A stretch of 64,000 nt of DNA from Campylobacterales bacterium. GTDB lineage: Bacteria > Campylobacterota > Campylobacteria > Campylobacterales > Sulfurimonadaceae. The notes beneath the pieces are model-generated. The model worked only from the letters and a program-made list of their open reading frames with translations, made no database searches and was not told where the DNA came from. Within the stretch, counting starts at the first letter, position 1. The number at the start of each line of letters is the position of its first letter. The DNA lies in contig JAPLGM010000008.1 of NCBI GenBank assembly GCA_026390165.1, positions 1 through 64,000 of the forward strand, in the 5' to 3' direction. Below, piece by piece: positions 1 to 64,000 of this stretch. The translations under genes and the position numbers were made by a program.

Positions 1-84
1 CACTGGTAAGCTATATGATCTTGCCTGTTCTCGTGCTTGTTCTGATATCTCTTCTTGGAATATTGTCAATAAATCTCTGGTCAT
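1..84 (-). CDS. Partial unrecognised CDS running off the left edge
   Basis: An open frame of 28 codons starts at an ATG at 84 and stays open to base 1, so only the N-terminus is in the window. It begins MTRDLLTIFQEE and continues with a Glu/Gln/Arg-rich, probably helical stretch. An AAGG-type ribosome binding site lies about 8 bases upstream, which supports real initiation. I do not recognise the family. Its presence is inferred from the open frame and start signals only. Confidence 0.4.
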   Translation of the reverse strand, partial: MTRDLLTIFQEEISEQAREQARSYSLPV

Positions 85-452
85 TTTTAGCCTTTTTAGG
101 GTCTATAAGCAATAAATGTTCTTAGTATCGGAATGGGCTAGTTTTCCATATATATTACCTTAGAATAAAGGGGACAGGCTACTTTAATACTCGTTGATAA
201 CTATTTCAGCTGTCTACATTCTTGCTTGGAAAGTGAAAGTTTTCCTAAGCATCTCGATTTACTTCGGTTGCACCATCTTACTTTTCCCTCACCGTATAAT
301 AAACCCCGCCTCCGCTTTCATGACTCACCAATGTTAACTAAAAAAGAAGAGTGACCAGCTATCGCTCTGCCAAATCCATTTATAATACGTTTTCATGGGA
401 TTATCATATCATATATTCATATGATTAGACGTAACACGGTAGCAATAAAAGT
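85..452. other. Gene-free leader region, AT-rich
   Basis: About 370 bases separate the partial gene at the left edge from the exonuclease stop. I find no convincing open frame. An imperfect AT-rich hairpin (7-base arms 408-414 and 419-425) lies close to the exonuclease stop and has no T-tract. Promoters for the leftward partial gene must lie here, but I cannot pick one with confidence. Confidence 0.5.
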
Positions 453-977
453 TTAAAGAACAACATCCATTTTGTTCAGAATCTCTAATGTTTTAGTGAC
501 GTCGTAAATCGCACTGTGATAGTGTTCTTCATCAAACGCGATACGGTAAAACTTACAGGTCTCGATCAATTTTGGGTTTTTGAGATTTCCTTTTACATTC
601 ACGGCTTTAACGAACGGCTTGTTCTCTTTCATCGTGCAAAAATGGCGATCAAAACTCACCAGTTCGCCGATATGGCGAAGTTCAAACGTGACGTTATGCG
701 CAACCAGAGTCTTCGTCCCTCTGCAAAAATCGATAAATTCGATGTCATCGGCGAAATACTCTTCATAATCGGCATCCCCACGCAGTCTTTTGATCCGTTC
801 AGGAGAGAGTTTATGAACTGCCAACGCGTGAGTATTGACCTCATACTCTGAAAAATAGTAGCGGTGAAACGTGTCGATCACGACATAGTCACCCTCAACG
901 TGTTTGACACGAAAGCAGGCGACCTCGATCACGTCGTGTATATTGGCGGAGTTGGTCTCGAAATCCAGAATAATCAA
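453..977 (-). CDS. DEDDh-family 3'-5' exonuclease
   Basis: Predicted RNase T / DNA polymerase III epsilon-like exonuclease of about 174 residues. ExoI is the near-N-terminal ILDFETNS (Asp and Glu bind the metals). The middle has an ExoII-like LVAHN segment, and the C-terminal HSAIYDVTKT supplies the His and Asp of ExoIII. I chose a TTG start at 977 because GAGGGAG (983-989) lies just upstream and the protein then begins directly with the first strand (MIILDFETN). An in-frame TTG at 1004 would add nine residues. It stands alone and is divergent from the rhodanese gene. Short stand-alone proteins of this type are known in Campylobacterota; the substrate (DNA proofreading or RNA trimming) cannot be told from sequence. 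Confidence 0.82.
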   Translation of the reverse strand: MIILDFETNSANIHDVIEVACFRVKHVEGDYVVIDTFHRYYFSEYEVNTHALAVHKLSPERIKRLRGDADYEEYFADDIEFIDFCRGTKTLVAHNVTFELRHIGELVSFDRHFCTMKENKPFVKAVNVKGNLKNPKLIETCKFYRIAFDEEHYHSAIYDVTKTLEILNKMDVVL

Positions 978-1105
978 TGTGTCTCCCTCTGTTTTAGTAA
1001 GCAAATAATAGCCAAATCCTTTTACGTGTCTCCTCCGATAGAGACCAATAATTTTAGTAAAGGGGATAACTTGCTAAAATAGCGAAAAAATTGGAGTTTT
1101 ATTGT

Positions 1106-1504
1106 ATGTTTACTGATATTGTTTCTTTGGGTATTCCCCTTTCATTGGTTCTCTTAGTTGCTTATTCCAAAGGGTGGATATTCGCCAATTTTAAATCGAT
1201 CACCCCTGCACAAGCCTCTGAGCTTTTAAAAAACAACAAAGAGGTTTTTCTCTTAGATGTTCGAACACCTGCCGAGTTTTCTCAAGAACGGATTAAAGGA
1301 TCAACCCTCATCCCTTTACACGATTTGTCCCAAAGTCTTTCAAAGCTTAATAAAGTGAAAGATAAAACGGTGATTGTTTATTGCCGCAGTGGGAATAGAA
1401 GCGTTAGTGCCTCACGTATCCTTGCAAAAAATGGATTTATCCCTCTCAATCTTAAAGGGGGAATCGGGTTATGGCAAAATGAAGGGTTAAGTGTTATTCG
1501 ATGA
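1106..1504 (+). CDS. Membrane-anchored rhodanese-domain protein
   Basis: A single rhodanese domain of 132 residues follows an N-terminal hydrophobic segment (about residues 4-20) that should anchor it in the inner membrane. The domain contains LLDVRTPAEFSQERIKGS and the active-site loop CRSGNRS, with the catalytic Cys near residue 93. Such proteins transfer sulfane sulfur or bind persulfide. An upstream in-frame TTG exists at 1091, but its own bases form the GGAG ribosome binding site (1093-1096) of the ATG at 1106, so the ATG is preferred. The gene is monocistronic, followed by about 120 bases before the nitrate operon. A link to sulfur metabolism is plausible for this type of organism but not shown. 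Confidence 0.88.
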   Translation: MFTDIVSLGIPLSLVLLVAYSKGWIFANFKSITPAQASELLKNNKEVFLLDVRTPAEFSQERIKGSTLIPLHDLSQSLSKLNKVKDKTVIVYCRSGNRSVSASRILAKNGFIPLNLKGGIGLWQNEGLSVIR

Positions 1505-1587
1505 CAAAAATACGAAAAACACTATTTTCATGTAGGTGATTAAAAAATAATCATAAAGTTGTCTCATACTTCACTATTTTGCTTTAT

Positions 1588-1622
1588 TATACTTGCAGAT
1601 AAAAAAGTCTTAATAGCAAGGA
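1588..1622 (+). promoter_or_regulatory. Likely promoter -10 and RBS of the nitrate assimilation operon
   Basis: A TATACT -10 element at 1588-1593 lies in a T-rich context, 36 bases before the cobA start. AAGGA at 1618-1622 is the ribosome binding site. No good -35 box is seen, as is common for sigma70 promoters in Campylobacterota, which use periodic T-rich upstream sequence instead. No clear regulator site for nitrogen control is visible. Confidence 0.4.
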
Positions 1623-1628
1623 ATACTT

Positions 1629-2405
1629 ATGAATGGCAAACTCTATCTTATCGGATGCGGACCGGGTGATGCGGATCTGTTGACCCTTAAAGCACTCAAA
1701 ACCATTGAAAAACTCGATATCGCCCTCATCGATCATCTCCTCACCCAAGAGATCATTGACCTCATCCCCACCCATACCCAAGTCATATTTGTCGGCAAAG
1801 AGAAAGGGAAACACAGCTTCCCCCAAGATCAGATCAACGCAATGATAACCGAATACGCCCACCAAGGGCACACCGTAGGTCGGCTCAAATGCGGTGACCC
1901 TTATATCTTCGGTCGCGGTACGGAAGAGGCGATTTACGCCACAAAAAGCGGAATAGAAACCGAAGTGATCCCTGGAATATCCTCGGCATTTTCGGCCCCT
2001 CTCTCCGCCGGTATCGCCCCCACGGCACGTGGTGTTAGCTCTGGGATATCGGTTGTCTCGGCACACCTCTCGGGAGATCGGGTCAATCTGGCATGGATAC
2101 CGATGCTTAATGTCAAAGATCACACCACCGTGGTACTGATGGGACTAAGCCGTACTCGACAAATCGTCAAAGAGGCACTCGATAGCGGCATTGACCCGAC
2201 GCTCCCTGTCGCCATCGTCTCAAATGCCACAACCGCCATCCAGACCTCCATCGTTACCACATTAGGCGAACTCATTGGTGCGGCAAAAGGGGCTCCTAAA
2301 CCGGCTATTTTAGTTTTTGGCGATGTTGTCAATCTCGCACAAACCCTTCCGAAATATCAGTATGAGACCAAGGAGGCAAACTATGACATCGCTAAAGCAA
2401 GCTAA
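1629..2405 (+). CDS. cobA: Uroporphyrinogen-III C-methyltransferase (SUMT)
   Basis: Predicted SAM-dependent methylation of uroporphyrinogen III at C2 and C7 to precorrin-2, the entry to sirohaem. The 258-residue length fits the single-domain CobA/SUMT type. The N-terminal YLIGCGPGDADLLTLKA and the central RLKCGDPYIFGRG are the two family signatures, the second lining the SAM pocket. The start follows a clear AAGGA. The next gene encodes a sirohaem-dependent nitrite reductase whose start lies inside the last 23 bases of this gene, so the two are probably translationally coupled. Context says this copy supplies sirohaem to NirA. The CysG dehydrogenase/chelatase half is not in this window. Confidence 0.93.
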   Translation: MNGKLYLIGCGPGDADLLTLKALKTIEKLDIALIDHLLTQEIIDLIPTHTQVIFVGKEKGKHSFPQDQINAMITEYAHQGHTVGRLKCGDPYIFGRGTEEAIYATKSGIETEVIPGISSAFSAPLSAGIAPTARGVSSGISVVSAHLSGDRVNLAWIPMLNVKDHTTVVLMGLSRTRQIVKEALDSGIDPTLPVAIVSNATTAIQTSIVTTLGELIGAAKGAPKPAILVFGDVVNLAQTLPKYQYETKEANYDIAKAS

Positions 2406-4023
2406 TGAAGCGCGCAGTACCAAACGGCACAAAATTGAAATAATCAAAGATGGATTTAACGCGACCCAAGCGTGGGAACGGCTCATAGGGTATTCCAAAA
2501 CGGGGTATGCCTCTATCACCGAAGAGGATAAAGATTTCGTCTTGAAAAGTTTCGGTGTCTTTGACCGCCCTGCCACCCCTGAAAAATTTATGATCCGTGT
2601 CCGTATCGCGGGGGGGGCTTTGAGTGTGGAACAGGCATTAGTATTAGCCGATGTTGCCAAGCGTTTTGGATCCGATTATATTGATCTTACCACCCGTCAG
2701 CAGATTGAATTGCGTTACCTTTGTATTCAAGAGCTCCCTGAAGCACTTGCCCTTTTAGAGCGTGTCGGACTCACCAGTTACCAAACAGGAGTTGATAATT
2801 TTCGCAATATCCTCCTTGATCCCCTCGATGGTTTGGCAGAAGACAATATCCTCTCATGTCAGAAAATCATGGAAGAGATACAAGCACTCTTTTTGAAAAA
2901 AGAGGAGTGGATTACGACTCTCCCCCGTAAGTTTAATATTGGGATTAACGGTTCACTCTCCAACCGATGTAATATCTTCGGGCAAGATTTCGCCCTCTCT
3001 CTCGCCCAAAAAGAGGGGGTTTACGGATTTAATCTCTATTTGGGAGGACGCGTCGGATCGTTGGCACAAGATGCGGATATGTTTGTACTGCCCAATGAAG
3101 CATTAGAGGTATTTACCGCCGTTGTTAACCTCTTCAAAACCTATGGTTTCCGTGATAATCGTAATAAAAACCGTCTGAAATTTCTCATCGAAGCCGTTGG
3201 TATGGAGGAGTTTCGGGCTGCTATCATCGAGTATCTGGATCACCCAATGCCATGTGCAGGGGAAAATCTCACTGCGCTGGAGGGGGGAGACCATTATGGA
3301 AAGCTTCTCCTCAACAATGAAACCGTTGCCCTATATGTAGCAGTCCCCTCAGGAATTTTTAGTGGCACAGCCTTGCATCAAGCAGCAATAATAGCCCAAG
3401 AACAAAACGGCGCCATCCGCCTTACAATAGAGCAAAACCTCATCATTACGGGCATTTGCGACGAACAAAGTGCCCTTGCCTCACCACTGTTCGTTCACTA
3501 TCCAAACCGCCCCTCCCCCTATATGGCAAACCTCATCGGTTGCGCAGGAAGCGAACATTGCCCTTTTGGTGTTATTCCCGGTAAACCCGATGCCATTGCC
3601 ATGAGCGAATACCTCTCTTATCATGTCCCCCTAGAGGATGCCAAAGTACGCCTCTACTGGTCAGCGTGCATCAAAGGGTGCGGTATTCATGGGGTGGGCG
3701 ATATAGGATTCGTCGGGTGTAAAGTAGCCCGAGAGGGGAAAACGGTTTTGGGAGTCGATATTTTTCTCGGTGGAAGTCTCAGCGGTGAAGAGGGGAAACT
3801 TCTCCTAAAAGGGGTAATCTTGGACGAAGCACGTGAGTATGTGGCTGAATTGATGGTTCTTTACCGTGACAATCGTATCGCTCATGAGAGTTTAGAGCAA
3901 TTTATCCAACGGCTTCGAGTTCGCTATGAGATGGGGGAGATTGCCGATATTATCCGAAACAACCACACCGTTCGCCGTGTAAATGGGACGGATTACAGAA
4001 CGTTTGAGATGGAAACAGCATGA
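2383..4023 (+). CDS. nirA: Ferredoxin-dependent assimilatory nitrite reductase
   Basis: Predicted six-electron reduction of nitrite to ammonium in the cytoplasm using a sirohaem and a [4Fe-4S] cluster. The 546 residues show the duplicated NIR/SIR architecture. Cluster and haem ligands are Cys387 and Cys393 (GCAGSEHCPFG, CX5C) and Cys429 and Cys433 (ACIKGCGIHG, CX3C). I chose the ATG at 2383 because AAGGAGG (2370-2376) precedes it; an upstream ATG at 2317 lacks such a site. The start overlaps cobA by 23 bases and the stop overlaps nasA as ATGA. A sulfite reductase is the alternative, but the nitrate reductase neighbour favours nitrite. Confidence 0.9.
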   Translation: MTSLKQANEARSTKRHKIEIIKDGFNATQAWERLIGYSKTGYASITEEDKDFVLKSFGVFDRPATPEKFMIRVRIAGGALSVEQALVLADVAKRFGSDYIDLTTRQQIELRYLCIQELPEALALLERVGLTSYQTGVDNFRNILLDPLDGLAEDNILSCQKIMEEIQALFLKKEEWITTLPRKFNIGINGSLSNRCNIFGQDFALSLAQKEGVYGFNLYLGGRVGSLAQDADMFVLPNEALEVFTAVVNLFKTYGFRDNRNKNRLKFLIEAVGMEEFRAAIIEYLDHPMPCAGENLTALEGGDHYGKLLLNNETVALYVAVPSGIFSGTALHQAAIIAQEQNGAIRLTIEQNLIITGICDEQSALASPLFVHYPNRPSPYMANLIGCAGSEHCPFGVIPGKPDAIAMSEYLSYHVPLEDAKVRLYWSACIKGCGIHGVGDIGFVGCKVAREGKTVLGVDIFLGGSLSGEEGKLLLKGVILDEAREYVAELMVLYRDNRIAHESLEQFIQRLRVRYEMGEIADIIRNNHTVRRVNGTDYRTFEMETA

Positions 4024-6047
4024 ACCCTAAAGTTGAAACCGGTTGTCCTTTTTGCGGTACAGGGTGCGCCCTTAGCGTCGAATGTAGAGAGGGAACCTAT
4101 AAAGTAAAAGGGGATAAATCCAACCCCTCCACCCAAGGGGATCTGTGCTTTAAACCAATACAAATGGCAAAAGCTCTTGACGCGAATCGATTGACAACGC
4201 CCCTTTATCGTCGTGATAAAAGCGAACCGTTTCACGAAATTTCGTGGGATGATGCACTTGCCATCCTTGCAAAAAATATTTCATTCCTCCCCAAAGAAGC
4301 CCTCTATTTTTACCTCTCAGGACAACTCCTCACCGAAGAGAGCTACCTCTTTACGAAACTCATCAAAGGGCATTTAGGAACCAACAATGTCGATGCCAAC
4401 TCCCGTCTTTGCATGGCAACCGCCGTTGTTGCCCATAAAATGGTTTTCGGAAGCGATGGGGCAATAGGCAATTACGCCGATATCGACGATGCCCAGGTGA
4501 TCCTTATCAGCGGTTCGAACCCTGCATGGGCACACCCTGTCCTCTTTCGCCGTATTCTTGCCCGTAAAAAAGCTCACCCTGAGACGCAAATTATCGTTAT
4601 TGATCCGATCTATACCGAAACGGCGCAAAAAAGCGATCTCTGGTTGGGACTCTCCAGTGGAAGCGATACGATGCTTTATAATGCCCTTTTAGGGGAGCTT
4701 TATCGTAGAGGCAAATGCGATCTTTCCTTTATCGACCGCGCAACGCAGGGGTTTGAACTCGCCATTACGGAGGCACTCAAAACTCCGTTTAAGGACGCTA
4801 TTCAATCGTGCGGGCTCTCTCTAAATGATGCCCAAACACTTCTTGAACTCTTCACCTCTCCTAAAAAAATCATCGGTCTGTGGTGTCAAGGGCTCAATCA
4901 AGCGCACGATGGGGTAATGCGCAACCTCGGATTTATCAACCTCTTTTTAGCCACGGGACGGGTCAATAAAGAAAAGGGGCTCCCCCTCTCCCTCACAGGT
5001 CAGCCCAATGCAATGGGGGGGCGAGAGGTGGGGTATCTCTCAAATGGCTTGCCAGGGTACCGTGATGTTCGTGATTCTAGTGATAGAGAAGTATGCGAAA
5101 AACACTGGAATCTTCCAACAAACAGCATCTCCTCCTCGGTAGGGATAACGATCACCGATGCTATTGATAAAATTTCGACTAATGATATTCGATTTTTATG
5201 GGTCGCCTGCACGAATCCACTTCTCACCCTCCCCGATCTTAATAAAACGCGCCACGCCTTGATCCGTGATGATCTCTTTTTGGTCGTCCAAGATTGTATC
5301 CTCAGCCAAACGGCCCAGCTTGCCAATCTCGTATTGCCTACGGCATCATGGGGAGAAAAAGAGGGGAGCATGACCAATTCGGAGCGTTTCATCAAGCGTG
5401 TCCGCCCGTTTAAATCTCCCCCCGATGGAGCCAAAAGTGACAGTGATATTGTCTGTGCGGTTGCCAAAGAGCTTGGATTCTCTGGCTTTGATTTTACCCA
5501 TACAAAAGAGGTCTATGATGAGTACAAACACCTGAGTAAGGGGAGATTATGCGACCAAAGCAGCCAAGAGTATGAAACCCTCTCGTACCAATGGGGGGGA
5601 GAACGGCTCTACCGCGATGAAGTTTTCGCCACTCCTTCACGAAAAGCACACTTTCATCCGATCCTCTCTTCCGCCCCCACGTTAAACAGCGGTGCGTTTG
5701 TTTTGATTACGGGACGGACGAAAAAACAGTGGCATACGATGACCCGAACGGGGGAGGTCTCTGAACTTCTCAAAGATGAGGAAGAGCCCTATTTGATGAT
5801 GAACCACTCTGAAGCGGATGCTCTTGGAATAAATGAGGGGGAGTATGCCATTATCAGCAACCCCCTTGGCTCTCTCGAACTCCCCATCCGTTTTGGAACA
5901 TTAGCACCCCACCATCTCTTTGCCCCATTTGGCTATGGGCAAACACCGATCAACACCCTCGTCCCTGTGATCAATGACCCTTTTTCATCCCAAAGTGCCC
6001 TCAAATCGGCGCGGGTTACGGTAAGAGCCAAGGGGATTGCGCTATAA
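4020..6047 (+). CDS. nasA: Assimilatory nitrate reductase catalytic subunit, molybdopterin enzyme
   Basis: Predicted cytoplasmic reduction of nitrate to nitrite with a Mo-bisMGD centre. The N-terminus carries the [4Fe-4S] ligands Cys9, Cys12, Cys16 and Cys43 (CPFCGTGC and then GDLCFKP). NANSRLCMAT holds the likely Mo-ligand Cys near residue 130. The C-terminal molybdopterin dinucleotide-binding domain starts with ITGRTKKQWHTMTRTG. There is no twin-arginine signal, which separates it from periplasmic NapA and fits NasA/NarB. The length of 675 residues is that of a single catalytic subunit without the extra C-terminal NasA-type iron-sulfur or flavin domain, so a ferredoxin or a separate small subunit should donate electrons. 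Translation is coupled to nirA. Confidence 0.9.
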   Translation: MNPKVETGCPFCGTGCALSVECREGTYKVKGDKSNPSTQGDLCFKPIQMAKALDANRLTTPLYRRDKSEPFHEISWDDALAILAKNISFLPKEALYFYLSGQLLTEESYLFTKLIKGHLGTNNVDANSRLCMATAVVAHKMVFGSDGAIGNYADIDDAQVILISGSNPAWAHPVLFRRILARKKAHPETQIIVIDPIYTETAQKSDLWLGLSSGSDTMLYNALLGELYRRGKCDLSFIDRATQGFELAITEALKTPFKDAIQSCGLSLNDAQTLLELFTSPKKIIGLWCQGLNQAHDGVMRNLGFINLFLATGRVNKEKGLPLSLTGQPNAMGGREVGYLSNGLPGYRDVRDSSDREVCEKHWNLPTNSISSSVGITITDAIDKISTNDIRFLWVACTNPLLTLPDLNKTRHALIRDDLFLVVQDCILSQTAQLANLVLPTASWGEKEGSMTNSERFIKRVRPFKSPPDGAKSDSDIVCAVAKELGFSGFDFTHTKEVYDEYKHLSKGRLCDQSSQEYETLSYQWGGERLYRDEVFATPSRKAHFHPILSSAPTLNSGAFVLITGRTKKQWHTMTRTGEVSELLKDEEEPYLMMNHSEADALGINEGEYAIISNPLGSLELPIRFGTLAPHHLFAPFGYGQTPINTLVPVINDPFSSQSALKSARVTVRAKGIAL

Positions 6048-6054
6048 TCCGCCC

Positions 6055-6387
6055 ATGAAAACTGAACCCTTCACCTTCCACATTGACCCTACTCCAACGT
6101 TGCCGACGCGTCAATGCCGCTTTATGGCTCGCCTTTTCGGATGGGGTTTAAGCTATGGCAATTACGCCGTTGCCCTACTCGTATGGTGGGTGAGTGACTG
6201 GTTTATCGCCATTGGAGCCTTATTACTCGGATTTATCGTTTTCGGAATCTTCCGATCCAAGCTCCGCAACGACGCTGTCCCCCCAGCCCAACGTGAATAC
6301 CCGTATGATGATGCCGCCATTGCCACATGGTATATGTCACGCAATCACTGCTTTACCTTCCCTAAGGGGGACGAAAGTACTCTATGA
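6055..6387 (+). CDS. Small membrane protein of unknown function in the nitrate operon
   Basis: A 110-residue protein with a central hydrophobic region (about residues 33-65) that should form two closely spaced transmembrane helices, followed by a charged C-terminal tail. I do not recognise a family. The ATG at 6055 lies 7 bases after the nasA stop; a TTG inside nasA would add six residues. Its stop overlaps the next start as ATGA, so it is in the operon. It is too small to be a nitrate transporter. A membrane accessory role is only a guess from position. Confidence 0.6.
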   Translation: MKTEPFTFHIDPTPTLPTRQCRFMARLFGWGLSYGNYAVALLVWWVSDWFIAIGALLLGFIVFGIFRSKLRNDAVPPAQREYPYDDAAIATWYMSRNHCFTFPKGDESTL

Positions 6388-6938
6388 AATCCTACCTCAT
6401 CACCGACCCCACTTTCTACGGCAATACCCCCGATACCCTCAAATCCTCATTAGCAACAGTATTTTCCAAACATATTCCCGATTTTGTCGTTTTTAGAGAC
6501 AAACAAACCCACTGTTATGATGAACTGGCACAGACGTTTATTGAGGTAAGCCGTACGTATTGTATTCCAAAGATAGTATTGCACGGTGACTACAGACGTG
6601 CAAACGCCTTAAAAGCTGACGGAGTCCATCTAACCTCGACACAGTTTGATGTGATCCCTGATGCAAAAGCTTTAGGGCTCTATGTCATCATTAGTACCCA
6701 CACTCATGATGAAGCATTAAAAGCGCAAAAATCAGGAGCAGATGCCATCACCTACAGCCCGATTTTCCCCTCGCCAAACAAGGGGGAACCCAAGGGTTTA
6801 GGGGATTTAAAAGAAATAGTGGCTAAAATAAGGATACCTATTTTTGCATTGGGTGGAATTGTCACCCAAGAGCAGATATTAGCGGTGGAGAAGTGTGGAG
6901 TATATGGCTTCGCCTCTATCCGTTATTTTATCCCTTAA
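6384..6938 (+). CDS. ThiE/TenI-family TIM-barrel protein (thiamine phosphate synthase-like)
   Basis: ThiE joins HMP pyrophosphate and thiazole phosphate to give thiamine phosphate; TenI relatives aromatise the thiazole. The 184 residues start with YLITDP and contain FRDK, VHLTSTQ, ISTHTHDEALKAQKSGAD and ITYSPIFPSPNKGEPKG, then FALGGI near the C-terminus, all in family order. It is shorter than typical ThiE (around 210). Canonical ThiE has KDR where this one has RDK, and the second half lacks an obvious pyrophosphate-binding Ser/Thr-Lys stretch, so a TenI-like role cannot be excluded. It is coupled by ATGA to the membrane protein upstream and sits 12 bases before gatB. Confidence 0.72.
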   Translation: MKSYLITDPTFYGNTPDTLKSSLATVFSKHIPDFVVFRDKQTHCYDELAQTFIEVSRTYCIPKIVLHGDYRRANALKADGVHLTSTQFDVIPDAKALGLYVIISTHTHDEALKAQKSGADAITYSPIFPSPNKGEPKGLGDLKEIVAKIRIPIFALGGIVTQEQILAVEKCGVYGFASIRYFIP

Positions 6939-6950
6939 GGAATTTTACCT

Positions 6951-8378
6951 ATGTTTGAAACGATTATCGGTTTGGAAGTTCACGTCCAGCTTAACACCCA
7001 GTCTAAACTTTTTTGCGCATGTCCCACAAGTTTTAATCACGAACAAAACACCAACACCTGTCCGACGTGTCTCGCATTACCGGGAGCATTACCCGTTTTG
7101 AACAAAGAGGCGGTTCGTAAAGCAGGAATGTTTGGAACAGCTGTAGGTGCCATCATCAACCGTACCAGTTTTTTTGATCGTAAAAGCTATTTTTATCCCG
7201 ATAGCCCCAGCGCGTACCAAATCACACAGCTTTATACCCCTATCGTAGAACACGGAAATTTAGTGATCGATTTTGAAGACGGAAGCCACAAAAATATCCG
7301 TATTAACCGTGCCCATATCGAAGCCGATGCAGGGAAAAATATCCATGACGGAGCTATCTCAAAAGTCGATCTCAACCGTGCAGGAACACCGTTGCTTGAG
7401 ATCGTCTCCGAACCCGATATGCGCAGTGGAGATGAAGCAATTTTGTATCTCAAAAAATTGCACTCCATCGTTCGTTATCTCGATATTTCCGATGCCAATA
7501 TGCAAGAGGGGTCGTTTCGGGTCGATGTCAACGTCTCCATCCGTCCCAAAGGGGAGGAGAAGCTTTATACCCGTGTAGAGATCAAAAATATCAACAGCTT
7601 CCGTTTTATCCAAAAAGCGATTGAGCTAGAGGTAGCACGTCAGCGTGAAGCGTGGGAAGATGGGGTGTATGAGGAAGAGATCGTTCAAGAGACCCGTCTT
7701 TTTGATCAGTCGAAGCAAGAGACCCGTTCAATGCGCGGCAAAGAGGAAGCAGCCGATTATCGCTATTTCCCTGAGCCTGATTTGTTAAAAGTCGTTGTGG
7801 ATGATGTGATGTACGCCGATGTTATCAAAATTCCTGAACTCCCCGATGCGAAAAAAGAGCGTTTTGTCCGTGAACATGGGATAAATGAATACAATGCGGG
7901 CGTGTTGACGGCAGATTTGGAAACAGCACACTATTTTGAAGCTATGGTGGCATACGGGGCAACGGCAAAAAATGCTGTTTCCTGGCTGACTGGAGAGTTA
8001 CAAGGGCGACTAAGTGGTGGCATGGGTGCATACGAGTCGTGTGTAAGTGCTGTTATGCTGGCACAGTTGGTCAAGCGTATTGATGATACTACCATTAGTG
8101 GAAAAGCGGGTAAGGAGATTTTGGATTATCTTTTAGCTAATAATGGCGGAGATGTTGATGAGATTATTGAAAAATTAGGTCTTAAACAAGTGAGTGATAC
8201 GGGTGCGTTAGAAGTGCTCATTGATGAAATTTTGAATGCCAATCCTGAAAAAGTAGCGGAGTATAAATCGGGTAAAGATAAACTATTTGGCTTTTTTGTC
8301 GGTCAAGCGATGAAATCCTCTAAAGGTTCCGCAAATCCTCAAACGCTGAATGAACTTTTACTTGCTAAATTAGCGTAG
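6951..8378 (+). CDS. gatB: Aspartyl/glutamyl-tRNA amidotransferase subunit B
   Basis: The GatB subunit of GatCAB, which binds misacylated Glu-tRNA(Gln) or Asp-tRNA(Asn) and amidates it with ammonia from GatA. The 475 residues match the family length. The N-terminal [16 protein letters not shown], the SPSAYQITQ region and the conserved RVDVNVS and EIKNINS blocks are typical kinase-fold signatures; the last 150 residues form the helical/YqeY tail domain. GatA is encoded at 39.8-41.1 kb on the other strand, so the complex is split across the window, as in other Campylobacterota. An AAGGA site lies upstream of the ATG. Confidence 0.97.
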
Positions 8379-8389
8379 CAAGGTTTCGT

Positions 8390-9949
8390 ATGTTTGGTAG
8401 GTGGATTGTTGATACAGCTTTTTTTCTCCACACCTACCACCCTTATCAACGCAGTAAAATCTTTTTTTATAATCTTTTAGAAAATCAACATTATCGGTAT
8501 AAAAAATATTTCGACTTTTTTATGATAGGGCTCATTTTTTTAAGTGTCTATATTTTGGTTAGTTCTGTTAAGCATGAACTTCCTCAGGGCTGGCTTGTTT
8601 TTAATAATTATGTTATTTCATTGTTTTTTGTAATCGAATATACCCTCCGTTTTTGGGTTTATAGCAGTAACTCCAAAACAATTATTGAACAATATGAGCG
8701 GGATCTTTTTCTCCATCGCCCTTTCTCTTTTTTTGAGGCGATGAAGTCTATTTTTAAACAAAAAATGGAATACGTTCTCTCCCCTACGGCTATTATTGAC
8801 TTGCTTGCCATTATGCCGTTTTTCCATGAATTCCGACTGTTACGCATCTTTATCCTTTTTCGCGTTTTAAAACTGTTCCGCTATGCCAAAAGTCTTCGTC
8901 GTCTCATCTCGATTCTTGCTTCCAAAAAGTTTGAAATTTTTACCCTGATTGTATTTACCATGATTATGATTATGGTCTCATCGGTGTTGATCTACATGAT
9001 GGAAGCCAATAACCCTGATTCACGTATCAATACGCTATTTGATGCTGTTTATTGGGCAGTTGTCACCATTTTTACCGTTGGATATGGCGATTTTGTCCCC
9101 GTTACTCATGGGGGGCGTATTGTTGCGATGATGATTATTGTTTCAGGTATTGCGGTTATCTCCTTCGCAACCTCAATCGTCGTCTCAGCATTTACGGAAA
9201 AGCTTGATGAGATAAAAGAAGAAAAACTGATTGATAGCGTTAATGCACTGAAGCGTATGTATTTGGTGTGCGGATTTTCGCCACTTGCGCATGAAGTGAT
9301 ACGAAAACTCCATAAGCGGCATCTCCCTATTTTGATTCTTGAAAAAGATCCTCAAAAAGTAGCCCTTGCACGTAGAGAGGGGCTATTGGCGTTAGCCTAC
9401 GATTCGGCATCTTTGCATACCTATAATCTATTAAAGATCAATTTTGAGCATCAAGTAGAGGCGGTAATATTATTGCATGAGAGTGATGTAGCGAATATTT
9501 ATGCAGGTCTGACGATACGGGAATTGACCAAAATAATTCCGCTGTATTCCGTGTTGCACTATCTTGGTAATCGTAAAAAATTCTCTCTTGCAGGGATAGA
9601 TCATATTGTAAATACCCATGAATTGGTGGGGAGTATGAGCCGAATTATCGCCCATCAACCTGTCGCTTTTGAAGTGATTCATGCGTTGCGTTCGGAACAA
9701 ACATCGACAATTATTGATGAAATTATTTTGGATTCAACGGTGGGGGATCGCTTTTACAAGCTTTTGAATGATCCGCTGTTTTATCAACGTTTTAGTGTTT
9801 TGGGAATTTTTAGTACCTCGACACAGCTGTTTCATTTTAATCCCAACCCTGAGCGAGGGATTCAACCTGGGGATGTAGCGATCGTTATCGCCAATCGAAA
9901 TTTAATTGATGAGTTTAGAGCCAAACTTCACCGAAGGGGAAAAGTATGA
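8390..9949 (+). CDS. Voltage-sensor-type K+ channel with C-terminal RCK/TrkA-N domain
   Basis: A 519-residue ion channel. The first 280 residues hold six transmembrane helices, with an S4-like segment rich in regularly spaced Arg/Lys (RLLRIFILFRVLKLFRYAK) and the K+ selectivity filter TVGYGD near residue 229. After S6 a cytoplasmic Rossmann-type RCK domain begins (YLVCGFSPLAHEVIRKL), followed by a TrkA-C-like end. Such channels pass K+ under control of ligand binding to the RCK ring. The ATG lies 11 bases after gatB. The stop overlaps the next gene, which encodes a second RCK-like protein, as ATGA, so a two-component gating ring is likely. Confidence 0.9.
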   Translation: MFGRWIVDTAFFLHTYHPYQRSKIFFYNLLENQHYRYKKYFDFFMIGLIFLSVYILVSSVKHELPQGWLVFNNYVISLFFVIEYTLRFWVYSSNSKTIIEQYERDLFLHRPFSFFEAMKSIFKQKMEYVLSPTAIIDLLAIMPFFHEFRLLRIFILFRVLKLFRYAKSLRRLISILASKKFEIFTLIVFTMIMIMVSSVLIYMMEANNPDSRINTLFDAVYWAVVTIFTVGYGDFVPVTHGGRIVAMMIIVSGIAVISFATSIVVSAFTEKLDEIKEEKLIDSVNALKRMYLVCGFSPLAHEVIRKLHKRHLPILILEKDPQKVALARREGLLALAYDSASLHTYNLLKINFEHQVEAVILLHESDVANIYAGLTIRELTKIIPLYSVLHYLGNRKKFSLAGIDHIVNTHELVGSMSRIIAHQPVAFEVIHALRSEQTSTIIDEIILDSTVGDRFYKLLNDPLFYQRFSVLGIFSTSTQLFHFNPNPERGIQPGDVAIVIANRNLIDEFRAKLHRRGKV

Positions 9950-10656
9950 AACATCATTGCGCTGCCATCTTCGGATACAATGAATACTCCAAGCAAATTC
10001 TCAAGCAGTTAAAAGGATCCTATCGTAATATTGGGGTGTTTGTAATTAGTGATGCTGAGTTTCTTGAAGCGCAGGAGGATGGATACAGTGTTGAAAAATT
10101 CGATTTAAGTGACAATTGGGAAGAGATTGAGGTCCGTTTCGATGTAGACTCATTAATTGTGTTTTGTGCGCTTACTGATGATGCGGAAAATGTTTTTTTG
10201 ACGATATCGCTGCGTGCGACTTTTGAAAAACTCTTTATTATTGCGCTTGCGCAAGACAATGAGAGTATGATGAAGATGAAAAGTGCTGGTGCGGATAAAG
10301 TGATGCCGATTCTCCAAATCGCTGCCAATGTTATTGCCGATATTTTAGGGAAACCGATTATGACGCAAGTCTTGCATGATGTGTTGTATGAAGATAGTGA
10401 TCTGACGATTATGGAAATGGAGATAGGAGCAAATTCTCCTATTAACGGTCAATATTTACATGATATTCATTTTAAACGTGATTTTGACCTTATCTTACTG
10501 GCAATTGTTGATCAAGAACAGGGAACAACGTTTAGTTTCGCCTCAAAAGGGCAAAATCACCACATTGATGAGGGAGATATTTTGGTTCTTATGGGATATA
10601 AAGATAAACTGCAACGATTAAAAAAATGGAATGCTGGAGTGGACGCATGCAAGTAG
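9946..10656 (+). CDS. TrkA-like RCK protein, partner of the preceding channel
   Basis: A soluble protein of 236 residues with a TrkA-N-like Rossmann half (AAIFGYNEYSKQILKQLKG near the N-terminus, though without a classical GxGxxG) and a TrkA-C half (about residues 150-230, ending GDILVLMGYKDKLQRLKKW). RCK proteins gate K+ channels and transporters on binding nucleotides. It starts in an ATGA overlap with the channel gene, which fits a 1:1 complex. The degenerate glycine motif suggests weak or altered nucleotide binding. gpsA begins inside its last codons. Confidence 0.8.
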   Translation: MKHHCAAIFGYNEYSKQILKQLKGSYRNIGVFVISDAEFLEAQEDGYSVEKFDLSDNWEEIEVRFDVDSLIVFCALTDDAENVFLTISLRATFEKLFIIALAQDNESMMKMKSAGADKVMPILQIAANVIADILGKPIMTQVLHDVLYEDSDLTIMEMEIGANSPINGQYLHDIHFKRDFDLILLAIVDQEQGTTFSFASKGQNHHIDEGDILVLMGYKDKLQRLKKWNAGVDACK

Positions 10657-11534
10657 GAGTTATCGGAGCTGGAAAATGGGGTGAAGCTCTCAGCTTTGCT
10701 CTGAGTGAACAAAATAGTGTTATTATTACCTCTCGTACTTCACGCAATTGGCTTAATTTTAAAGACCTCTCTGAAGTATTAGCATGTGAATATCTTATTA
10801 TTACCGTCCCTGCACAACAAGTATCACAATGGCTAGAGGAGAATTTTCTCTATTCTGGACAAAAAGTTCTCGTAGCTGCTAAGGGGATAGAAGCCTCTTC
10901 GGGAAAATTTTTAAATGAGATTTATGCGCGCTATATCCCTGAAGAGAATTTGGCTTTTTTATCAGGGCCCTCGTTTGCAAGTGAGGTGATTCGTTCATTG
11001 CCCACCGCATTGGTGATTAATTCTAAATCTTCTCAAACAGCCAATGAATTTGCATCCCTTTTCCCTAGTTTTATCCGTACTTATATCAGCAATGATGTTA
11101 TCGGTGCTGAAATTGCAGGAGCGTATAAAAATGTTATTGCCATTGCCGCAGGGATTTGTGCAGGGTTAAATCTTGGGCACAATGCAGCAGCTTCACTCAT
11201 CTCCAGAGGACTCGTAGAGATGCAGCGTTTTGGCAAGGCGTATGGAGCGCAGGATGAGACCTTTTTGGGTCTTAGCGGAGCAGGAGATTTGTTTTTGACC
11301 GCCAGTTCCTCCATGTCACGTAATTATCGTGTCGGACTAGGATTAGCCAGTGGAAAAACCAAAGAGGTTGTATGTGCTGAGATCGGGGAAGTGAGTGAGG
11401 GGATTGGAACAGCGTATGCCCTTCATGAGATTGCAACACATAAAGGGATTTATCTCCCTATTGCTGCGGAAGTGTATGCAATATTGGAGGGAAAATCTCC
11501 GCAACAAAGTTTAAAAGATTTAATACAAAGGTAA
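10647..11534 (+). CDS. gpsA: Glycerol-3-phosphate dehydrogenase [NAD(P)+]
   Basis: Predicted to reduce dihydroxyacetone phosphate to sn-glycerol-3-phosphate, the backbone for phospholipids. With the ATG at 10647 the protein has 295 residues and starts MQVGVIGAGKWGEAL, the expected nucleotide-binding strand. An in-frame ATG at 10626 would add seven residues and contains the GGAG of the preferred start. Other signatures are LSGPSFASEV, the catalytic Lys in GAYKNVIAIAAG, and LSGAGDLFLT. The length is slightly short of the usual 330. It overlaps the TrkA-like gene by 10 bases. Confidence 0.95.
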   Translation: MQVGVIGAGKWGEALSFALSEQNSVIITSRTSRNWLNFKDLSEVLACEYLIITVPAQQVSQWLEENFLYSGQKVLVAAKGIEASSGKFLNEIYARYIPEENLAFLSGPSFASEVIRSLPTALVINSKSSQTANEFASLFPSFIRTYISNDVIGAEIAGAYKNVIAIAAGICAGLNLGHNAAASLISRGLVEMQRFGKAYGAQDETFLGLSGAGDLFLTASSSMSRNYRVGLGLASGKTKEVVCAEIGEVSEGIGTAYALHEIATHKGIYLPIAAEVYAILEGKSPQQSLKDLIQR

Positions 11535-11538
11535 AAAA

Positions 11539-11829
11539 ATGGTAGTACATATCGTAATGTTTCAATTTAAAGATGAGAATAAAGAGGCTAATTTGGCTCA
11601 GGTAAAAACAATGCTTGAAGCATTGCCCTCACACATCGAGCCTCTTAAGAGTATGGAGGTTGGGATTGATATCAGCCGTAGCGAACGCTCTTTTGATTTG
11701 GTATTAACCTCTACTTTTGACGATCAAGAGGGGTTAAGTGTGTATGCGGTTCATCCAGAACATTTGGCTGTAGTCAATGTGATTAAAGAGGTGACGACCC
11801 TCTCTAAAGTCGTTGATTATATCGTCTAA
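11539..11829 (+). CDS. Dabb (stress-responsive alpha/beta barrel) domain protein
   Basis: A 96-residue stand-alone Dabb-family protein (PF07876 type). It opens with VVHIVMFQFKDE and has the conserved YAVHPEHLAV near residue 76; these dimeric ferredoxin-like proteins have no agreed function. It follows gpsA by 4 bases with a short A-rich spacer, so it is likely co-transcribed. Its stop overlaps by 4 bases the stop of the convergent ABC-F gene, leaving no room for a separate terminator. Confidence 0.85.
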   Translation: MVVHIVMFQFKDENKEANLAQVKTMLEALPSHIEPLKSMEVGIDISRSERSFDLVLTSTFDDQEGLSVYAVHPEHLAVVNVIKEVTTLSKVVDYIV

Positions 11830-13778
11830 GCGTTTTTTAGCGCTTCGATCTCTTCGGCCTTTTCTTCGATACTCAACAACTCATCCACTTTTTCTTCATA
11901 GAGGGCTTTTGTTTTTTCAAGCTCATTCGCAAGATTACTAATCCCTTTCTCTTCATAACATTTCGGATTGGCTAAACAAGCGTTGAGTTCATCGATTTTA
12001 CTTTCGAGTAGATCAATCTCTTTGGGTAGAGACTCTAGGGCACGCACTTCATTGTAGCTAAGTTTGAACGCTTTTGGCTTTTCTATAACGGCTTGCACGG
12101 CAACAGGTTTGGAGAACTCCGCTTCGATAGCATCCATCTCCTGAGACTCTTTTTCATCTTCGAGATATTCACTGTACGGCTTGAAGCTCTCTTCGATCGT
12201 CCCATCCCCTTTGAAGATAAAGAGTTTTTTGGCAATCTTATCGACGAAATAACGGTCATGACTGACGAGGATAACGGCACCTGTAAAGTTTTGAAGCTTC
12301 TCTTCGAGAATATTGATTGTTGGAATATCCAAGTCATTCGTCGGCTCATCCAAGATCAAACAGTCCACTTTTTTCGTAAACAGCAATGCTAAAGCAACCC
12401 GATTTTTCTCCCCACCGCTCAATGAACCAATCTTTTTGTCCAAAAACTCTCGTGGGAAGAGGAAATTCTTGAGATAGCCGTAGACGTGATAATCGGTCCC
12501 CTGCGCATCAACACGATCCCCACCGTGGGGACAAAAAGTTTCAATAAGGTTAAGATTGTCATCAAGCATCTCACGGTGCTGATCAAAATAGCCGATGGTG
12601 AGTTCACCTGTTTTGATGATTCCGCTTGTCGGTTTGAGTCTCCCTAAGAGTGCTTTGAGAAGGGTCGATTTCCCACTTCCATTAGGCCCCACAACGGCGA
12701 TAACATCTTTTTGCAAGATTCGGGTTGTGAAATCTTTGATAAGAACTTTATCTCCAAGGGTAAGCCCCAAATGGTCGATCTCAAAAAGCATTTTTTGACG
12801 ATTAATCCCCTCAGAGCGATTGAAATGTTTTGCTTCCCGCTCCAGTTCAATACGCATTTTGTGAATTTTACTCGGATTGTTCTTCGCATCTTCACGCAAG
12901 GTTAACACCCGTTGTTTTCGCCCTTCATTGCGTTTCAGACGTGCTTTCACCCCCCGTGAGAGCCACTCATTTTCACTTTTAAGGAGTTTGAGGAGATTAT
13001 CATGCTGTTGTGCCATTGTCCGTAATAGCTCTTGCTTTTGGGTCAGATAATTACTGTAACCGCCGGTGAATTCACGCAAGCCACAATCTTCCACTTCGAT
13101 CGTTTTTGTGGCGATTTGATCGATAAAATAGCGGTCATGGGAGATAAAAAGGAGGGTGAAACGCTCTTTGAGGATCAGCTCTTCGAGAAACTCCACCATA
13201 TAGACATCGAGGTGATTGGTCGGCTCATCGAGAAGAAGTATATCAGGCTTAAGAAGCAGTAATGAAGCAAGGGCGACGCGACGCTGTTCTCCACCGCTTA
13301 GAAGCTCAACATTTTTATTTTCATACTCTTTGAGCATAAAATGGTGCATAATACGCTCTATTTTATCGTCCAAATTCCACGCATTATGATGATCGAGAAA
13401 ATTGCTCAGACGTGCTTGTTCGTCCAACAAAGCACTATTCTCAAACTCTTCTGCCAAAAGAAGAGAGATTTCATCAAAACGGATTTTAGCCGTTCGTATC
13501 TCACCCAAACCTGCTTCAACCGCTTCACGAACTGTATGGGTTGGATCGAATTTTGGGACTTGAGGGAGCATTTTGATCTCAATGTTTTGACGGGTGATGC
13601 GCTCCCCTCCATCCGGATCAAGAGAGCCGTTGACAATTTTCATCAGTGTCGATTTGCCGCTGCCGTTTTTACCGACAATAACAACCCTCTCCCCCTCATC
13701 AATATGGAAGTTTATATTTTCAAGAATTTTTTGCGCTTCGTAGTGTTTGGAGACGCCAAGTAGATCGACTAGTGCCAT
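11826..13778 (-). CDS. ABC-F family ATPase (Uup/YheS-like)
   Basis: Two ABC cassettes and no transmembrane segment, as in ABC-F proteins that act on ribosomes. Cassette 1 has the P-loop VGKNGSGKSTL (about residue 36), signature LSGGEQRRVALA and Walker B DILLLDEPTNHLD. Cassette 2 has VGPNGSGKSTL, LSGGEKNRVALAL and CLILDEPTNDLD. Both have LVSHDRYF/FISHDRYF switch histidines. The 650-residue length includes a C-terminal Glu/Lys-rich coiled coil (about residues 570-645) of the Uup type. Whether it is closer to Uup, EttA or YheS needs phylogeny. It is read leftward, convergent with the Dabb gene. Confidence 0.92.
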   Translation of the reverse strand: MALVDLLGVSKHYEAQKILENINFHIDEGERVVIVGKNGSGKSTLMKIVNGSLDPDGGERITRQNIEIKMLPQVPKFDPTHTVREAVEAGLGEIRTAKIRFDEISLLLAEEFENSALLDEQARLSNFLDHHNAWNLDDKIERIMHHFMLKEYENKNVELLSGGEQRRVALASLLLLKPDILLLDEPTNHLDVYMVEFLEELILKERFTLLFISHDRYFIDQIATKTIEVEDCGLREFTGGYSNYLTQKQELLRTMAQQHDNLLKLLKSENEWLSRGVKARLKRNEGRKQRVLTLREDAKNNPSKIHKMRIELEREAKHFNRSEGINRQKMLFEIDHLGLTLGDKVLIKDFTTRILQKDVIAVVGPNGSGKSTLLKALLGRLKPTSGIIKTGELTIGYFDQHREMLDDNLNLIETFCPHGGDRVDAQGTDYHVYGYLKNFLFPREFLDKKIGSLSGGEKNRVALALLFTKKVDCLILDEPTNDLDIPTINILEEKLQNFTGAVILVSHDRYFVDKIAKKLFIFKGDGTIEESFKPYSEYLEDEKESQEMDAIEAEFSKPVAVQAVIEKPKAFKLSYNEVRALESLPKEIDLLESKIDELNACLANPKCYEEKGISNLANELEKTKALYEEKVDELLSIEEKAEEIEALKNA

Positions 13779-13852
13779 TTTTCGGAACCCTGTTTCTCGT
13801 GATTATATCCCATAGGGGCTTTAGGTATCATCGGCATTTTAATTTCTGGCGT

Positions 13853-14365
13853 TTAGATTAGTACCAAAGCATAGACCAAATATCCGTTCAAAAGAACAAG
13901 GAAAGTAATAAGGATCTGCTCCGCTCCCCTTCCCGTATAAAAACGTAATACATATGGTAAAAGAACAATTTTTCGATTGGACCAAAACGGATAAAAATAG
14001 CCACGAATCCCCCCAATGGTAATCAAATCCCCAAAGGTATGCAGTAACCATCCAAGGGCGAATCCACCAAGCCAAATATTTCCCCAATAAAGTGCAACGA
14101 TACTAAGGGAAAAGGGAACTAAAAAGAGATGGGTTATCCCCCGATGCTTAAGGAATGGGAGAATATGGCTTAATAGCTTTATCGGCCATGAGATAAACCA
14201 AAATTTCCTCCCGATAGTCGATTTAGGTTCATCAATATCGGGAAAAAGGGAGCCAAGGAGAATGAGAAAAATAAAGAGTGTCGTACCAGTGGGTGTAAAT
14301 TCCAGCTGATTGACACCCAAAATGGCAAAGGGGAGTGCCAATAAAAGATGTCCTTTTGCTGTCAA
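13853..14365 (-). CDS. YdjM-like membrane-bound metal-dependent hydrolase (DUF457 type)
   Basis: A polytopic membrane protein with 4-5 hydrophobic segments. Family marks are the N-terminal AKGHLLLALPFAI, LFPDIDEPKSTIG, the HRGITHLFLVP His pair and GWLLHTFGDLIT, which together form the putative metal site. I place the start at the TTG at 14365 because the protein then begins M-TAKGH, the usual family start, two bases after the kinase stop. A TTG at 14392 inside the kinase gene would add nine residues with no better ribosome site. Relatives of E. coli YdjM are membrane hydrolases of unclear substrate. Confidence 0.8.
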   Translation of the reverse strand: MTAKGHLLLALPFAILGVNQLEFTPTGTTLFIFLILLGSLFPDIDEPKSTIGRKFWFISWPIKLLSHILPFLKHRGITHLFLVPFSLSIVALYWGNIWLGGFALGWLLHTFGDLITIGGIRGYFYPFWSNRKIVLLPYVLRFYTGRGAEQILITFLVLLNGYLVYALVLI

Positions 14366-14367
14366 TT

Positions 14368-17265
14368 TTAACCCAAAGTCATGGTAAAACAAACACCATC
14401 ATCCGTGTTTTGTGCACTCAGGGTTCCTTTATGATGCTCTTCTATAATCACTTTCGACATATACAGCCCAAGCCCTGTCCCATTCTTCTCATTTTTTGTC
14501 GAGAAATAAGGATCAAAGATTTTTCGCATAATCTCCTCAGAGATTCCGCCTCCATTATCACAAATAATGATAGTGTTTTCTTTTGTTTTTATAGTAATTT
14601 GAGCATTGATTCTCTTATTTTCTTTAAAATTATCTTGCGCATTTTTGAGTATATTGAGAAGAACTTGCATCATTTCATTCTCATAAATCTCAAACTGCAT
14701 CTCATCACCATACACTTCAACAATCTCAATATTCGCTGTTTCAATTGACACTCGGATAATTTTAAGTGCCTTGGCTACCACATCTTTAAGGGAGCTCATC
14801 ACCCGTTTTTTATTTGGTTTATAAAAATTTCGGAAATCATCAATGGTTGTCGTAAGATTTTTGACATAATCCTCTATATTATTAAATTTCTCCTTCAAAA
14901 AAACATGACATTCATGCTGTCCATGCTGAGTCTCTAAATTGAAATTTTCAAATTCAAAAGTTAATTTTATATTGAGTACTGTAGCCGTAATAGCACCTAG
15001 GGGTTGCCGCCATTGATGCGCAATCATCGATATCATCTCTCCCATTTGTGCCAGCCGTGATTGTTGTATCATTTGATCTTCTTGTTCTTTATGCTCTTTT
15101 TTTAAGCGATTCTCTTCCGTAATATCCGTGGCAAAAATTAAAAAATTATCTAAATCGCTCAGTGCAACCACACTCATTCGTACCTCAATAATAGTGCCAT
15201 CTTTCTGAATACACCGTATCTCAATATTATTGCAGTAGCCAATCTCTTCCACTATCTTAAGTGTACTTTCTGTAATTGCCCTATCCTCTGCTACGGTTAA
15301 TTCCAAACAACTTTTTTGATAAATCTCTGATTCACTGTATCCACTCATCCCAAAATAAGCTTTATTGGCAAATAGAAAAATGGCATTTTTATCGATAATA
15401 GCAATTGACTCTTTGGTCGAATTAAAAATCGTCTCAAGTAGCTTTTTAGATTTTACAAGTTCATAGGTCCGCTTTTCTACTTCCTCTTCCAGCTTTACGT
15501 TTAAACGATACAATACCCGCTGACGGTATATAAATATACCAAAAATAGTAAGAGAGAGAAAAACAACCCACCAAATGGGGGTATAATCAACCACTTTTAC
15601 ATAATTTTTAAGTCCCCAACTCTCCTGTATCTGATGCACCGTCTCCTTGGGTATCGTATGCAATGTTTTATTAAGAATGGAAAGAAGTATATCATCCTTC
15701 CCGACAATACCGATACTCCCTTCCATAGGCTTTTCTATCCCCACAAATCCATTAACTTTTAGCTTCCCAATACCGTATTTTTGGATCAGCCACTCTGCCG
15801 ATTCATAAGGTACTGCCATACAAAAAGCCTCATCTTTTAAAATTTTTTGGACAATAGTATCGAAACTATCCACTGCGTCTACCGTTAATCGAGGGTCAAA
15901 TTGCAACAGATAGTTTTTTATTTCTGAATGCCTCACCACTATTTTTTTCCCATTAAGGGTAGTAATATCGCTAATAAAAGGGGTATTAACTCGACTAATA
16001 AGAGCTAAATGGGTCGTAAAAAAGGGATCAGTTGAGGTGAGTCCAGATAACATCTTGTGTTTATTACTTATTATGGAGACAAGATCACAACGCTTTTTAT
16101 GAATATTTCTAAATAATTCCCTTTTGTTTTCGGATGCTATCGGGATAAAACTAATCCCTAATTTTTTGGCAATAAGTGCATAGACATCAGCCGTTATCCC
16201 CGTATGCACTCCCTCTTTTATCCCATCAATGGGGAATAAATCAGGCTGAACACAGATGGTAAACTCTTTTTTTTGTTGTAAATAAGCTTTTTCTTCCTGA
16301 CTTAGAGCAAGATCTGCCGATTTTTCAAAGACCATTTGCTTCACATCAAAGGATTTTTTTATTAATCCCTCAAAATTATAAATATCGTAAATCCGTTGTA
16401 ATTTTTGTTTATCTAGCTTTCCCAACTCGATATGGTCTGTATACGCCAGTCGTTTAAGAGTATTGGCTTCATAAAGGAGTGCTTGACGTGATTTGTGCTG
16501 TGTGTTGTATTTATGCAAAATAAGATTGACTGTTTCATCAATATGATCCAGTGCGTATTTCCACCCCTTCAGAGATGCATCCCTAAACTGTGCTGTTCGT
16601 AATGGATATTTTTCCGCTTCATCACTAGAGGTATATAATATATCATTATAAAAATCAAACCCATACTTTTTAGGATCGAAGATCGTGTACGACACACCTT
16701 GTTCTTTCAACGAAAAAGGTTCGTTGGACTCATATCCCATCATAATATCGGTCTTATTGTTAATAAGATCATTCACATCAAATGAATCTTTGAGATAGAT
16801 CAAATCATCGGTTGCAACTCCTTCACGATGCATCATCGCGTACAAAGCAACGGCAACATCCGCACCAGGAACCGTCATAATCCGCTTCCCTTTTAGATCG
16901 GAAACGGTTCTAATATTGGATTTTTGGGTTGTTAAAAATATTAAAGGGGAGGATTGAAGCGTGGACATAAGAAACGTAATTTTTTTTCCCTTACCCCTCT
17001 CGATAATCAAGGAAGAGCCTCCGACCCCATACGTTGACCTTTTATTCATAACATCAGAAGCGATATCTATCCCAGGTCGATAAGGTTTGATCTCCACATC
17101 CAACCCACTCTCACGATAATACCCCTTCTCTTTCGCCATATAGTACCCTGCGAATTGGAACTGATGCAACCACAAAAGCTGCACGGAAACCTTTTCCATA
17201 GCACATAACGAAGAGAATAGAAATAAAAAACTGACAATGATCCTAAAAAAATATTTTTTACCCAT
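14368..17265 (-). CDS. Sensor histidine kinase with two periplasmic solute-binding modules and PAS
   Basis: A 965-residue membrane kinase. Order: signal/anchor helix (about 4-20); an NMT1/THI5-like binding domain (about 22-300, starting QLLWLHQFQFAGYYMAKEKGY); a SBP_bac_3-like domain (about 330-555); a transmembrane helix (about 568-586); coiled coil; PAS (about 620-735); H-box with phosphorylatable His750 in IAHQWRQPLGAI; and an HATPase_c domain with N and G boxes (NILKNAQDNF, GTGLGLYMSK). Two solute-binding folds suggest sensing of small periplasmic molecules. No response regulator is adjacent, so it is an orphan kinase by position. No promoter stands out in the 42-base gap upstream. Confidence 0.9.
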   Translation of the reverse strand: MGKKYFFRIIVSFLFLFSSLCAMEKVSVQLLWLHQFQFAGYYMAKEKGYYRESGLDVEIKPYRPGIDIASDVMNKRSTYGVGGSSLIIERGKGKKITFLMSTLQSSPLIFLTTQKSNIRTVSDLKGKRIMTVPGADVAVALYAMMHREGVATDDLIYLKDSFDVNDLINNKTDIMMGYESNEPFSLKEQGVSYTIFDPKKYGFDFYNDILYTSSDEAEKYPLRTAQFRDASLKGWKYALDHIDETVNLILHKYNTQHKSRQALLYEANTLKRLAYTDHIELGKLDKQKLQRIYDIYNFEGLIKKSFDVKQMVFEKSADLALSQEEKAYLQQKKEFTICVQPDLFPIDGIKEGVHTGITADVYALIAKKLGISFIPIASENKRELFRNIHKKRCDLVSIISNKHKMLSGLTSTDPFFTTHLALISRVNTPFISDITTLNGKKIVVRHSEIKNYLLQFDPRLTVDAVDSFDTIVQKILKDEAFCMAVPYESAEWLIQKYGIGKLKVNGFVGIEKPMEGSIGIVGKDDILLSILNKTLHTIPKETVHQIQESWGLKNYVKVVDYTPIWWVVFLSLTIFGIFIYRQRVLYRLNVKLEEEVEKRTYELVKSKKLLETIFNSTKESIAIIDKNAIFLFANKAYFGMSGYSESEIYQKSCLELTVAEDRAITESTLKIVEEIGYCNNIEIRCIQKDGTIIEVRMSVVALSDLDNFLIFATDITEENRLKKEHKEQEDQMIQQSRLAQMGEMISMIAHQWRQPLGAITATVLNIKLTFEFENFNLETQHGQHECHVFLKEKFNNIEDYVKNLTTTIDDFRNFYKPNKKRVMSSLKDVVAKALKIIRVSIETANIEIVEVYGDEMQFEIYENEMMQVLLNILKNAQDNFKENKRINAQITIKTKENTIIICDNGGGISEEIMRKIFDPYFSTKNEKNGTGLGLYMSKVIIEEHHKGTLSAQNTDDGVCFTMTLG

Positions 17266-17307
17266 AAATATATTATATCAAAAAATTCAAGCAGGTATTA
17301 TTTTAAT

Positions 17308-17592
17308 TTATCCTTGAAGAGAAGCGTCTGAAGATTTGAGAGTATCCCGTATCTCTTCAAGAAGTGTCGTTTGTTTCAACAACTCCTCATAACGATCACG
17401 AGAAAGGGAGAGATTTTCGAGCACAACGATAATCAACAGTGCACAAAATAAAAAGAGGAAGGTAAAAAGAATTGCCGTAATAAACCCGAGAAAGAGAAAC
17501 GATTGAAACGTCACCCATGCCCCAATAACAGCAAATGCCCAAGAGGCACCGCTGAGAAAACTTAAAAGTAAATTATGGGTGGAACGCTTCAT
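17308..17592 (-). CDS. Small two-helix membrane protein downstream of atpB
   Basis: A 94-residue protein with two hydrophobic helices (about 14-34 and 38-60) and a charged, helical C-terminal tail (SLSRDRYEELLKQTTLLEEI) likely to form a coiled coil in the cytoplasm. I do not recognise a named family. It starts 6 bases after the atpB stop and is surely in the same transcript. A role with F0, for example in assembly in the manner of AtpI/AtpZ, is only suggested by position; the sequence does not clearly match either. Confidence 0.65.
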   Translation of the reverse strand: MKRSTHNLLLSFLSGASWAFAVIGAWVTFQSFLFLGFITAILFTFLFLFCALLIIVVLENLSLSRDRYEELLKQTTLLEEIRDTLKSSDASLQG

Positions 17593-17598
17593 CAGTTC

Positions 17599-18276
17599 TT
17601 AGTGATCATCGCTAAGAAGTACTGCGCCGCCAAGGTAAACGTAGGTCAACATCATAAAGATAAACGCTTGCAAGAATGCCATAAAGGTCAACAATGCAAA
17701 AGGAATCATCGGCAATAACCAAGGAGCCAACATCAAGATGACCATCAAGAACATATCGTCCCCTTTAACGTTACCGAATAATCGGAAACTCAAAGAGATA
17801 ATACGAGAGATATGAGATACGATTTCGATTGGGAACATCAACCACGCCAACCACCATACAGGACCCATAAAGTGTTTGAAATAGGTAATAATACCATTAC
17901 GACGAATACCTTCGAAGTTATAGTAGGTGAAAACGACCAATGCTAAAGCAAGGGTGAAATCCAAAAAGGCACTCGGTGCTTCAAACCCTGGAATAACTCC
18001 AATAACGTTTGCAATACCAACGAAAAGACCGATAGTCGCAACAAGTGGAAGATAACGACGTGCTTCAGCGCGCCCCATAACATCAGCACCCATGGCAAGT
18101 ACACCGCCAAGATACGCTTCCATAACGTTTTGACAACCGGTAGGGACAAGACGCATATTTGTCGTTGCCATTTTTGCGATTAACAACACAATTGCAGCTG
18201 CAAGAAGCATGTGTGTTAGATAGATAAAGGTGTGTTCGTGGCTAACAAGCCCGAAGAAAGTAAACAACTCGCCCAT
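17599..18276 (-). CDS. atpB: ATP synthase F0 subunit a
   Basis: Subunit a forms the proton half-channels against the c-ring. The 225 residues contain the expected hydrophobic helices and the functional Arg in the [10 protein letters not shown] segment (about residue 166; the SFRLFGN motif is diagnostic), followed by the helix-rich C-terminus. It is far from the F1 operon at 58.9-64 kb; separation of atpB from F1 genes is usual in Campylobacterota. The 60-base gap to ribF could hold its promoter. The gene for c is not in this window. Confidence 0.96.
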
Positions 18277-18336
18277 TTGGTGTGTTCCTTTTGTGTGAAT
18301 AATTAATGGAATTTTACCTCTTTTGAGATTAAATTC

Positions 18337-19164
18337 CTATAAACTCAAGATACGTAATGCACGGTTTGCGCCCAATATATCATCAGTGATGGCCATTTTG
18401 AGCGATTTAAGCGACTCAAATTTTCGATTCTTGCGTAAAAACTTAACAAAACTAATTGAGGCGTAGGTATAACACCCTTCTACATTATCTAAAATATGAG
18501 ACTCAACCGCATAATTTCCATCGGTTGACATCCGATGTCCCACAAAAACAACACTGGAGCGATAGTGCTCTTCATCTCCCAAACGTGTCAATGCAGCATA
18601 TACCCCTTCGCAAGGAAGCAAAAAACCCTCACACTCCAGATTAATGGTCGGAACCAAATCCGTTGACCCAAGCCCCTGCCCTTTGATCACGGAACCTTTA
18701 ATCGTATAATTGTGTCCCAAAAAATGGTTCGCCCCCTCTATATCACCTATTTGAAGCTTGGCACGAATTTTATGGGAGTGGATAGAATCTCCGAAAAATG
18801 AGACCTCATCGACAACACTAATGTCTCCGTCAAAAAAAGTTTTCAAATCCTGATGGGAATAACGACGATTTTTCCCGAAATGAAAATCGTATCCGACCAC
18901 AATTTTGGATAATTTTGGAAATTTCTTGCCCAACAGCGCAATAAACTCTTCCCCCTCCAGATGGCGAATATCTTCTAGCTGATAATAGAAGATCGGATAA
19001 TGGCTATAGTGTTCTCGCTCTCGTGCGGGGGTTAGATTCGCCGATCCTGTTTCGATAACGACGATAGCACCATTCTCCCCCAATTGGTCAAAAAGAGACT
19101 GATGCCCCACATGCATCCCGTCAAATCCGCCGATGGCGATGGCATCAACCCTTGATAAACCCAT
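18337..19164 (-). CDS. ribF: Bifunctional riboflavin kinase / FAD synthetase
   Basis: Predicted to phosphorylate riboflavin to FMN and adenylylate it to FAD. The N-terminal FAD synthetase half starts AIAIGGFDGMHVGHQSLF (nucleotidyltransferase HxGH). The C-terminal flavokinase half has the GQGLGSTDLVPTINL stretch that in the family reads G-x-x-x-P-T-A-N. The 275 residues fit the short forms in Campylobacterota. The ATG at 19164 overlaps tlyA by 20 bases; AGGAGA six bases upstream supports it. Confidence 0.9.
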   Translation of the reverse strand: MGLSRVDAIAIGGFDGMHVGHQSLFDQLGENGAIVVIETGSANLTPAREREHYSHYPIFYYQLEDIRHLEGEEFIALLGKKFPKLSKIVVGYDFHFGKNRRYSHQDLKTFFDGDISVVDEVSFFGDSIHSHKIRAKLQIGDIEGANHFLGHNYTIKGSVIKGQGLGSTDLVPTINLECEGFLLPCEGVYAALTRLGDEEHYRSSVVFVGHRMSTDGNYAVESHILDNVEGCYTYASISFVKFLRKNRKFESLKSLKMAITDDILGANRALRILSL

Positions 19165-19855
19165 AACATGTCTCCTGATTTCCCTCTTTGCCAGCGATGT
19201 GTGCTATCTCTTTGGCAACTAACTTCCATCCGATCAAAGAACACGCATCTTCAAAATGGATCATCGCTTTGCCTATTGCGCTGTTGTCTTTAACGACCCC
19301 GTTTTTATCCCGTTTCACTTCACGCCCTACTTGAAACTGAGGTTTGAAAAGAACGACTATGTAGTTTGATGATAAACGATCAATTGATTCTAAAATAAGT
19401 TCAAGAGGGATAAAAGCAACATCGCATGTGACAATATCAAAGGGGGTCTCGCTCGTGAATACTCTAATATCGGTATTTTCATGTACACTTACACGTGGAT
19501 CACTTCGTAAAGTGGGGTGAAGTTGATCACTTCCCACATCGACACACGTGACACTTTTAGCCCCCTCTTCGAGAAGCACTTGGGTAAATCCTCCCGTACT
19601 GGAACCAATATCAAGGGCGTTTAAATCCTTCAAATCCCATTCGGTATACGGAAGAAACCCTTTAAGCTTGATCGCGGCGCGACTCACATAGAGTGCCACA
19701 TCGGCAATCTCTACTTTCATGGATTCATCCGTCTCAAAAGAGACTTTGTCAATAATCTTTCCATCCACACTCACGGCGTGATCTTTTATTAGCTGTTGTG
19801 CTTTATTCCGGCTCTCTACTAGCCCTATTTCTACCATATAACTATCAAGTCTCAT
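19145..19855 (-). CDS. tlyA: TlyA-family rRNA 2'-O-methyltransferase / hemolysin
   Basis: TlyA methylates 2'-OH of cytidines in rRNA and in some species confers capreomycin sensitivity. The first 60 residues are an S4 RNA-binding domain (MRLDSYMVEIGLVESRNKAQ). An FtsJ-like Rossmann domain follows, with the SAM motif LDIGSSTGGFTQVLLEEGA (about residues 83-101), then VTCDVAFIPLELIL and VVLFKPQFQVG. The 236-residue length is near the short epsilonproteobacterial form. It is coupled to ribF. In Campylobacter, ligA-tlyA-ribF lie close together, a link I recall from C. jejuni; here an NADH dehydrogenase gene is inserted. Confidence 0.93.
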   Translation of the reverse strand: MRLDSYMVEIGLVESRNKAQQLIKDHAVSVDGKIIDKVSFETDESMKVEIADVALYVSRAAIKLKGFLPYTEWDLKDLNALDIGSSTGGFTQVLLEEGAKSVTCVDVGSDQLHPTLRSDPRVSVHENTDIRVFTSETPFDIVTCDVAFIPLELILESIDRLSSNYIVVLFKPQFQVGREVKRDKNGVVKDNSAIGKAMIHFEDACSLIGWKLVAKEIAHIAGKEGNQETCYGFIKG

Positions 19856-19940
19856 ATTTATCCATTCGATTGTAATGCGTTATCGTGACATAACTTTGTT
19901 TAGGATACCATTGCGCGAAAGTTTTAGGGTAAGGAATCAG

Positions 19941-23153
<3,213 letters not shown>

Positions 23154-23216
23154 TTAGAGTGCAGTTGTTTCCAAATTGGAAATAGCTAGAACATTCACTT
23201 CAAAAAGCTCTGCCAT
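23154..23216 (-). pseudogene. RhuM-family remnant with internal deletion
   Basis: A 20-codon frame reads MAELFEVNV then AISNLETTAL before a TAA. From family knowledge, RhuM-type virulence-associated proteins start with M-A-E-L-F-x-V-N-V-P-A-I and about 25 residues later have V-I-S-x-L-E-T-T-A. Here these two conserved blocks appear fused, as if an in-frame deletion had removed the stretch between, and a stop follows at once. No other part of the gene is visible. The frame upstream is closed by a stop overlapping the AbiC 3' end. This is memory-based recognition of a very short piece, so moderately sure. Confidence 0.5.
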
Positions 23217-23222
23217 ATTTCT

Positions 23223-24095
23223 TTACGTTAGCCTGAGTTCTTGAATTAACGCATCATTTTGTCCAAAAGCACTATTATCATACTTTACTAATATTGAAGT
23301 AATAATTTGAATAATATTTTCATTTTCACAAAAATCAGCATATCTCAAATGCTCAAAAAAAGAATATCTTTCCACTAACTGTTGATACTGCTTTGTTGTG
23401 AAATTTTGGACTCCAATAGCGTTGTATGCCAATAAGATTAATTCATTTTTTGTTAATTGTGCCCTTAGCATATTCGTATATTCTTTTGCAGTATCTTTAC
23501 TCCCTGAATAGGTATCTATATATTTTAAAATTTGATATAGGTTGATAAAATAATATTTAAACGTCGTATCGAAAGTATTATTAAAATCATCAAATTCATC
23601 TTTAAAATAAGAAAACTTATCCTCTTTTAACGTGTGACTATTCACATCTTGCTCATAAGAATTATAAATTTTTTGATGAAAGTCATCTTTTAAAGGTAAG
23701 AAAATATCTTTTCCCTTGAAGATCACCCCTTCCCTATCCAAAGTTAGTCTTTCTGTTATATTATTAAGAAGATTCAACATTTGGAAAAATTTATTATCAA
23801 ATTCTTGATTTTCTAAAGCTTCTTTTTGTCCTCTAAATTCATCCCTAGCTTCTTTTAATTCTTGTGTTTGTAAAATGACAGATATTATTACACCCGCAAA
23901 AGCAAGTCCTGTAAACAAACTTGTTAATACATTAAAGCTATCTCCAAAAACTCCGAAACTTTGAAGAGATAGATTCGGAGTTTCGGAAAAACTTAGATTT
24001 GAAGCAATCCAAATCACGCTACTAAAAAATATTAGCCATACGATAAAAATGGCAATAAATACATATTTGTGGTTTTTTAAAAAATCTTTAATCAT
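23223..24095 (-). CDS. Putative phage abortive-infection protein (PutAbiC family)
   Basis: A 290-residue protein with two N-terminal transmembrane helices (about 12-34 and 50-72), then a coiled-coil segment (QTQELKEARDEFRGQKEALE) and a soluble helical domain with DNKFFQMLNLLN and TFKYYFINLYQILKYI, the blocks I associate with the putative AbiC-like family (PF16872). Such proteins are annotated as abortive infection factors; the mechanism is not known. The ATG follows an AAGG site. The gene is strikingly AT-rich beside its neighbours, a sign of transfer. It lies directly after a truncated toxin start and within a cluster of toxin-antitoxin genes read in the same direction. Confidence 0.72.
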   Translation of the reverse strand: MIKDFLKNHKYVFIAIFIVWLIFFSSVIWIASNLSFSETPNLSLQSFGVFGDSFNVLTSLFTGLAFAGVIISVILQTQELKEARDEFRGQKEALENQEFDNKFFQMLNLLNNITERLTLDREGVIFKGKDIFLPLKDDFHQKIYNSYEQDVNSHTLKEDKFSYFKDEFDDFNNTFDTTFKYYFINLYQILKYIDTYSGSKDTAKEYTNMLRAQLTKNELILLAYNAIGVQNFTTKQYQQLVERYSFFEHLRYADFCENENIIQIITSILVKYDNSAFGQNDALIQELRLT

Positions 24096-24159
24096 ACATC
24101 CTTTGCTTTTTTTGAGGATTGAAATTTACGAGGACGATAGAACCACGTTCATAAACCAT
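24088..24159 (-). pseudogene. 5' remnant of a MazF/PemK-like toxin gene
   Basis: Downstream of the truncated antitoxin a 23-codon frame begins MVYERGSIVLVNFNPQKK and then stops shortly after the AbiC start, in another frame. The opening is typical of MazF/PemK endoribonuclease toxins (R/Q-G-D/S-I-V-x-V-x-F/L-N/D-P-x-x-G/K). All later family blocks are absent. A GAGGGAA ribosome site precedes the ATG. The sequence after codon 19 is replaced by the upstream bases of the AbiC gene, marking a recombination joint near 24103. Confidence 0.55.
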
Positions 24160-24190
24160 CACTAACCGTTCCCTCTAAAAAATCGTATTC

Positions 24191-24457
24191 CTATTTTGCG
24201 GAAGATGCTATTTTTTTCGCACTGGCTAGTAGTTTTTCTTTGTTTTGAAAACGTATGAACACCTCAGCAAGATCGAGGGTGATTCCTGATTTTGCCATCA
24301 CATCTTCAAACGGAATATACGACTCTTTCGGCGTAGTCTTACGCTCGCGGATTAGTTCAGCCAAACTAATGTATTCCGCTATATCTGCAAGTTCTTTGAT
24401 ATGCTCGTATTCTTCAACACTGAGCATGACGGCTTCGGGACGGTTCTTTTTCATCAC
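24191..24457 (-). CDS. Phd/YefM-type antitoxin, N-terminally truncated
   Basis: The 88-residue frame starts abruptly at MMKKNRPEAVMLSVEEYEHI, which in Phd/YefM-type antitoxins is normally found about 30-35 residues into the protein. The missing part would hold the N-terminal DNA-binding strand-helix. In the same frame upstream, FIV precedes the start and a TAG lies four codons before it. The remaining part keeps the helical toxin-neutralising tail, longer than usual (to residue 88). The start is a GTG at 24457 or the ATG at 24454. The matching toxin appears lost (remnant at 24088-24159). It may be a decaying gene or a free-standing antitoxin fragment. Confidence 0.6.
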   Translation of the reverse strand: MMKKNRPEAVMLSVEEYEHIKELADIAEYISLAELIRERKTTPKESYIPFEDVMAKSGITLDLAEVFIRFQNKEKLLASAKKIASSAK

Positions 24458-24492
24458 AATGAACTAACGGTCAATGAATCGTTTATCATTGA

Positions 24493-24756
24493 TCACCCAT
24501 AATGAAACCGACATTGATGGATAATGACTATCTTCTCTTTCGGCTCATAAACGAGACGATGTTCTTCATCGATTCGTCGTGACATTAACCCAGCAAGATT
24601 CTCTTTTAGCCGTTCGGGTTTTCCGATCCCCTCCAAAGAGTTTGGGTTTCGAAGTATGTCTTGAATCAGACGGTTAATCCGTTTGAGATTTTTACGGTCG
24701 TTTTCCTGCCACCACAAATAATCTTCCCATCCGTTTGGTGTCCAACCGAGAATCAT
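24493..24756 (-). CDS. yoeB: YoeB-family toxin (ribosome-dependent mRNA interferase)
   Basis: An 87-residue RelE-superfamily toxin predicted to cleave mRNA in the ribosomal A site. It has the family start LGWTPNGWEDYLWWQENDRK and the core KPERLKENLAGLMSRRI, and ends with the catalytic EEHRLVY ... CRFHYG (conserved Glu, Arg, His and Tyr). It is complete. Its ATG overlaps the antitoxin stop as ATGA, the usual coupling of yefM-yoeB operons. Confidence 0.93.
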   Translation of the reverse strand: MILGWTPNGWEDYLWWQENDRKNLKRINRLIQDILRNPNSLEGIGKPERLKENLAGLMSRRIDEEHRLVYEPKEKIVIIHQCRFHYG

Positions 24757-25007
24757 GCTTCAATCAACTCATGCGTCTCGATTTCTCCACGACCTGATTG
24801 TTTCAGTGACTCAGCAAGTCGTGAACTATTTGCAGGAGTTGAGAGAAGATAGGCAGTCTCTTTGAAACTGTTATACTCGTCAATTGAGATCAAAACCGCT
24901 GCCGAACCGCTTTTTCGGGTGATAATCATCGGCTCGAAATCGTCGCATACTTGATCTAGTATAGATTTGAAGTTGTTGAGGGCTTCGGTGTAATTTACCA
25001 CTTGCAT
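24753..25007 (-). CDS. yefM: YefM-family antitoxin
   Basis: An 84-residue antitoxin that should bind and neutralise YoeB and repress its own promoter. MQVVNYTEALNNFKSILDQV is the N-terminal DNA-binding part, MIITRKSGSAAVLISIDEYN the dimer core, and the Pro/Ser-rich TPANSSRLAESLKQS begins the toxin-wrapping tail. I prefer the ATG at 25007 with AGGA eight bases upstream; a TTG two codons earlier also exists. AT-rich sequence with AATCATTA/TAATGATT-like half-sites lies upstream (25025-25050) and may be the operator. Confidence 0.92.
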   Translation of the reverse strand: MQVVNYTEALNNFKSILDQVCDDFEPMIITRKSGSAAVLISIDEYNSFKETAYLLSTPANSSRLAESLKQSGRGEIETHELIEA

Positions 25008-25049
25008 GTTCAATATCCTGTACTTTTTAGGATTATTATAATCATTAAG

Positions 25050-25100
25050 CTAGTGATTGTCAAGAAGAGAAAAATCAGCCTTTTTGGATAAATGCTTCAT
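25050..25100 (-). CDS. 16-codon ORF coupled to the preceding small ORF
   Basis: An ATG overlapping the stop of the 43-codon ORF as ATGA opens a frame of only 16 codons (MKHLSKKADFSLLDNH). It could be the stump of a truncated second gene of a two-gene module, or chance. There is nothing further to support function. Confidence 0.2.
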   Translation of the reverse strand: MKHLSKKADFSLLDNH

Positions 25101-25228
25101 ACTCGATTGTCCTCAATTTGCTCGTAATAATACGACTGTTCAATCCCTTTCATAAACAATTCACGATCATGGATTTTATCGATCAAAGCTTTTTGCTTAC
25201 TTAGCACATCAATTTCTTGAGTATTCAT
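25097..25228 (-). CDS. Unrecognised 43-residue ORF upstream of yefM-yoeB
   Basis: A short frame from the ATG at 25228, preceded by CAGGGA at a suitable distance. The protein is charged and predicted helical (MNTQEIDVLSKQKALIDKI at the N-terminus, a YYYEQ patch near the end). I do not recognise it. The size and the ATGA link to another tiny frame recall an antitoxin of a decayed pair, but this is inference from position. It lies in the accessory stretch between ligA and mutS2. Confidence 0.4.
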   Translation of the reverse strand: MNTQEIDVLSKQKALIDKIHDRELFMKGIEQSYYYEQIEDNRV

Positions 25229-25284
25229 TGTTTCTTTCCCTGAGATTATTATAGTCGTTGCCATTTGGATTGTAAAGGTATGGT

Positions 25285-27531
25285 TTACAACCTCACAATC
25301 TTCGCCCCAAATCCCCCCAAATGCTGAGGGGCATCGGTAAAGCTTTTAACACTCGGATGAACTTTCAAAAACTCTTTGACCGCATACGAAAGTTTTCCCG
25401 TTCCGATACCGTGATAGATAATCACCTCATCGAATCCTTGGAGTAGTGCATCAGAGAGAAATTTATCCATCTTCTCACATGCCTCTTCACCACGCAACCC
25501 GTGTAAATCAAGCTTTAAACCGCTTTTCTGATCAATTTGTGCAATATGAGTCGGTTTGATTTTTTTCGGAAGATTTCCACTGGGTTTGAGTTCCGTAAGC
25601 TTCACCCGCAACCGCATCCCTTCCACTTCGATCATCGCCTCTTTGTTCCCTAAACTCACAATCGTTCCACGTTGATTTCGATATTTAACGGCTTGCCCAA
25701 TCTCATATTTGATCGCTTCAAGCTCTGCAATCTTCGGGATTTCGGGTTTAGGGATTTTAGCGGCGGCACGGTTGAGCTGACGATGGATTGCTGCTATATC
25801 CAATCCACGAGCTGCCTCTTTTGCCTCATTTATCGCTATATCGTACTCACTTCGAAGACGATTTTTCTCACGCTCTAGTTCACTGCGAAGATTTTCACGC
25901 GCTTCTTTGAGGGTCAATTCTTGCGTTTTAAGTGATTCTAGCCGTTCATCCACTTCTTTGTTTTTTTGTTTGAGATTTCGTTCCATCTCACTACCACGCT
26001 CAATGAGAATATTGAGCTTTTCGTGATTGTCACCATAGACTGTTTTGGCTTTTGCGATAATTGCAGGGTTAATTCCATATCGAGATGCCGTTTCAAAGGC
26101 ATAACTTTTTCCGATGGTTCCGCTTAAAAATTCGTACGTAGGCAAACGTCGCTCTTCGTCATAAATCGCGGCTAATAGCTCCACATCATCCCTGTCCGCC
26201 ATCAATGCGGCAAGGCGTTTATGGTGTGTCGTGACGATAATTTTCTGCCCCCGCTTGATCAGCTCATCGAGTACTACGGCAAACAATGCCGCCGCTTCAT
26301 CACTGTCGGTTCCTAGCTCAATCTCATCGACTCCGACAAGGGCGTTTTTATGGTCAAACAGATGGCTAAACTGCACCATCCGCCCTGCAAACGTTGAAAT
26401 ATCATTACTCACACTTTGCGGGTCATCGATCACCGCTTCGATCCGCTTGAAACTTCCGATACGCGATTTATGAGGATTGAGTTTCATCGGGATAAGATAT
26501 TTCGCCATCGCACACGCACTGAGGATGGATTTAAGAAGCATCGTTTTCCCCCCTGCATTCACCCCTGTAATCATCAAGAGATTACCCCGAAACTCGACAC
26601 TGATTGGTTTGGGTTTATGAAGAGCTGGATGGGAAAATTCATCGAGGACAATCGTACTGTTGTTTTGAGGTTTCAGTATCGCATAATTGTGGGCACGGGC
26701 AAAAAGGACACGCGCTTGATAATGGTCAAACCGCTCAAATTCACGGTCGATAAATCCAATAAAAGGGGTAAGAGGGGTGAGCTTCGTCGAAAAGCGTTTG
26801 GCGTATTCGTAGAGCTTCGCATCGCGGTCTTGATTGACACTGCGTAACTGCTCTTTGGAACGCAAAATACTATCAGGTGCCACGTAAAAAAATCCCGCCC
26901 CCGTCCGTCCGATAACCGCACCTTTGAGGACATGGTTAAATCCGCCCCGTACGAGTAAACACTCTTCATCATTCACATAGTGAATCTGAGTATCCACGAG
27001 ATAGGGGGTGAGTTTTTGGGTATGAAAAAGACGCTTCATTGAGTCGGCGATTTCATTCTTAATCGCTTTTATCCGTTGTGAAATTCGATAAAGTTCTTCA
27101 TCCTTTGATTCGATAAACACCCCTGAAGCATCAAAAAAATCATCCATCTCGTTAAACGGTTCAGGGATAACTATCGTACCCATCCACTCACCGATAAGTC
27201 CTGTAAATCCACTGTTGCGCATGGTTCGAAAATAGCGCACCACTTTTAGAAGCTCGAAAATATCTTCAAACCGCAAAACACCCTGTTTTTTGAGATGGTT
27301 GATAATCCCCTCAAACGGTATGCTCTTTTGTGGTGATTTAAACTCCAGTGAATCAAGGGCTTCGATAAAACGAAAATGACGCTCTTGATCCCCCCCTATT
27401 GCAATGTTTTGAGGACGGGCAAAAAAAGATTCCAATTTTGCTACGTGCGGTAAAAGATCAAGCTTGCCGAAAAGTTCGGTAAGACTAGCGGAAAGTGTGG
27501 TTTTCAACGGTACACTCTCACTTAATTCCAC
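25285..27531 (-). CDS. mutS2: MutS2 family protein
   Basis: MutS2 is a MutS paralogue without the mismatch-binding domain. It is implicated in suppressing recombination and, in newer work, in acting on collided ribosomes. The 748 residues show the ATPase domain with Walker A TGVNAGGKTMLLK (about residue 330), Walker B LVGVDEIELGTD, a long coiled coil (about 500-590) and a C-terminal Smr endonuclease domain with LDLHGLRGEEA and HGIGTGKLS. It follows murC with a 14-base overlap. Confidence 0.95.
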   Translation of the reverse strand: MELSESVPLKTTLSASLTELFGKLDLLPHVAKLESFFARPQNIAIGGDQERHFRFIEALDSLEFKSPQKSIPFEGIINHLKKQGVLRFEDIFELLKVVRYFRTMRNSGFTGLIGEWMGTIVIPEPFNEMDDFFDASGVFIESKDEELYRISQRIKAIKNEIADSMKRLFHTQKLTPYLVDTQIHYVNDEECLLVRGGFNHVLKGAVIGRTGAGFFYVAPDSILRSKEQLRSVNQDRDAKLYEYAKRFSTKLTPLTPFIGFIDREFERFDHYQARVLFARAHNYAILKPQNNSTIVLDEFSHPALHKPKPISVEFRGNLLMITGVNAGGKTMLLKSILSACAMAKYLIPMKLNPHKSRIGSFKRIEAVIDDPQSVSNDISTFAGRMVQFSHLFDHKNALVGVDEIELGTDSDEAAALFAVVLDELIKRGQKIIVTTHHKRLAALMADRDDVELLAAIYDEERRLPTYEFLSGTIGKSYAFETASRYGINPAIIAKAKTVYGDNHEKLNILIERGSEMERNLKQKNKEVDERLESLKTQELTLKEARENLRSELEREKNRLRSEYDIAINEAKEAARGLDIAAIHRQLNRAAAKIPKPEIPKIAELEAIKYEIGQAVKYRNQRGTIVSLGNKEAMIEVEGMRLRVKLTELKPSGNLPKKIKPTHIAQIDQKSGLKLDLHGLRGEEACEKMDKFLSDALLQGFDEVIIYHGIGTGKLSYAVKEFLKVHPSVKSFTDAPQHLGGFGAKIVRL

Positions 27532-28828
27532 GAAGCTGATAGGTTAAATCCCCTGCTCCAAATCCGACAATCAGATCTTTATCGTAGGTTTTAAACACCT
27601 CATCACCAATAATGACTTGAAGGGTATCTCCCTCACGGTGAAGCTTATCGGCAAGGATAAGATTATAACGCCCGAATTCTCCCGCAAAATCAATTTCACG
27701 ATGTTCCTCACTTGCCGCCCAAACTGGAAGTATGACGAGTTCATCCACCCCTTCGAAACACTTGACGAAAGCTTGAAGATTATCAATCGTTCGAGAGTAT
27801 TTATGAGGCTGCCAAATCGCGACAACTTTCTCAAACCCTTTGAGTTCAGCATACGTTGTAAGCGACTGCATCGTCGCTTTTATCTCGGTGGGATGGTGAG
27901 CATAATCATCCACGATGACACGATCAGACCCTTTGAAGATGACATCAAAACGTTTCTTGATTCCACGGAAATTGAGTAAGTGCACACGAATAGAAGCGAT
28001 ACTCATACTCTGAGCCGCTGCCATAATCGCTAAAGAGGCATCCATTGCGATATGTTCCCCAAATCCCCACACCTCAAACTCACCGAACCCTTTGAGATGA
28101 AAACGGGTATACGGTTCATCATCGATCAAGGTATAGGTAATATTCGTAATGTCTTTGCTTGGATAAAGACGCAACGCATCACACGTCAATGTTGCCATAA
28201 ACGGATCTTCCGCATTAATAACCCGCACGCTACCCATCTCAATAAAACGTTGATAGGCATGATGAAACTCATCAATATTGTAGTTATAGTACTCCATATG
28301 TTCAGGCTCAGCATTGGTTACAATCGAACAATAGGGATTAGAATTAAGAAAACTTCCATCAGACTCATCCGCTTCAAAAAGCATCACATCCGTACTTCCA
28401 TCAAAGCGGACGTTTGATCCAAACCCCTTAGACTCTGCACCAATAATCGCACTTCCGTCCATGATCGCCGCTAAAATCGCCGTCGTCGTACTTTTACCGT
28501 GCGCACCGCATACGGCATACACTTTTTTCTCATTCAAAATCCGCAAAAGGGCATCCCGTCGGTGCAATACTTCAATTCCGCGACGTTTCGCTTCCACGAC
28601 TTCAGAATTCGTCGGTTTAATAATCGCCGAATGGATTATCAGCTCGCAATCTTCAGGAATATTATGAGCATCATGCCCAATAAACACCGTAATCCCACGC
28701 TTACGCAACAGCTCCGTAATATGGGTATCTTTCATATCCGAACCGCTCACATCATGCCCACTAAAACGCATATACTTGGCTAACCCCGAAATCCCGATTC
28801 CGCCGATACCGATGAAGTGTATTTTCAT
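27518..28828 (-). CDS. murC: UDP-N-acetylmuramate-L-alanine ligase
   Basis: Adds L-Ala to UDP-MurNAc in peptidoglycan synthesis. Signatures are IHFIGIGGIGISGLAKYM at the N-terminus, the ATP loop VCGAHGKSTTTAILAAI (about residue 106), EADESDGSFL, NAEPEHMEYY and VDDYAHHPTEI with the conserved His. Length 436 is normal. It forms an operon with the hypothetical gene upstream (ATGA) and mutS2 downstream (overlap of 14). Confidence 0.97.
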   Translation of the reverse strand: MKIHFIGIGGIGISGLAKYMRFSGHDVSGSDMKDTHITELLRKRGITVFIGHDAHNIPEDCELIIHSAIIKPTNSEVVEAKRRGIEVLHRRDALLRILNEKKVYAVCGAHGKSTTTAILAAIMDGSAIIGAESKGFGSNVRFDGSTDVMLFEADESDGSFLNSNPYCSIVTNAEPEHMEYYNYNIDEFHHAYQRFIEMGSVRVINAEDPFMATLTCDALRLYPSKDITNITYTLIDDEPYTRFHLKGFGEFEVWGFGEHIAMDASLAIMAAAQSMSIASIRVHLLNFRGIKKRFDVIFKGSDRVIVDDYAHHPTEIKATMQSLTTYAELKGFEKVVAIWQPHKYSRTIDNLQAFVKCFEGVDELVILPVWAASEEHREIDFAGEFGRYNLILADKLHREGDTLQVIIGDEVFKTYDKDLIVGFGAGDLTYQLRGIK

Positions 28829-29286
28829 GCTATTTCCTTCTTAAAAAATCCAATATAAAATTTCCCACCCTCTTGCACCGCATTCATATCGACATACTCT
28901 TCGATAAACGTATCAAAAGGAATTTTTGCATCACACGCCGTTTTATGAATTTTCATCGCCTCATTAAACGCTTCATCCTCACTCAAACCGCCGATGACTT
29001 CAAACAATGCACTCGCATCTGTAACTGACCCCGCACTGTAATGCTCGATCGCATACTCATACAACGCACGCAATGTTGCGAAATCCTGAACCTCAGACAT
29101 ATCAAGACGCTCCAAATTTTCCAACGCATTTGTCAGACGCTCCAATGCCAAATCAAGAATATTCGCATAATACGCCATCAACGTATCCTCATCAAACGTC
29201 TCGTGCGCCTGTGCTTCGAGAACATACAAGGAGGCGATATCTCCCTCGCTTTGTGCTTTATGTATTTTTGCTTTGAGTTCATTCAT
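28825..29286 (-). CDS. Conserved hypothetical, acidic helical protein
   Basis: A soluble 153-residue acidic protein, predicted almost entirely helical, with no signal peptide. I do not recognise a named domain; I believe a similar gene lies between murC and dapC homologues in other Campylobacterota. It overlaps both neighbours by 4 bases (ATGA), so it sits in the middle of a cell-wall and lysine/DAP operon. Its role is unknown. Confidence 0.7.
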   Translation of the reverse strand: MNELKAKIHKAQSEGDIASLYVLEAQAHETFDEDTLMAYYANILDLALERLTNALENLERLDMSEVQDFATLRALYEYAIEHYSAGSVTDASALFEVIGGLSEDEAFNEAMKIHKTACDAKIPFDTFIEEYVDMNAVQEGGKFYIGFFKKEIA

Positions 29287-30419
29287 GATAGTGCCTCCTT
29301 TAGGCGATTAAGTGCTTTAATAGTTTTAAAAGTTTCTTCGACCAATGCGATACGAATATAGCCGATTCCTGGATTTTCACCCGCTTTATCCTCACGGGCT
29401 AAAAACTCTCCAGGAAGCACCTTGAGATTATAATCACGATAAAGCCGTTGGGTAAATTCTAACGCATCCCCTACTTTGAGCCAAATATAAAATGTCGCAT
29501 CCGAGGTTTCGATCCCCAAAATCTCACGGGCTGCTTTAAAATTTTGCGCATAAACATCCCGTGCCACTTGAACATGTTCATCATCTCTCCACGCCATAGC
29601 CGCCGCTGCTTGAAGAGGCAAAGGGGAGGCGCATCCGACATAGGTACGATACTGTCCATACCCTTTTAAAATATCCGCATCCCCTGCGATAAATCCGCTT
29701 CGTAATCCGGGGGCAGAGGAGCGTTTCGAGATGGAATTGATAACAAGGACATTTTTAAACGTTGTATTGCCAACATAAATCGACGCTTCAAGAAGAGAAG
29801 GGACTTTTTGCGCCGTGTAAATTTCACTGTAACATTCATCATTAATTAGACAAAAATCGTATTTCAATGCAAGTTTCACCCATACACCCAATTCCTCCAA
29901 GGAGAGAACAGATGCAGTCGGATTGTTCGGAAAGTTCAAAATAACCAAATCACATTCCGCTAACTCCTCTTCATTTATCACAGGCTTAAAACTATTTTGT
30001 TCCGTCAAATTGAGATGGATCACCCGTGCGTGTGACGCAAGTGCCGCCCCCTCATATATCTGATAAAAAGGGTTGGTATATGCCATAACCGCCTCTTCTT
30101 TATCAAACAGATAATATTGAGGGAAATTAAAGAGCACTTCACGCGTTCCAAAACTGCTAAGGAGTTCATTGGATTGAAGCTCCACCCCAAAACGGCTCTT
30201 AACAAATCCTCTCATCGAGTCATTGAGATAGGTTTCTCCCGCTGTTTTCGGATACCGGCGTAGCTCATCGGAATGGATACAAAGCGATTTTTGGATAAAA
30301 GCAGGGGTCTCGAACTGCGGTTCACCAATAGTCAATGCAATAGGCGAATATTCAGCATTAGGGGTAATCCCCTCAAGTAACGAAGTTAATTTTTCAAATG
30401 GATAAGGTTCAAAGTGCAA
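29283..30419 (-). CDS. dapC: Class I/II aminotransferase, probable succinyl-DAP aminotransferase
   Basis: A PLP enzyme of 378 residues of the AspC fold. The PLP Lys is in NSISKRSSAPGLRSG (about residue 230). LNFPNNPTASVLS and the C-terminal GYIRIAL (carboxylate-binding Arg) are present. The position beside murC and resemblance to the epsilonproteobacterial succinyldiaminopimelate transaminase suggest N-succinyl-L,L-DAP as substrate in lysine and DAP synthesis. Another aminotransferase role cannot be excluded from sequence alone. Confidence 0.82.
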   Translation of the reverse strand: MHFEPYPFEKLTSLLEGITPNAEYSPIALTIGEPQFETPAFIQKSLCIHSDELRRYPKTAGETYLNDSMRGFVKSRFGVELQSNELLSSFGTREVLFNFPQYYLFDKEEAVMAYTNPFYQIYEGAALASHARVIHLNLTEQNSFKPVINEEELAECDLVILNFPNNPTASVLSLEELGVWVKLALKYDFCLINDECYSEIYTAQKVPSLLEASIYVGNTTFKNVLVINSISKRSSAPGLRSGFIAGDADILKGYGQYRTYVGCASPLPLQAAAAMAWRDDEHVQVARDVYAQNFKAAREILGIETSDATFYIWLKVGDALEFTQRLYRDYNLKVLPGEFLAREDKAGENPGIGYIRIALVEETFKTIKALNRLKEALS

Positions 30420-30468
30420 AATTTAGTCTTTGTGATGAGATTTAATACTTATATTATAGCAATTTTTT

Positions 30469-31242
30469 TTACTTATCCTCTTTCCCACTGCAAATCGATT
30501 CAAAACGTTTCAAATCGTACCCCTCAATAATCATATAGCGGGGTTGTGCCATCATAGGCTCCATCGATTTAGCATTCTTATGATCGATCGAAAATGCCAT
30601 TTCATACCCTACACTCTGTGCTTTTTTGAGAAGATCGTCATCATAAATACCAAATGACCATGCCAAATATGTGATCGAGTGCCCCATTTTTTTCTCTAAT
30701 ACCGATTTTGATTTAACCAGCTGAATCGTTACAAATTTTTCATACTCTTCAGCAGAAAGTTTTTGTTTCTCTTTTTTAAAATTAGGATGCCAATAGGTAT
30801 GAGACTCTACTTGAAATAGTTTCGTCTCTTCCAGCTGACGCAACTGCTCCCATGTCATCGCATACGTGGCATTCGAGATTGCACTTGGGTAAATAAAAAG
30901 GGTGATAGGGAATTTATACTTTATAATAAGAGGCAGCATATCAATGTAAACACTTTTATGTCCATCGTCTACCGTAATGACAATAGATTTGAATGGAATT
31001 GATTGGACCTCACCTTTGATATACCGTGCTGCGGTATCCAAAGAGATGACAGTATAGCCATTCATCCTAAGCCATTCAAGCTGTGATTTGAATGTTTGTA
31101 TTTTAATTGTCATAGAATCTTTCACTTCAATTCCAAAACGGTGATAACACAAAATGGGAATAGATGCAGCTGAATAAACGAATGTCCCAAAAAAAAGTAG
31201 TATCAGAAGCAACAAGCGGGAAAGAATAAATACAATAACCAT
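30469..31242 (-). CDS. Secreted or membrane-anchored polysaccharide deacetylase
   Basis: A NodB-homology protein predicted to remove acetyl groups from a cell-surface polysaccharide. An N-terminal hydrophobic segment acts as signal or anchor. The catalytic motif 1 is VITVDDGHKSV (usual TFDDG), and motif 2 is ESHTYWHPNF (metal-binding His pair). ILCYHRFG at the mature N-terminus is typical of this subgroup. I prefer the ATG at 31242: the longer in-frame ATG at 31257 overlaps the GGGAG ribosome site of this start. It has its own transcription unit, divergent from the lipoprotein gene. Confidence 0.88.
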   Translation of the reverse strand: MVIVFILSRLLLLILLFFGTFVYSAASIPILCYHRFGIEVKDSMTIKIQTFKSQLEWLRMNGYTVISLDTAARYIKGEVQSIPFKSIVITVDDGHKSVYIDMLPLIIKYKFPITLFIYPSAISNATYAMTWEQLRQLEETKLFQVESHTYWHPNFKKEKQKLSAEEYEKFVTIQLVKSKSVLEKKMGHSITYLAWSFGIYDDDLLKKAQSVGYEMAFSIDHKNAKSMEPMMAQPRYMIIEGYDLKRFESICSGKEDK

Positions 31243-31429
31243 ACAATTATCTCCCATATTCCAAAATTAAAAGTGATTATAACGGATAAAAAGTGGATAA
31301 AAAAGTTTTTGTTTTGATACAAAAGGTTACAAATTACTATCTACTAGAAAATATGCCCATTTAAAGAGTGTTGCAAACTCCCTATTATAGGTCTTTTTTA
31401 AAAGAAATACTTATTTTTTATCAAAACTC

Positions 31430-31482
31430 TTGACAAAGACGGGGGAGTTAATGGTATACTTCCACTCATATTTCTTAAGGAG
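31430..31482 (+). promoter_or_regulatory. Strong promoter and RBS for the Ala/Pro lipoprotein
   Basis: TTGACA at 31430-31435 and TATACT at 31455-31460 are separated by 19 bases. A TAAGGAG ribosome site lies at 31476-31482, seven bases before the start. Together with the terminator after the gene, this suggests a short, strongly expressed transcript. Confidence 0.65.
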
Positions 31483-31488
31483 TCTTAC

Positions 31489-31725
31489 ATGATGAAAATC
31501 GTTTCTGCTATGCTTTTAGCTGCTATGTTTATCGGGTGCAGCGAATCTGCAAAAACTGAGGAAGCACCTGCTGCTGCAACAACTGAAGAAGTAGCACCTG
31601 CTGCTGAAGCAATGCCTGCTGCTGACGCTGCTACACCTGCTGCTGATGCTGCTGCACCTGCTGCTGATGCTGCTGCTGCTACTGATGCTGCTGCACCTGC
31701 TGCTGAAGCACCTGCTGCAAAATAA
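31489..31725 (+). CDS. Small Ala/Pro-repeat lipoprotein
   Basis: A 78-residue protein with a signal peptide and lipobox AAMFIGC (Cys17), followed by a tail built almost only of Ala, Pro, Asp, Glu and Thr in a repeating AAPAADA pattern. Similar low-complexity lipoproteins occur in Campylobacterota; the function is unknown and could be a spacer through the envelope. Two ATG codons open the gene. The repeat tract uses mainly GCT and GCA codons and is a candidate for length variation. Confidence 0.75.
   Translation: MMKIVSAMLLAAMFIGCSESAKTEEAPAAATTEEVAPAAEAMPAADAATPAADAAAPAADAAAATDAAAPAAEAPAAK
31565..31722 (+). repeat. GCT/GCA-rich coding repeat
   Basis: Imperfect repeats of a unit coding for Ala-Pro-Ala-Ala-Asp-Ala-Ala (GCACCTGCTGCTGATGCTGCT-like) fill the lipoprotein tail. 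Copies differ by a few substitutions and by trinucleotide steps, a pattern expected from slippage. Confidence 0.7.
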
Positions 31726-31744
31726 GTTTAGCCCTAGCGACTTA

Positions 31745-31782
31745 ATTTCGTGCTTCGGCGCGAAATATTTTTATTTCTCTTT
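31745..31782 (+). terminator. Intrinsic terminator after the lipoprotein gene
   Basis: Nine-base arms (31745-31753 and 31758-31766, one G-U pair) close a TTCG tetraloop, followed by a T-rich stretch. This is the clearest intrinsic terminator in the window. It separates the lipoprotein from the cytochrome gene. Confidence 0.85.
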
Positions 31783-31854
31783 CTTCTCTCACTTAATTCA
31801 AAATCAAATTAAAATATCGTAAAATGTCCTAAACTACTAATTAGGAGTATTCTC

Positions 31855-32244
31855 ATGAAAATTATTTTACCTATTTTGTCCTCTTTGCTATTGATCGGTT
31901 GTAATGATCAGACCACTGTACAGAGTTCATCCACAAAATCACCCGAAGTCGTCCCTCCATCCACTATAGTAGCAACACCTCCTGAAATAGTAAACATCCC
32001 TCTTGATCCTAGTAGCTTATTTTCCAAAAAATGTGCGTCATGTCATGGTGACAAAGCTGAAAAACAAGCGTTAGGTAAATCTCAGGTTATTGCTAATTTG
32101 GAAGAAATACAAATCAAAGATGCTCTCAAAGGATACCAAGCAGGTACATACGGGAAAGAGATGAAGGCAATTATGCAAGGGCAAGCGAAATCACTTGAGC
32201 CAGAGCAAATCGATGCTCTGGCTCAATATATACCGACTCTTTAG
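31855..32244 (+). CDS. Lipoprotein class I cytochrome c
   Basis: A 129-residue periplasmic, lipid-anchored mono-haem cytochrome. The lipobox is LLLIGC (Cys16); a Pro/Thr-rich linker leads to the haem site CASCH (about residue 61), with a distal Met ligand in MKAIMQG. The length and spacing fit the small cytochrome c553-like family of Campylobacterota. The electron partner is not known. Its stop overlaps by 4 bases the stop of the convergent ThiF-like gene. Confidence 0.9.
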   Translation: MKIILPILSSLLLIGCNDQTTVQSSSTKSPEVVPPSTIVATPPEIVNIPLDPSSLFSKKCASCHGDKAEKQALGKSQVIANLEEIQIKDALKGYQAGTYGKEMKAIMQGQAKSLEPEQIDALAQYIPTL

Positions 32245-32918
32245 CTATTGGATTTTGGTAATGCAAATTTTTGCGTTACCAACTCCCCTTCATCATTAAA
32301 AAAGAGATAATAGAGTTTGTCTTTTTGTACGCTCAACCCTGCCAAATAGCGCAATGCCAAATTTGCCTGCAACGATGCAATGTGCATGACGATTGGAGCG
32401 GCAATTCCAGCGGGTGTTTTGGAGTTAATTTTAAAGAGTTCCGTAAATGATGCCTCTTCAAAAAAACATACTTGACCATGAAACGCTTCAACTGATCCGT
32501 AAATCCATGGTAAATTCTTAAATTTAGCGTAGGTATTGATTTCACCACGTGTTGCGAGATTATCGGTTGCGTCAATGATGAGATCGACGTCGATATTTTT
32601 TTGAATAAATTGATTAAAATCAGATACATGAGCAGTAGCTTTGACGTAGGGGCACCGTGCCTCAATTACGGCAGCGCAGACCTCTGCTTTAAACTTCCCC
32701 TCATCTCCCATCTTAAAAGCAATCTGACGGTGGATATTATGGAGACTTACTGTATCAAAATCAACAACATGTATCTCTCCAATTCCTGAAGCACCTAGCG
32801 CAAAGGCAAGAGAGCTTCCAAGCCCCCCACTGCCAATTATCGCAATCCGCTTCGATTGAAGAGAATGTTGTCTCTCCTCACCCCACAGTTGTATTTGTCT
32901 GTGAAAATAGTTTGTCAT
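32241..32918 (-). CDS. ThiF/MoeB/HesA-family E1-like adenylyltransferase
   Basis: A 225-residue E1-like protein expected to adenylate the C-terminus of a ubiquitin-like sulfur carrier (ThiS or MoaD type). The ATP fold IIGSGGLGSSLAFALGASG, VDFDTVSLHNIHRQ and VDLIIDATDNLATR are conserved. The zinc-binding CxxC pairs of canonical ThiF/MoeB are not present: only isolated cysteines are seen. It is therefore a zinc-less variant. No carrier gene lies nearby. It is coupled with the sensor kinase upstream (ATGA). Confidence 0.82.
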   Translation of the reverse strand: MTNYFHRQIQLWGEERQHSLQSKRIAIIGSGGLGSSLAFALGASGIGEIHVVDFDTVSLHNIHRQIAFKMGDEGKFKAEVCAAVIEARCPYVKATAHVSDFNQFIQKNIDVDLIIDATDNLATRGEINTYAKFKNLPWIYGSVEAFHGQVCFFEEASFTELFKINSKTPAGIAAPIVMHIASLQANLALRYLAGLSVQKDKLYYLFFNDEGELVTQKFALPKSNS

Positions 32919-34897
32919 GAATTTTTCCCTTTTAGTATAACATCTATATCGGTTCGTTCAATAGGTAAACTGATCGTAAATCGTGCCCCCTTAGCAGTAT
33001 TTTCAACCCCTATCGTCCCTCCAAAACTCTCTTCGACAATATTACGACACATATAAAGACCCAGCCCAGTCCCCTTATCATCAGACTTTGTTGTAAAGTA
33101 AATATCAAATATTTTTTTCATTGCCGATTCTTCAATCCCCCCGCCATTATCCTCAACCAAAATCTTCACCCAGCCTCGTGTTTCTAACACAGTAATCGTA
33201 ATTTCACCTGACTCTATATGACGTTCTTTAATCACATCATGTGCATTTTTAATCAAATTTATAAGAACTTGGATCATCTCATTTTTAGTAATCATCACTT
33301 TTGTAGAGGTCTCTACAATAAGATGAGTCTGAATGCGACTATACTTCAAGAGAACTTCATTCAATCGAAATGCAATACTAGCCAGTTCGCCAATATCTTC
33401 GGGCATTTCAGTCTTATCCATTTTATAGTAATTTCTAAAATCATCAATCGTCTTAGACATATAGTGTAGATGTTCTTCAAATTGCTCATGTGCTTTATCA
33501 TAACACACCTCATCACAATTCCCAAGATGACGCTTAAAGTAGAGATCTTGATTAATAAGCCCCAAGGTATTAAGAGGTTGTCTCCATTGATGGGCGATTT
33601 GTTCGATCATCTCCCCCATGGCTGCATGGCGTGATTGCAAAGCGAGTAAGCGGTCTTTAGAGCGTGCTTCTTCCAATCCCTCACGTACCTTTTCGCTCAA
33701 AGTATCATTCAGATGATTCAGTTTATCAATATATTCACCTTGCAACAAATGGACACGATCCGCCAGCGCCCATGAGAGAAAAATCATCTCGATTGCCGAT
33801 CCAATTTGCTGAATATGATTGACCCCATAAAAATTTGGGATAAGATCAAACTTATTGAAGGCAAAAATAATCGTCCCAATAAAAAATGAACTCCATCCAG
33901 CGATATAAAATCGGGCAGGACGATATCCCTTGCGTATGACTGCAATTCCTACCCCCAAAAGAAGTGCTGGAACAATCGATGTCAATAGCGTGTTGTAGCC
34001 AATAACACTCGAATAGGGAAGGAGCAAGGAACAAACTACCAATAATAAGCTAATTCCCATCAAGGCAAGGATTACTTTATCAATTTTAGGAAAATGCAGA
34101 CGAGTACTAAGGAAATTGCGTCCAAAATTAAGGGCAGAAAATGCTGTAAATGCTATTAATACTGCCGAAAAGTGGTAAATGAACCACTGTGAGTTTGGCC
34201 ATAAATACTCCCTTCCAATCCCATCAAATGAGAGTTGCCAAAGGATAAATGAGGTTAAGAAGAGAATATACCGGAGATAATTTCGATCTTTTGTGTAAAA
34301 ATAGATACCTACGTTATACAAAAAAATAATCAAATAAATTCCATAATAAAGTCCGACCTTAAGATTATTTGTCTCAACTTCTTGAAATAGCCCCTTCGAA
34401 GAGTAAATAGAGATCGGAACCTGCATTGAGGATTGAGTTTGAACTCGTATAATAAGTGTTGCGTCACTCTCTTGATACAAAGGGAGTTCGGTCATAAAAT
34501 TACGCAGTGGCAATTCACGAGCGACAAAAGGTACCGAACTACCAAGTGTTTGATAACTGAGTAATTCCCCTTCTTTATCCATAAAATAAACATCAATTTT
34601 TTCAAGCAAAGGATAAGGAATCATTAACCACCATTTTTGGTGTCCTGATTGGATTTCTCGTTTAATCTCTATTTTGAACCAATATGCCGACTTCGTAAAA
34701 CCGAAGTTGACACTGTTACCTTGATAAGGGAGAAATTGACTCTGTTTAATTTCTGAAATTTGCAAAGCACCCGTAGGATCTTCTAAATAAGATAAATGCC
34801 CCTGTACAGAGTAGTTGTTTGCATTACCCAATTGTAGTGGGGAAGCATAACCCCATATGACTGTCAATAAAACAAGCCATATTAATCGGAGTATCAT
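32915..34897 (-). CDS. 7TMR-DISM sensor histidine kinase
   Basis: A 660-residue kinase. A signal peptide is followed by a periplasmic beta-rich 7TMR-DISMED2-like domain (about 25-165), seven transmembrane helices (about 180-385), a coiled coil, the H-box with His436 in IAHQWRQPLNTL, and an HATPase_c domain (NLIKNAHDVI, DNGGGIEE, GTGLGLYMC). The ligand is unknown; carbohydrate-like molecules have been proposed for DISM domains. I chose the ATG at 34897, one base after the stop of the gene upstream, since it starts the signal peptide; a longer frame from 34951 lies inside that gene. No response regulator is adjacent. Confidence 0.9.
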   Translation of the reverse strand: MILRLIWLVLLTVIWGYASPLQLGNANNYSVQGHLSYLEDPTGALQISEIKQSQFLPYQGNSVNFGFTKSAYWFKIEIKREIQSGHQKWWLMIPYPLLEKIDVYFMDKEGELLSYQTLGSSVPFVARELPLRNFMTELPLYQESDATLIIRVQTQSSMQVPISIYSSKGLFQEVETNNLKVGLYYGIYLIIFLYNVGIYFYTKDRNYLRYILFLTSFILWQLSFDGIGREYLWPNSQWFIYHFSAVLIAFTAFSALNFGRNFLSTRLHFPKIDKVILALMGISLLLVVCSLLLPYSSVIGYNTLLTSIVPALLLGVGIAVIRKGYRPARFYIAGWSSFFIGTIIFAFNKFDLIPNFYGVNHIQQIGSAIEMIFLSWALADRVHLLQGEYIDKLNHLNDTLSEKVREGLEEARSKDRLLALQSRHAAMGEMIEQIAHQWRQPLNTLGLINQDLYFKRHLGNCDEVCYDKAHEQFEEHLHYMSKTIDDFRNYYKMDKTEMPEDIGELASIAFRLNEVLLKYSRIQTHLIVETSTKVMITKNEMIQVLINLIKNAHDVIKERHIESGEITITVLETRGWVKILVEDNGGGIEESAMKKIFDIYFTTKSDDKGTGLGLYMCRNIVEESFGGTIGVENTAKGARFTISLPIERTDIDVILKGKNS

Positions 34898-34898
34898 G

Positions 34899-35690
34899 TT
34901 ATCGTCTCTTTTTAAGAGCCTCTTTGAACCCCCACCCTTTTTTCGACTCATTCAGAGCTTTACGATCCAGATCAACAATCAGCAACTCTTCCGTATTCCC
35001 TAAATCCGCTTCAACATCCCCATCGGGAGAGACGACCATTGAATCTCCATAAAATTTCCATGCGTGCTTTTCATCGCAATACTCCCCTACCCGATTCGCA
35101 CGAAGGATATAGCAGTTATGGGTAAAGGCTCGCGTTTTGATCAATTCTCTCCAACGATTATGCGATTCAAACGTTGATGCACTGGGGACCAAGACGACAT
35201 CAACATTTTTAGCATCAATGGCACTCCAAAGAGGATCAAAATGGAGTTCAAATCCTCCCATAACAGCAAATTTAAATCCATTCAACGCAAAAATCATCGG
35301 AGACGTAATCGGCTCAATGGGATTGGCAAAAAACTCCTCTTCATTCCAGTGGGGATAGTTGATCAAAAATTGCTGGGGATAATAGCTCACGCTGCGCCCA
35401 CTTACTTTGGCAATCATCTTCGTACACTCATTTTTTTTGACCATGATAATAGGGGCGACAAAAACCATTTCATATTTAAGGGCAAGGGCTTTTAATGTTT
35501 CGATTTGGTGGATACTTTGCTCACGAATCATCGAGATCGGAGTTTGGATTAACTCTTTAAAAAAAGGGTTTAGAAGATACTCTCCCAGCACCATCAAACG
35601 AACCCCTTTTTGGTAAGCAGCACGGGTATAATTTTCGAGTGTTTTACTCCCCATCCCTATGGAGGGGAGTTGTAAAATGGCGCAACGCAT
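34899..35690 (-). CDS. Nitrilase-superfamily protein lacking catalytic Cys and Lys
   Basis: The 263 residues fold as a C-N hydrolase by homology: LMVLGEYLLNP holds the conserved Glu, VVLVPSASTFESHNRW follows the usual catalytic region, and GDSMVVSPDGDV is the typical late block. However, the position of the catalytic Lys reads YYPQQFLINY, and the nucleophile Cys is replaced by Gly in VMGGFELHFD. It is therefore unlikely to hydrolyse amides. I believe the Campylobacter homologue shares this, so loss may be ancient and the protein may have a binding or structural role. It is coupled to xseB as TAATG. Confidence 0.8.
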   Translation of the reverse strand: MRCAILQLPSIGMGSKTLENYTRAAYQKGVRLMVLGEYLLNPFFKELIQTPISMIREQSIHQIETLKALALKYEMVFVAPIIMVKKNECTKMIAKVSGRSVSYYPQQFLINYPHWNEEEFFANPIEPITSPMIFALNGFKFAVMGGFELHFDPLWSAIDAKNVDVVLVPSASTFESHNRWRELIKTRAFTHNCYILRANRVGEYCDEKHAWKFYGDSMVVSPDGDVEADLGNTEELLIVDLDRKALNESKKGWGFKEALKKRR

Positions 35691-35884
35691 TAGTGATCCT
35701 GATTTTTAATGATTTGTATTTGTAACTGAGCTTGCTCCAACATTTTTTCTGCCTCTTTGAGCTCATTCATCCCATTCTCGTACGCTTTTACACTCTCATT
35801 CATGGGCAAAGTCGGATCCATTAATTTTTCTAAAATGGCTTTGGCATTGACTATTTTGGTCTCAAAACTTATTGCTTCACTCAT
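35690..35884 (-). CDS. xseB: Exodeoxyribonuclease VII small subunit
   Basis: A 64-residue helical hairpin protein that joins XseA in exonuclease VII. Family marks are the segment starting NAKAILEKLMDPTLPMNESV, then AYENGMNELKEAEKML. The length is within the family range. It sits between metX and the pseudo-nitrilase with short overlaps on both sides (ATGA and TAATG). xseA is not in this window. Confidence 0.88.
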   Translation of the reverse strand: MSEAISFETKIVNAKAILEKLMDPTLPMNESVKAYENGMNELKEAEKMLEQAQLQIQIIKNQDH

Positions 35885-36978
35885 AAGGCATCCTTTACAT
35901 ACTGCTCAATTTTATCGATCTCTACCAAAAAAGCATCGTGACCATAATCGCTTTTCACCTCAAAATAATCCATATTATTTTTTCCGATAGTAAGCATCGT
36001 CGTGGCTATGGTCTCCATTTCAGAGGGGAGAAAAAGGAGATCTTTCTCAAAACTTATCATATAAAGCTCTGCACTAATTTTACCTAACGCCTCTTCGAGG
36101 GAGTCAAATCCACGAGAAAGGTCATAAATATTGATCGCTTTAGTGATATAGAGATAACTTAAGGGATCAAACCATTTGGTAAAGTTATGTCCATTGTACT
36201 CTAAATAGGATTCAACTTGGAACTTCCCGAACAATTCGTACAAACCGTCATTACTTTTATACTCCCGTCCAAATTTTTTCTCCATCGACTGATGAGATAA
36301 AAAGCTGATGTGCCCTGCCATTCGACCAATTGCCATACCACTCAGCCCATTTTCATGCACTACTTCGGGATCATAATAGCCATTTTTAAACTCGGGGTCT
36401 TTGAGAATTGCCTCTTGAGCAACCTTATTAAAGGCAATTGCCCACGGTTGTGTGGCATGCGTTGTTGCCATGGCAATAATTTTTTTGGCGAAATTGGGAA
36501 AAAAGACGCCAAAAGCCAACGCTTGCATCCCCCCCATCGAACCGCCGATGATCGCATAAACACTATGCAGTCCCAAACGGTCAAACAAAATCCGCTGCGC
36601 TTTCACCATATCAAGAATCGTCACTACGGGAAACTTATAGCGATAAGGTTCATGGTACGGATAGCGCGGCGACATCGGGCCCGTCGAACCAAAACAACTT
36701 CCAATGACGTTGGTGCAGATCACGAAAAATTTGTCGGTATCGACTGCTTTTCCCTGACCTATGAAACCATCCCACCAGCCTGCTTTATTATCCCCTTCAT
36801 AGGTTCCCGCCGCATGATGGGAACCTGTCAGGGCATGACAAATTACGATCACATTATCTTTTGCTTCATTAAGGGTACCGTACGTTTCATAAATAATATC
36901 GTAGGGTTCTAAAATCCGCCCACTCTCCAAGTAGAGGGGATTGGTAAAATGTTCACTGTGAATTTGTAAGTTTAACAT
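35881..36978 (-). CDS. metX: Homoserine O-acetyltransferase
   Basis: Transfers acetyl from acetyl-CoA to homoserine in methionine synthesis. It is a 365-residue alpha/beta hydrolase. ICHALTGSHHAAG is the oxyanion region, GGSMGGMQAL holds the nucleophile Ser (about residue 145), and the catalytic Asp and His are near SFEKDLLFLPSE and SDYGHDAF. It lies 8 bases downstream of metY, which uses its product, so the two form a functional pair. A succinyltransferase specificity is possible for the fold, but the MetY neighbour favours acetyl. Confidence 0.95.
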   Translation of the reverse strand: MLNLQIHSEHFTNPLYLESGRILEPYDIIYETYGTLNEAKDNVIVICHALTGSHHAAGTYEGDNKAGWWDGFIGQGKAVDTDKFFVICTNVIGSCFGSTGPMSPRYPYHEPYRYKFPVVTILDMVKAQRILFDRLGLHSVYAIIGGSMGGMQALAFGVFFPNFAKKIIAMATTHATQPWAIAFNKVAQEAILKDPEFKNGYYDPEVVHENGLSGMAIGRMAGHISFLSHQSMEKKFGREYKSNDGLYELFGKFQVESYLEYNGHNFTKWFDPLSYLYITKAINIYDLSRGFDSLEEALGKISAELYMISFEKDLLFLPSEMETIATTMLTIGKNNMDYFEVKSDYGHDAFLVEIDKIEQYVKDAL

Positions 36979-36986
36979 TTGAGCCT

Positions 36987-38252
36987 TTACCCGTTTAATG
37001 CCTGAGTCAAATCATCAATCAAATCGGATGATGCTTCAAGACCAATACTAAGACGAATCAGCCCTGATGGGACACCACATGCTATCAATTCCTCATTAGA
37101 GAGCTGTTGATGGGTCGTCGATGCGGGATGGGTGATAATTGATTTGGAATCACCAATGTTCACGACAAGAGAAAAGAGGTTTGTTGCATCAACAATTTTT
37201 TTTGCCTCTTCGAAACTCTCCACTTCAAAACTCAATAACCCACTTGACATACCATTTTCGAAATAGCGCTGCGCATTCGCATAGTTACTGTTACTTTTCA
37301 ATCCTGGATAATTGACCTTTTTAACTTTCGGATGAGTTTCCAAAAATTCCGCTACAGCAAGAGCATTACGAGAGTGTTCACGCATACGAAGAGAGAGAGT
37401 TTCTATCCCTTGGATAAAGAGCCATGAATTAAATGGCGATACAACTGCCCCTAAATCACGCAAAAGTGAAAGACGGGCGCGTAAACAAAAGAGAGGCAAT
37501 GGAACATCAACATACACCAATCCATGATAACTCTCATCCGCTTCGTTAAACTGTGGATACCGTTGATTACCTCGAAGTAAATCTACCAAATCATGACGCT
37601 CCACTAGTATCCCACCAATAGCAAGTCCTTGCCCCGTTGTGTACTTACTCGCACTGTGAACAACAACATCAACACCGTGCTCTAACGGTCGGCAAAGAAT
37701 CGGTGTTGCTACAGTATTATCAACGATGGTGAGGATACCGTGCTTTTTCGCGATAGTCGTAATCGCTTTAATATCGGCAACATCAACGCTTGGATTGGTC
37801 AAACTTTCAAAAAAGATCACTTTGGTTTTATCATCTACCAACGCATTGATCTCATCTGGATTTTGCACGTCAAAATAGCGTGCTTCAATTCCAAAACGTT
37901 TCAACGTATACGATGCTTGCGTCAAGGTTCCGCCATAGAGCTGACGGGCGCAAATAATATTGTCCCCAGCTTCTGCCGCATTGGCAATCGCGTAAAAAAT
38001 CGCCGCCATGCCACTTGCTGTTGCCAAGCCTGCTGTGCCGCCTTCTAAGGTTGCGAACCGTTTTTCAAAGACATCGGTTGTTGGATTGTTTAATCTTGTA
38101 TAAATATTCCCCAACTCTTTAAGAGCAAAAAGGTTTGCCGCATGTTCAACATCCCGAAATTCGTATGCCGTTGTCTGGTAGATGGGAACCGCCATCGTCC
38201 GTTGCGTATCTTTATCGTATCCAGCGTGGAGTGCTTGGGTTTGTAATTGCAT
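36987..38252 (-). CDS. metY: O-acetylhomoserine aminocarboxypropyltransferase (sulfhydrylase)
   Basis: A PLP enzyme of the Cys/Met metabolism family that makes homocysteine from O-acetylhomoserine and sulfide. The 421 residues include LNNPTTDVFEKR, SGMAAIFYAIAN, the PLP Lys in HSASKYTTGQG (about residue 208) and THPASTTHQQL. The protein starts MQLQTQALHAGYD with a GGAG site. The gap to guaB contains hairpins that could regulate it. Direct sulfhydrylation suits an organism living on reduced sulfur. Confidence 0.95.
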   Translation of the reverse strand: MQLQTQALHAGYDKDTQRTMAVPIYQTTAYEFRDVEHAANLFALKELGNIYTRLNNPTTDVFEKRFATLEGGTAGLATASGMAAIFYAIANAAEAGDNIICARQLYGGTLTQASYTLKRFGIEARYFDVQNPDEINALVDDKTKVIFFESLTNPSVDVADIKAITTIAKKHGILTIVDNTVATPILCRPLEHGVDVVVHSASKYTTGQGLAIGGILVERHDLVDLLRGNQRYPQFNEADESYHGLVYVDVPLPLFCLRARLSLLRDLGAVVSPFNSWLFIQGIETLSLRMREHSRNALAVAEFLETHPKVKKVNYPGLKSNSNYANAQRYFENGMSSGLLSFEVESFEEAKKIVDATNLFSLVVNIGDSKSIITHPASTTHQQLSNEELIACGVPSGLIRLSIGLEASSDLIDDLTQALNG

Positions 38253-38265
38253 AATCTATCTCCAA

Positions 38266-38331
38266 AATTCTGCTCCGAAGGAGCAAGCTTTAGTGCCTTA
38301 GCAGCTAGCGTAGCTTTGGGGGCTTTGCTCC
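38266..38331 (-). terminator. guaB terminator with an overlapping alternative hairpin before metY
   Basis: On the minus strand a 6-base stem (arms 38280-38285 and 38271-38276) with a TTC loop is followed by AATTTT, a short intrinsic terminator. The 5' arm region can instead pair with 38322-38331 (GGAGCAAAGC against GCTTGCTCC, one bulge). The two folds exclude each other, as in attenuators. The stem is short, so a plain terminator is the simpler reading. Confidence 0.5.
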
Positions 38332-38340
38332 CGAAGCGTT

Positions 38341-41131
<2,791 letters not shown>

Positions 41132-41135
<4 letters not shown>

Positions 41136-41260
41136 ATACACTCCTCTCTTTTACGTTTTGCACTTTTAACCATCATAATACCAATAGCAATGACCACGAA
41201 AACGGCACCAACCGTTTCAACGATCAAACTTGCAGGAACGCTTTGTGTCATATCGATCAT
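41132..41260 (-). CDS. 42-residue single-helix membrane protein between ileS and gatA
   Basis: A short gene linked by ATGA overlaps to both ileS (start inside its stop) and gatA. The product has a polar N-terminus ([13 protein letters not shown]), one transmembrane helix (about residues 13-31, [14 protein letters not shown]) and a strongly basic tail (KSAKRKR) that predicts a cytoplasmic C-terminus. I recall a small membrane protein gene at the same place in Campylobacter, so it is probably real and conserved. Function unknown. It is easily missed by gene finders with a length cutoff. Confidence 0.75.
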
Positions 41261-44031
41261 TCTGTAACCATCCATCCCGAAACAACCGAGGTACAACGAG
41301 GGCATACCATCTCTTCATTTTCACTGTGATATTTCCAACAACGGGGACACTTAGCTTTAGATGCTTTGGCTACATTGAATCTCTCGCCCTCAATCTCAAA
41401 TGTCCCTAAAATATTGCTCAATTCACACGCGCACCATTTAGAGATAACCAAAAATTCTTCAATATCGACTTTTTTCATCGCTTTCACAAGAGGAGACTGC
41501 GTTGAAATAACGAGTTCAAGGGTATTTTTAATTACTTTCTCTTTTTTCAAACCATCAACTATTTCATTGAATTTTTCACGAATGAGTATCATATTGGCCT
41601 CATCCCAGCTACTCTCAACCGCTTCAATTGGAGTATAGGTGATATCAAATATATCGCCTGCGCTCCCTTTGATAACCGTAGGAGCATTTTCAAAGATTTC
41701 ATCCGCTGTATAGGTCAAAATAGGGGCAATAAGCCCCAACATTGAACGAGCAATAATTGCCATTGCGCTTTGGGTTGATTTTCTCTCTGCTGAATTTGCA
41801 CTATCACAATACATTCTGTCTTTGGTAATATCGATATAAATACCGCTCAGTTCATTGACAATAAAATAGTTCAACCCACTCATCCCTTGAACGAAATTAT
41901 ACTCACCGAACAGTCGATGCGTTTCATCAAACACCGCTTTAGCCGAGGATACAATCCATTTATCAATCTCTCCCATTTCGTTATAAGGGACTATGGCCTC
42001 TAAACCATCGAGGTTGGCGAGCATAATACGGAAGGTATTACGAAGTTTGCGATACTGTTCTGCTGTTTGTTTGAGAATATTACCTGAGATTTTAAGATCC
42101 CCTTGGTAATCACTCATCGCTACCCACAAACGTAAAATTTCGGAGCCGTACTCTTTGAGAACACTGTCAGGGGCAACAACATTCCCTTTAGATTTTGACA
42201 TCTTTTCACCCTTCTCATCGACCGTAAAGCCATGGGTCAAAAGTGCTTTATAGGGGGCAATATGTTCCACCGCTGTACTCAAAAACAGTGACGATTGAAA
42301 CCATCCTCGATGCTGATCAGACCCTTCAATATACAAATCAGCTGGATACGTTCCTGCATCATAGTTACGTGATTTAAGGACGGCGTTCCATGTTGAACCA
42401 CTATCAAACCATACATCGAGAATATCGGTTACTTTTTCAAGATCCTCTGCTTTGTATGGACATCCTGGATAAAGAAGTTCTGAAATCTCCATCGAGTACC
42501 ACGCATCAGACCCGTGCATCTCAAAAATCATCGCCGTAAAATTCAACGTTTTTTCGTCCAAGATGACTTCACCTGTCGCTTTGATACGGAAAAAGGCAAT
42601 AGGAACACCCCAGTCACGCTGACGTGAGATACACCAATCAGGGCGATTTTCGACCATAGAGCCCAAACGATTACGTCCAGATTCTGGATAAAACGTTGTT
42701 TTTGCCACCTCATCTTGGGCAATCTGACGAAGCGTTTTAGTTTCCCCTTCAGGTATTCCATCTACCGAGATAAACCATTGCTTCGTTGCACGGAAAATCA
42801 ACGGGGTATGAGAACGCCAGCAGTGAGGATAGGAGTGACGGAATTTGGAAACTTTAAGTAAATTCTCTCCTAACAATTCGAGAATCGGTTCATTCGCTTT
42901 GAAAATGTGCATCCCAACGAAACCTTCAGGATTGGGTAGTAGCTTCTCTTTTACTAACGTAGTGTCGTAACACCCCGTTTCATCAACGGGCATGACGACT
43001 TCAAGATTGTAACGCAATCCGATACGGTAATCGTCTTCCCCATGCCCTGGTGCTGTGTGAACACACCCCGAACCATTCTCCATCAAAACATGCTCACCTA
43101 ACACAAGGTGAGACCCCCGCCCATTGAGAGGGTTGATTGCATAAAGGTTTTCAAATTTTTTCGCATCAATTTTTTGAACGACGGTCCCACTGAGGACACC
43201 CTCTTCAAGCATTGCTTCATAGCGTTTCTCCGCAACAATATACCCATCACTGGTACGCACATATATCTCATCCGGATGAAGTGAAATCCCCGTATTAGCA
43301 GGAAGGGTCCATGGTGTCGTTGTCCAAATAACAATCGCCGCTTTCCCTTCAATTCCTGCACGGATTTTCGCCTCATCACTCAGTTCAAACGCGACATAAA
43401 TAGAGTAATCTTCTTTATCTTCGTATTCCACTTCCGCTTCAGCCAGCGCTGTTCGCTCTGCCCAACTCCAAAAAACAGGTTTGGAACGCTCAATCAACAA
43501 CCCTTTTTTCGCCACAGCACAAAGAGTACGATAAATATTGGCTTCAAACTTGTAATCCATTGTAAGATAAGGGTTCTCCCAGTCGGCAATGACTCCAAGT
43601 TTTTTAAACTCATCACGTTGAATTGTGACAAATTCAGCAGCATGTGCACGGCAAAGAGCACGTACTTCCGCCTTGCTCAGTAGCTCTTTCTTCTGTTTAC
43701 CACCCAGTTTTTTCTCCACTTGTTGCTCAATTGGCAACCCGTGACAATCCCAACCAGGGGTAAAACGGACAGATTTACCGTTAAAATAGTGGTATTTAAC
43801 GATAATATCTTTTAAAATTTTATTCAGTGCATGCCCGATGTGGGTATTTCCATTAGCATACGGAGGACCATCGTGAAGAGTAAAACTTTGCGCCCCTTTG
43901 CGATTGGTTTTCATACGCCCGTAGACATCTGCAGCAATCCACGACGCATAGCGAAGAGGTTCATTATTGATCAAATTTCCGCGCATCGGAAACTGTGTTT
44001 GTGGTAGGAGGAGGGTATCTTTATAATCCAT
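41257..44031 (-). CDS. ileS: Isoleucyl-tRNA synthetase
   Basis: A class I synthetase of 924 residues. HIGH motif in [17 protein letters not shown] (about residue 60), a CP1 editing domain with [13 protein letters not shown], the KMSKS loop in [11 protein letters not shown] (about residue 600), and a C-terminal zinc finger [19 protein letters not shown]. This is the usual bacterial type. A T-box is not expected or seen upstream in this phylum. The start lies about 30 bases from the divergent cinA-like frame region. Confidence 0.98.
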
Positions 44032-44139
44032 TTGGGATCCCTTAAATTTTCGATGTAAAAGTTGTGCATTATAGCTTTTGAGGGATTAAAATTTGCTGTC
44101 ACTGTGTTATACTATCCCAATTTAACTAAGGGTGTGTGT

Positions 44140-45231
44140 ATGAGACGAGACGTACTTTTTGTCGGAAACAAATTGATTTTAAATGAGTCGTATGAACGTT
44201 ATATCCTCCGAAGTATCAAAGAAAAGTTTTCCTCCATTGATTCTATTAGCTATTTCGAAGAATCGGACAAGGGGTTATTTCTTCATCTTGAAGGGCTCTT
44301 GAAAACTGATTCTAAACTTGTTATTATTACTACTAAAAATACTTTTACTATTATTGGAAAGCTTCTTAGCACCGTCAGTGGAGACAATCAAGTATTGCGT
44401 GAGACGATGCTTATCCCTTCTCGTGCGACGATTTTCGATGTTGGCAGTTACTTACTCCCCTATAATAGTTCTGAGATCAATGTCATTTTAGCCCATGAGG
44501 GAAAAACCCTCCCCCCCATTCTTATCGACGATGAGCAACGAAGCGGTTGGATTCATGTTTTTAATGAAGAGCTCTCCAGTGTCTCCACCCTCCTCGAGCC
44601 GTTGGCGCAAAATTTCGATGTTCGCCTAGAAGCCTCTGAACTTATAGAGGGGTGGGTCAAGGTCAAAATTACGGCACGCCGTCATGGTAATATGGCACAA
44701 TTTATTGCCTCTTCCAAAGGGCTATTGCATCACAAAGTCATCGCTGCATCCAATATATCCGCCTATATCATCGAAAAGCTCTCCCGACATCACCAAAAAA
44801 TATCGTTTGCCGAAAGTTGCAGCGGGGGATCACTTGCCTATTATTTTACCTCTCAAAATGGAGCATCAAGTGTATATGAGGGATCTCTCATCACCTACGA
44901 CAATGTTTTAAAGGCCAATTGGCTTGCTGTTGATGAGTCATCTCTTGAAGCACATGGAGCCGTCAGCGCGGAGGTGGTTAATCAAATGTCTGAAGGGGCA
45001 CTCAATGTTAGCTATGCTGATTTTGCCCTTGCCATTAGCGGTATTGCGGGACCGAGTGGAGGAACAGAGTCCAAACCTGTCGGAACGGTTTATATTAGTG
45101 CCCGCTCCAAAATAGTCGTTCATACGGAGCGATTTCAATTCGAAGGAGATCGAAACTACATCCAAGAGCAAAGCGTCTTAATGGCGATTAAAATGCTCCT
45201 CAATATTGATCGTGACCTATTTTTCTCCTAA
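44140..45231 (+). CDS. cinA: CinA-family protein (nicotinamide-nucleotide amidase-like)
   Basis: A 363-residue protein. The C-terminal 160 residues are a clear CinA/PncC domain: FAESCSGGSLAYYFTSQNGA (with the catalytic Ser), LITYDN, and ISGIAGPSGGTESKPVGTVY. PncC hydrolyses NMN to nicotinate mononucleotide. The N-terminal half is diverged from the usual COG1058 MoaB-like domain and I could not identify its motifs. I chose the ATG at 44140 (MRRDVLFVGNKLIL); in-frame codons from 44062 overlap the ileS leader and lack family sense. The tRNA operon promoter begins 15 bases after its stop. Confidence 0.85.
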   Translation: MRRDVLFVGNKLILNESYERYILRSIKEKFSSIDSISYFEESDKGLFLHLEGLLKTDSKLVIITTKNTFTIIGKLLSTVSGDNQVLRETMLIPSRATIFDVGSYLLPYNSSEINVILAHEGKTLPPILIDDEQRSGWIHVFNEELSSVSTLLEPLAQNFDVRLEASELIEGWVKVKITARRHGNMAQFIASSKGLLHHKVIAASNISAYIIEKLSRHHQKISFAESCSGGSLAYYFTSQNGASSVYEGSLITYDNVLKANWLAVDESSLEAHGAVSAEVVNQMSEGALNVSYADFALAISGIAGPSGGTESKPVGTVYISARSKIVVHTERFQFEGDRNYIQEQSVLMAIKMLLNIDRDLFFS

Positions 45232-45245
45232 TCTTTCATTTTCTC

Positions 45246-45274
45246 TTGACAAACAAAAGAAATTCCCCTATAAT
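45246..45274 (+). promoter_or_regulatory. Consensus sigma70 promoter of the tRNA operon with GC discriminator
   Basis: TTGACA (45246-45251), a 17-base spacer and TATAAT (45269-45274) are a perfect consensus. The GC-rich CCGCCC just downstream of the -10 is the discriminator type seen in stringently controlled stable RNA promoters. Confidence 0.9.
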
Positions 45275-45314
45275 TCCGCCCTCCCAATCGTACGATTTTC
45301 GGAAGATTGAAGAG

Positions 45315-45390
45315 GTCCCGTTAGCTCAGCTGGTAGAGCATTTCACTTTTAATGAAGGGGTCGATGGTTCGAATCCATCACGGGACACCA
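45315..45390 (+). tRNA. tRNA-Lys (anticodon TTT)
   Basis: Complete cloverleaf: acceptor GTCCCGT/ACGGGAC, anticodon loop CTTTTAA reading TTT, T-arm GGTTCGAATCC, and CCA encoded. First of six tRNAs in the operon. Confidence 0.97.
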
Positions 45391-45408
45391 TGATAAACAG
45401 TTTTAACT

Positions 45409-45484
45409 GACCCTTTCGTCTAGTGGCCAAGGACATTATCACTTCATGGTAAGAACAGAGGTTCAAATCCTTTAGGGGTCGCCA
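45409..45484 (+). tRNA. tRNA-Glu (anticodon TTC) with unusual C33
   Basis: Acceptor GACCCTT/AGGGGTC (one G-U), D-arm GTC...GAC as in other tRNA-Glu, anticodon stem TTATC/GGTAA, T-arm AGAGG TTCAAAT CCTTT, CCA encoded. The anticodon loop is ACTTCAT, so position 33, before the TTC anticodon, is C instead of the nearly universal T. All other positions look functional. Confidence 0.92.
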
Positions 45485-45509
45485 TTTGTTCAACAGTATT
45501 ATCAATATC

Positions 45510-45585
45510 GGGAGTTTAGCTCAGTTGGTAGAGCGCTACCCTTACAAGGTAGATGTCACAAGTTCGAGTCTTGTAATTCCCACCA
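45510..45585 (+). tRNA. tRNA-Val (anticodon TAC), copy 1
   Basis: Acceptor GGGAGTT/AATTCCC, anticodon loop CTTACAA reading TAC, CCA encoded. Identical to the copy at 45693-45768. Confidence 0.97.
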
Positions 45586-45591
45586 TAGTGT

Positions 45592-45668
45592 GCGGCCATA
45601 GTTCAGTTGGTTAGAATGCCTGCCTGTCACGCAGGAGGTCACGGGTTCGAGTCCCGTTGGCCGCGCCA
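45592..45668 (+). tRNA. tRNA-Asp (anticodon GTC), copy 1
   Basis: Acceptor GCGGCCA/TGGCCGC, anticodon loop CTGTCAC reading GTC, T-arm GGGTTCGAGTCCC, CCA encoded. Identical to the copy at 45775-45851. Confidence 0.97.
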
Positions 45669-45692
45669 TATTATTTAATTTTAAGTTTTCTC

Positions 45693-45768
45693 GGGAGTTT
45701 AGCTCAGTTGGTAGAGCGCTACCCTTACAAGGTAGATGTCACAAGTTCGAGTCTTGTAATTCCCACCA
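45693..45768 (+). tRNA. tRNA-Val (anticodon TAC), copy 2
   Basis: Second copy of the Val tRNA, sequence the same as copy 1, 24 bases after the first tRNA-Asp. Confidence 0.97.
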
Positions 45769-45774
45769 TAGCGT

Positions 45775-45851
45775 GCGGCCATAGTTCAGTTGGTTAGAAT
45801 GCCTGCCTGTCACGCAGGAGGTCACGGGTTCGAGTCCCGTTGGCCGCGCCA
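45775..45851 (+). tRNA. tRNA-Asp (anticodon GTC), copy 2
   Basis: Second copy of the Asp tRNA, sequence the same as copy 1; last gene of the tRNA operon. No clear hairpin terminator follows. Confidence 0.97.
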
Positions 45852-45900
45852 CCCTCATTTATATCTCTCTATTATTTTTTAGTTATGCTATCATTTATCT

Positions 45901-46497
45901 ATGAAACAAAAAATACTCCTCTTTACCCTCTATATTTCTATCTGGACAGTTCTTGCACTTCATCCGTGGTATCGTAATGATTGGCTTTTAGAAAATATCT
46001 TAGTCTTTATCGCTCTGCCGATTCTTATCTGGAGTGACCGCAAAACCCATTTTTCCACTGCAAGTGCCCTTATGCTCTTTCTCTTTTTTGTTTTACACGC
46101 AGTTGGTGCCCATTACACCTACAGTGAGATGCCATGGTTTTCCCCTATTACCCACTTTTTTGGCTTTGAGCGCAATCATTATGATCGGCTTGTTCACTTT
46201 TTATTTGGTTTTTTACTCTTCTTACCCTTTTATGAGTTCTTCAACTCATTTCAAAGATCAGCGATACACACATTCCTTTTTACCTCCGTTTTTCTCATCG
46301 CAGCTTCAGGTATCTATGAGGTCATCGAATGGGTCACGACAAAAATAACGCATCCCGATCTTGGAATAGCATTTTTAGGGGTTCAGGGAGATCAGTGGGA
46401 TGCCCAAAAAGATATGGCGTGCGGGTATTTTGGGACTCTTCTTGCAAGTTTAGTGTGGTATCGCCCTTTATTAAAGGAGAATCGCATTAAATTTTAA
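45901..46497 (+). CDS. YjdF-like membrane protein (DUF2238)
   Basis: A polytopic inner-membrane protein of 198 residues with about six hydrophobic helices. HAVGAHYTYSEMPW, NHYDRLVHFLFGFL and GIYEVIEW followed by GVQGDQWDAQKDM are the conserved blocks of the DUF2238/YjdF family, which has no known function. The conserved His, Asp and Glu in membrane-border positions hint at a metal or proton site. It starts 49 bases after the last tRNA, with a possible -10 (TATGCTATCAT region) in that gap. Confidence 0.87.
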   Translation: MKQKILLFTLYISIWTVLALHPWYRNDWLLENILVFIALPILIWSDRKTHFSTASALMLFLFFVLHAVGAHYTYSEMPWFSPITHFFGFERNHYDRLVHFLFGFLLFLPFYEFFNSFQRSAIHTFLFTSVFLIAASGIYEVIEWVTTKITHPDLGIAFLGVQGDQWDAQKDMACGYFGTLLASLVWYRPLLKENRIKF

Positions 46498-46561
46498 ACC
46501 TATAACTCTCTCTTTAGATAATTTCTTTTAAAATAGGGTATTTTTTTCAAAGGAATCGTTC

Positions 46562-47119
46562 ATGACCCTCTTCCTCGTGGCGTTAGGTATCATCACTCTG
46601 ATCGCTGTATTAATGTATAACTCTCTCATAGGTAAAAAAAATCAAGTTGAAAACATCTTCGCTGGGGTTGATGCTATCCTTAAAAAACGGTTCGACCTTA
46701 TCCCCAATCTTGTCGCATCTGTTTCTCAATATATGGAATACGAAAAATCAACCCTCGAAAAAGTGACAGAACTTCGTGCCCAAGCGATGAAACCCAATCT
46801 CAGTAATGAGCAAAAAATTTCTTTGGATGCAAAGCTCACTTCGGCCCTTGGCGCAATCACCATCGCGATGGAAGCCTATCCTGAACTCAAAGCCAATGAG
46901 AATGTAATGCACCTTCAACGCTCTCTCAATGAAATAGAGGAGCAAATATCCGCTGCACGCCGTGCTTATAACCAAGCGGTTACCGATTTCAATAACGCTA
47001 TTGAAATGTTCCCAACCAATATAATGGCAGGATGGATGAATTTACAGCGTCGAAAGGTATTCGAAATTACCGTTTCCGAACGTCAAAATGTTGATGTTAA
47101 TGCTCTCTTTAATCGATGA
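46562..47119 (+). CDS. lemA: LemA family protein
   Basis: A 185-residue protein with one N-terminal transmembrane helix (about 2-20), then the LemA signature NQVENIFAGVDAILKKRFDLIPNL and NEIEEQISAARRAYNQAV. LemA proteins are helical, N-out membrane proteins of unclear function. An AAGGAA site precedes the ATG. It overlaps the next gene as ATGA; lemA with a DUF3137 partner is a recurring pair. Confidence 0.95.
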   Translation: MTLFLVALGIITLIAVLMYNSLIGKKNQVENIFAGVDAILKKRFDLIPNLVASVSQYMEYEKSTLEKVTELRAQAMKPNLSNEQKISLDAKLTSALGAITIAMEAYPELKANENVMHLQRSLNEIEEQISAARRAYNQAVTDFNNAIEMFPTNIMAGWMNLQRRKVFEITVSERQNVDVNALFNR

Positions 47120-48081
47120 AATCAACCTCTGAACTCACCGATTTTTATTATAAAGAGCTCTACCCCTCGTTAGAAGAGTTAGAAAAGACAAGAGTAGAAA
47201 TCGTCTCTAGGCTCCAATGGTATGGAGGGATGGGAGTTGTTGCTTTTCTCCTCACGGCAATTTGGCTTGGGAAAAACATTGGGCTTTTTAATCCCCTCTC
47301 AATGGCTACTTTCCTAGGGTTTTTCGCAATTGGAGGATTTACCTATCGTTTTATGACACAAGGATATGCCAAAGATTTCAAAACCAAGGTGATTACCCCC
47401 CTCATCGGTGCTATTGATCCCCATCTCCTCTATAATCCCGATTTCATGATCTCACAACATCTCTTTGAGCGTTCAAAACTCTTTAACCACTCCATCGACC
47501 GTTACAGCGGAAACGATTACGTCAAAGGTTCTATAGACGGTGTCCCGCTCGAATTTTCCGATATCCATGCCGAATATCAGACACGAGATTCCAAAGGGCG
47601 TACTCAGTGGCACACCCTCTTTCGTGGATTGTTTCTCGTGGCGGAATTTAATAAGTATTTTAAGGCCAAAACTGTAATTCTTCCCGATCAAGCCGAAAAA
47701 AGTTTCGGCACCCTCATCGGAGGATGGCTACAATCCCATAACTTTTCACGTGATGATCTTATCCGTCTCGATGATCCTGCATTTGAAAAAGCGTTCGTTG
47801 TCTACGGAAATGATCCCATCGAAGCTCGTTATATACTGAGCCATTCAATGATGAAACGGATTTTGGAGTTTCAAAAAAAAGTTTCCTATCCCCTTTTCAT
47901 CTCATTTGTCCAGAATCATATCCACGTGGGGATCGGAACGAAAAAAGATCTCTTTGAACCCGCTATTTTTACATCGCTACTCGATTATAAACAGGCGATG
48001 GAGTATATCAATACCCTCCGATATACGATTGGGATTATTGAAGAGCTGAAGCTTAATGAGAAGCTGTGGAGCAAAGTCTAA
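47116..48081 (+). CDS. DUF3137 membrane protein
   Basis: A 321-residue protein with two adjacent transmembrane helices (about 36-54 and 60-78) after a helical N-terminus (ELTDFYYKELYPSLEELEK), then a large soluble domain containing DYVKGSIDGVPLEFSDIHAE and TLFRGLFLVAEFNKYF, typical of DUF3137. The function is unknown; co-occurrence with LemA suggests a common complex. The stop is one base from the stop of the convergent YigZ gene. Confidence 0.87.
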   Translation: MKSTSELTDFYYKELYPSLEELEKTRVEIVSRLQWYGGMGVVAFLLTAIWLGKNIGLFNPLSMATFLGFFAIGGFTYRFMTQGYAKDFKTKVITPLIGAIDPHLLYNPDFMISQHLFERSKLFNHSIDRYSGNDYVKGSIDGVPLEFSDIHAEYQTRDSKGRTQWHTLFRGLFLVAEFNKYFKAKTVILPDQAEKSFGTLIGGWLQSHNFSRDDLIRLDDPAFEKAFVVYGNDPIEARYILSHSMMKRILEFQKKVSYPLFISFVQNHIHVGIGTKKDLFEPAIFTSLLDYKQAMEYINTLRYTIGIIEELKLNEKLWSKV

Positions 48082-48082
48082 G

Positions 48083-48658
48083 TTAAACTCGGCGAATCGT
48101 CCGTCCAAGGAGATTAGAAAATGTTTCCAGATTCTCCGCCGTCCCTTCAATCTCGAACACCGCCCCTCTCTCTCCAAACTCTTTGGAAACAATTCGAATA
48201 CCCTGTTGAATACTCTCATACTCGACCATAGAGATAGTGGAATAATCACATTCGATGCGGTGCACAAATAGCTTTTCATACGGAAGTAAAACGGCTTGCG
48301 CGTACGCTGCATTCGCTGCTTGTGCATACGCCCGAACCAATCCTCCAGGTCCGAGTTTCGTCCCACCGAAATAGCGGACTGTAATAATCGCTGCATTAAT
48401 CAGTTCATGCCCTTGCAAAACACTCAATGTTGGTTTTCCCGATGTCCCCTTAGGTTCACCGTCATCACCGCTGTATTCAACAATCTGGTCATATTCATTG
48501 AGACTGCGGTATGCGCTAACATGATGAACTGCTTTAAGGTGTTCTTCACGAAGCCACCTCATCTGCCTATCATACAATCCAATTGGCATCAAAAATGAGA
48601 TAAACTTTGATCCTTTAATTTCTATGGAGTCGGTAAAAATTTCGTTAACGCATACCAT
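48083..48658 (-). CDS. YigZ/IMPACT family protein
   Basis: A 191-residue protein with the UPF0029/IMPACT N-terminal domain: KGSKFISFLMPI, HHVSAYR and YSGDDGEPKGTSGKPTLSVL, then TVRYFGGTKLGPGGLVRAYA. The C-terminal 65 residues are the DUF1949 domain. E. coli YigZ is of uncertain role; IMPACT in eukaryotes modulates translation. It is divergent from mutY across a 205-base region. Confidence 0.93.
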   Translation of the reverse strand: MVCVNEIFTDSIEIKGSKFISFLMPIGLYDRQMRWLREEHLKAVHHVSAYRSLNEYDQIVEYSGDDGEPKGTSGKPTLSVLQGHELINAAIITVRYFGGTKLGPGGLVRAYAQAANAAYAQAVLLPYEKLFVHRIECDYSTISMVEYESIQQGIRIVSKEFGERGAVFEIEGTAENLETFSNLLGRTIRRV

Positions 48659-48766
48659 TCGATCTTATCCTTTCAACTAATTTCTTTTACTACCTATTGA
48701 GATGATAAATTATTTTAAACATTTTTATATATTCAAACGTAATAAATATGATACAATACATTTAAT

Positions 48767-48817
48767 GAGATTTTGGGTCTGCTTCTGAGAGCGGGTAAGT
48801 CCAAAATACTCGTTCTC
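48767..48817 (+). ncRNA. Candidate structured RNA in the yigZ-mutY spacer
   Basis: Arms 48767-48776 (GAGATTTTGG) and 48801-48811 (CCAAAATACTC, one bulged A) form a 10-base stem around an inner hairpin (GCTT/GAGC). GAGAGCG (48787-48793) can also pair with CGTTCTC (48811-48817, one G-U), giving a pseudoknot or alternative fold. A TACAAT-like -10 lies 15-20 bases upstream. It matches no RNA family I know. It could be a mutY leader or a short RNA, or chance. Confidence 0.3.
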
Positions 48818-48863
48818 TTTAATCACACTGATTCTCCTAAGTACATTTTGCTACAATAGCTAA

Positions 48864-49838
48864 ATGATTCCACTTCTACATCAATCACTTTACTATTGGT
48901 ACTCACAAAATGGTCGGCACACGCTTCCATGGCGCACAACGAATAACCCGTATCACATCTATGTCAGTGAAATTATGCTCCAGCAAACGCAAGTAAAAAC
49001 TGTATTAGAGCGATTTTATTTCCCTTTTTTGGAACGATTTCCTACTTTATCCGATTTAGCCAATGCCGATGTTGATGATGTCCTAAAAAAATGGGAAGGA
49101 TTAGGCTACTACACCCGTGCTCGTAATCTTCACGCTGCCGCACAACAATGCAACGGTATTTTACCTACCAATGCCAATGATCTGATAAAACTCCCTGGAA
49201 TCGGACAAAGTACCGCTCACGCTATTAGTGCCTTTGCCTATCGTGAAAGCTTACCTATTCTCGATGCCAACGTCAAACGGATACTCCACCGTTATTTTGC
49301 TGTACGAGAGCGTAATGAGAAAAAACTGTGGGGATATGCTTACACACTTTTTGATCCGAATTCTCCATTTGAATACAATCAGGCAATGATGGATATCGGT
49401 GCAACAATCTGTACCCCTAAAAAACCCCTCTGCGCCTGTTGTCCGTTTGAAAAATGGTGTCAAGGCAAAACTTCCCCACTCGATTATCCTATGGCAAAAG
49501 TTACAACACAAAAGCCTATTCGTATTCGAAATATCCTCGTCTACCAAAAAGGGGAGAGCTACGCACTCATTCAACGACGTACACAATTTTTATCCGGTCT
49601 ATGGGGATTTTATGAATCGGAAGAATTACCTGACGAGTCGCTAAAGTTTTTAGGAGAGATTACCCAACACTACAGCCATTTTACCCTCCAAGCCGATGTC
49701 TATCTGATCGAAGAGGAGCGTTTACCCGAAGGGTTTGAGTGGTTCAGTACCGAAGAGATAACAAAACTATCCCTTGGCCGTGCCGATCACAAAGTTATAG
49801 CGCAAATCGTTCAGGATCAAAAAAAGTATCATCGCTGA
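48864..49838 (+). CDS. mutY: A/G-specific adenine glycosylase
   Basis: Removes A mispaired with 8-oxoG. The 324 residues include LPWRTTNNPYHIYVSEIMLQ with the catalytic Glu, the helix-hairpin-helix KLPGIGQSTAHAI and catalytic Asp in LPILDANVKR (about residue 135), the iron-sulfur loop C-X6-C-X2-C-X5-C (CTPKKPLCACCPFEKWC), and a C-terminal NUDIX-like 8-oxoG recognition domain (about 220-320). Its last 44 bases overlap the convergent ttcA-like gene. Confidence 0.96.
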   Translation: MIPLLHQSLYYWYSQNGRHTLPWRTTNNPYHIYVSEIMLQQTQVKTVLERFYFPFLERFPTLSDLANADVDDVLKKWEGLGYYTRARNLHAAAQQCNGILPTNANDLIKLPGIGQSTAHAISAFAYRESLPILDANVKRILHRYFAVRERNEKKLWGYAYTLFDPNSPFEYNQAMMDIGATICTPKKPLCACCPFEKWCQGKTSPLDYPMAKVTTQKPIRIRNILVYQKGESYALIQRRTQFLSGLWGFYESEELPDESLKFLGEITQHYSHFTLQADVYLIEEERLPEGFEWFSTEEITKLSLGRADHKVIAQIVQDQKKYHR

Positions 49839-50553
49839 TATGACCGAACGCCGAATTGATTGAAACAAACAGATCAGGAAATTTTTGCTCCATCTCTCCT
49901 AGCATCACTTTCATCGACGCACGGGCGTGTGGCATTTTAACATCAAACCGCATTGACGGGCATGCTTCATCGCCAATAGTCGGCATCTCATTCTCTAACG
50001 CACAGGCAGCCAATTGACGCTCACGTAACTGTATTAAAGGACGAATAACAATAAGGCCGTTTCCTGCCTTATATTTTGGTGCAAGAGCGCGTAAATGACC
50101 ATTGTAAATCATATTCATAAAAAAGCTCTCCGCTGCATCATCAAGATGGTGTCCAAGTGCCACTTTATTGCATCCGTAAATATTCGCAGCACTGTAAAGT
50201 GACCCGCGACGCATACGGGAAAAAAAGCTGCAAAATGATGAATTTTGCCGAATTTTTTCCCCTGCGATCTCATACGTATTAGTTTCATAAATGTGGTGAG
50301 GTATCTCATAGGTCTTACAATGGTCAATTAACGCCGTTAAATCTTCTCCCATCCCATACGTCACCGTCACGGCAATAATCTCAAATTTAAAAGGGGCACG
50401 TCGTTGTTGCTCTTTAAGGGCATGCACCATTGTGAGTGAATCTTTACCGCCACTCAAACCAACGAGGATCTTGTCTCCCTCCTCGATGAGATTAAACGCT
50501 GCATTCGTCTGCCCGATACGACGCATAATTTTCTTACTAAGATTAATTTTCAA
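49795..50553 (-). CDS. ttcA: TtcA-like PP-loop tRNA thiolase, variant cysteine motif
   Basis: Predicted tRNA 2-thiocytidine synthetase of 252 residues. The ATP PP-loop is VGLSGGKDSLTMVHAL (about residue 33), and ALGHHLDDAAESFFMNMIYNG matches TtcA. E. coli TtcA has C-x-L-C near here, but this protein reads FCSFFSRMRRGS, keeping only the first Cys, and the later Cys region reads GDEACPSM. It may bind its iron-sulfur cluster differently or use another sulfur source. It overlaps mutY at the 3' end and mtnN by 11 bases at the 5' end. Confidence 0.8.
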   Translation of the reverse strand: MKINLSKKIMRRIGQTNAAFNLIEEGDKILVGLSGGKDSLTMVHALKEQQRRAPFKFEIIAVTVTYGMGEDLTALIDHCKTYEIPHHIYETNTYEIAGEKIRQNSSFCSFFSRMRRGSLYSAANIYGCNKVALGHHLDDAAESFFMNMIYNGHLRALAPKYKAGNGLIVIRPLIQLRERQLAACALENEMPTIGDEACPSMRFDVKMPHARASMKVMLGEMEQKFPDLFVSINSAFGHISDDTFFDPERFAL

Positions 50554-51235
50554 GTCGTTTTACCATCTCTAAAATAAATGCTGCACTGATCTGTGCTGAA
50601 CTTTTCAAGAACGCATCAAAATCATCACTCGCATCCCCATCGGCAGTATCACTAATTGCCCGAAGAATAAAGAAAGGGATAGAGAAGTTTTGGCATACGC
50701 ACGCCACGCTTGCCCCCTCCATCTCCAGTGCATCCGCATCAAATGTTTGGTGTATCCACTCTTTACGCTCACTGCTTGCTACAAACTGATCACCCGTAGC
50801 AATAATCCCCTCATATAAATCAATCCCCATATCAATAGCCACTTCAGATGCCAAAGAACGAAGTTGCGGATCCGATTCAATTATCAATGTCCCTTCAGGA
50901 ATAAAACCAAACGAATGACCAAAAGCGGTAATATCAACATCATGCTGACACAGTGAACTTGCCATAATCAAATCACCGATATTAAGTTCTTTAGAAATTC
51001 CCCCAGCTACACCGCTAAAAAGAAGAACCTGTGCACCAAAACGCTCCAACATTATCGAAGCGGTAATTGCTGAAAAGACTTTGCCGATTTTAGAATAAGC
51101 AATCACCAACTCATGCCCACCGTAGAAACACTCATAAAAGATATTTCCTGCATGTTCAACCGTTGTATACTCTCCAACCGTTGCTAAAATCGGATCGATC
51201 TCTTCTCGCATAGCTCCCATAATGGCTATTTTCAT
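50543..51235 (-). CDS. mtnN: 5'-methylthioadenosine/S-adenosylhomocysteine nucleosidase
   Basis: Cleaves MTA, SAH and, in Campylobacterota, 6-amino-6-deoxyfutalosine of the alternative menaquinone route. It is a 230-residue nucleoside phosphorylase fold with IAIMGAMREEIDPIL, FSGVAGGI, ALEMEGASVA (conserved Glu) and the catalytic Asp in AISDTADGDA. It is coupled with ttcA. The double role in menaquinone synthesis is known for Helicobacter and Campylobacter and is likely but not shown here. Confidence 0.95.
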   Translation of the reverse strand: MKIAIMGAMREEIDPILATVGEYTTVEHAGNIFYECFYGGHELVIAYSKIGKVFSAITASIMLERFGAQVLLFSGVAGGISKELNIGDLIMASSLCQHDVDITAFGHSFGFIPEGTLIIESDPQLRSLASEVAIDMGIDLYEGIIATGDQFVASSERKEWIHQTFDADALEMEGASVACVCQNFSIPFFILRAISDTADGDASDDFDAFLKSSAQISAAFILEMVKRLEN

Positions 51236-51258
51236 CTTATTCCTTTGACATTTTTAGT

Positions 51259-52017
51259 TTATGCAGTTTTGGCGATATACCGTTCTAGTTTTAAAAGCTT
51301 ATGATTTAATGTAACAATTTGTGACTCTTCATCCAAAAGCGAAAGTCTGTATTCCATCTTTCCCGTAGGGGTAATCACACGACTTCCTCCCCAAAATCCA
51401 AGTCCATCTTCAAATCCGACTCGATTGACAAAAACAACATACGCTTTGGTCAATAAAGCCAAAGACTTAAGGAGAGCATCCCATTGAGACTCGATCGCAA
51501 GTCCTTCGTCGTTAAAATCACGGGCAGGAGAAGCGGCTAGGACGTAAATAACATTGACATCCAGTGATGATAAAGCACTAAATGTTTGTGCCCGCCACAC
51601 ATCTTCACACACGACCATCGCCACATTCCCATGAGCTGTTTTAAAACTCTGACATCCATCCCCAGTAGCAAAATAACGCCCCTCTTCGAACATTCCATAC
51701 GTTGGAAGATGGTTTTTATGATGAATATGAAGTAACTCCCCTTGTGAAAAATAGAGTCCACTGTTATAGACTTTTCCCTCATCCCAAATCGCAGCACCAA
51801 TCGCTATATCGCACCCTTGACTTGCTCGTCGTAACGCATCTAGCTCATTGATTTGCCACGCATCTTCAAAAAGCTTATCTTGGAGCATATAGCCGCTTAG
51901 AGCCAATTCAGGAAAAACAACAACATCGGCTTCCGATGAAGCATCAATGAGTCCCAACACCTCTCCCATATTGGAACGGCTGAGCTTGGGTGCACTTTGG
52001 ATAAGGGCTATTTTCAT
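51259..52017 (-). CDS. Nitrilase-superfamily C-N hydrolase
   Basis: A 252-residue amidohydrolase with a full catalytic triad: Glu in VVVFPELALSGY, Lys in HHKNHLPTYGMFEEG and Cys in VVCEDVWRAQ. The CEDVW block and LALSGY resemble the glutaminase domain of NAD+ synthetases and plant-type beta-ureidopropionases. The substrate is not clear. It starts in an ATGA overlap with fabD's stop. Unlike the nitrilase relative at 34.9-35.7 kb, this one should be active. Confidence 0.87.
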   Translation of the reverse strand: MKIALIQSAPKLSRSNMGEVLGLIDASSEADVVVFPELALSGYMLQDKLFEDAWQINELDALRRASQGCDIAIGAAIWDEGKVYNSGLYFSQGELLHIHHKNHLPTYGMFEEGRYFATGDGCQSFKTAHGNVAMVVCEDVWRAQTFSALSSLDVNVIYVLAASPARDFNDEGLAIESQWDALLKSLALLTKAYVVFVNRVGFEDGLGFWGGSRVITPTGKMEYRLSLLDEESQIVTLNHKLLKLERYIAKTA

Positions 52018-52949
52018 GAGAGGGCTTCACATACCTTAGATAATGTCTCCATATCGGAGATCGTAAACGTCTCCACATTCGGTGCATTACGTTTATTTAG
52101 ACCCTTGAGAACCGTTCCGTTGCCAAATTCAATCATCAGATCAATTTCACCACTGATCGCTTCAATTGATTGTTTGTATTTGACAGGTTTGATCAACTGA
52201 TCTTTAAGAAGGGTAACCGCTTCGGATTTGGTCGCATACTTTTGTGTCGTGACATTCGAGACAATGGGGGCACTGAAGGTATCATTCACCATTTTTTCCA
52301 TCTCAAGCACCAATGGTTCCTGCGCGCTTGAGAGGAGAGGACAATGACTGGCAATTGACATATTGAGCAACAATGCCCGTTTTGCCCCTGCTTCTTTAAA
52401 CGTTGATTCCATAACTTGCAAATCGGCTTTTAACCCTGCAACGACCAACTGACCGTTTTGGTTAAAATTCGCCGGCCACACTTGTTTCCCCTCAGCATTG
52501 GCTTTTTGACAAAGTTCTTCGACAATAGCATCATCAAGACCCAAAATCGCCATCATCCCCGCTTCAATCGAATCACACGCACTTTGCATTAATGCTCCAC
52601 GTTTATGAACCAACTCCACGGCATCAACATAATCAATCGCACCGCTCGCACACAATGCGCTAAATTCACCCAATGAATGTCCTAAAAACACTACAGCATC
52701 CGTTGGATGAGCTTCTTGAAATAGTTTATAAGCGATCATTGAGATGAGTAAAATAGCGGGTTGGGTATACGCCGTTTCATTGAGTTGGTCATTAGCTTCA
52801 AACAATAATTTAGAGAAGTCAACACCAATCCGATCCCCTGCTCTCTCAAACATTTCACGCGCTAACGGACTATTTTCATAAAACGATTTTCCCATCCCCA
52901 TACTTTGAGACCCTTGACCGGGGAAAATCATCGCTATTTTTTTTGACAT
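52014..52949 (-). CDS. fabD: Malonyl-CoA:ACP transacylase
   Basis: Loads malonyl groups onto ACP for fatty acid synthesis. The 311 residues show MIFPGQGSQSMGMGKSF, GHSLGEFSALCA with the nucleophile Ser (about residue 91), and the partner His in SIASHCPLL (about 200). The end is normal. It is linked by 1-4 base overlaps to the HTH gene upstream and the nitrilase downstream. Confidence 0.97.
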   Translation of the reverse strand: MSKKIAMIFPGQGSQSMGMGKSFYENSPLAREMFERAGDRIGVDFSKLLFEANDQLNETAYTQPAILLISMIAYKLFQEAHPTDAVVFLGHSLGEFSALCASGAIDYVDAVELVHKRGALMQSACDSIEAGMMAILGLDDAIVEELCQKANAEGKQVWPANFNQNGQLVVAGLKADLQVMESTFKEAGAKRALLLNMSIASHCPLLSSAQEPLVLEMEKMVNDTFSAPIVSNVTTQKYATKSEAVTLLKDQLIKPVKYKQSIEAISGEIDLMIEFGNGTVLKGLNKRNAPNVETFTISDMETLSKVCEALS

Positions 52950-53722
52950 TAACTCTCCTTGATTTCTAATTTATACTCTGCATGTTCAGCAATTTTTTTG
53001 CGTAAGGTATTACGATTTAAACCGAGTCTATCCGAAAGTTGTAATTGCGACTTAAACCGCTTGATTCCTGCCCGGATCAGCGGAACCTCATAGAGATGTA
53101 AAAATGTCCGATAATCGTTATTACTTCCCAATCTTTGGATCAAAAACTGTTCCATTATCTCCATAAGATTATCTTCATCAATACTTTCCAACAAGCACTG
53201 TAAATAAACTTGACGACGTAATGAAAGGGCATTTTCACTCACATCAGGAGGAGACTCTTTTACAGAAAAAGAATCATCTGCTTGACCAAATGCTTCCGAT
53301 GCTTCACGGGCAAATCTATCGCTCAATAGTACAATATCCTCAGGTCGTTCACGCAAAGGGGGAAGCAACAGTCGAATGCTAAAAATATTTTCTAATTGTT
53401 CGCTAGAAAAACGAAATCCACCTGTCGCAATAAGTCGCGTTTTTGTTTTTTTTACTGTCTCTTCAAGTCGTTTAAGATTGGCAATACCGTCAAGTCTGTG
53501 CACAATCACGGCATCATTCGTTTCCAAAGCACTTAATAGCTCATCAAAACTATCTCCGTTAATAATAGGAGCAGAGGGTAAAATAGTGCGCGCAAGAGTG
53601 AGCTTTCCTGTCCCCCGTTCTCCCATAATTATAGCATTAACGGAGAGACCTTTTAACAGATTGGCAGTCTTAAACGCCTCAATTGAGGCGTTTGAAGCGG
53701 TTAAAAAATTAGTGACATCCAC
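52949..53722 (-). CDS. Degenerate NtrC-like AAA+ protein with Fis-type HTH
   Basis: About 257 residues. A Walker A GERGTGKLTLA lies near residue 36 and the late block LLPPLRERPEDIVLL of sigma54 activators is clear. But Walker B is worn (IVHRLDG in place of the DE motif) and the whole GAFTGA loop that contacts sigma54 is missing; that segment is shortened. The C-terminus is a good Fis-type HTH (LSDRLGLNRNTLRKKI). It probably binds DNA without sigma54 activation. The start is uncertain: I take a GTG at 53722, overlapping slyD by 14 bases; an ATG at 53761 would lie deeper in slyD. Confidence 0.72.
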   Translation of the reverse strand: MDVTNFLTASNASIEAFKTANLLKGLSVNAIIMGERGTGKLTLARTILPSAPIINGDSFDELLSALETNDAVIVHRLDGIANLKRLEETVKKTKTRLIATGGFRFSSEQLENIFSIRLLLPPLRERPEDIVLLSDRFAREASEAFGQADDSFSVKESPPDVSENALSLRRQVYLQCLLESIDEDNLMEIMEQFLIQRLGSNNDYRTFLHLYEVPLIRAGIKRFKSQLQLSDRLGLNRNTLRKKIAEHAEYKLEIKES

Positions 53723-54230
53723 AACCGTGGTTACCACCGCTTCCACAACATCCACTATCATCTACAGCATTTTCAGCAGCGATACCCGTCATCACTTCTT
53801 CAGCCGACGCATCACGAACGCTATTAACTGTTACGGTAAACATTAAATCTTTACCCGCTAAAGGATGATTAAAATCGATAATAACATTGTCCTCTTTAAG
53901 CTCTTTTACTGTCACTTGTACTGTACCGCCATCTTCACCTTGACCATAAAGTACCATTCCAACATTCAAATCAATCCCTGCGAATTGCTCACGTGGAAGT
54001 TCTTGTTGAGCTTCTTCGTTATAATCGCCATACGCATCGTGCGCTTTAACGAGAACATCAGCTTTTTCGCCCATAGCCATATTAACGATTCCATTTTCTA
54101 AACCAGGAATAATTTGCCCTTTACCAAACATAAATACCAATGGTTGACCACCAACATTGCTATCTACGATATTTTCACCATCACGGACTTCATACTCGAT
54201 CGAAACGATCTGATTTGCTTCAATTGCCAT
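53709..54230 (-). CDS. slyD: FKBP-type peptidyl-prolyl isomerase SlyD
   Basis: A 173-residue SlyD-like chaperone and proline isomerase. It starts MAIEANQIVSIEYEVRDGE and has PLVFMFGKGQIIPGLENGI (FKBP core), the inserted chaperone flap (about 70-120) and NHPLAGKDLMFTV. The tail GCCGSGG..GCGCH is a metal-binding Cys/His cluster as in nickel-delivery SlyD. I chose the ATG at 54230 after AAGGCG; the frame extends upstream to 54272 without family sense. Confidence 0.95.
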   Translation of the reverse strand: MAIEANQIVSIEYEVRDGENIVDSNVGGQPLVFMFGKGQIIPGLENGIVNMAMGEKADVLVKAHDAYGDYNEEAQQELPREQFAGIDLNVGMVLYGQGEDGGTVQVTVKELKEDNVIIDFNHPLAGKDLMFTVTVNSVRDASAEEVMTGIAAENAVDDSGCCGSGGNHGCGCH

Positions 54231-54330
54231 TGATTTCGCCTTATAAATTTTAAGATAGTGCGATTTTAGCACATTTAGCTATAGTTAGGCTGAAAATACC
54301 CCTATAGCTTTTAGAGTTCAAAGTAACAAT

Positions 54331-55221
54331 TTATTTTAATTTTAATAATCGTTCTTTAGCCTCTTGGGCTGCTCCTGTACCTGAGTATTTGGAGAGTGTT
54401 GCCGCGTAAAATGCTTTTGCACTGGTAGCGTCACCATTTTTTTCCATCGATATCCCTGTATGAAGCAATAATGTTGGTAAATAGGTGGCTTTATCATTTC
54501 CTGAAGCACTTTGCTTATAATACTGTACCGCTTCTTTGTATTTTTTACGCTCGAAGAAGGTTTCTGCAATCCAAAAATTAGCTTCTGGTACTTTGTATTT
54601 CTTCTGAACCATCATCTCAAAAGAGCTTTGAGCCTCATCGTATTTTTTTTGATCAAAAAGTTTTTTCGCCTCTTTCTCCAACGTTGTATTGTCCACTTTT
54701 TTTGATGTTGGTATTGAAAGCTCAGAAGGGGCAGAGACAGAAATTTTTAACTGATGGATAAGCGCTCTAAACTCATCTTTCGTTACAAACGATCCATTAA
54801 TCCCGTCGACCGTTTTTGAAAGTTCTTCAACCAATGTTTTGAGTTGCGTTATATTTTCGCTATTCGTATCACTTTGCTTACGCAAAGTCTCTATAACGCC
54901 TGAAAGATTTTGATCTGATCCCGATACAGAATCTTCTACTTTTTGAAGAATAATCCGTTGATTATTAACGGACTGCCCGAGCCCCTCAATAATCGCTTGC
55001 ATCCCATCCAAACGTTCACTTACAGACTCAACTTTGGCATTTTGCATATTGTTTTTCTGCGCTATCCCTTGAATCTCTTTTTTATTTTCTAAAAAAAGTT
55101 TTTCTTCGTGAGTCAGACCGTACGGATTGGGATTAGTAAGATCCCCTGCACCAAAAACCGATGGTTCCGATGCAAAAAGGAGAGATGAAAAAAGAAGTAT
55201 AAAAACGATTAACAAGCGCAT
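54331..55221 (-). CDS. cpoB: Tol-Pal system protein CpoB/YbgF
   Basis: A periplasmic protein of 296 residues: signal peptide (about 1-18), coiled coil (about 50-170) and C-terminal TPR repeats (AKKLFDQKKYDEAQSSFEMM, YKEAVQYYKQSA). CpoB trimers link PBP1B activity to Tol-Pal in E. coli. It lies directly after pal (no gap) as the last tol gene. An 8-base inverted repeat (54277-54284, 54302-54309) and a TAAAAT -10 for slyD lie in the 100-base gap downstream. Confidence 0.93.
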   Translation of the reverse strand: MRLLIVFILLFSSLLFASEPSVFGAGDLTNPNPYGLTHEEKLFLENKKEIQGIAQKNNMQNAKVESVSERLDGMQAIIEGLGQSVNNQRIILQKVEDSVSGSDQNLSGVIETLRKQSDTNSENITQLKTLVEELSKTVDGINGSFVTKDEFRALIHQLKISVSAPSELSIPTSKKVDNTTLEKEAKKLFDQKKYDEAQSSFEMMVQKKYKVPEANFWIAETFFERKKYKEAVQYYKQSASGNDKATYLPTLLLHTGISMEKNGDATSAKAFYAATLSKYSGTGAAQEAKERLLKLK

Positions 55222-55812
55222 TTACGGAAGTTTAAAATCAACACGACGATTTTTCGCCCAGCACTCTTGTGTTTTTTCCGTACAAACAGGGTTACCCTCG
55301 CCCAAACTTGTCATAGAAATAGAGTTTGCGTTAATACCATCATTTACTAATGCTGATTTAACTACATTCGCACGTTTAAGTCCGAGTGCAAAATTATATT
55401 CATCACTCCCAAATTCATCACAATTACCTTCTAGCTTAAATGTTTTACTTTTCAATATCCCAGCATCAGCTTTAAGTATACTTTGCATATCTTCACGTAT
55501 ATCAAACTTGTCAAAATCAAATAAAACGCTGTTAATACCTTGTCCATTGGTACCACCGTTACTAGCTGATGCACTTGAATCTGTCGCATTTGCATTCGTA
55601 ACAGGTGCAATCACTGTTGAATTAGAACCCGAGACATCCCCAGATTGTAAACTACTCCCAGACTCAACAGGTGCTGAAGCCATTGTCGTACTTCCACCTG
55701 CTGTACTTCCAGACGCATTCGCTGTTGCATTGATTGTAGGCTCTTTTGTAGAACACCCACTAAAAACTAAAAGTGCTAAAACTGCACTCATATACGCTAC
55801 TTTTTTCATCAA
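55222..55812 (-). CDS. pal: Peptidoglycan-associated lipoprotein
   Basis: A 196-residue outer-membrane lipoprotein. The lipobox is LVFSGC (Cys20). A long Ser/Gly/Ala/Thr/Asn-rich linker (about 25-90) leads to an OmpA-like peptidoglycan-binding domain with VLFDFDKFDIR and EFGSDEYNFALGLKRA (DAP-binding Asp and Arg). In the usual GHTDERG block this copy reads GNCDEFG. It works with TolB and CpoB to keep the outer membrane attached. Confidence 0.96.
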   Translation of the reverse strand: MMKKVAYMSAVLALLVFSGCSTKEPTINATANASGSTAGGSTTMASAPVESGSSLQSGDVSGSNSTVIAPVTNANATDSSASASNGGTNGQGINSVLFDFDKFDIREDMQSILKADAGILKSKTFKLEGNCDEFGSDEYNFALGLKRANVVKSALVNDGINANSISMTSLGEGNPVCTEKTQECWAKNRRVDFKLP

Positions 55813-55863
55813 AAAACCCTTTAAATCAATTCTAGAAACGCAAGTCTAGCAAATATAAGTAAA

Positions 55864-57093
55864 TCACCAATCAATGGATTGAATTTTCCCCACATGAAGA
55901 GGAAAAGAAAAACTTTTATTGAGCCCGAGACGGATAATACCCAATGAACTCCTTGAACTTTCTTGCTTAATATGCAGTATCGCTTCACCATCGTATGAAA
56001 ACCGGGGAGTGTCATTATTTCCACTGCTAGTCAATACTCGAGTACCATTTGAGTTGAGTGAGATCAAATGGAGATCAAACCCTTGCTCATCCCGTGTTTT
56101 ATAGACCAAAAGGTTACGATAGGCACTGAACGTTGAATTGTTTTTTCCCTCAAAAACCAACTGAGAGATAGCACTATTTCCTATTTTCATCGAAAAAATA
56201 TTGGGCTTACCAAAACGATCGGAAACAAAAGCCATGGTGTCATTACCCATGAATTGTCCATTGACATCAATACCTGAATACTCCGTTAGCCTCTTTTTCT
56301 CTTTGGTAGAGGTATCATACCAATAAATATCAGGTTGACCGCTAGGTGCCAGTGTGAGTAACAACTTTGTCCCATTCTCACTCACATCTGAACATACAGC
56401 CATCCCATCGGATGAGATAATGGGGCTCTTATTTCCAGATACTAAATTAGCTTTATAAATAGTAGGTCGAGAATCATTCAATGAGGTATAATAAAAATCA
56501 CTTTGTTCACGATTCGCCCATTTTACAAAACCATATAGTCCCCCACTCAAAATTACTTTTTGATACGAGAGAGTGTAATCAGCTACAATAATATCAGAGT
56601 GTTTTGCCCCTGTAAGACGGACTAACAACACTTTGCGTTTCATCCACTCTAATGGTGCTCCCCCCATTTTTGCATTAATATCATACGCAATAGAGTGTGC
56701 CAAAAACACTCCCATTTCACTTTGTTTTAAAAGGTAACTTTTCGTAAAAAGGGTTACATTATTTTGCAATAATTTAATATTTGCTTTAATTCCCCCACTT
56801 CCATCAGCAATCAACTGATAACGGAGGATATAAGCAGCATCCTTATGGAGTAAAGAGGGTTGCATACTCTCATAGTTTTGAGCGGTATACGTCTCATCCA
56901 CATCGAATAATGATACTACTTTCATATCAGCACTCAACATTTTGTGAAATTTCTGGGCGTCTTCACCACCACTAATACTCCCATCTTCAATGACAAATTT
57001 AGCAGGAGTTCCAACGTTCTTAGTCACTTCCAGTGTTGTATCGGCACTGAGGAGAGTTATTCCCCCTACAATTAAAAAAATCCAATAAAACAT
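55864..57093 (-). CDS. tolB: Tol-Pal system beta-propeller protein TolB
   Basis: A periplasmic protein of 409 residues: signal peptide, N-terminal alpha/beta domain (about 20-140) and a C-terminal beta-propeller with repeats such as SDVSENGTKLLLTLAPSGQPD, FVSDRFGKPNIFSM and PRFSYDGEAILHI. TolB binds Pal and, through its N-terminus, TolA. The order tolA-tolB-pal-cpoB supports the call though sequence identity to gamma-proteobacterial TolB is low. Confidence 0.93.
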   Translation of the reverse strand: MFYWIFLIVGGITLLSADTTLEVTKNVGTPAKFVIEDGSISGGEDAQKFHKMLSADMKVVSLFDVDETYTAQNYESMQPSLLHKDAAYILRYQLIADGSGGIKANIKLLQNNVTLFTKSYLLKQSEMGVFLAHSIAYDINAKMGGAPLEWMKRKVLLVRLTGAKHSDIIVADYTLSYQKVILSGGLYGFVKWANREQSDFYYTSLNDSRPTIYKANLVSGNKSPIISSDGMAVCSDVSENGTKLLLTLAPSGQPDIYWYDTSTKEKKRLTEYSGIDVNGQFMGNDTMAFVSDRFGKPNIFSMKIGNSAISQLVFEGKNNSTFSAYRNLLVYKTRDEQGFDLHLISLNSNGTRVLTSSGNNDTPRFSYDGEAILHIKQESSRSSLGIIRLGLNKSFSFPLHVGKIQSIDW

Positions 57094-57094
57094 C

Positions 57095-57904
57095 TTACCC
57101 CTTAGCCGTTAAAATAATCTCAAATACTGCTTCATCCCCATTCGGATTTGAAGGTAGTACGATATGTCCCAATCGCTCTTTTAACCAATCCACTTCCGCA
57201 TTAAATACACTACTTCCCGAATAACTGATCACACGATAGGAAAGAAGCTTGCCATCGGAACTTAATGTTATCCGAACTCGAGCACTAAACCCTTCTGTCC
57301 CTGCTGGAGGATGAAAATTAGCGTAAACAATTCCTTGAATTTTACCCTTATATTCGTTCACCATAGGACCGCTTGATCCTGAAACAGCTGATAACTTCAC
57401 CCCCGTTTTTGCCAAATCGAGTGTTTTTGCTTTTTCAAAAAGTTTTGAATCCCTCTTTGCACTCAGAACTTTCTCTTCTAAAGCATTTAACTCTGCGAGG
57501 CGCTTAGTGTCTTCTTTGACTTTTGGTGTCGGTTTATTAGTTTTAACTGTCGAAAAGAGATCCGATATAGCCATCTCATCCGGTTTCATCTCTGATTTGT
57601 CAACCGTTTTTTCTACACTTTTATCGGGTGTTTTTGTAATCACTTTTTCGGGTGTTTTTTCAGGTCTCTTTTCCTCTAGTGGTTGTACCGCAGGTTGAGA
57701 GAGTGATGGTTCACTAACAGATTCTTGTGCTTTTGTAGGTGAGGAGATAAGAGAAATAGAGATGGTGTCACTTTTTGTCATTGCGAAAGTCTCAGGCTTC
57801 GAGACAATAAGAGTCTGCCACCCTATTATGGCGACAATCAACGCAAAAAAAGAGAGTGAAATAATGCCACTTGCAATAAAAAAACGGTCGCGATCCAAAT
57901 TCAT
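57095..57904 (-). CDS. tolA: TolA/TonB-like energy transducer
   Basis: A 269-residue single-pass protein with an N-terminal transmembrane helix (about 9-32), a Pro/Lys/Glu-rich periplasmic linker (about 60-130, repeats of EKTPEK/DKSVEK type) and a C-terminal TonB-like domain (GFSARVRITLSSDGKLLSYR). It should couple the TolQR proton motor to TolB/Pal. Such short TolA proteins are usual in Campylobacterota. The call rests mainly on position. Confidence 0.88.
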   Translation of the reverse strand: MNLDRDRFFIASGIISLSFFALIVAIIGWQTLIVSKPETFAMTKSDTISISLISSPTKAQESVSEPSLSQPAVQPLEEKRPEKTPEKVITKTPDKSVEKTVDKSEMKPDEMAISDLFSTVKTNKPTPKVKEDTKRLAELNALEEKVLSAKRDSKLFEKAKTLDLAKTGVKLSAVSGSSGPMVNEYKGKIQGIVYANFHPPAGTEGFSARVRITLSSDGKLLSYRVISYSGSSVFNAEVDWLKERLGHIVLPSNPNGDEAVFEIILTAKG

Positions 57905-57913
57905 GAGAAAATT

Positions 57914-58303
57914 TTAATTACTTGTAGCAAGTGAAATATTCGTTAAACCTGCCCTTTTGACACCACTCATAATAGCAATAACATCCCCATAATCTAATCC
58001 ATGATCCGCACTGATTCGAACAACACTATCAGACGGAAATTGATTCGAAAAGAGTAAAAAGTTATCATTAAATGTAGCGAGTTCAAAAGGTTGTTTATTG
58101 ACCGTTATCTCTTTGGAAGCAGTAATCAGGATTTCAATCTCTTTTTTTTCTTTGACTTGCGTTTGGGCTGAACCCTTTGGGAGGTTAATGAGCTCTTCAT
58201 AGATAATATTAGGGGAAATAACCATGAGAATGGCCAAAAGAACCAGCATTACATCCACAAGAGGTGTAATATTTAGTTCTGGCTTATCATCCCAATCAAA
58301 CAT
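57914..58303 (-). CDS. tolR: ExbD/TolR family proton channel subunit
   Basis: A 129-residue protein with one transmembrane helix near the N-terminus holding the essential Asp (NITPLVDVMLVLLAILMV, Asp about residue 17) and a small periplasmic domain (ISADHGLDYGDVIAIM). It overlaps tolQ by one base. The TolR/ExbD distinction is made from the tol context. Confidence 0.94.
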   Translation of the reverse strand: MFDWDDKPELNITPLVDVMLVLLAILMVISPNIIYEELINLPKGSAQTQVKEKKEIEILITASKEITVNKQPFELATFNDNFLLFSNQFPSDSVVRISADHGLDYGDVIAIMSGVKRAGLTNISLATSN

Positions 58304-58869
58304 TACACTTCGCCCTTCGAGAGCAAGGAATCACTTTGCATTCGGATAAGACCCACAAGTTCAAAAGAGTTCCGCTTAAGAATTTGATGATAGGTGTAGG
58401 CAAAAATAGCGACAAATATTCCCGATGCCGTTGCTACTAATGCATCCGAAACACCCGATGCAATAATGGTCATCGTTCCACTTGAACCACCAATATGCTT
58501 AAACGTATCCAATATAGAGACAACCGTTCCGAACAATCCGATAAAAGGGGTAGTAGACGCAACAACAGAGAGTGTCGTTAATCCTTTTGTTGCCTCTTTT
58601 GTAGACGCATATTGAGCTAAATCAAAAAGAGATTTTGAACTAGGATTGTTTTTTACAAAAGGGGCTAGAAAAGAGTTTGCATTAATTCGTGAAGCACCCA
58701 TTAAAAGGGATTCTAACGATTCATTCTCTACACCAATCCATTGATTAAGGGAAAACCAGCGATAGAAAAAAATCCAATTGATGACGATAAAGTAGAGGGA
58801 GAGAACCAGTAACACCCCAAGGGTTACTGGATGACTTTTTGCTATAAAATCAGAAAAAAGCTCTAACAT
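58303..58869 (-). CDS. tolQ: MotA/TolQ/ExbB family proton channel subunit
   Basis: A 188-residue protein with three transmembrane helices (about 13-36, 100-125, 140-165). TPFIGLFGTVVSILDTFKHIG and ATASGIFVAIFAY are the channel-forming blocks of the family. It starts the tol genes 5 bases after atpC, so the tol genes read on from the ATP synthase operon. Confidence 0.95.
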   Translation of the reverse strand: MLELFSDFIAKSHPVTLGVLLVLSLYFIVINWIFFYRWFSLNQWIGVENESLESLLMGASRINANSFLAPFVKNNPSSKSLFDLAQYASTKEATKGLTTLSVVASTTPFIGLFGTVVSILDTFKHIGGSSGTMTIIASGVSDALVATASGIFVAIFAYTYHQILKRNSFELVGLIRMQSDSLLSKGEV

Positions 58870-58874
58870 AAACG

Positions 58875-59270
58875 TTAGAATAGATGAGAGTGCGCAGCAG
58901 ACTCAACACGAGCAGAAACAGAAGCAATCATAGCAGATGAATCGGCAACACTGTTGATAAGTGCTTTTGCTTCATCAAGAGCTTTTGCAACATCACTCTC
59001 GCTGTCACCACGAATAGCAACGGCACCATCAACAAGAACCGTTACGATGTTATTAGCAATTTGAACAACACCCCAATTTACGACGATGGACTGTTTTTTT
59101 CCATTCTCTTGAATAATATCAATAACACCTGCTTTAAGAAGTGTTGTCAATGCTACGTGCTGAGAAAGAACACCAAACTCACCCTCTTCTCCTGGAACCG
59201 TTACACTTTGAACGGGACCATTAAAGATAGAACCATTTGGAGTTAGCACTTCTAAATTTAGAGTATGCAT
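58875..59270 (-). CDS. atpC: ATP synthase F1 subunit epsilon
   Basis: A 131-residue subunit. The beta-sandwich domain (LNLEVLTPNGSIFNGPVQSV, PGEEGEFGVLSQH) is complete, and a C-terminal helical part follows (about 90-131), the likely self-inhibition hairpin. Last of the ATP synthase genes. Confidence 0.97.
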   Translation of the reverse strand: MHTLNLEVLTPNGSIFNGPVQSVTVPGEEGEFGVLSQHVALTTLLKAGVIDIIQENGKKQSIVVNWGVVQIANNIVTVLVDGAVAIRGDSESDVAKALDEAKALINSVADSSAMIASVSARVESAAHSHLF

Positions 59271-59290
59271 ATCATTCCTTTAAAAAGCAA

Positions 59291-61593
<2,303 letters not shown>

Positions 61594-61602
61594 AAAAGAT
61601 CC

Positions 61603-63120
61603 TTATGCTTGAACGAAAGTTGTTTTGAACTCTTCGATCGCTTTTTTCATCATTCCCATCGTTTCATCATCAATTTTAGAGGTTGAACGGATGTTTTCGA
61701 GAATTTGTGGATAGCTCGCATCGATAAACGGATAAAGATCCGCTTCAAACTTAACAACAGCCGATGCTGGAAGGTTATCAAGATATCCTTCATTCCCCGC
61801 GAAAATAATCAACGCTTGTTTTTCCACTGGAATTGGTGAATACGGAGGTTGTTTCAATACTTCAACCATACGTTGACCACGTTCAAGCTGTTTACGGCTC
61901 ACGTCATCCAAATCAGACGCAAACTGAGCAAATGCTTGAAGTTCGCGGTATTGTGCCAAATCAAGACGCAATGTTCCTGCTACTTGTTTTGTTGCTTTGA
62001 TTTGAGCCGCACCACCAACACGAGACACTGAAAGCCCTACGTTGATCGCTGGACGGATACCTGCATTGAATAAATCTGTTTCCAAGAAGATCTGACCATC
62101 CGTGATCGAAATAACATTGGTAGGGATATACGCCGCAACGTCACCCGCTTGTGTTTCGATGATTGGAAGAGCAGTCAATGAACCAGCACCCAATTCATCA
62201 TTAAGTTTTGCTGCACGCTCTAACAAACGAGAGTGAATATAGAAAACATCTCCTGGATACGCTTCACGGCCCGGAGGACGACGAAGGATCAAAGACATTT
62301 CACGATACGCAACTGCATGCTTGGAGAGATCATCATAAACGATCAAACCGTGGCGAGCTGAATCACGGAAAAATTCACCCATTGTTACACCAGTATACGG
62401 TGCAAGAAATTGCAATGCAGCTGCTTCAGCAGCGCCAGATGAAACAATAATTGTATATTCCATTGCACCCGCTTCTTCAAGACGGCGAATAACTTGAGCT
62501 ACAGTTGATTGTTTTTGACCAATTGCAACATAGATACAAACAACACCATTGCCTTTTTGGTTGATAATAGCATCAAGTGCAATCGTAGTTTTACCCGTTT
62601 GACGGTCGCCGATGATCAACTCACGTTGACCACGTCCGATTGGAACAAGACAATCGATTGATTTAATACCGGTTGCCATTGGCTCGTGTACTGATTTACG
62701 TGCCATAATTCCAGGAGCTTTTTCTTCGATAAAACGACTTTCAGTCGTTTCGATTGGCCCTTTTCCATCAATTGGCTCACCTAGAGGATTGACAACACGT
62801 CCAAGAAGCGCATCACCAACTGGTACTTTCAATAAGCGTCCAAGACGCTTAACGCTCATACCCTCACGAAGTGCTTTTGTATTGCCTAAAACAACGATAC
62901 CAACACTACTCTCTTCAAGATTCATAACAAGACCTTCGGTCCCGTCTTCGAATTCAACCATTTCACCGGCCATAATATTATTCAAGCCGTATACTTGGGC
63001 AATGCCATCTCCATATGAGACGATTTTACCAGTTTCATTAATATCAACGTTAAGTTCGAAATTCTCAATTCGCTCTTTGATGATTGAACTGATTTCGTCT
63101 GCTTGTATTTTTGCTACCAC
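61603..63120 (-). CDS. atpA: ATP synthase F1 subunit alpha
   Basis: The non-catalytic nucleotide-binding subunit, 505 residues. P-loop [15 protein letters not shown] (about residue 170), the alpha signature [14 protein letters not shown] with the arginine finger (about 375), and [15 protein letters not shown]. The start is a GTG after AGGAGA. The same operon as atpH upstream (21 bases). Confidence 0.99.
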
Positions 63121-63141
63121 TAGTTTCTCCTTTCGCGGGGG

Positions 63142-63678
63142 TTAAATTGCTTTTAAAATGTGCTCAATAATTTGAGCATTAAGGCGACTTTTTGAAAAAT
63201 CTATCTCAATATTGAGACCATCTACTTCAACACGTACACCGTCCGTATCTGAAGTGAGATATTGTAATGAGATGGTTGCACCCATTTTTTTGCCCAAATC
63301 AGTTGCGATCGTATCAATGGAAGCTTGATCCATTGCCGAAACCGCATAAATACGACCATTGTAAACACGTTTAATAGAGGCGATTTCTCTCTTCAACTCT
63401 TTTGCAACCGCAGGAATCAAAGATAAACGTCCATTTTCTCCTAAAAGCTTAATAAAGTTATTAATCTCTTGACTTTTAACGCTCTTGACCATTTCAAGGA
63501 TCAAAGACGTTTTTAGATCAACAGCGATATCATTACTGTTCATAATTTGAAGAAATTTCGTATCATCAAAAGCAGTCGAGATAACATTGAAAAGTTCAGA
63601 GACATTATCCAATGAGGGGGTATCCAAAAGATCCATAAGAGACTGAACGTAACGTTTTGCAATCATTTCATGCTTCAT
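63142..63678 (-). CDS. atpH: ATP synthase F1 subunit delta
   Basis: The 178-residue peripheral-stalk cap (OSCP-like): N-terminal helical bundle (about 1-105) and the C-terminal segment with LGKKMGATISLQYLTSDTDG and GLNIEIDFSKSRLNAQI. It starts in place between atpF and atpA, with its ATG immediately after the atpF stop. Confidence 0.96.
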   Translation of the reverse strand: MKHEMIAKRYVQSLMDLLDTPSLDNVSELFNVISTAFDDTKFLQIMNSNDIAVDLKTSLILEMVKSVKSQEINNFIKLLGENGRLSLIPAVAKELKREIASIKRVYNGRIYAVSAMDQASIDTIATDLGKKMGATISLQYLTSDTDGVRVEVDGLNIEIDFSKSRLNAQIIEHILKAI

Positions 63679-64000
63679 TTACGCCACCTTCTTTTTCAAA
63701 ATGTCAACCATAGCATTACTGCCCATAGCTGTATCACTCGCTACCATAACTTCATTCATAACATCATTAACGACATTACGTACCATTTGACGTTTTTCAA
63801 GTTCCATCAAACCATTGTTTTGCTTTTGCATCACACTAGAATCTTGGTCACACTGAGCACTAATTTTATCACTTAAAATTTTGCACTCTTTCTTTGTACT
63901 CTCAACGAGTTCACTGACAAAACGGTTCGCTTCATCAATTTTTTGCTCTGCTGATTCTTTAAGACGTTTTGACTCACGAAGACGTTCTTGAACTTTTTCA
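63679..64000 (-). CDS. atpF: ATP synthase F0 subunit b, C-terminal part (runs off the right edge)
   Basis: The last 106 residues of the b subunit are in the window; the N-terminal membrane helix lies beyond base 64000. The visible part is a long charged helix (KVQERLRESKRLKESAEQKI and KRQMVRNVVNDVMNEV) suited to the right-handed coiled coil of the stator. The stop abuts the atpH start. In Campylobacterota a b' gene often precedes it. Confidence 0.93.
   Translation of the reverse strand, partial: EKVQERLRESKRLKESAEQKIDEANRFVSELVESTKKECKILSDKISAQCDQDSSVMQKQNNGLMELEKRQMVRNVVNDVMNEVMVASDTAMGSNAMVDILKKKVA

What the first reader, a model, noticed from the sequence alone, without database searches (positions are those of the whole stretch)
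45409..45484. tRNA-Glu gene with C at position 33
Aligned against the usual tRNA-Glu frame, the anticodon loop is ACTTCAT: the base 5' of anticodon TTC is C instead of U33, which is nearly universal and makes the U-turn. A32 and T38 could even pair, making a five-base loop. The other five tRNAs in the operon have T33.
Basis: partly seen in the sequence, partly recalled or inferred. Interest (0 to 1): 0.5.

Follow-up and report, generated by a model that had tools for sequence, protein, structure and literature searches.

The report
Second tRNA-Glu withdrawn from decoding
This unusual glutamate tRNA is not a mistake or a relic but one member of an old, well-kept second kind of glutamate tRNA whose decoding loop and elongation-factor contact look weakened, which suggests that it feeds glutamate to something other than the ribosome, most likely heme synthesis.

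Summary
Confirmed: the tRNA-Glu at 45409-45484 has C33 (loop ACTTCAT). The gene ("type A") has a strong match in 163 of 200 genomes of the family, including 19 of 19 single-contig ones, and each of the 86 copies read has C33, with compensated stem changes. Type A is an order-wide paralogue (A2-U71, G73, long D-loop) beside a normal "type B" (G2.U71, A73, 8-nt D-loop). Of 74 distinct type A sequences 58 lack U33 or a purine at 37, against 0 of 32 type B, while stems stay paired. T-stem pair 51-63 is A-U in 65 of 74 type A and G-C in 32 of 32 type B; A51-U63 is one of the weak EF-Tu pairs of non-translational Staphylococcus tRNA-Gly. Best reading: a chargeable tRNA-Glu mostly withdrawn from translation and kept as glutamate donor for glutamyl-tRNA reductase (heme). 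The heme role is inferred. Main doubts: tRNA-Val(GAC) here also has C33; C33 tRNA-Glu genes with normal T-stems occur elsewhere.

The parts
45409..45484 (+). type A tRNA-Glu(TTC), CCA encoded
   Evidence: ARAGORN, Rfam RF00005 44.4 bits, sequence
45442..45442 (+). C33 in place of U33
   Evidence: the same base in 86 of 86 family genomes read
45441..45447 (+). anticodon loop ACTTCAT with pairable A32 and U38
45457..45473 (+). T arm with A49-U65, G50.U64, A51-U63; A51-U63 sets it apart from type B (G51-C63), A49-U65 does not
   Evidence: meaning of the pairs from PMC4052509 (passage)
45422..45430 (+). 9-nt D-loop typical of type A
45246..45274 (+). sigma-70 promoter-like site TTGACA-17-TATAAT upstream of the tRNA operon
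   Evidence: 12 of 12 consensus bases; the number of sites (1, at 9 of 12 or better) is not above shuffles (mean 1.5)
45315..45390 (+). tRNA-Lys(TTT), first gene of the operon
45510..45585 (+). tRNA-Val(TAC), copy 1
45592..45668 (+). tRNA-Asp(GTC), copy 1
45693..45768 (+). tRNA-Val(TAC), copy 2
45775..45851 (+). tRNA-Asp(GTC), copy 2; the operon holds the only Asp and the only Val(TAC) genes among the 40 tRNAs found in the genome

Best explanation
The gene makes a tRNA-Glu that glutamyl-tRNA synthetase can still charge (UUC, A37, G1-C72, U11-A24, U13-G22, A46 and no residue 47 are present) but that is poorly used by the ribosome: C33 removes the base that makes the U-turn, and A51-U63 in place of G51-C63 lowers the hold of EF-Tu. 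A second tRNA-Glu, type B, with a normal loop and the strong T-stem, does the decoding. Type A is kept as a source of glutamyl-tRNA that escapes EF-Tu and is free for a non-ribosomal user, most likely glutamyl-tRNA reductase, the first enzyme of heme synthesis. Shown here: conservation, paralogy, loop and T-stem differences, presence of type B. Inferred: charging, weak EF-Tu binding, weak decoding, heme use.
For: Two tRNA-Glu types across the order. Loop deviations at 33 or 37 in 58 of 74 distinct type A and 0 of 32 type B sequences. Stems of type A paired in 518/518 acceptor, 296/296 D, 364/370 anticodon and 369/370 T cells, with 28 different anticodon stems and 28 different T stems. A51-U63 in 65 of 74 type A, G51-C63 in 32 of 32 type B. 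In four tRNA sets from four families (177 tRNAs) the type A gene deviates at 33 or 37 each time; the only others are Val(GAC) in this genome and one gene that I read by eye as a tRNA-Lys with an insertion. Single-contig genomes of the family: 19 of 19 hold it. Shared operon with the only Asp tRNAs found. EF-Tu and glutamyl-tRNA reductase compete for Glu-tRNA in Acidithiobacillus (PMC4284751, passages).
Against: tRNA-Val(GAC) in this genus also has C33 (23 of 34 copies found in 91 genomes), and no heme role is known for it. Outside the order C33 tRNA-Glu genes mostly keep G51-C63 (43 of 53 distinct), so C33 alone does not mark withdrawal. A49-U65, the other weak pair of the window tRNA, is as common in type B (29 of 32) as it is not in type A (30 of 74), so only 51-63 separates the types. 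A37 is a strong Glu identity base in E. coli (PMC9976931, passage), so C37/T37 relatives may be charged badly. 11 of 16 type A sequences with a normal loop already have A51-U63. No heme gene was seen by eye beside the gene in the three loci looked at. HemA, GluRS and expression data were not examined.
Confidence: 0.48

Rival explanations
1. A redundant minor decoder. Type B took over most decoding, so selection on the type A loop and T-stem relaxed; it still decodes a little and is kept because it sits in an expressed operon and does no harm.
For: Type B was found in 31 of 31 other family genomes in which it was sought (26 of 30, the 4 misses and one more); tRNA-Val(GAC), also redundant beside Val(TAC), has C33 too; in f10 (3 of 4 genomes), f9 (1 of 2) and f12 (1 of 1), where the pattern found type A alone, the loop is normal.
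Against: Loop ACTTCAT is in 86 of 86 genomes of the family; type A is more alike across the family (93-100% in the rows that one search listed; weaker rows were cut off) than type B (75-97%, with no match at all in genus g11); stems are kept by compensation; in f7 it is a solo gene in 39 of 41 loci, yet kept in 41 of 42 genomes.
Confidence: 0.3
2. A donor of glutamate, or an uncharged signal RNA, for some other non-ribosomal use than heme (peptide modification, regulation).
For: The same sequence evidence as for the heme reading; the sequence does not name the user.
Against: The gene is spread over a whole order with no shared neighbour gene in the three loci looked at, which suits a housekeeping user such as heme synthesis better; the anticodon is TTC or CTC in 74 of 74 (the script required [TC]TTC-type letters there, and TTC was fixed in several search patterns, though not).
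Confidence: 0.12
3. C33 is edited or modified after transcription so that the tRNA decodes normally.
Against: Relatives of the same paralogue keep U33 and lose the purine at 37, and the T-stem differs too; editing of base 33 would mend neither.
Confidence: 0.04
4. Relic, pseudogene or sequencing error.
For: Lowest tRNA score in the genome and two normal copies.
Against: Genes at 96-100% identity in 39 of 41 genus genomes, compensated stem changes, encoded CCA.
Confidence: 0.02

Closest known systems
Coxiella burnetii tRNA-Glu2 (PMC5423948; abstract and passages read)
   Same: A second tRNA-Glu kept beside the decoding one and proposed to serve heme synthesis; deletion slows growth
   Different: Anticodon CUC, horizontally acquired, one species; no loop or T-stem change was reported in the passages read. 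Here the paralogue is order-wide, mostly UUC, and altered at 33/37 and 51-63
Acidithiobacillus ferrooxidans tRNA-Glu set (PMC4284751; passages read)
   Same: Several tRNA-Glu shared between heme and protein synthesis; EF-Tu and glutamyl-tRNA reductase compete
   Different: There the specialised one is not a reductase substrate and is thought to serve translation only; the reverse is proposed here
Non-proteinogenic tRNA-Gly of Staphylococcus aureus (PMC4052509, PMC9976931; passages read)
   Same: Extra isoacceptors with A49-U65 and A51-U63 that escape EF-Tu and feed a non-ribosomal enzyme; the window tRNA has both pairs
   Different: Another amino acid and user (cell wall); those also lose G18-G19, which the window tRNA keeps; here A49-U65 is shared with the decoding type B; U33 loss was not mentioned in the passages read
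Natural mistranslating tRNAs with A33 (bacterial tRNA-ProX) or G33 (PMC11415595; passages read)
   Same: Natural tRNAs without U33
   Different: They pair one amino acid with another's anticodon; here anticodon and Glu identity agree

Membership tests
tRNA-Glu | cloverleaf with Glu anticodon and CCA | tested here: met
tRNA-Glu | bacterial Glu identity: U34 U35 C36 A37, G1-C72, U11-A24, U13-G22, A46, no residue 47 | tested here: met
   read in the window tRNA against PMC9976931; the weak pair U2-A71 is not met (A2-U71)
tRNA-Glu | charged with glutamate in the cell | not testable with these tools
   none
decoding elongator tRNA | U33 | tested here: not met
   C33 here
decoding elongator tRNA | purine at 37 | tested here: met
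   A37 in the window copy; 39 of 74 distinct type A relatives have C or T there
non-translational aminoacyl-tRNA donor | T-stem pairs weak for EF-Tu | tested here: inconclusive
   A49-U65 and A51-U63 by sequence against PMC4052509; A49-U65 is shared with type B, and binding was not measured
non-translational aminoacyl-tRNA donor | a separate tRNA covers the codons | tested here: met
   two canonical tRNA-Glu(TTC) in the genome
heme-dedicated tRNA-Glu | used by glutamyl-tRNA reductase, deletion lowers heme | not testable with these tools
   no experiment; HemA was not searched for
pseudogene or relic | decay of stems and lack of conservation | tested here: not met

The most novel reading that the evidence does not exclude
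A whole bacterial order carries a glutamate tRNA that has been taken out of protein synthesis at two points, EF-Tu contact and the decoding loop, the latter several times independently, after a second tRNA-Glu took over decoding; the old one lives on as the dedicated glutamate carrier for heme synthesis.
Probability: 0.38. Interest if true: 0.8.

Novelty: new variant of a known kind. Interest (0 to 1): 0.62.

Why it matters
How cells split glutamyl-tRNA between heme and protein synthesis is an old question. A natural pair of tRNA-Glu types, one normal and one stripped of decoding features, in cultivable bacteria would make the split directly testable by deletion, charging and EF-Tu assays. It also warns that tRNA gene counts can overstate decoding capacity.

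Tried and rejected
Sequencing error, relic and pseudogene: rejected by conservation. Type A as sole tRNA-Glu in genus g11 and in g16 genome G055, where a first search showed no type B: rejected, type B genes were found. In f7 genome G482 no clear type B was found; left open. C33 as a unique mark of this tRNA: rejected, tRNA-Val(GAC) has it too, and 66 stretches of the genome collection match a C33 tRNA-Glu pattern with another base than A at 32 (7 are Helicobacter type A; one match, L364, is not called a tRNA by ARAGORN). A neighbouring heme gene: none seen by eye in the translations of three loci; no family search was run on them. Searches for prior reports showed no paper on this paralogue among the rows listed; subscription papers are mostly not held, and the work on Helicobacter tRNA1Glu/tRNA2Glu cited in PMC9976931 was not read.

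Full report
Observation. ARAGORN and Rfam place a tRNA-Glu(TTC) at 45409-45484, second gene of a six-tRNA operon Lys-Glu-Val-Asp-Val-Asp. The loop is ACTTCAT, so base 33 (45442) is C; A32 and U38 can pair. Upstream lies a promoter-like site with 12 of 12 consensus bases (45246-45274; the number of sites in the region is not above shuffles). The operon holds the only tRNA-Asp and tRNA-Val(TAC) genes among the tRNAs found in the genome, so it is very likely expressed (inference).

The genome. Rfam gives 40 tRNA matches; this one scores lowest (44.4 bits). Two further tRNA-Glu(TTC) genes, identical to each other and with loop TTTTCAT, lie on contigs C7 and C9. Of the 40 tRNAs, 38 have T33; the exceptions are this gene and tRNA-Val(GAC); all 40 have a purine at 37.

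Conservation. 39 of 41 genomes of the genus hold the gene. In the family 163 of 200 have a match below E 1e-15 by my count of the table; the other 37 are drafts of 20 or more contigs, and 19 of 19 single-contig genomes have it. A loop-free pattern found nothing in the 26 of those 37 that I tried. Base 33 was read in 86 family genomes (49 of the 52 drawn, 23 more, 1): C in all. One search fixed C33 in its pattern, but searches did not, and no T33 type A was seen in the family. Copies without a printed sequence were not read. The two alleles read differ by a compensated change at 28-42.

Two kinds of tRNA-Glu. I sorted tRNA-Glu sequences of the order into type A (A2-U71 and G73) and, of the rest, type B (D-loop of 8 bases). 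With these definitions type A has a D-loop of 9 (71) or 10 (3) bases and type B has G2.U71 and A73 in 32 of 32; one f5 sequence fits neither. Type A is single copy in the genus (two copies in G152 and G197 of the family); type B mostly has two copies. Type A loops by the tool's family label: f1 (the window's) C33 in 86 of 86; f7 found in 41 of 42, with C37 in 34, T37 in 1, C33 in 2, normal in 4; f4 found in 25 of 29, C37 in 6, normal in 19. In f2, 5 of 5 tried hold it and 2 deviate (one C33+T37, one C37); in f3, 5 of 7 tried and 2 deviate (C37, T37, both with anticodon CTC); most f2 and f3 genomes of the draw were not tried with that pattern. Type A-like genes found in f5, f6, f8, f9, f10, f11, f12 and f13 are normal at 33 and 37. 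One f2 genome matches a Helicobacter burdigaliensis contig in length and tRNA, and six other Helicobacter contigs carry the same C33+T37 loop on differing stems. So loss of U33 or purine 37 seems to have arisen several times: at 37 in four families, at 33 at least twice (f1/f7 and Helicobacter); this is read from labels, not from a tree.

Numbers. Among distinct sequences, 58 of 74 type A and 0 of 32 type B deviate at 33 or 37 (Fisher p 1.7e-15). Related sequences are not independent, f1 and f7 are over-sampled and sought C33, so p overstates. Type A stems are paired in 518/518, 296/296, 364/370 and 369/370 cells, with 28 anticodon stems and 28 T stems; the search patterns and a filter (at least 5 acceptor pairs) imposed parts of the acceptor, D arm, A46, C48 and T loop, but not the pairing of the anticodon and T stems. 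In four tRNA sets (40, 55, 46 and 36 genes) type A deviates each time; in G200 it is not even among the Rfam matches at E 0.001.

Second signature. Pair 51-63 is A-U in 65 of 74 type A and G-C in 32 of 32 type B (p 2.7e-19, same caution). The window tRNA has A49-U65, G50.U64, A51-U63. Pairs 49-65, 50-64 and 51-63 set EF-Tu affinity (PMC8219837, PMC11231383; passages); [quoted passage not shown] A49-U65 with A51-U63 is the change reported for S. aureus tRNA-Gly that escape protein synthesis (PMC4052509). But A49-U65 is also in 29 of 32 type B, and 43 of 74 type A have G49-C65, so only 51-63 separates the types. Normal-loop type A of f8, f12, f13 and one f3 genome keep G51-C63. A51-U63 is common in tRNAs for other amino acids in these genomes, so it is telling only against the Glu background.

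Mechanism. The window tRNA keeps the bacterial Glu identity set apart from the weak pair 2-71, so charging is likely. Poorer EF-Tu binding and a spoiled U-turn would keep it off the ribosome, and type B covers GAA and GAG. Glutamyl-tRNA reductase competes with EF-Tu for Glu-tRNA (PMC4284751), so a weak EF-Tu binder is the natural donor for heme. I recall, without having read it here (not held), that E. coli reductase reads the tRNA core (U8, U13-G22-A46, 19-56, no 47) rather than the anticodon. The heme step is inference.

Against. Val(GAC) carries C33 in 23 of the 34 copies found in 91 genomes, which favours plain relaxation of redundant tRNAs. Outside the order, C33 tRNA-Glu genes mostly keep G51-C63 (43 of 53 distinct) and A37 (47 of 53). 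C37 might harm charging. Neither HemA nor the synthetases were searched.

Verdict. Closest precedents are Coxiella tRNA-Glu2 and Staphylococcus tRNA-Gly; this combines features of both and is, as far as the listed searches show, undescribed.

Noticed in passing
G000:C3:45843-45918 (L050:344-419): tRNA-Val(GAC) with C33, loop TCGACAA. In relatives C33 goes with A38 and T33 with T38 (23 and 11 of the 34 copies found), as if the two loop bases switch together.
   Followed up: partly
L319 (G216:C1:711518-711594): By eye a tRNA-Lys beside the type A gene with four extra bases in its anticodon loop, called Leu(TAA) by ARAGORN.
   Followed up: no
L357-L421 without the Helicobacter loci: C33 tRNA-Glu genes, loop mostly CCTTCAA, in Dehalococcoidia and other Chloroflexota, Patescibacteria, Planctomycetes and others; two on a Pseudomonas plasmid contig (L358). 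T-stems mostly normal at 51-63.
   Followed up: partly
L394 (Helicobacter sp. 10-6591): Type A tRNA-Glu with a broken pair in the anticodon stem, read as tRNA-Arg by ARAGORN.
   Followed up: no
order-wide type B tRNA-Glu: Type B carries a G2.U71 wobble and A73 in 32 of 32 distinct sequences, unlike E. coli tRNA-Glu (U2-A71 in PMC9976931; G73 recalled).
   Followed up: no
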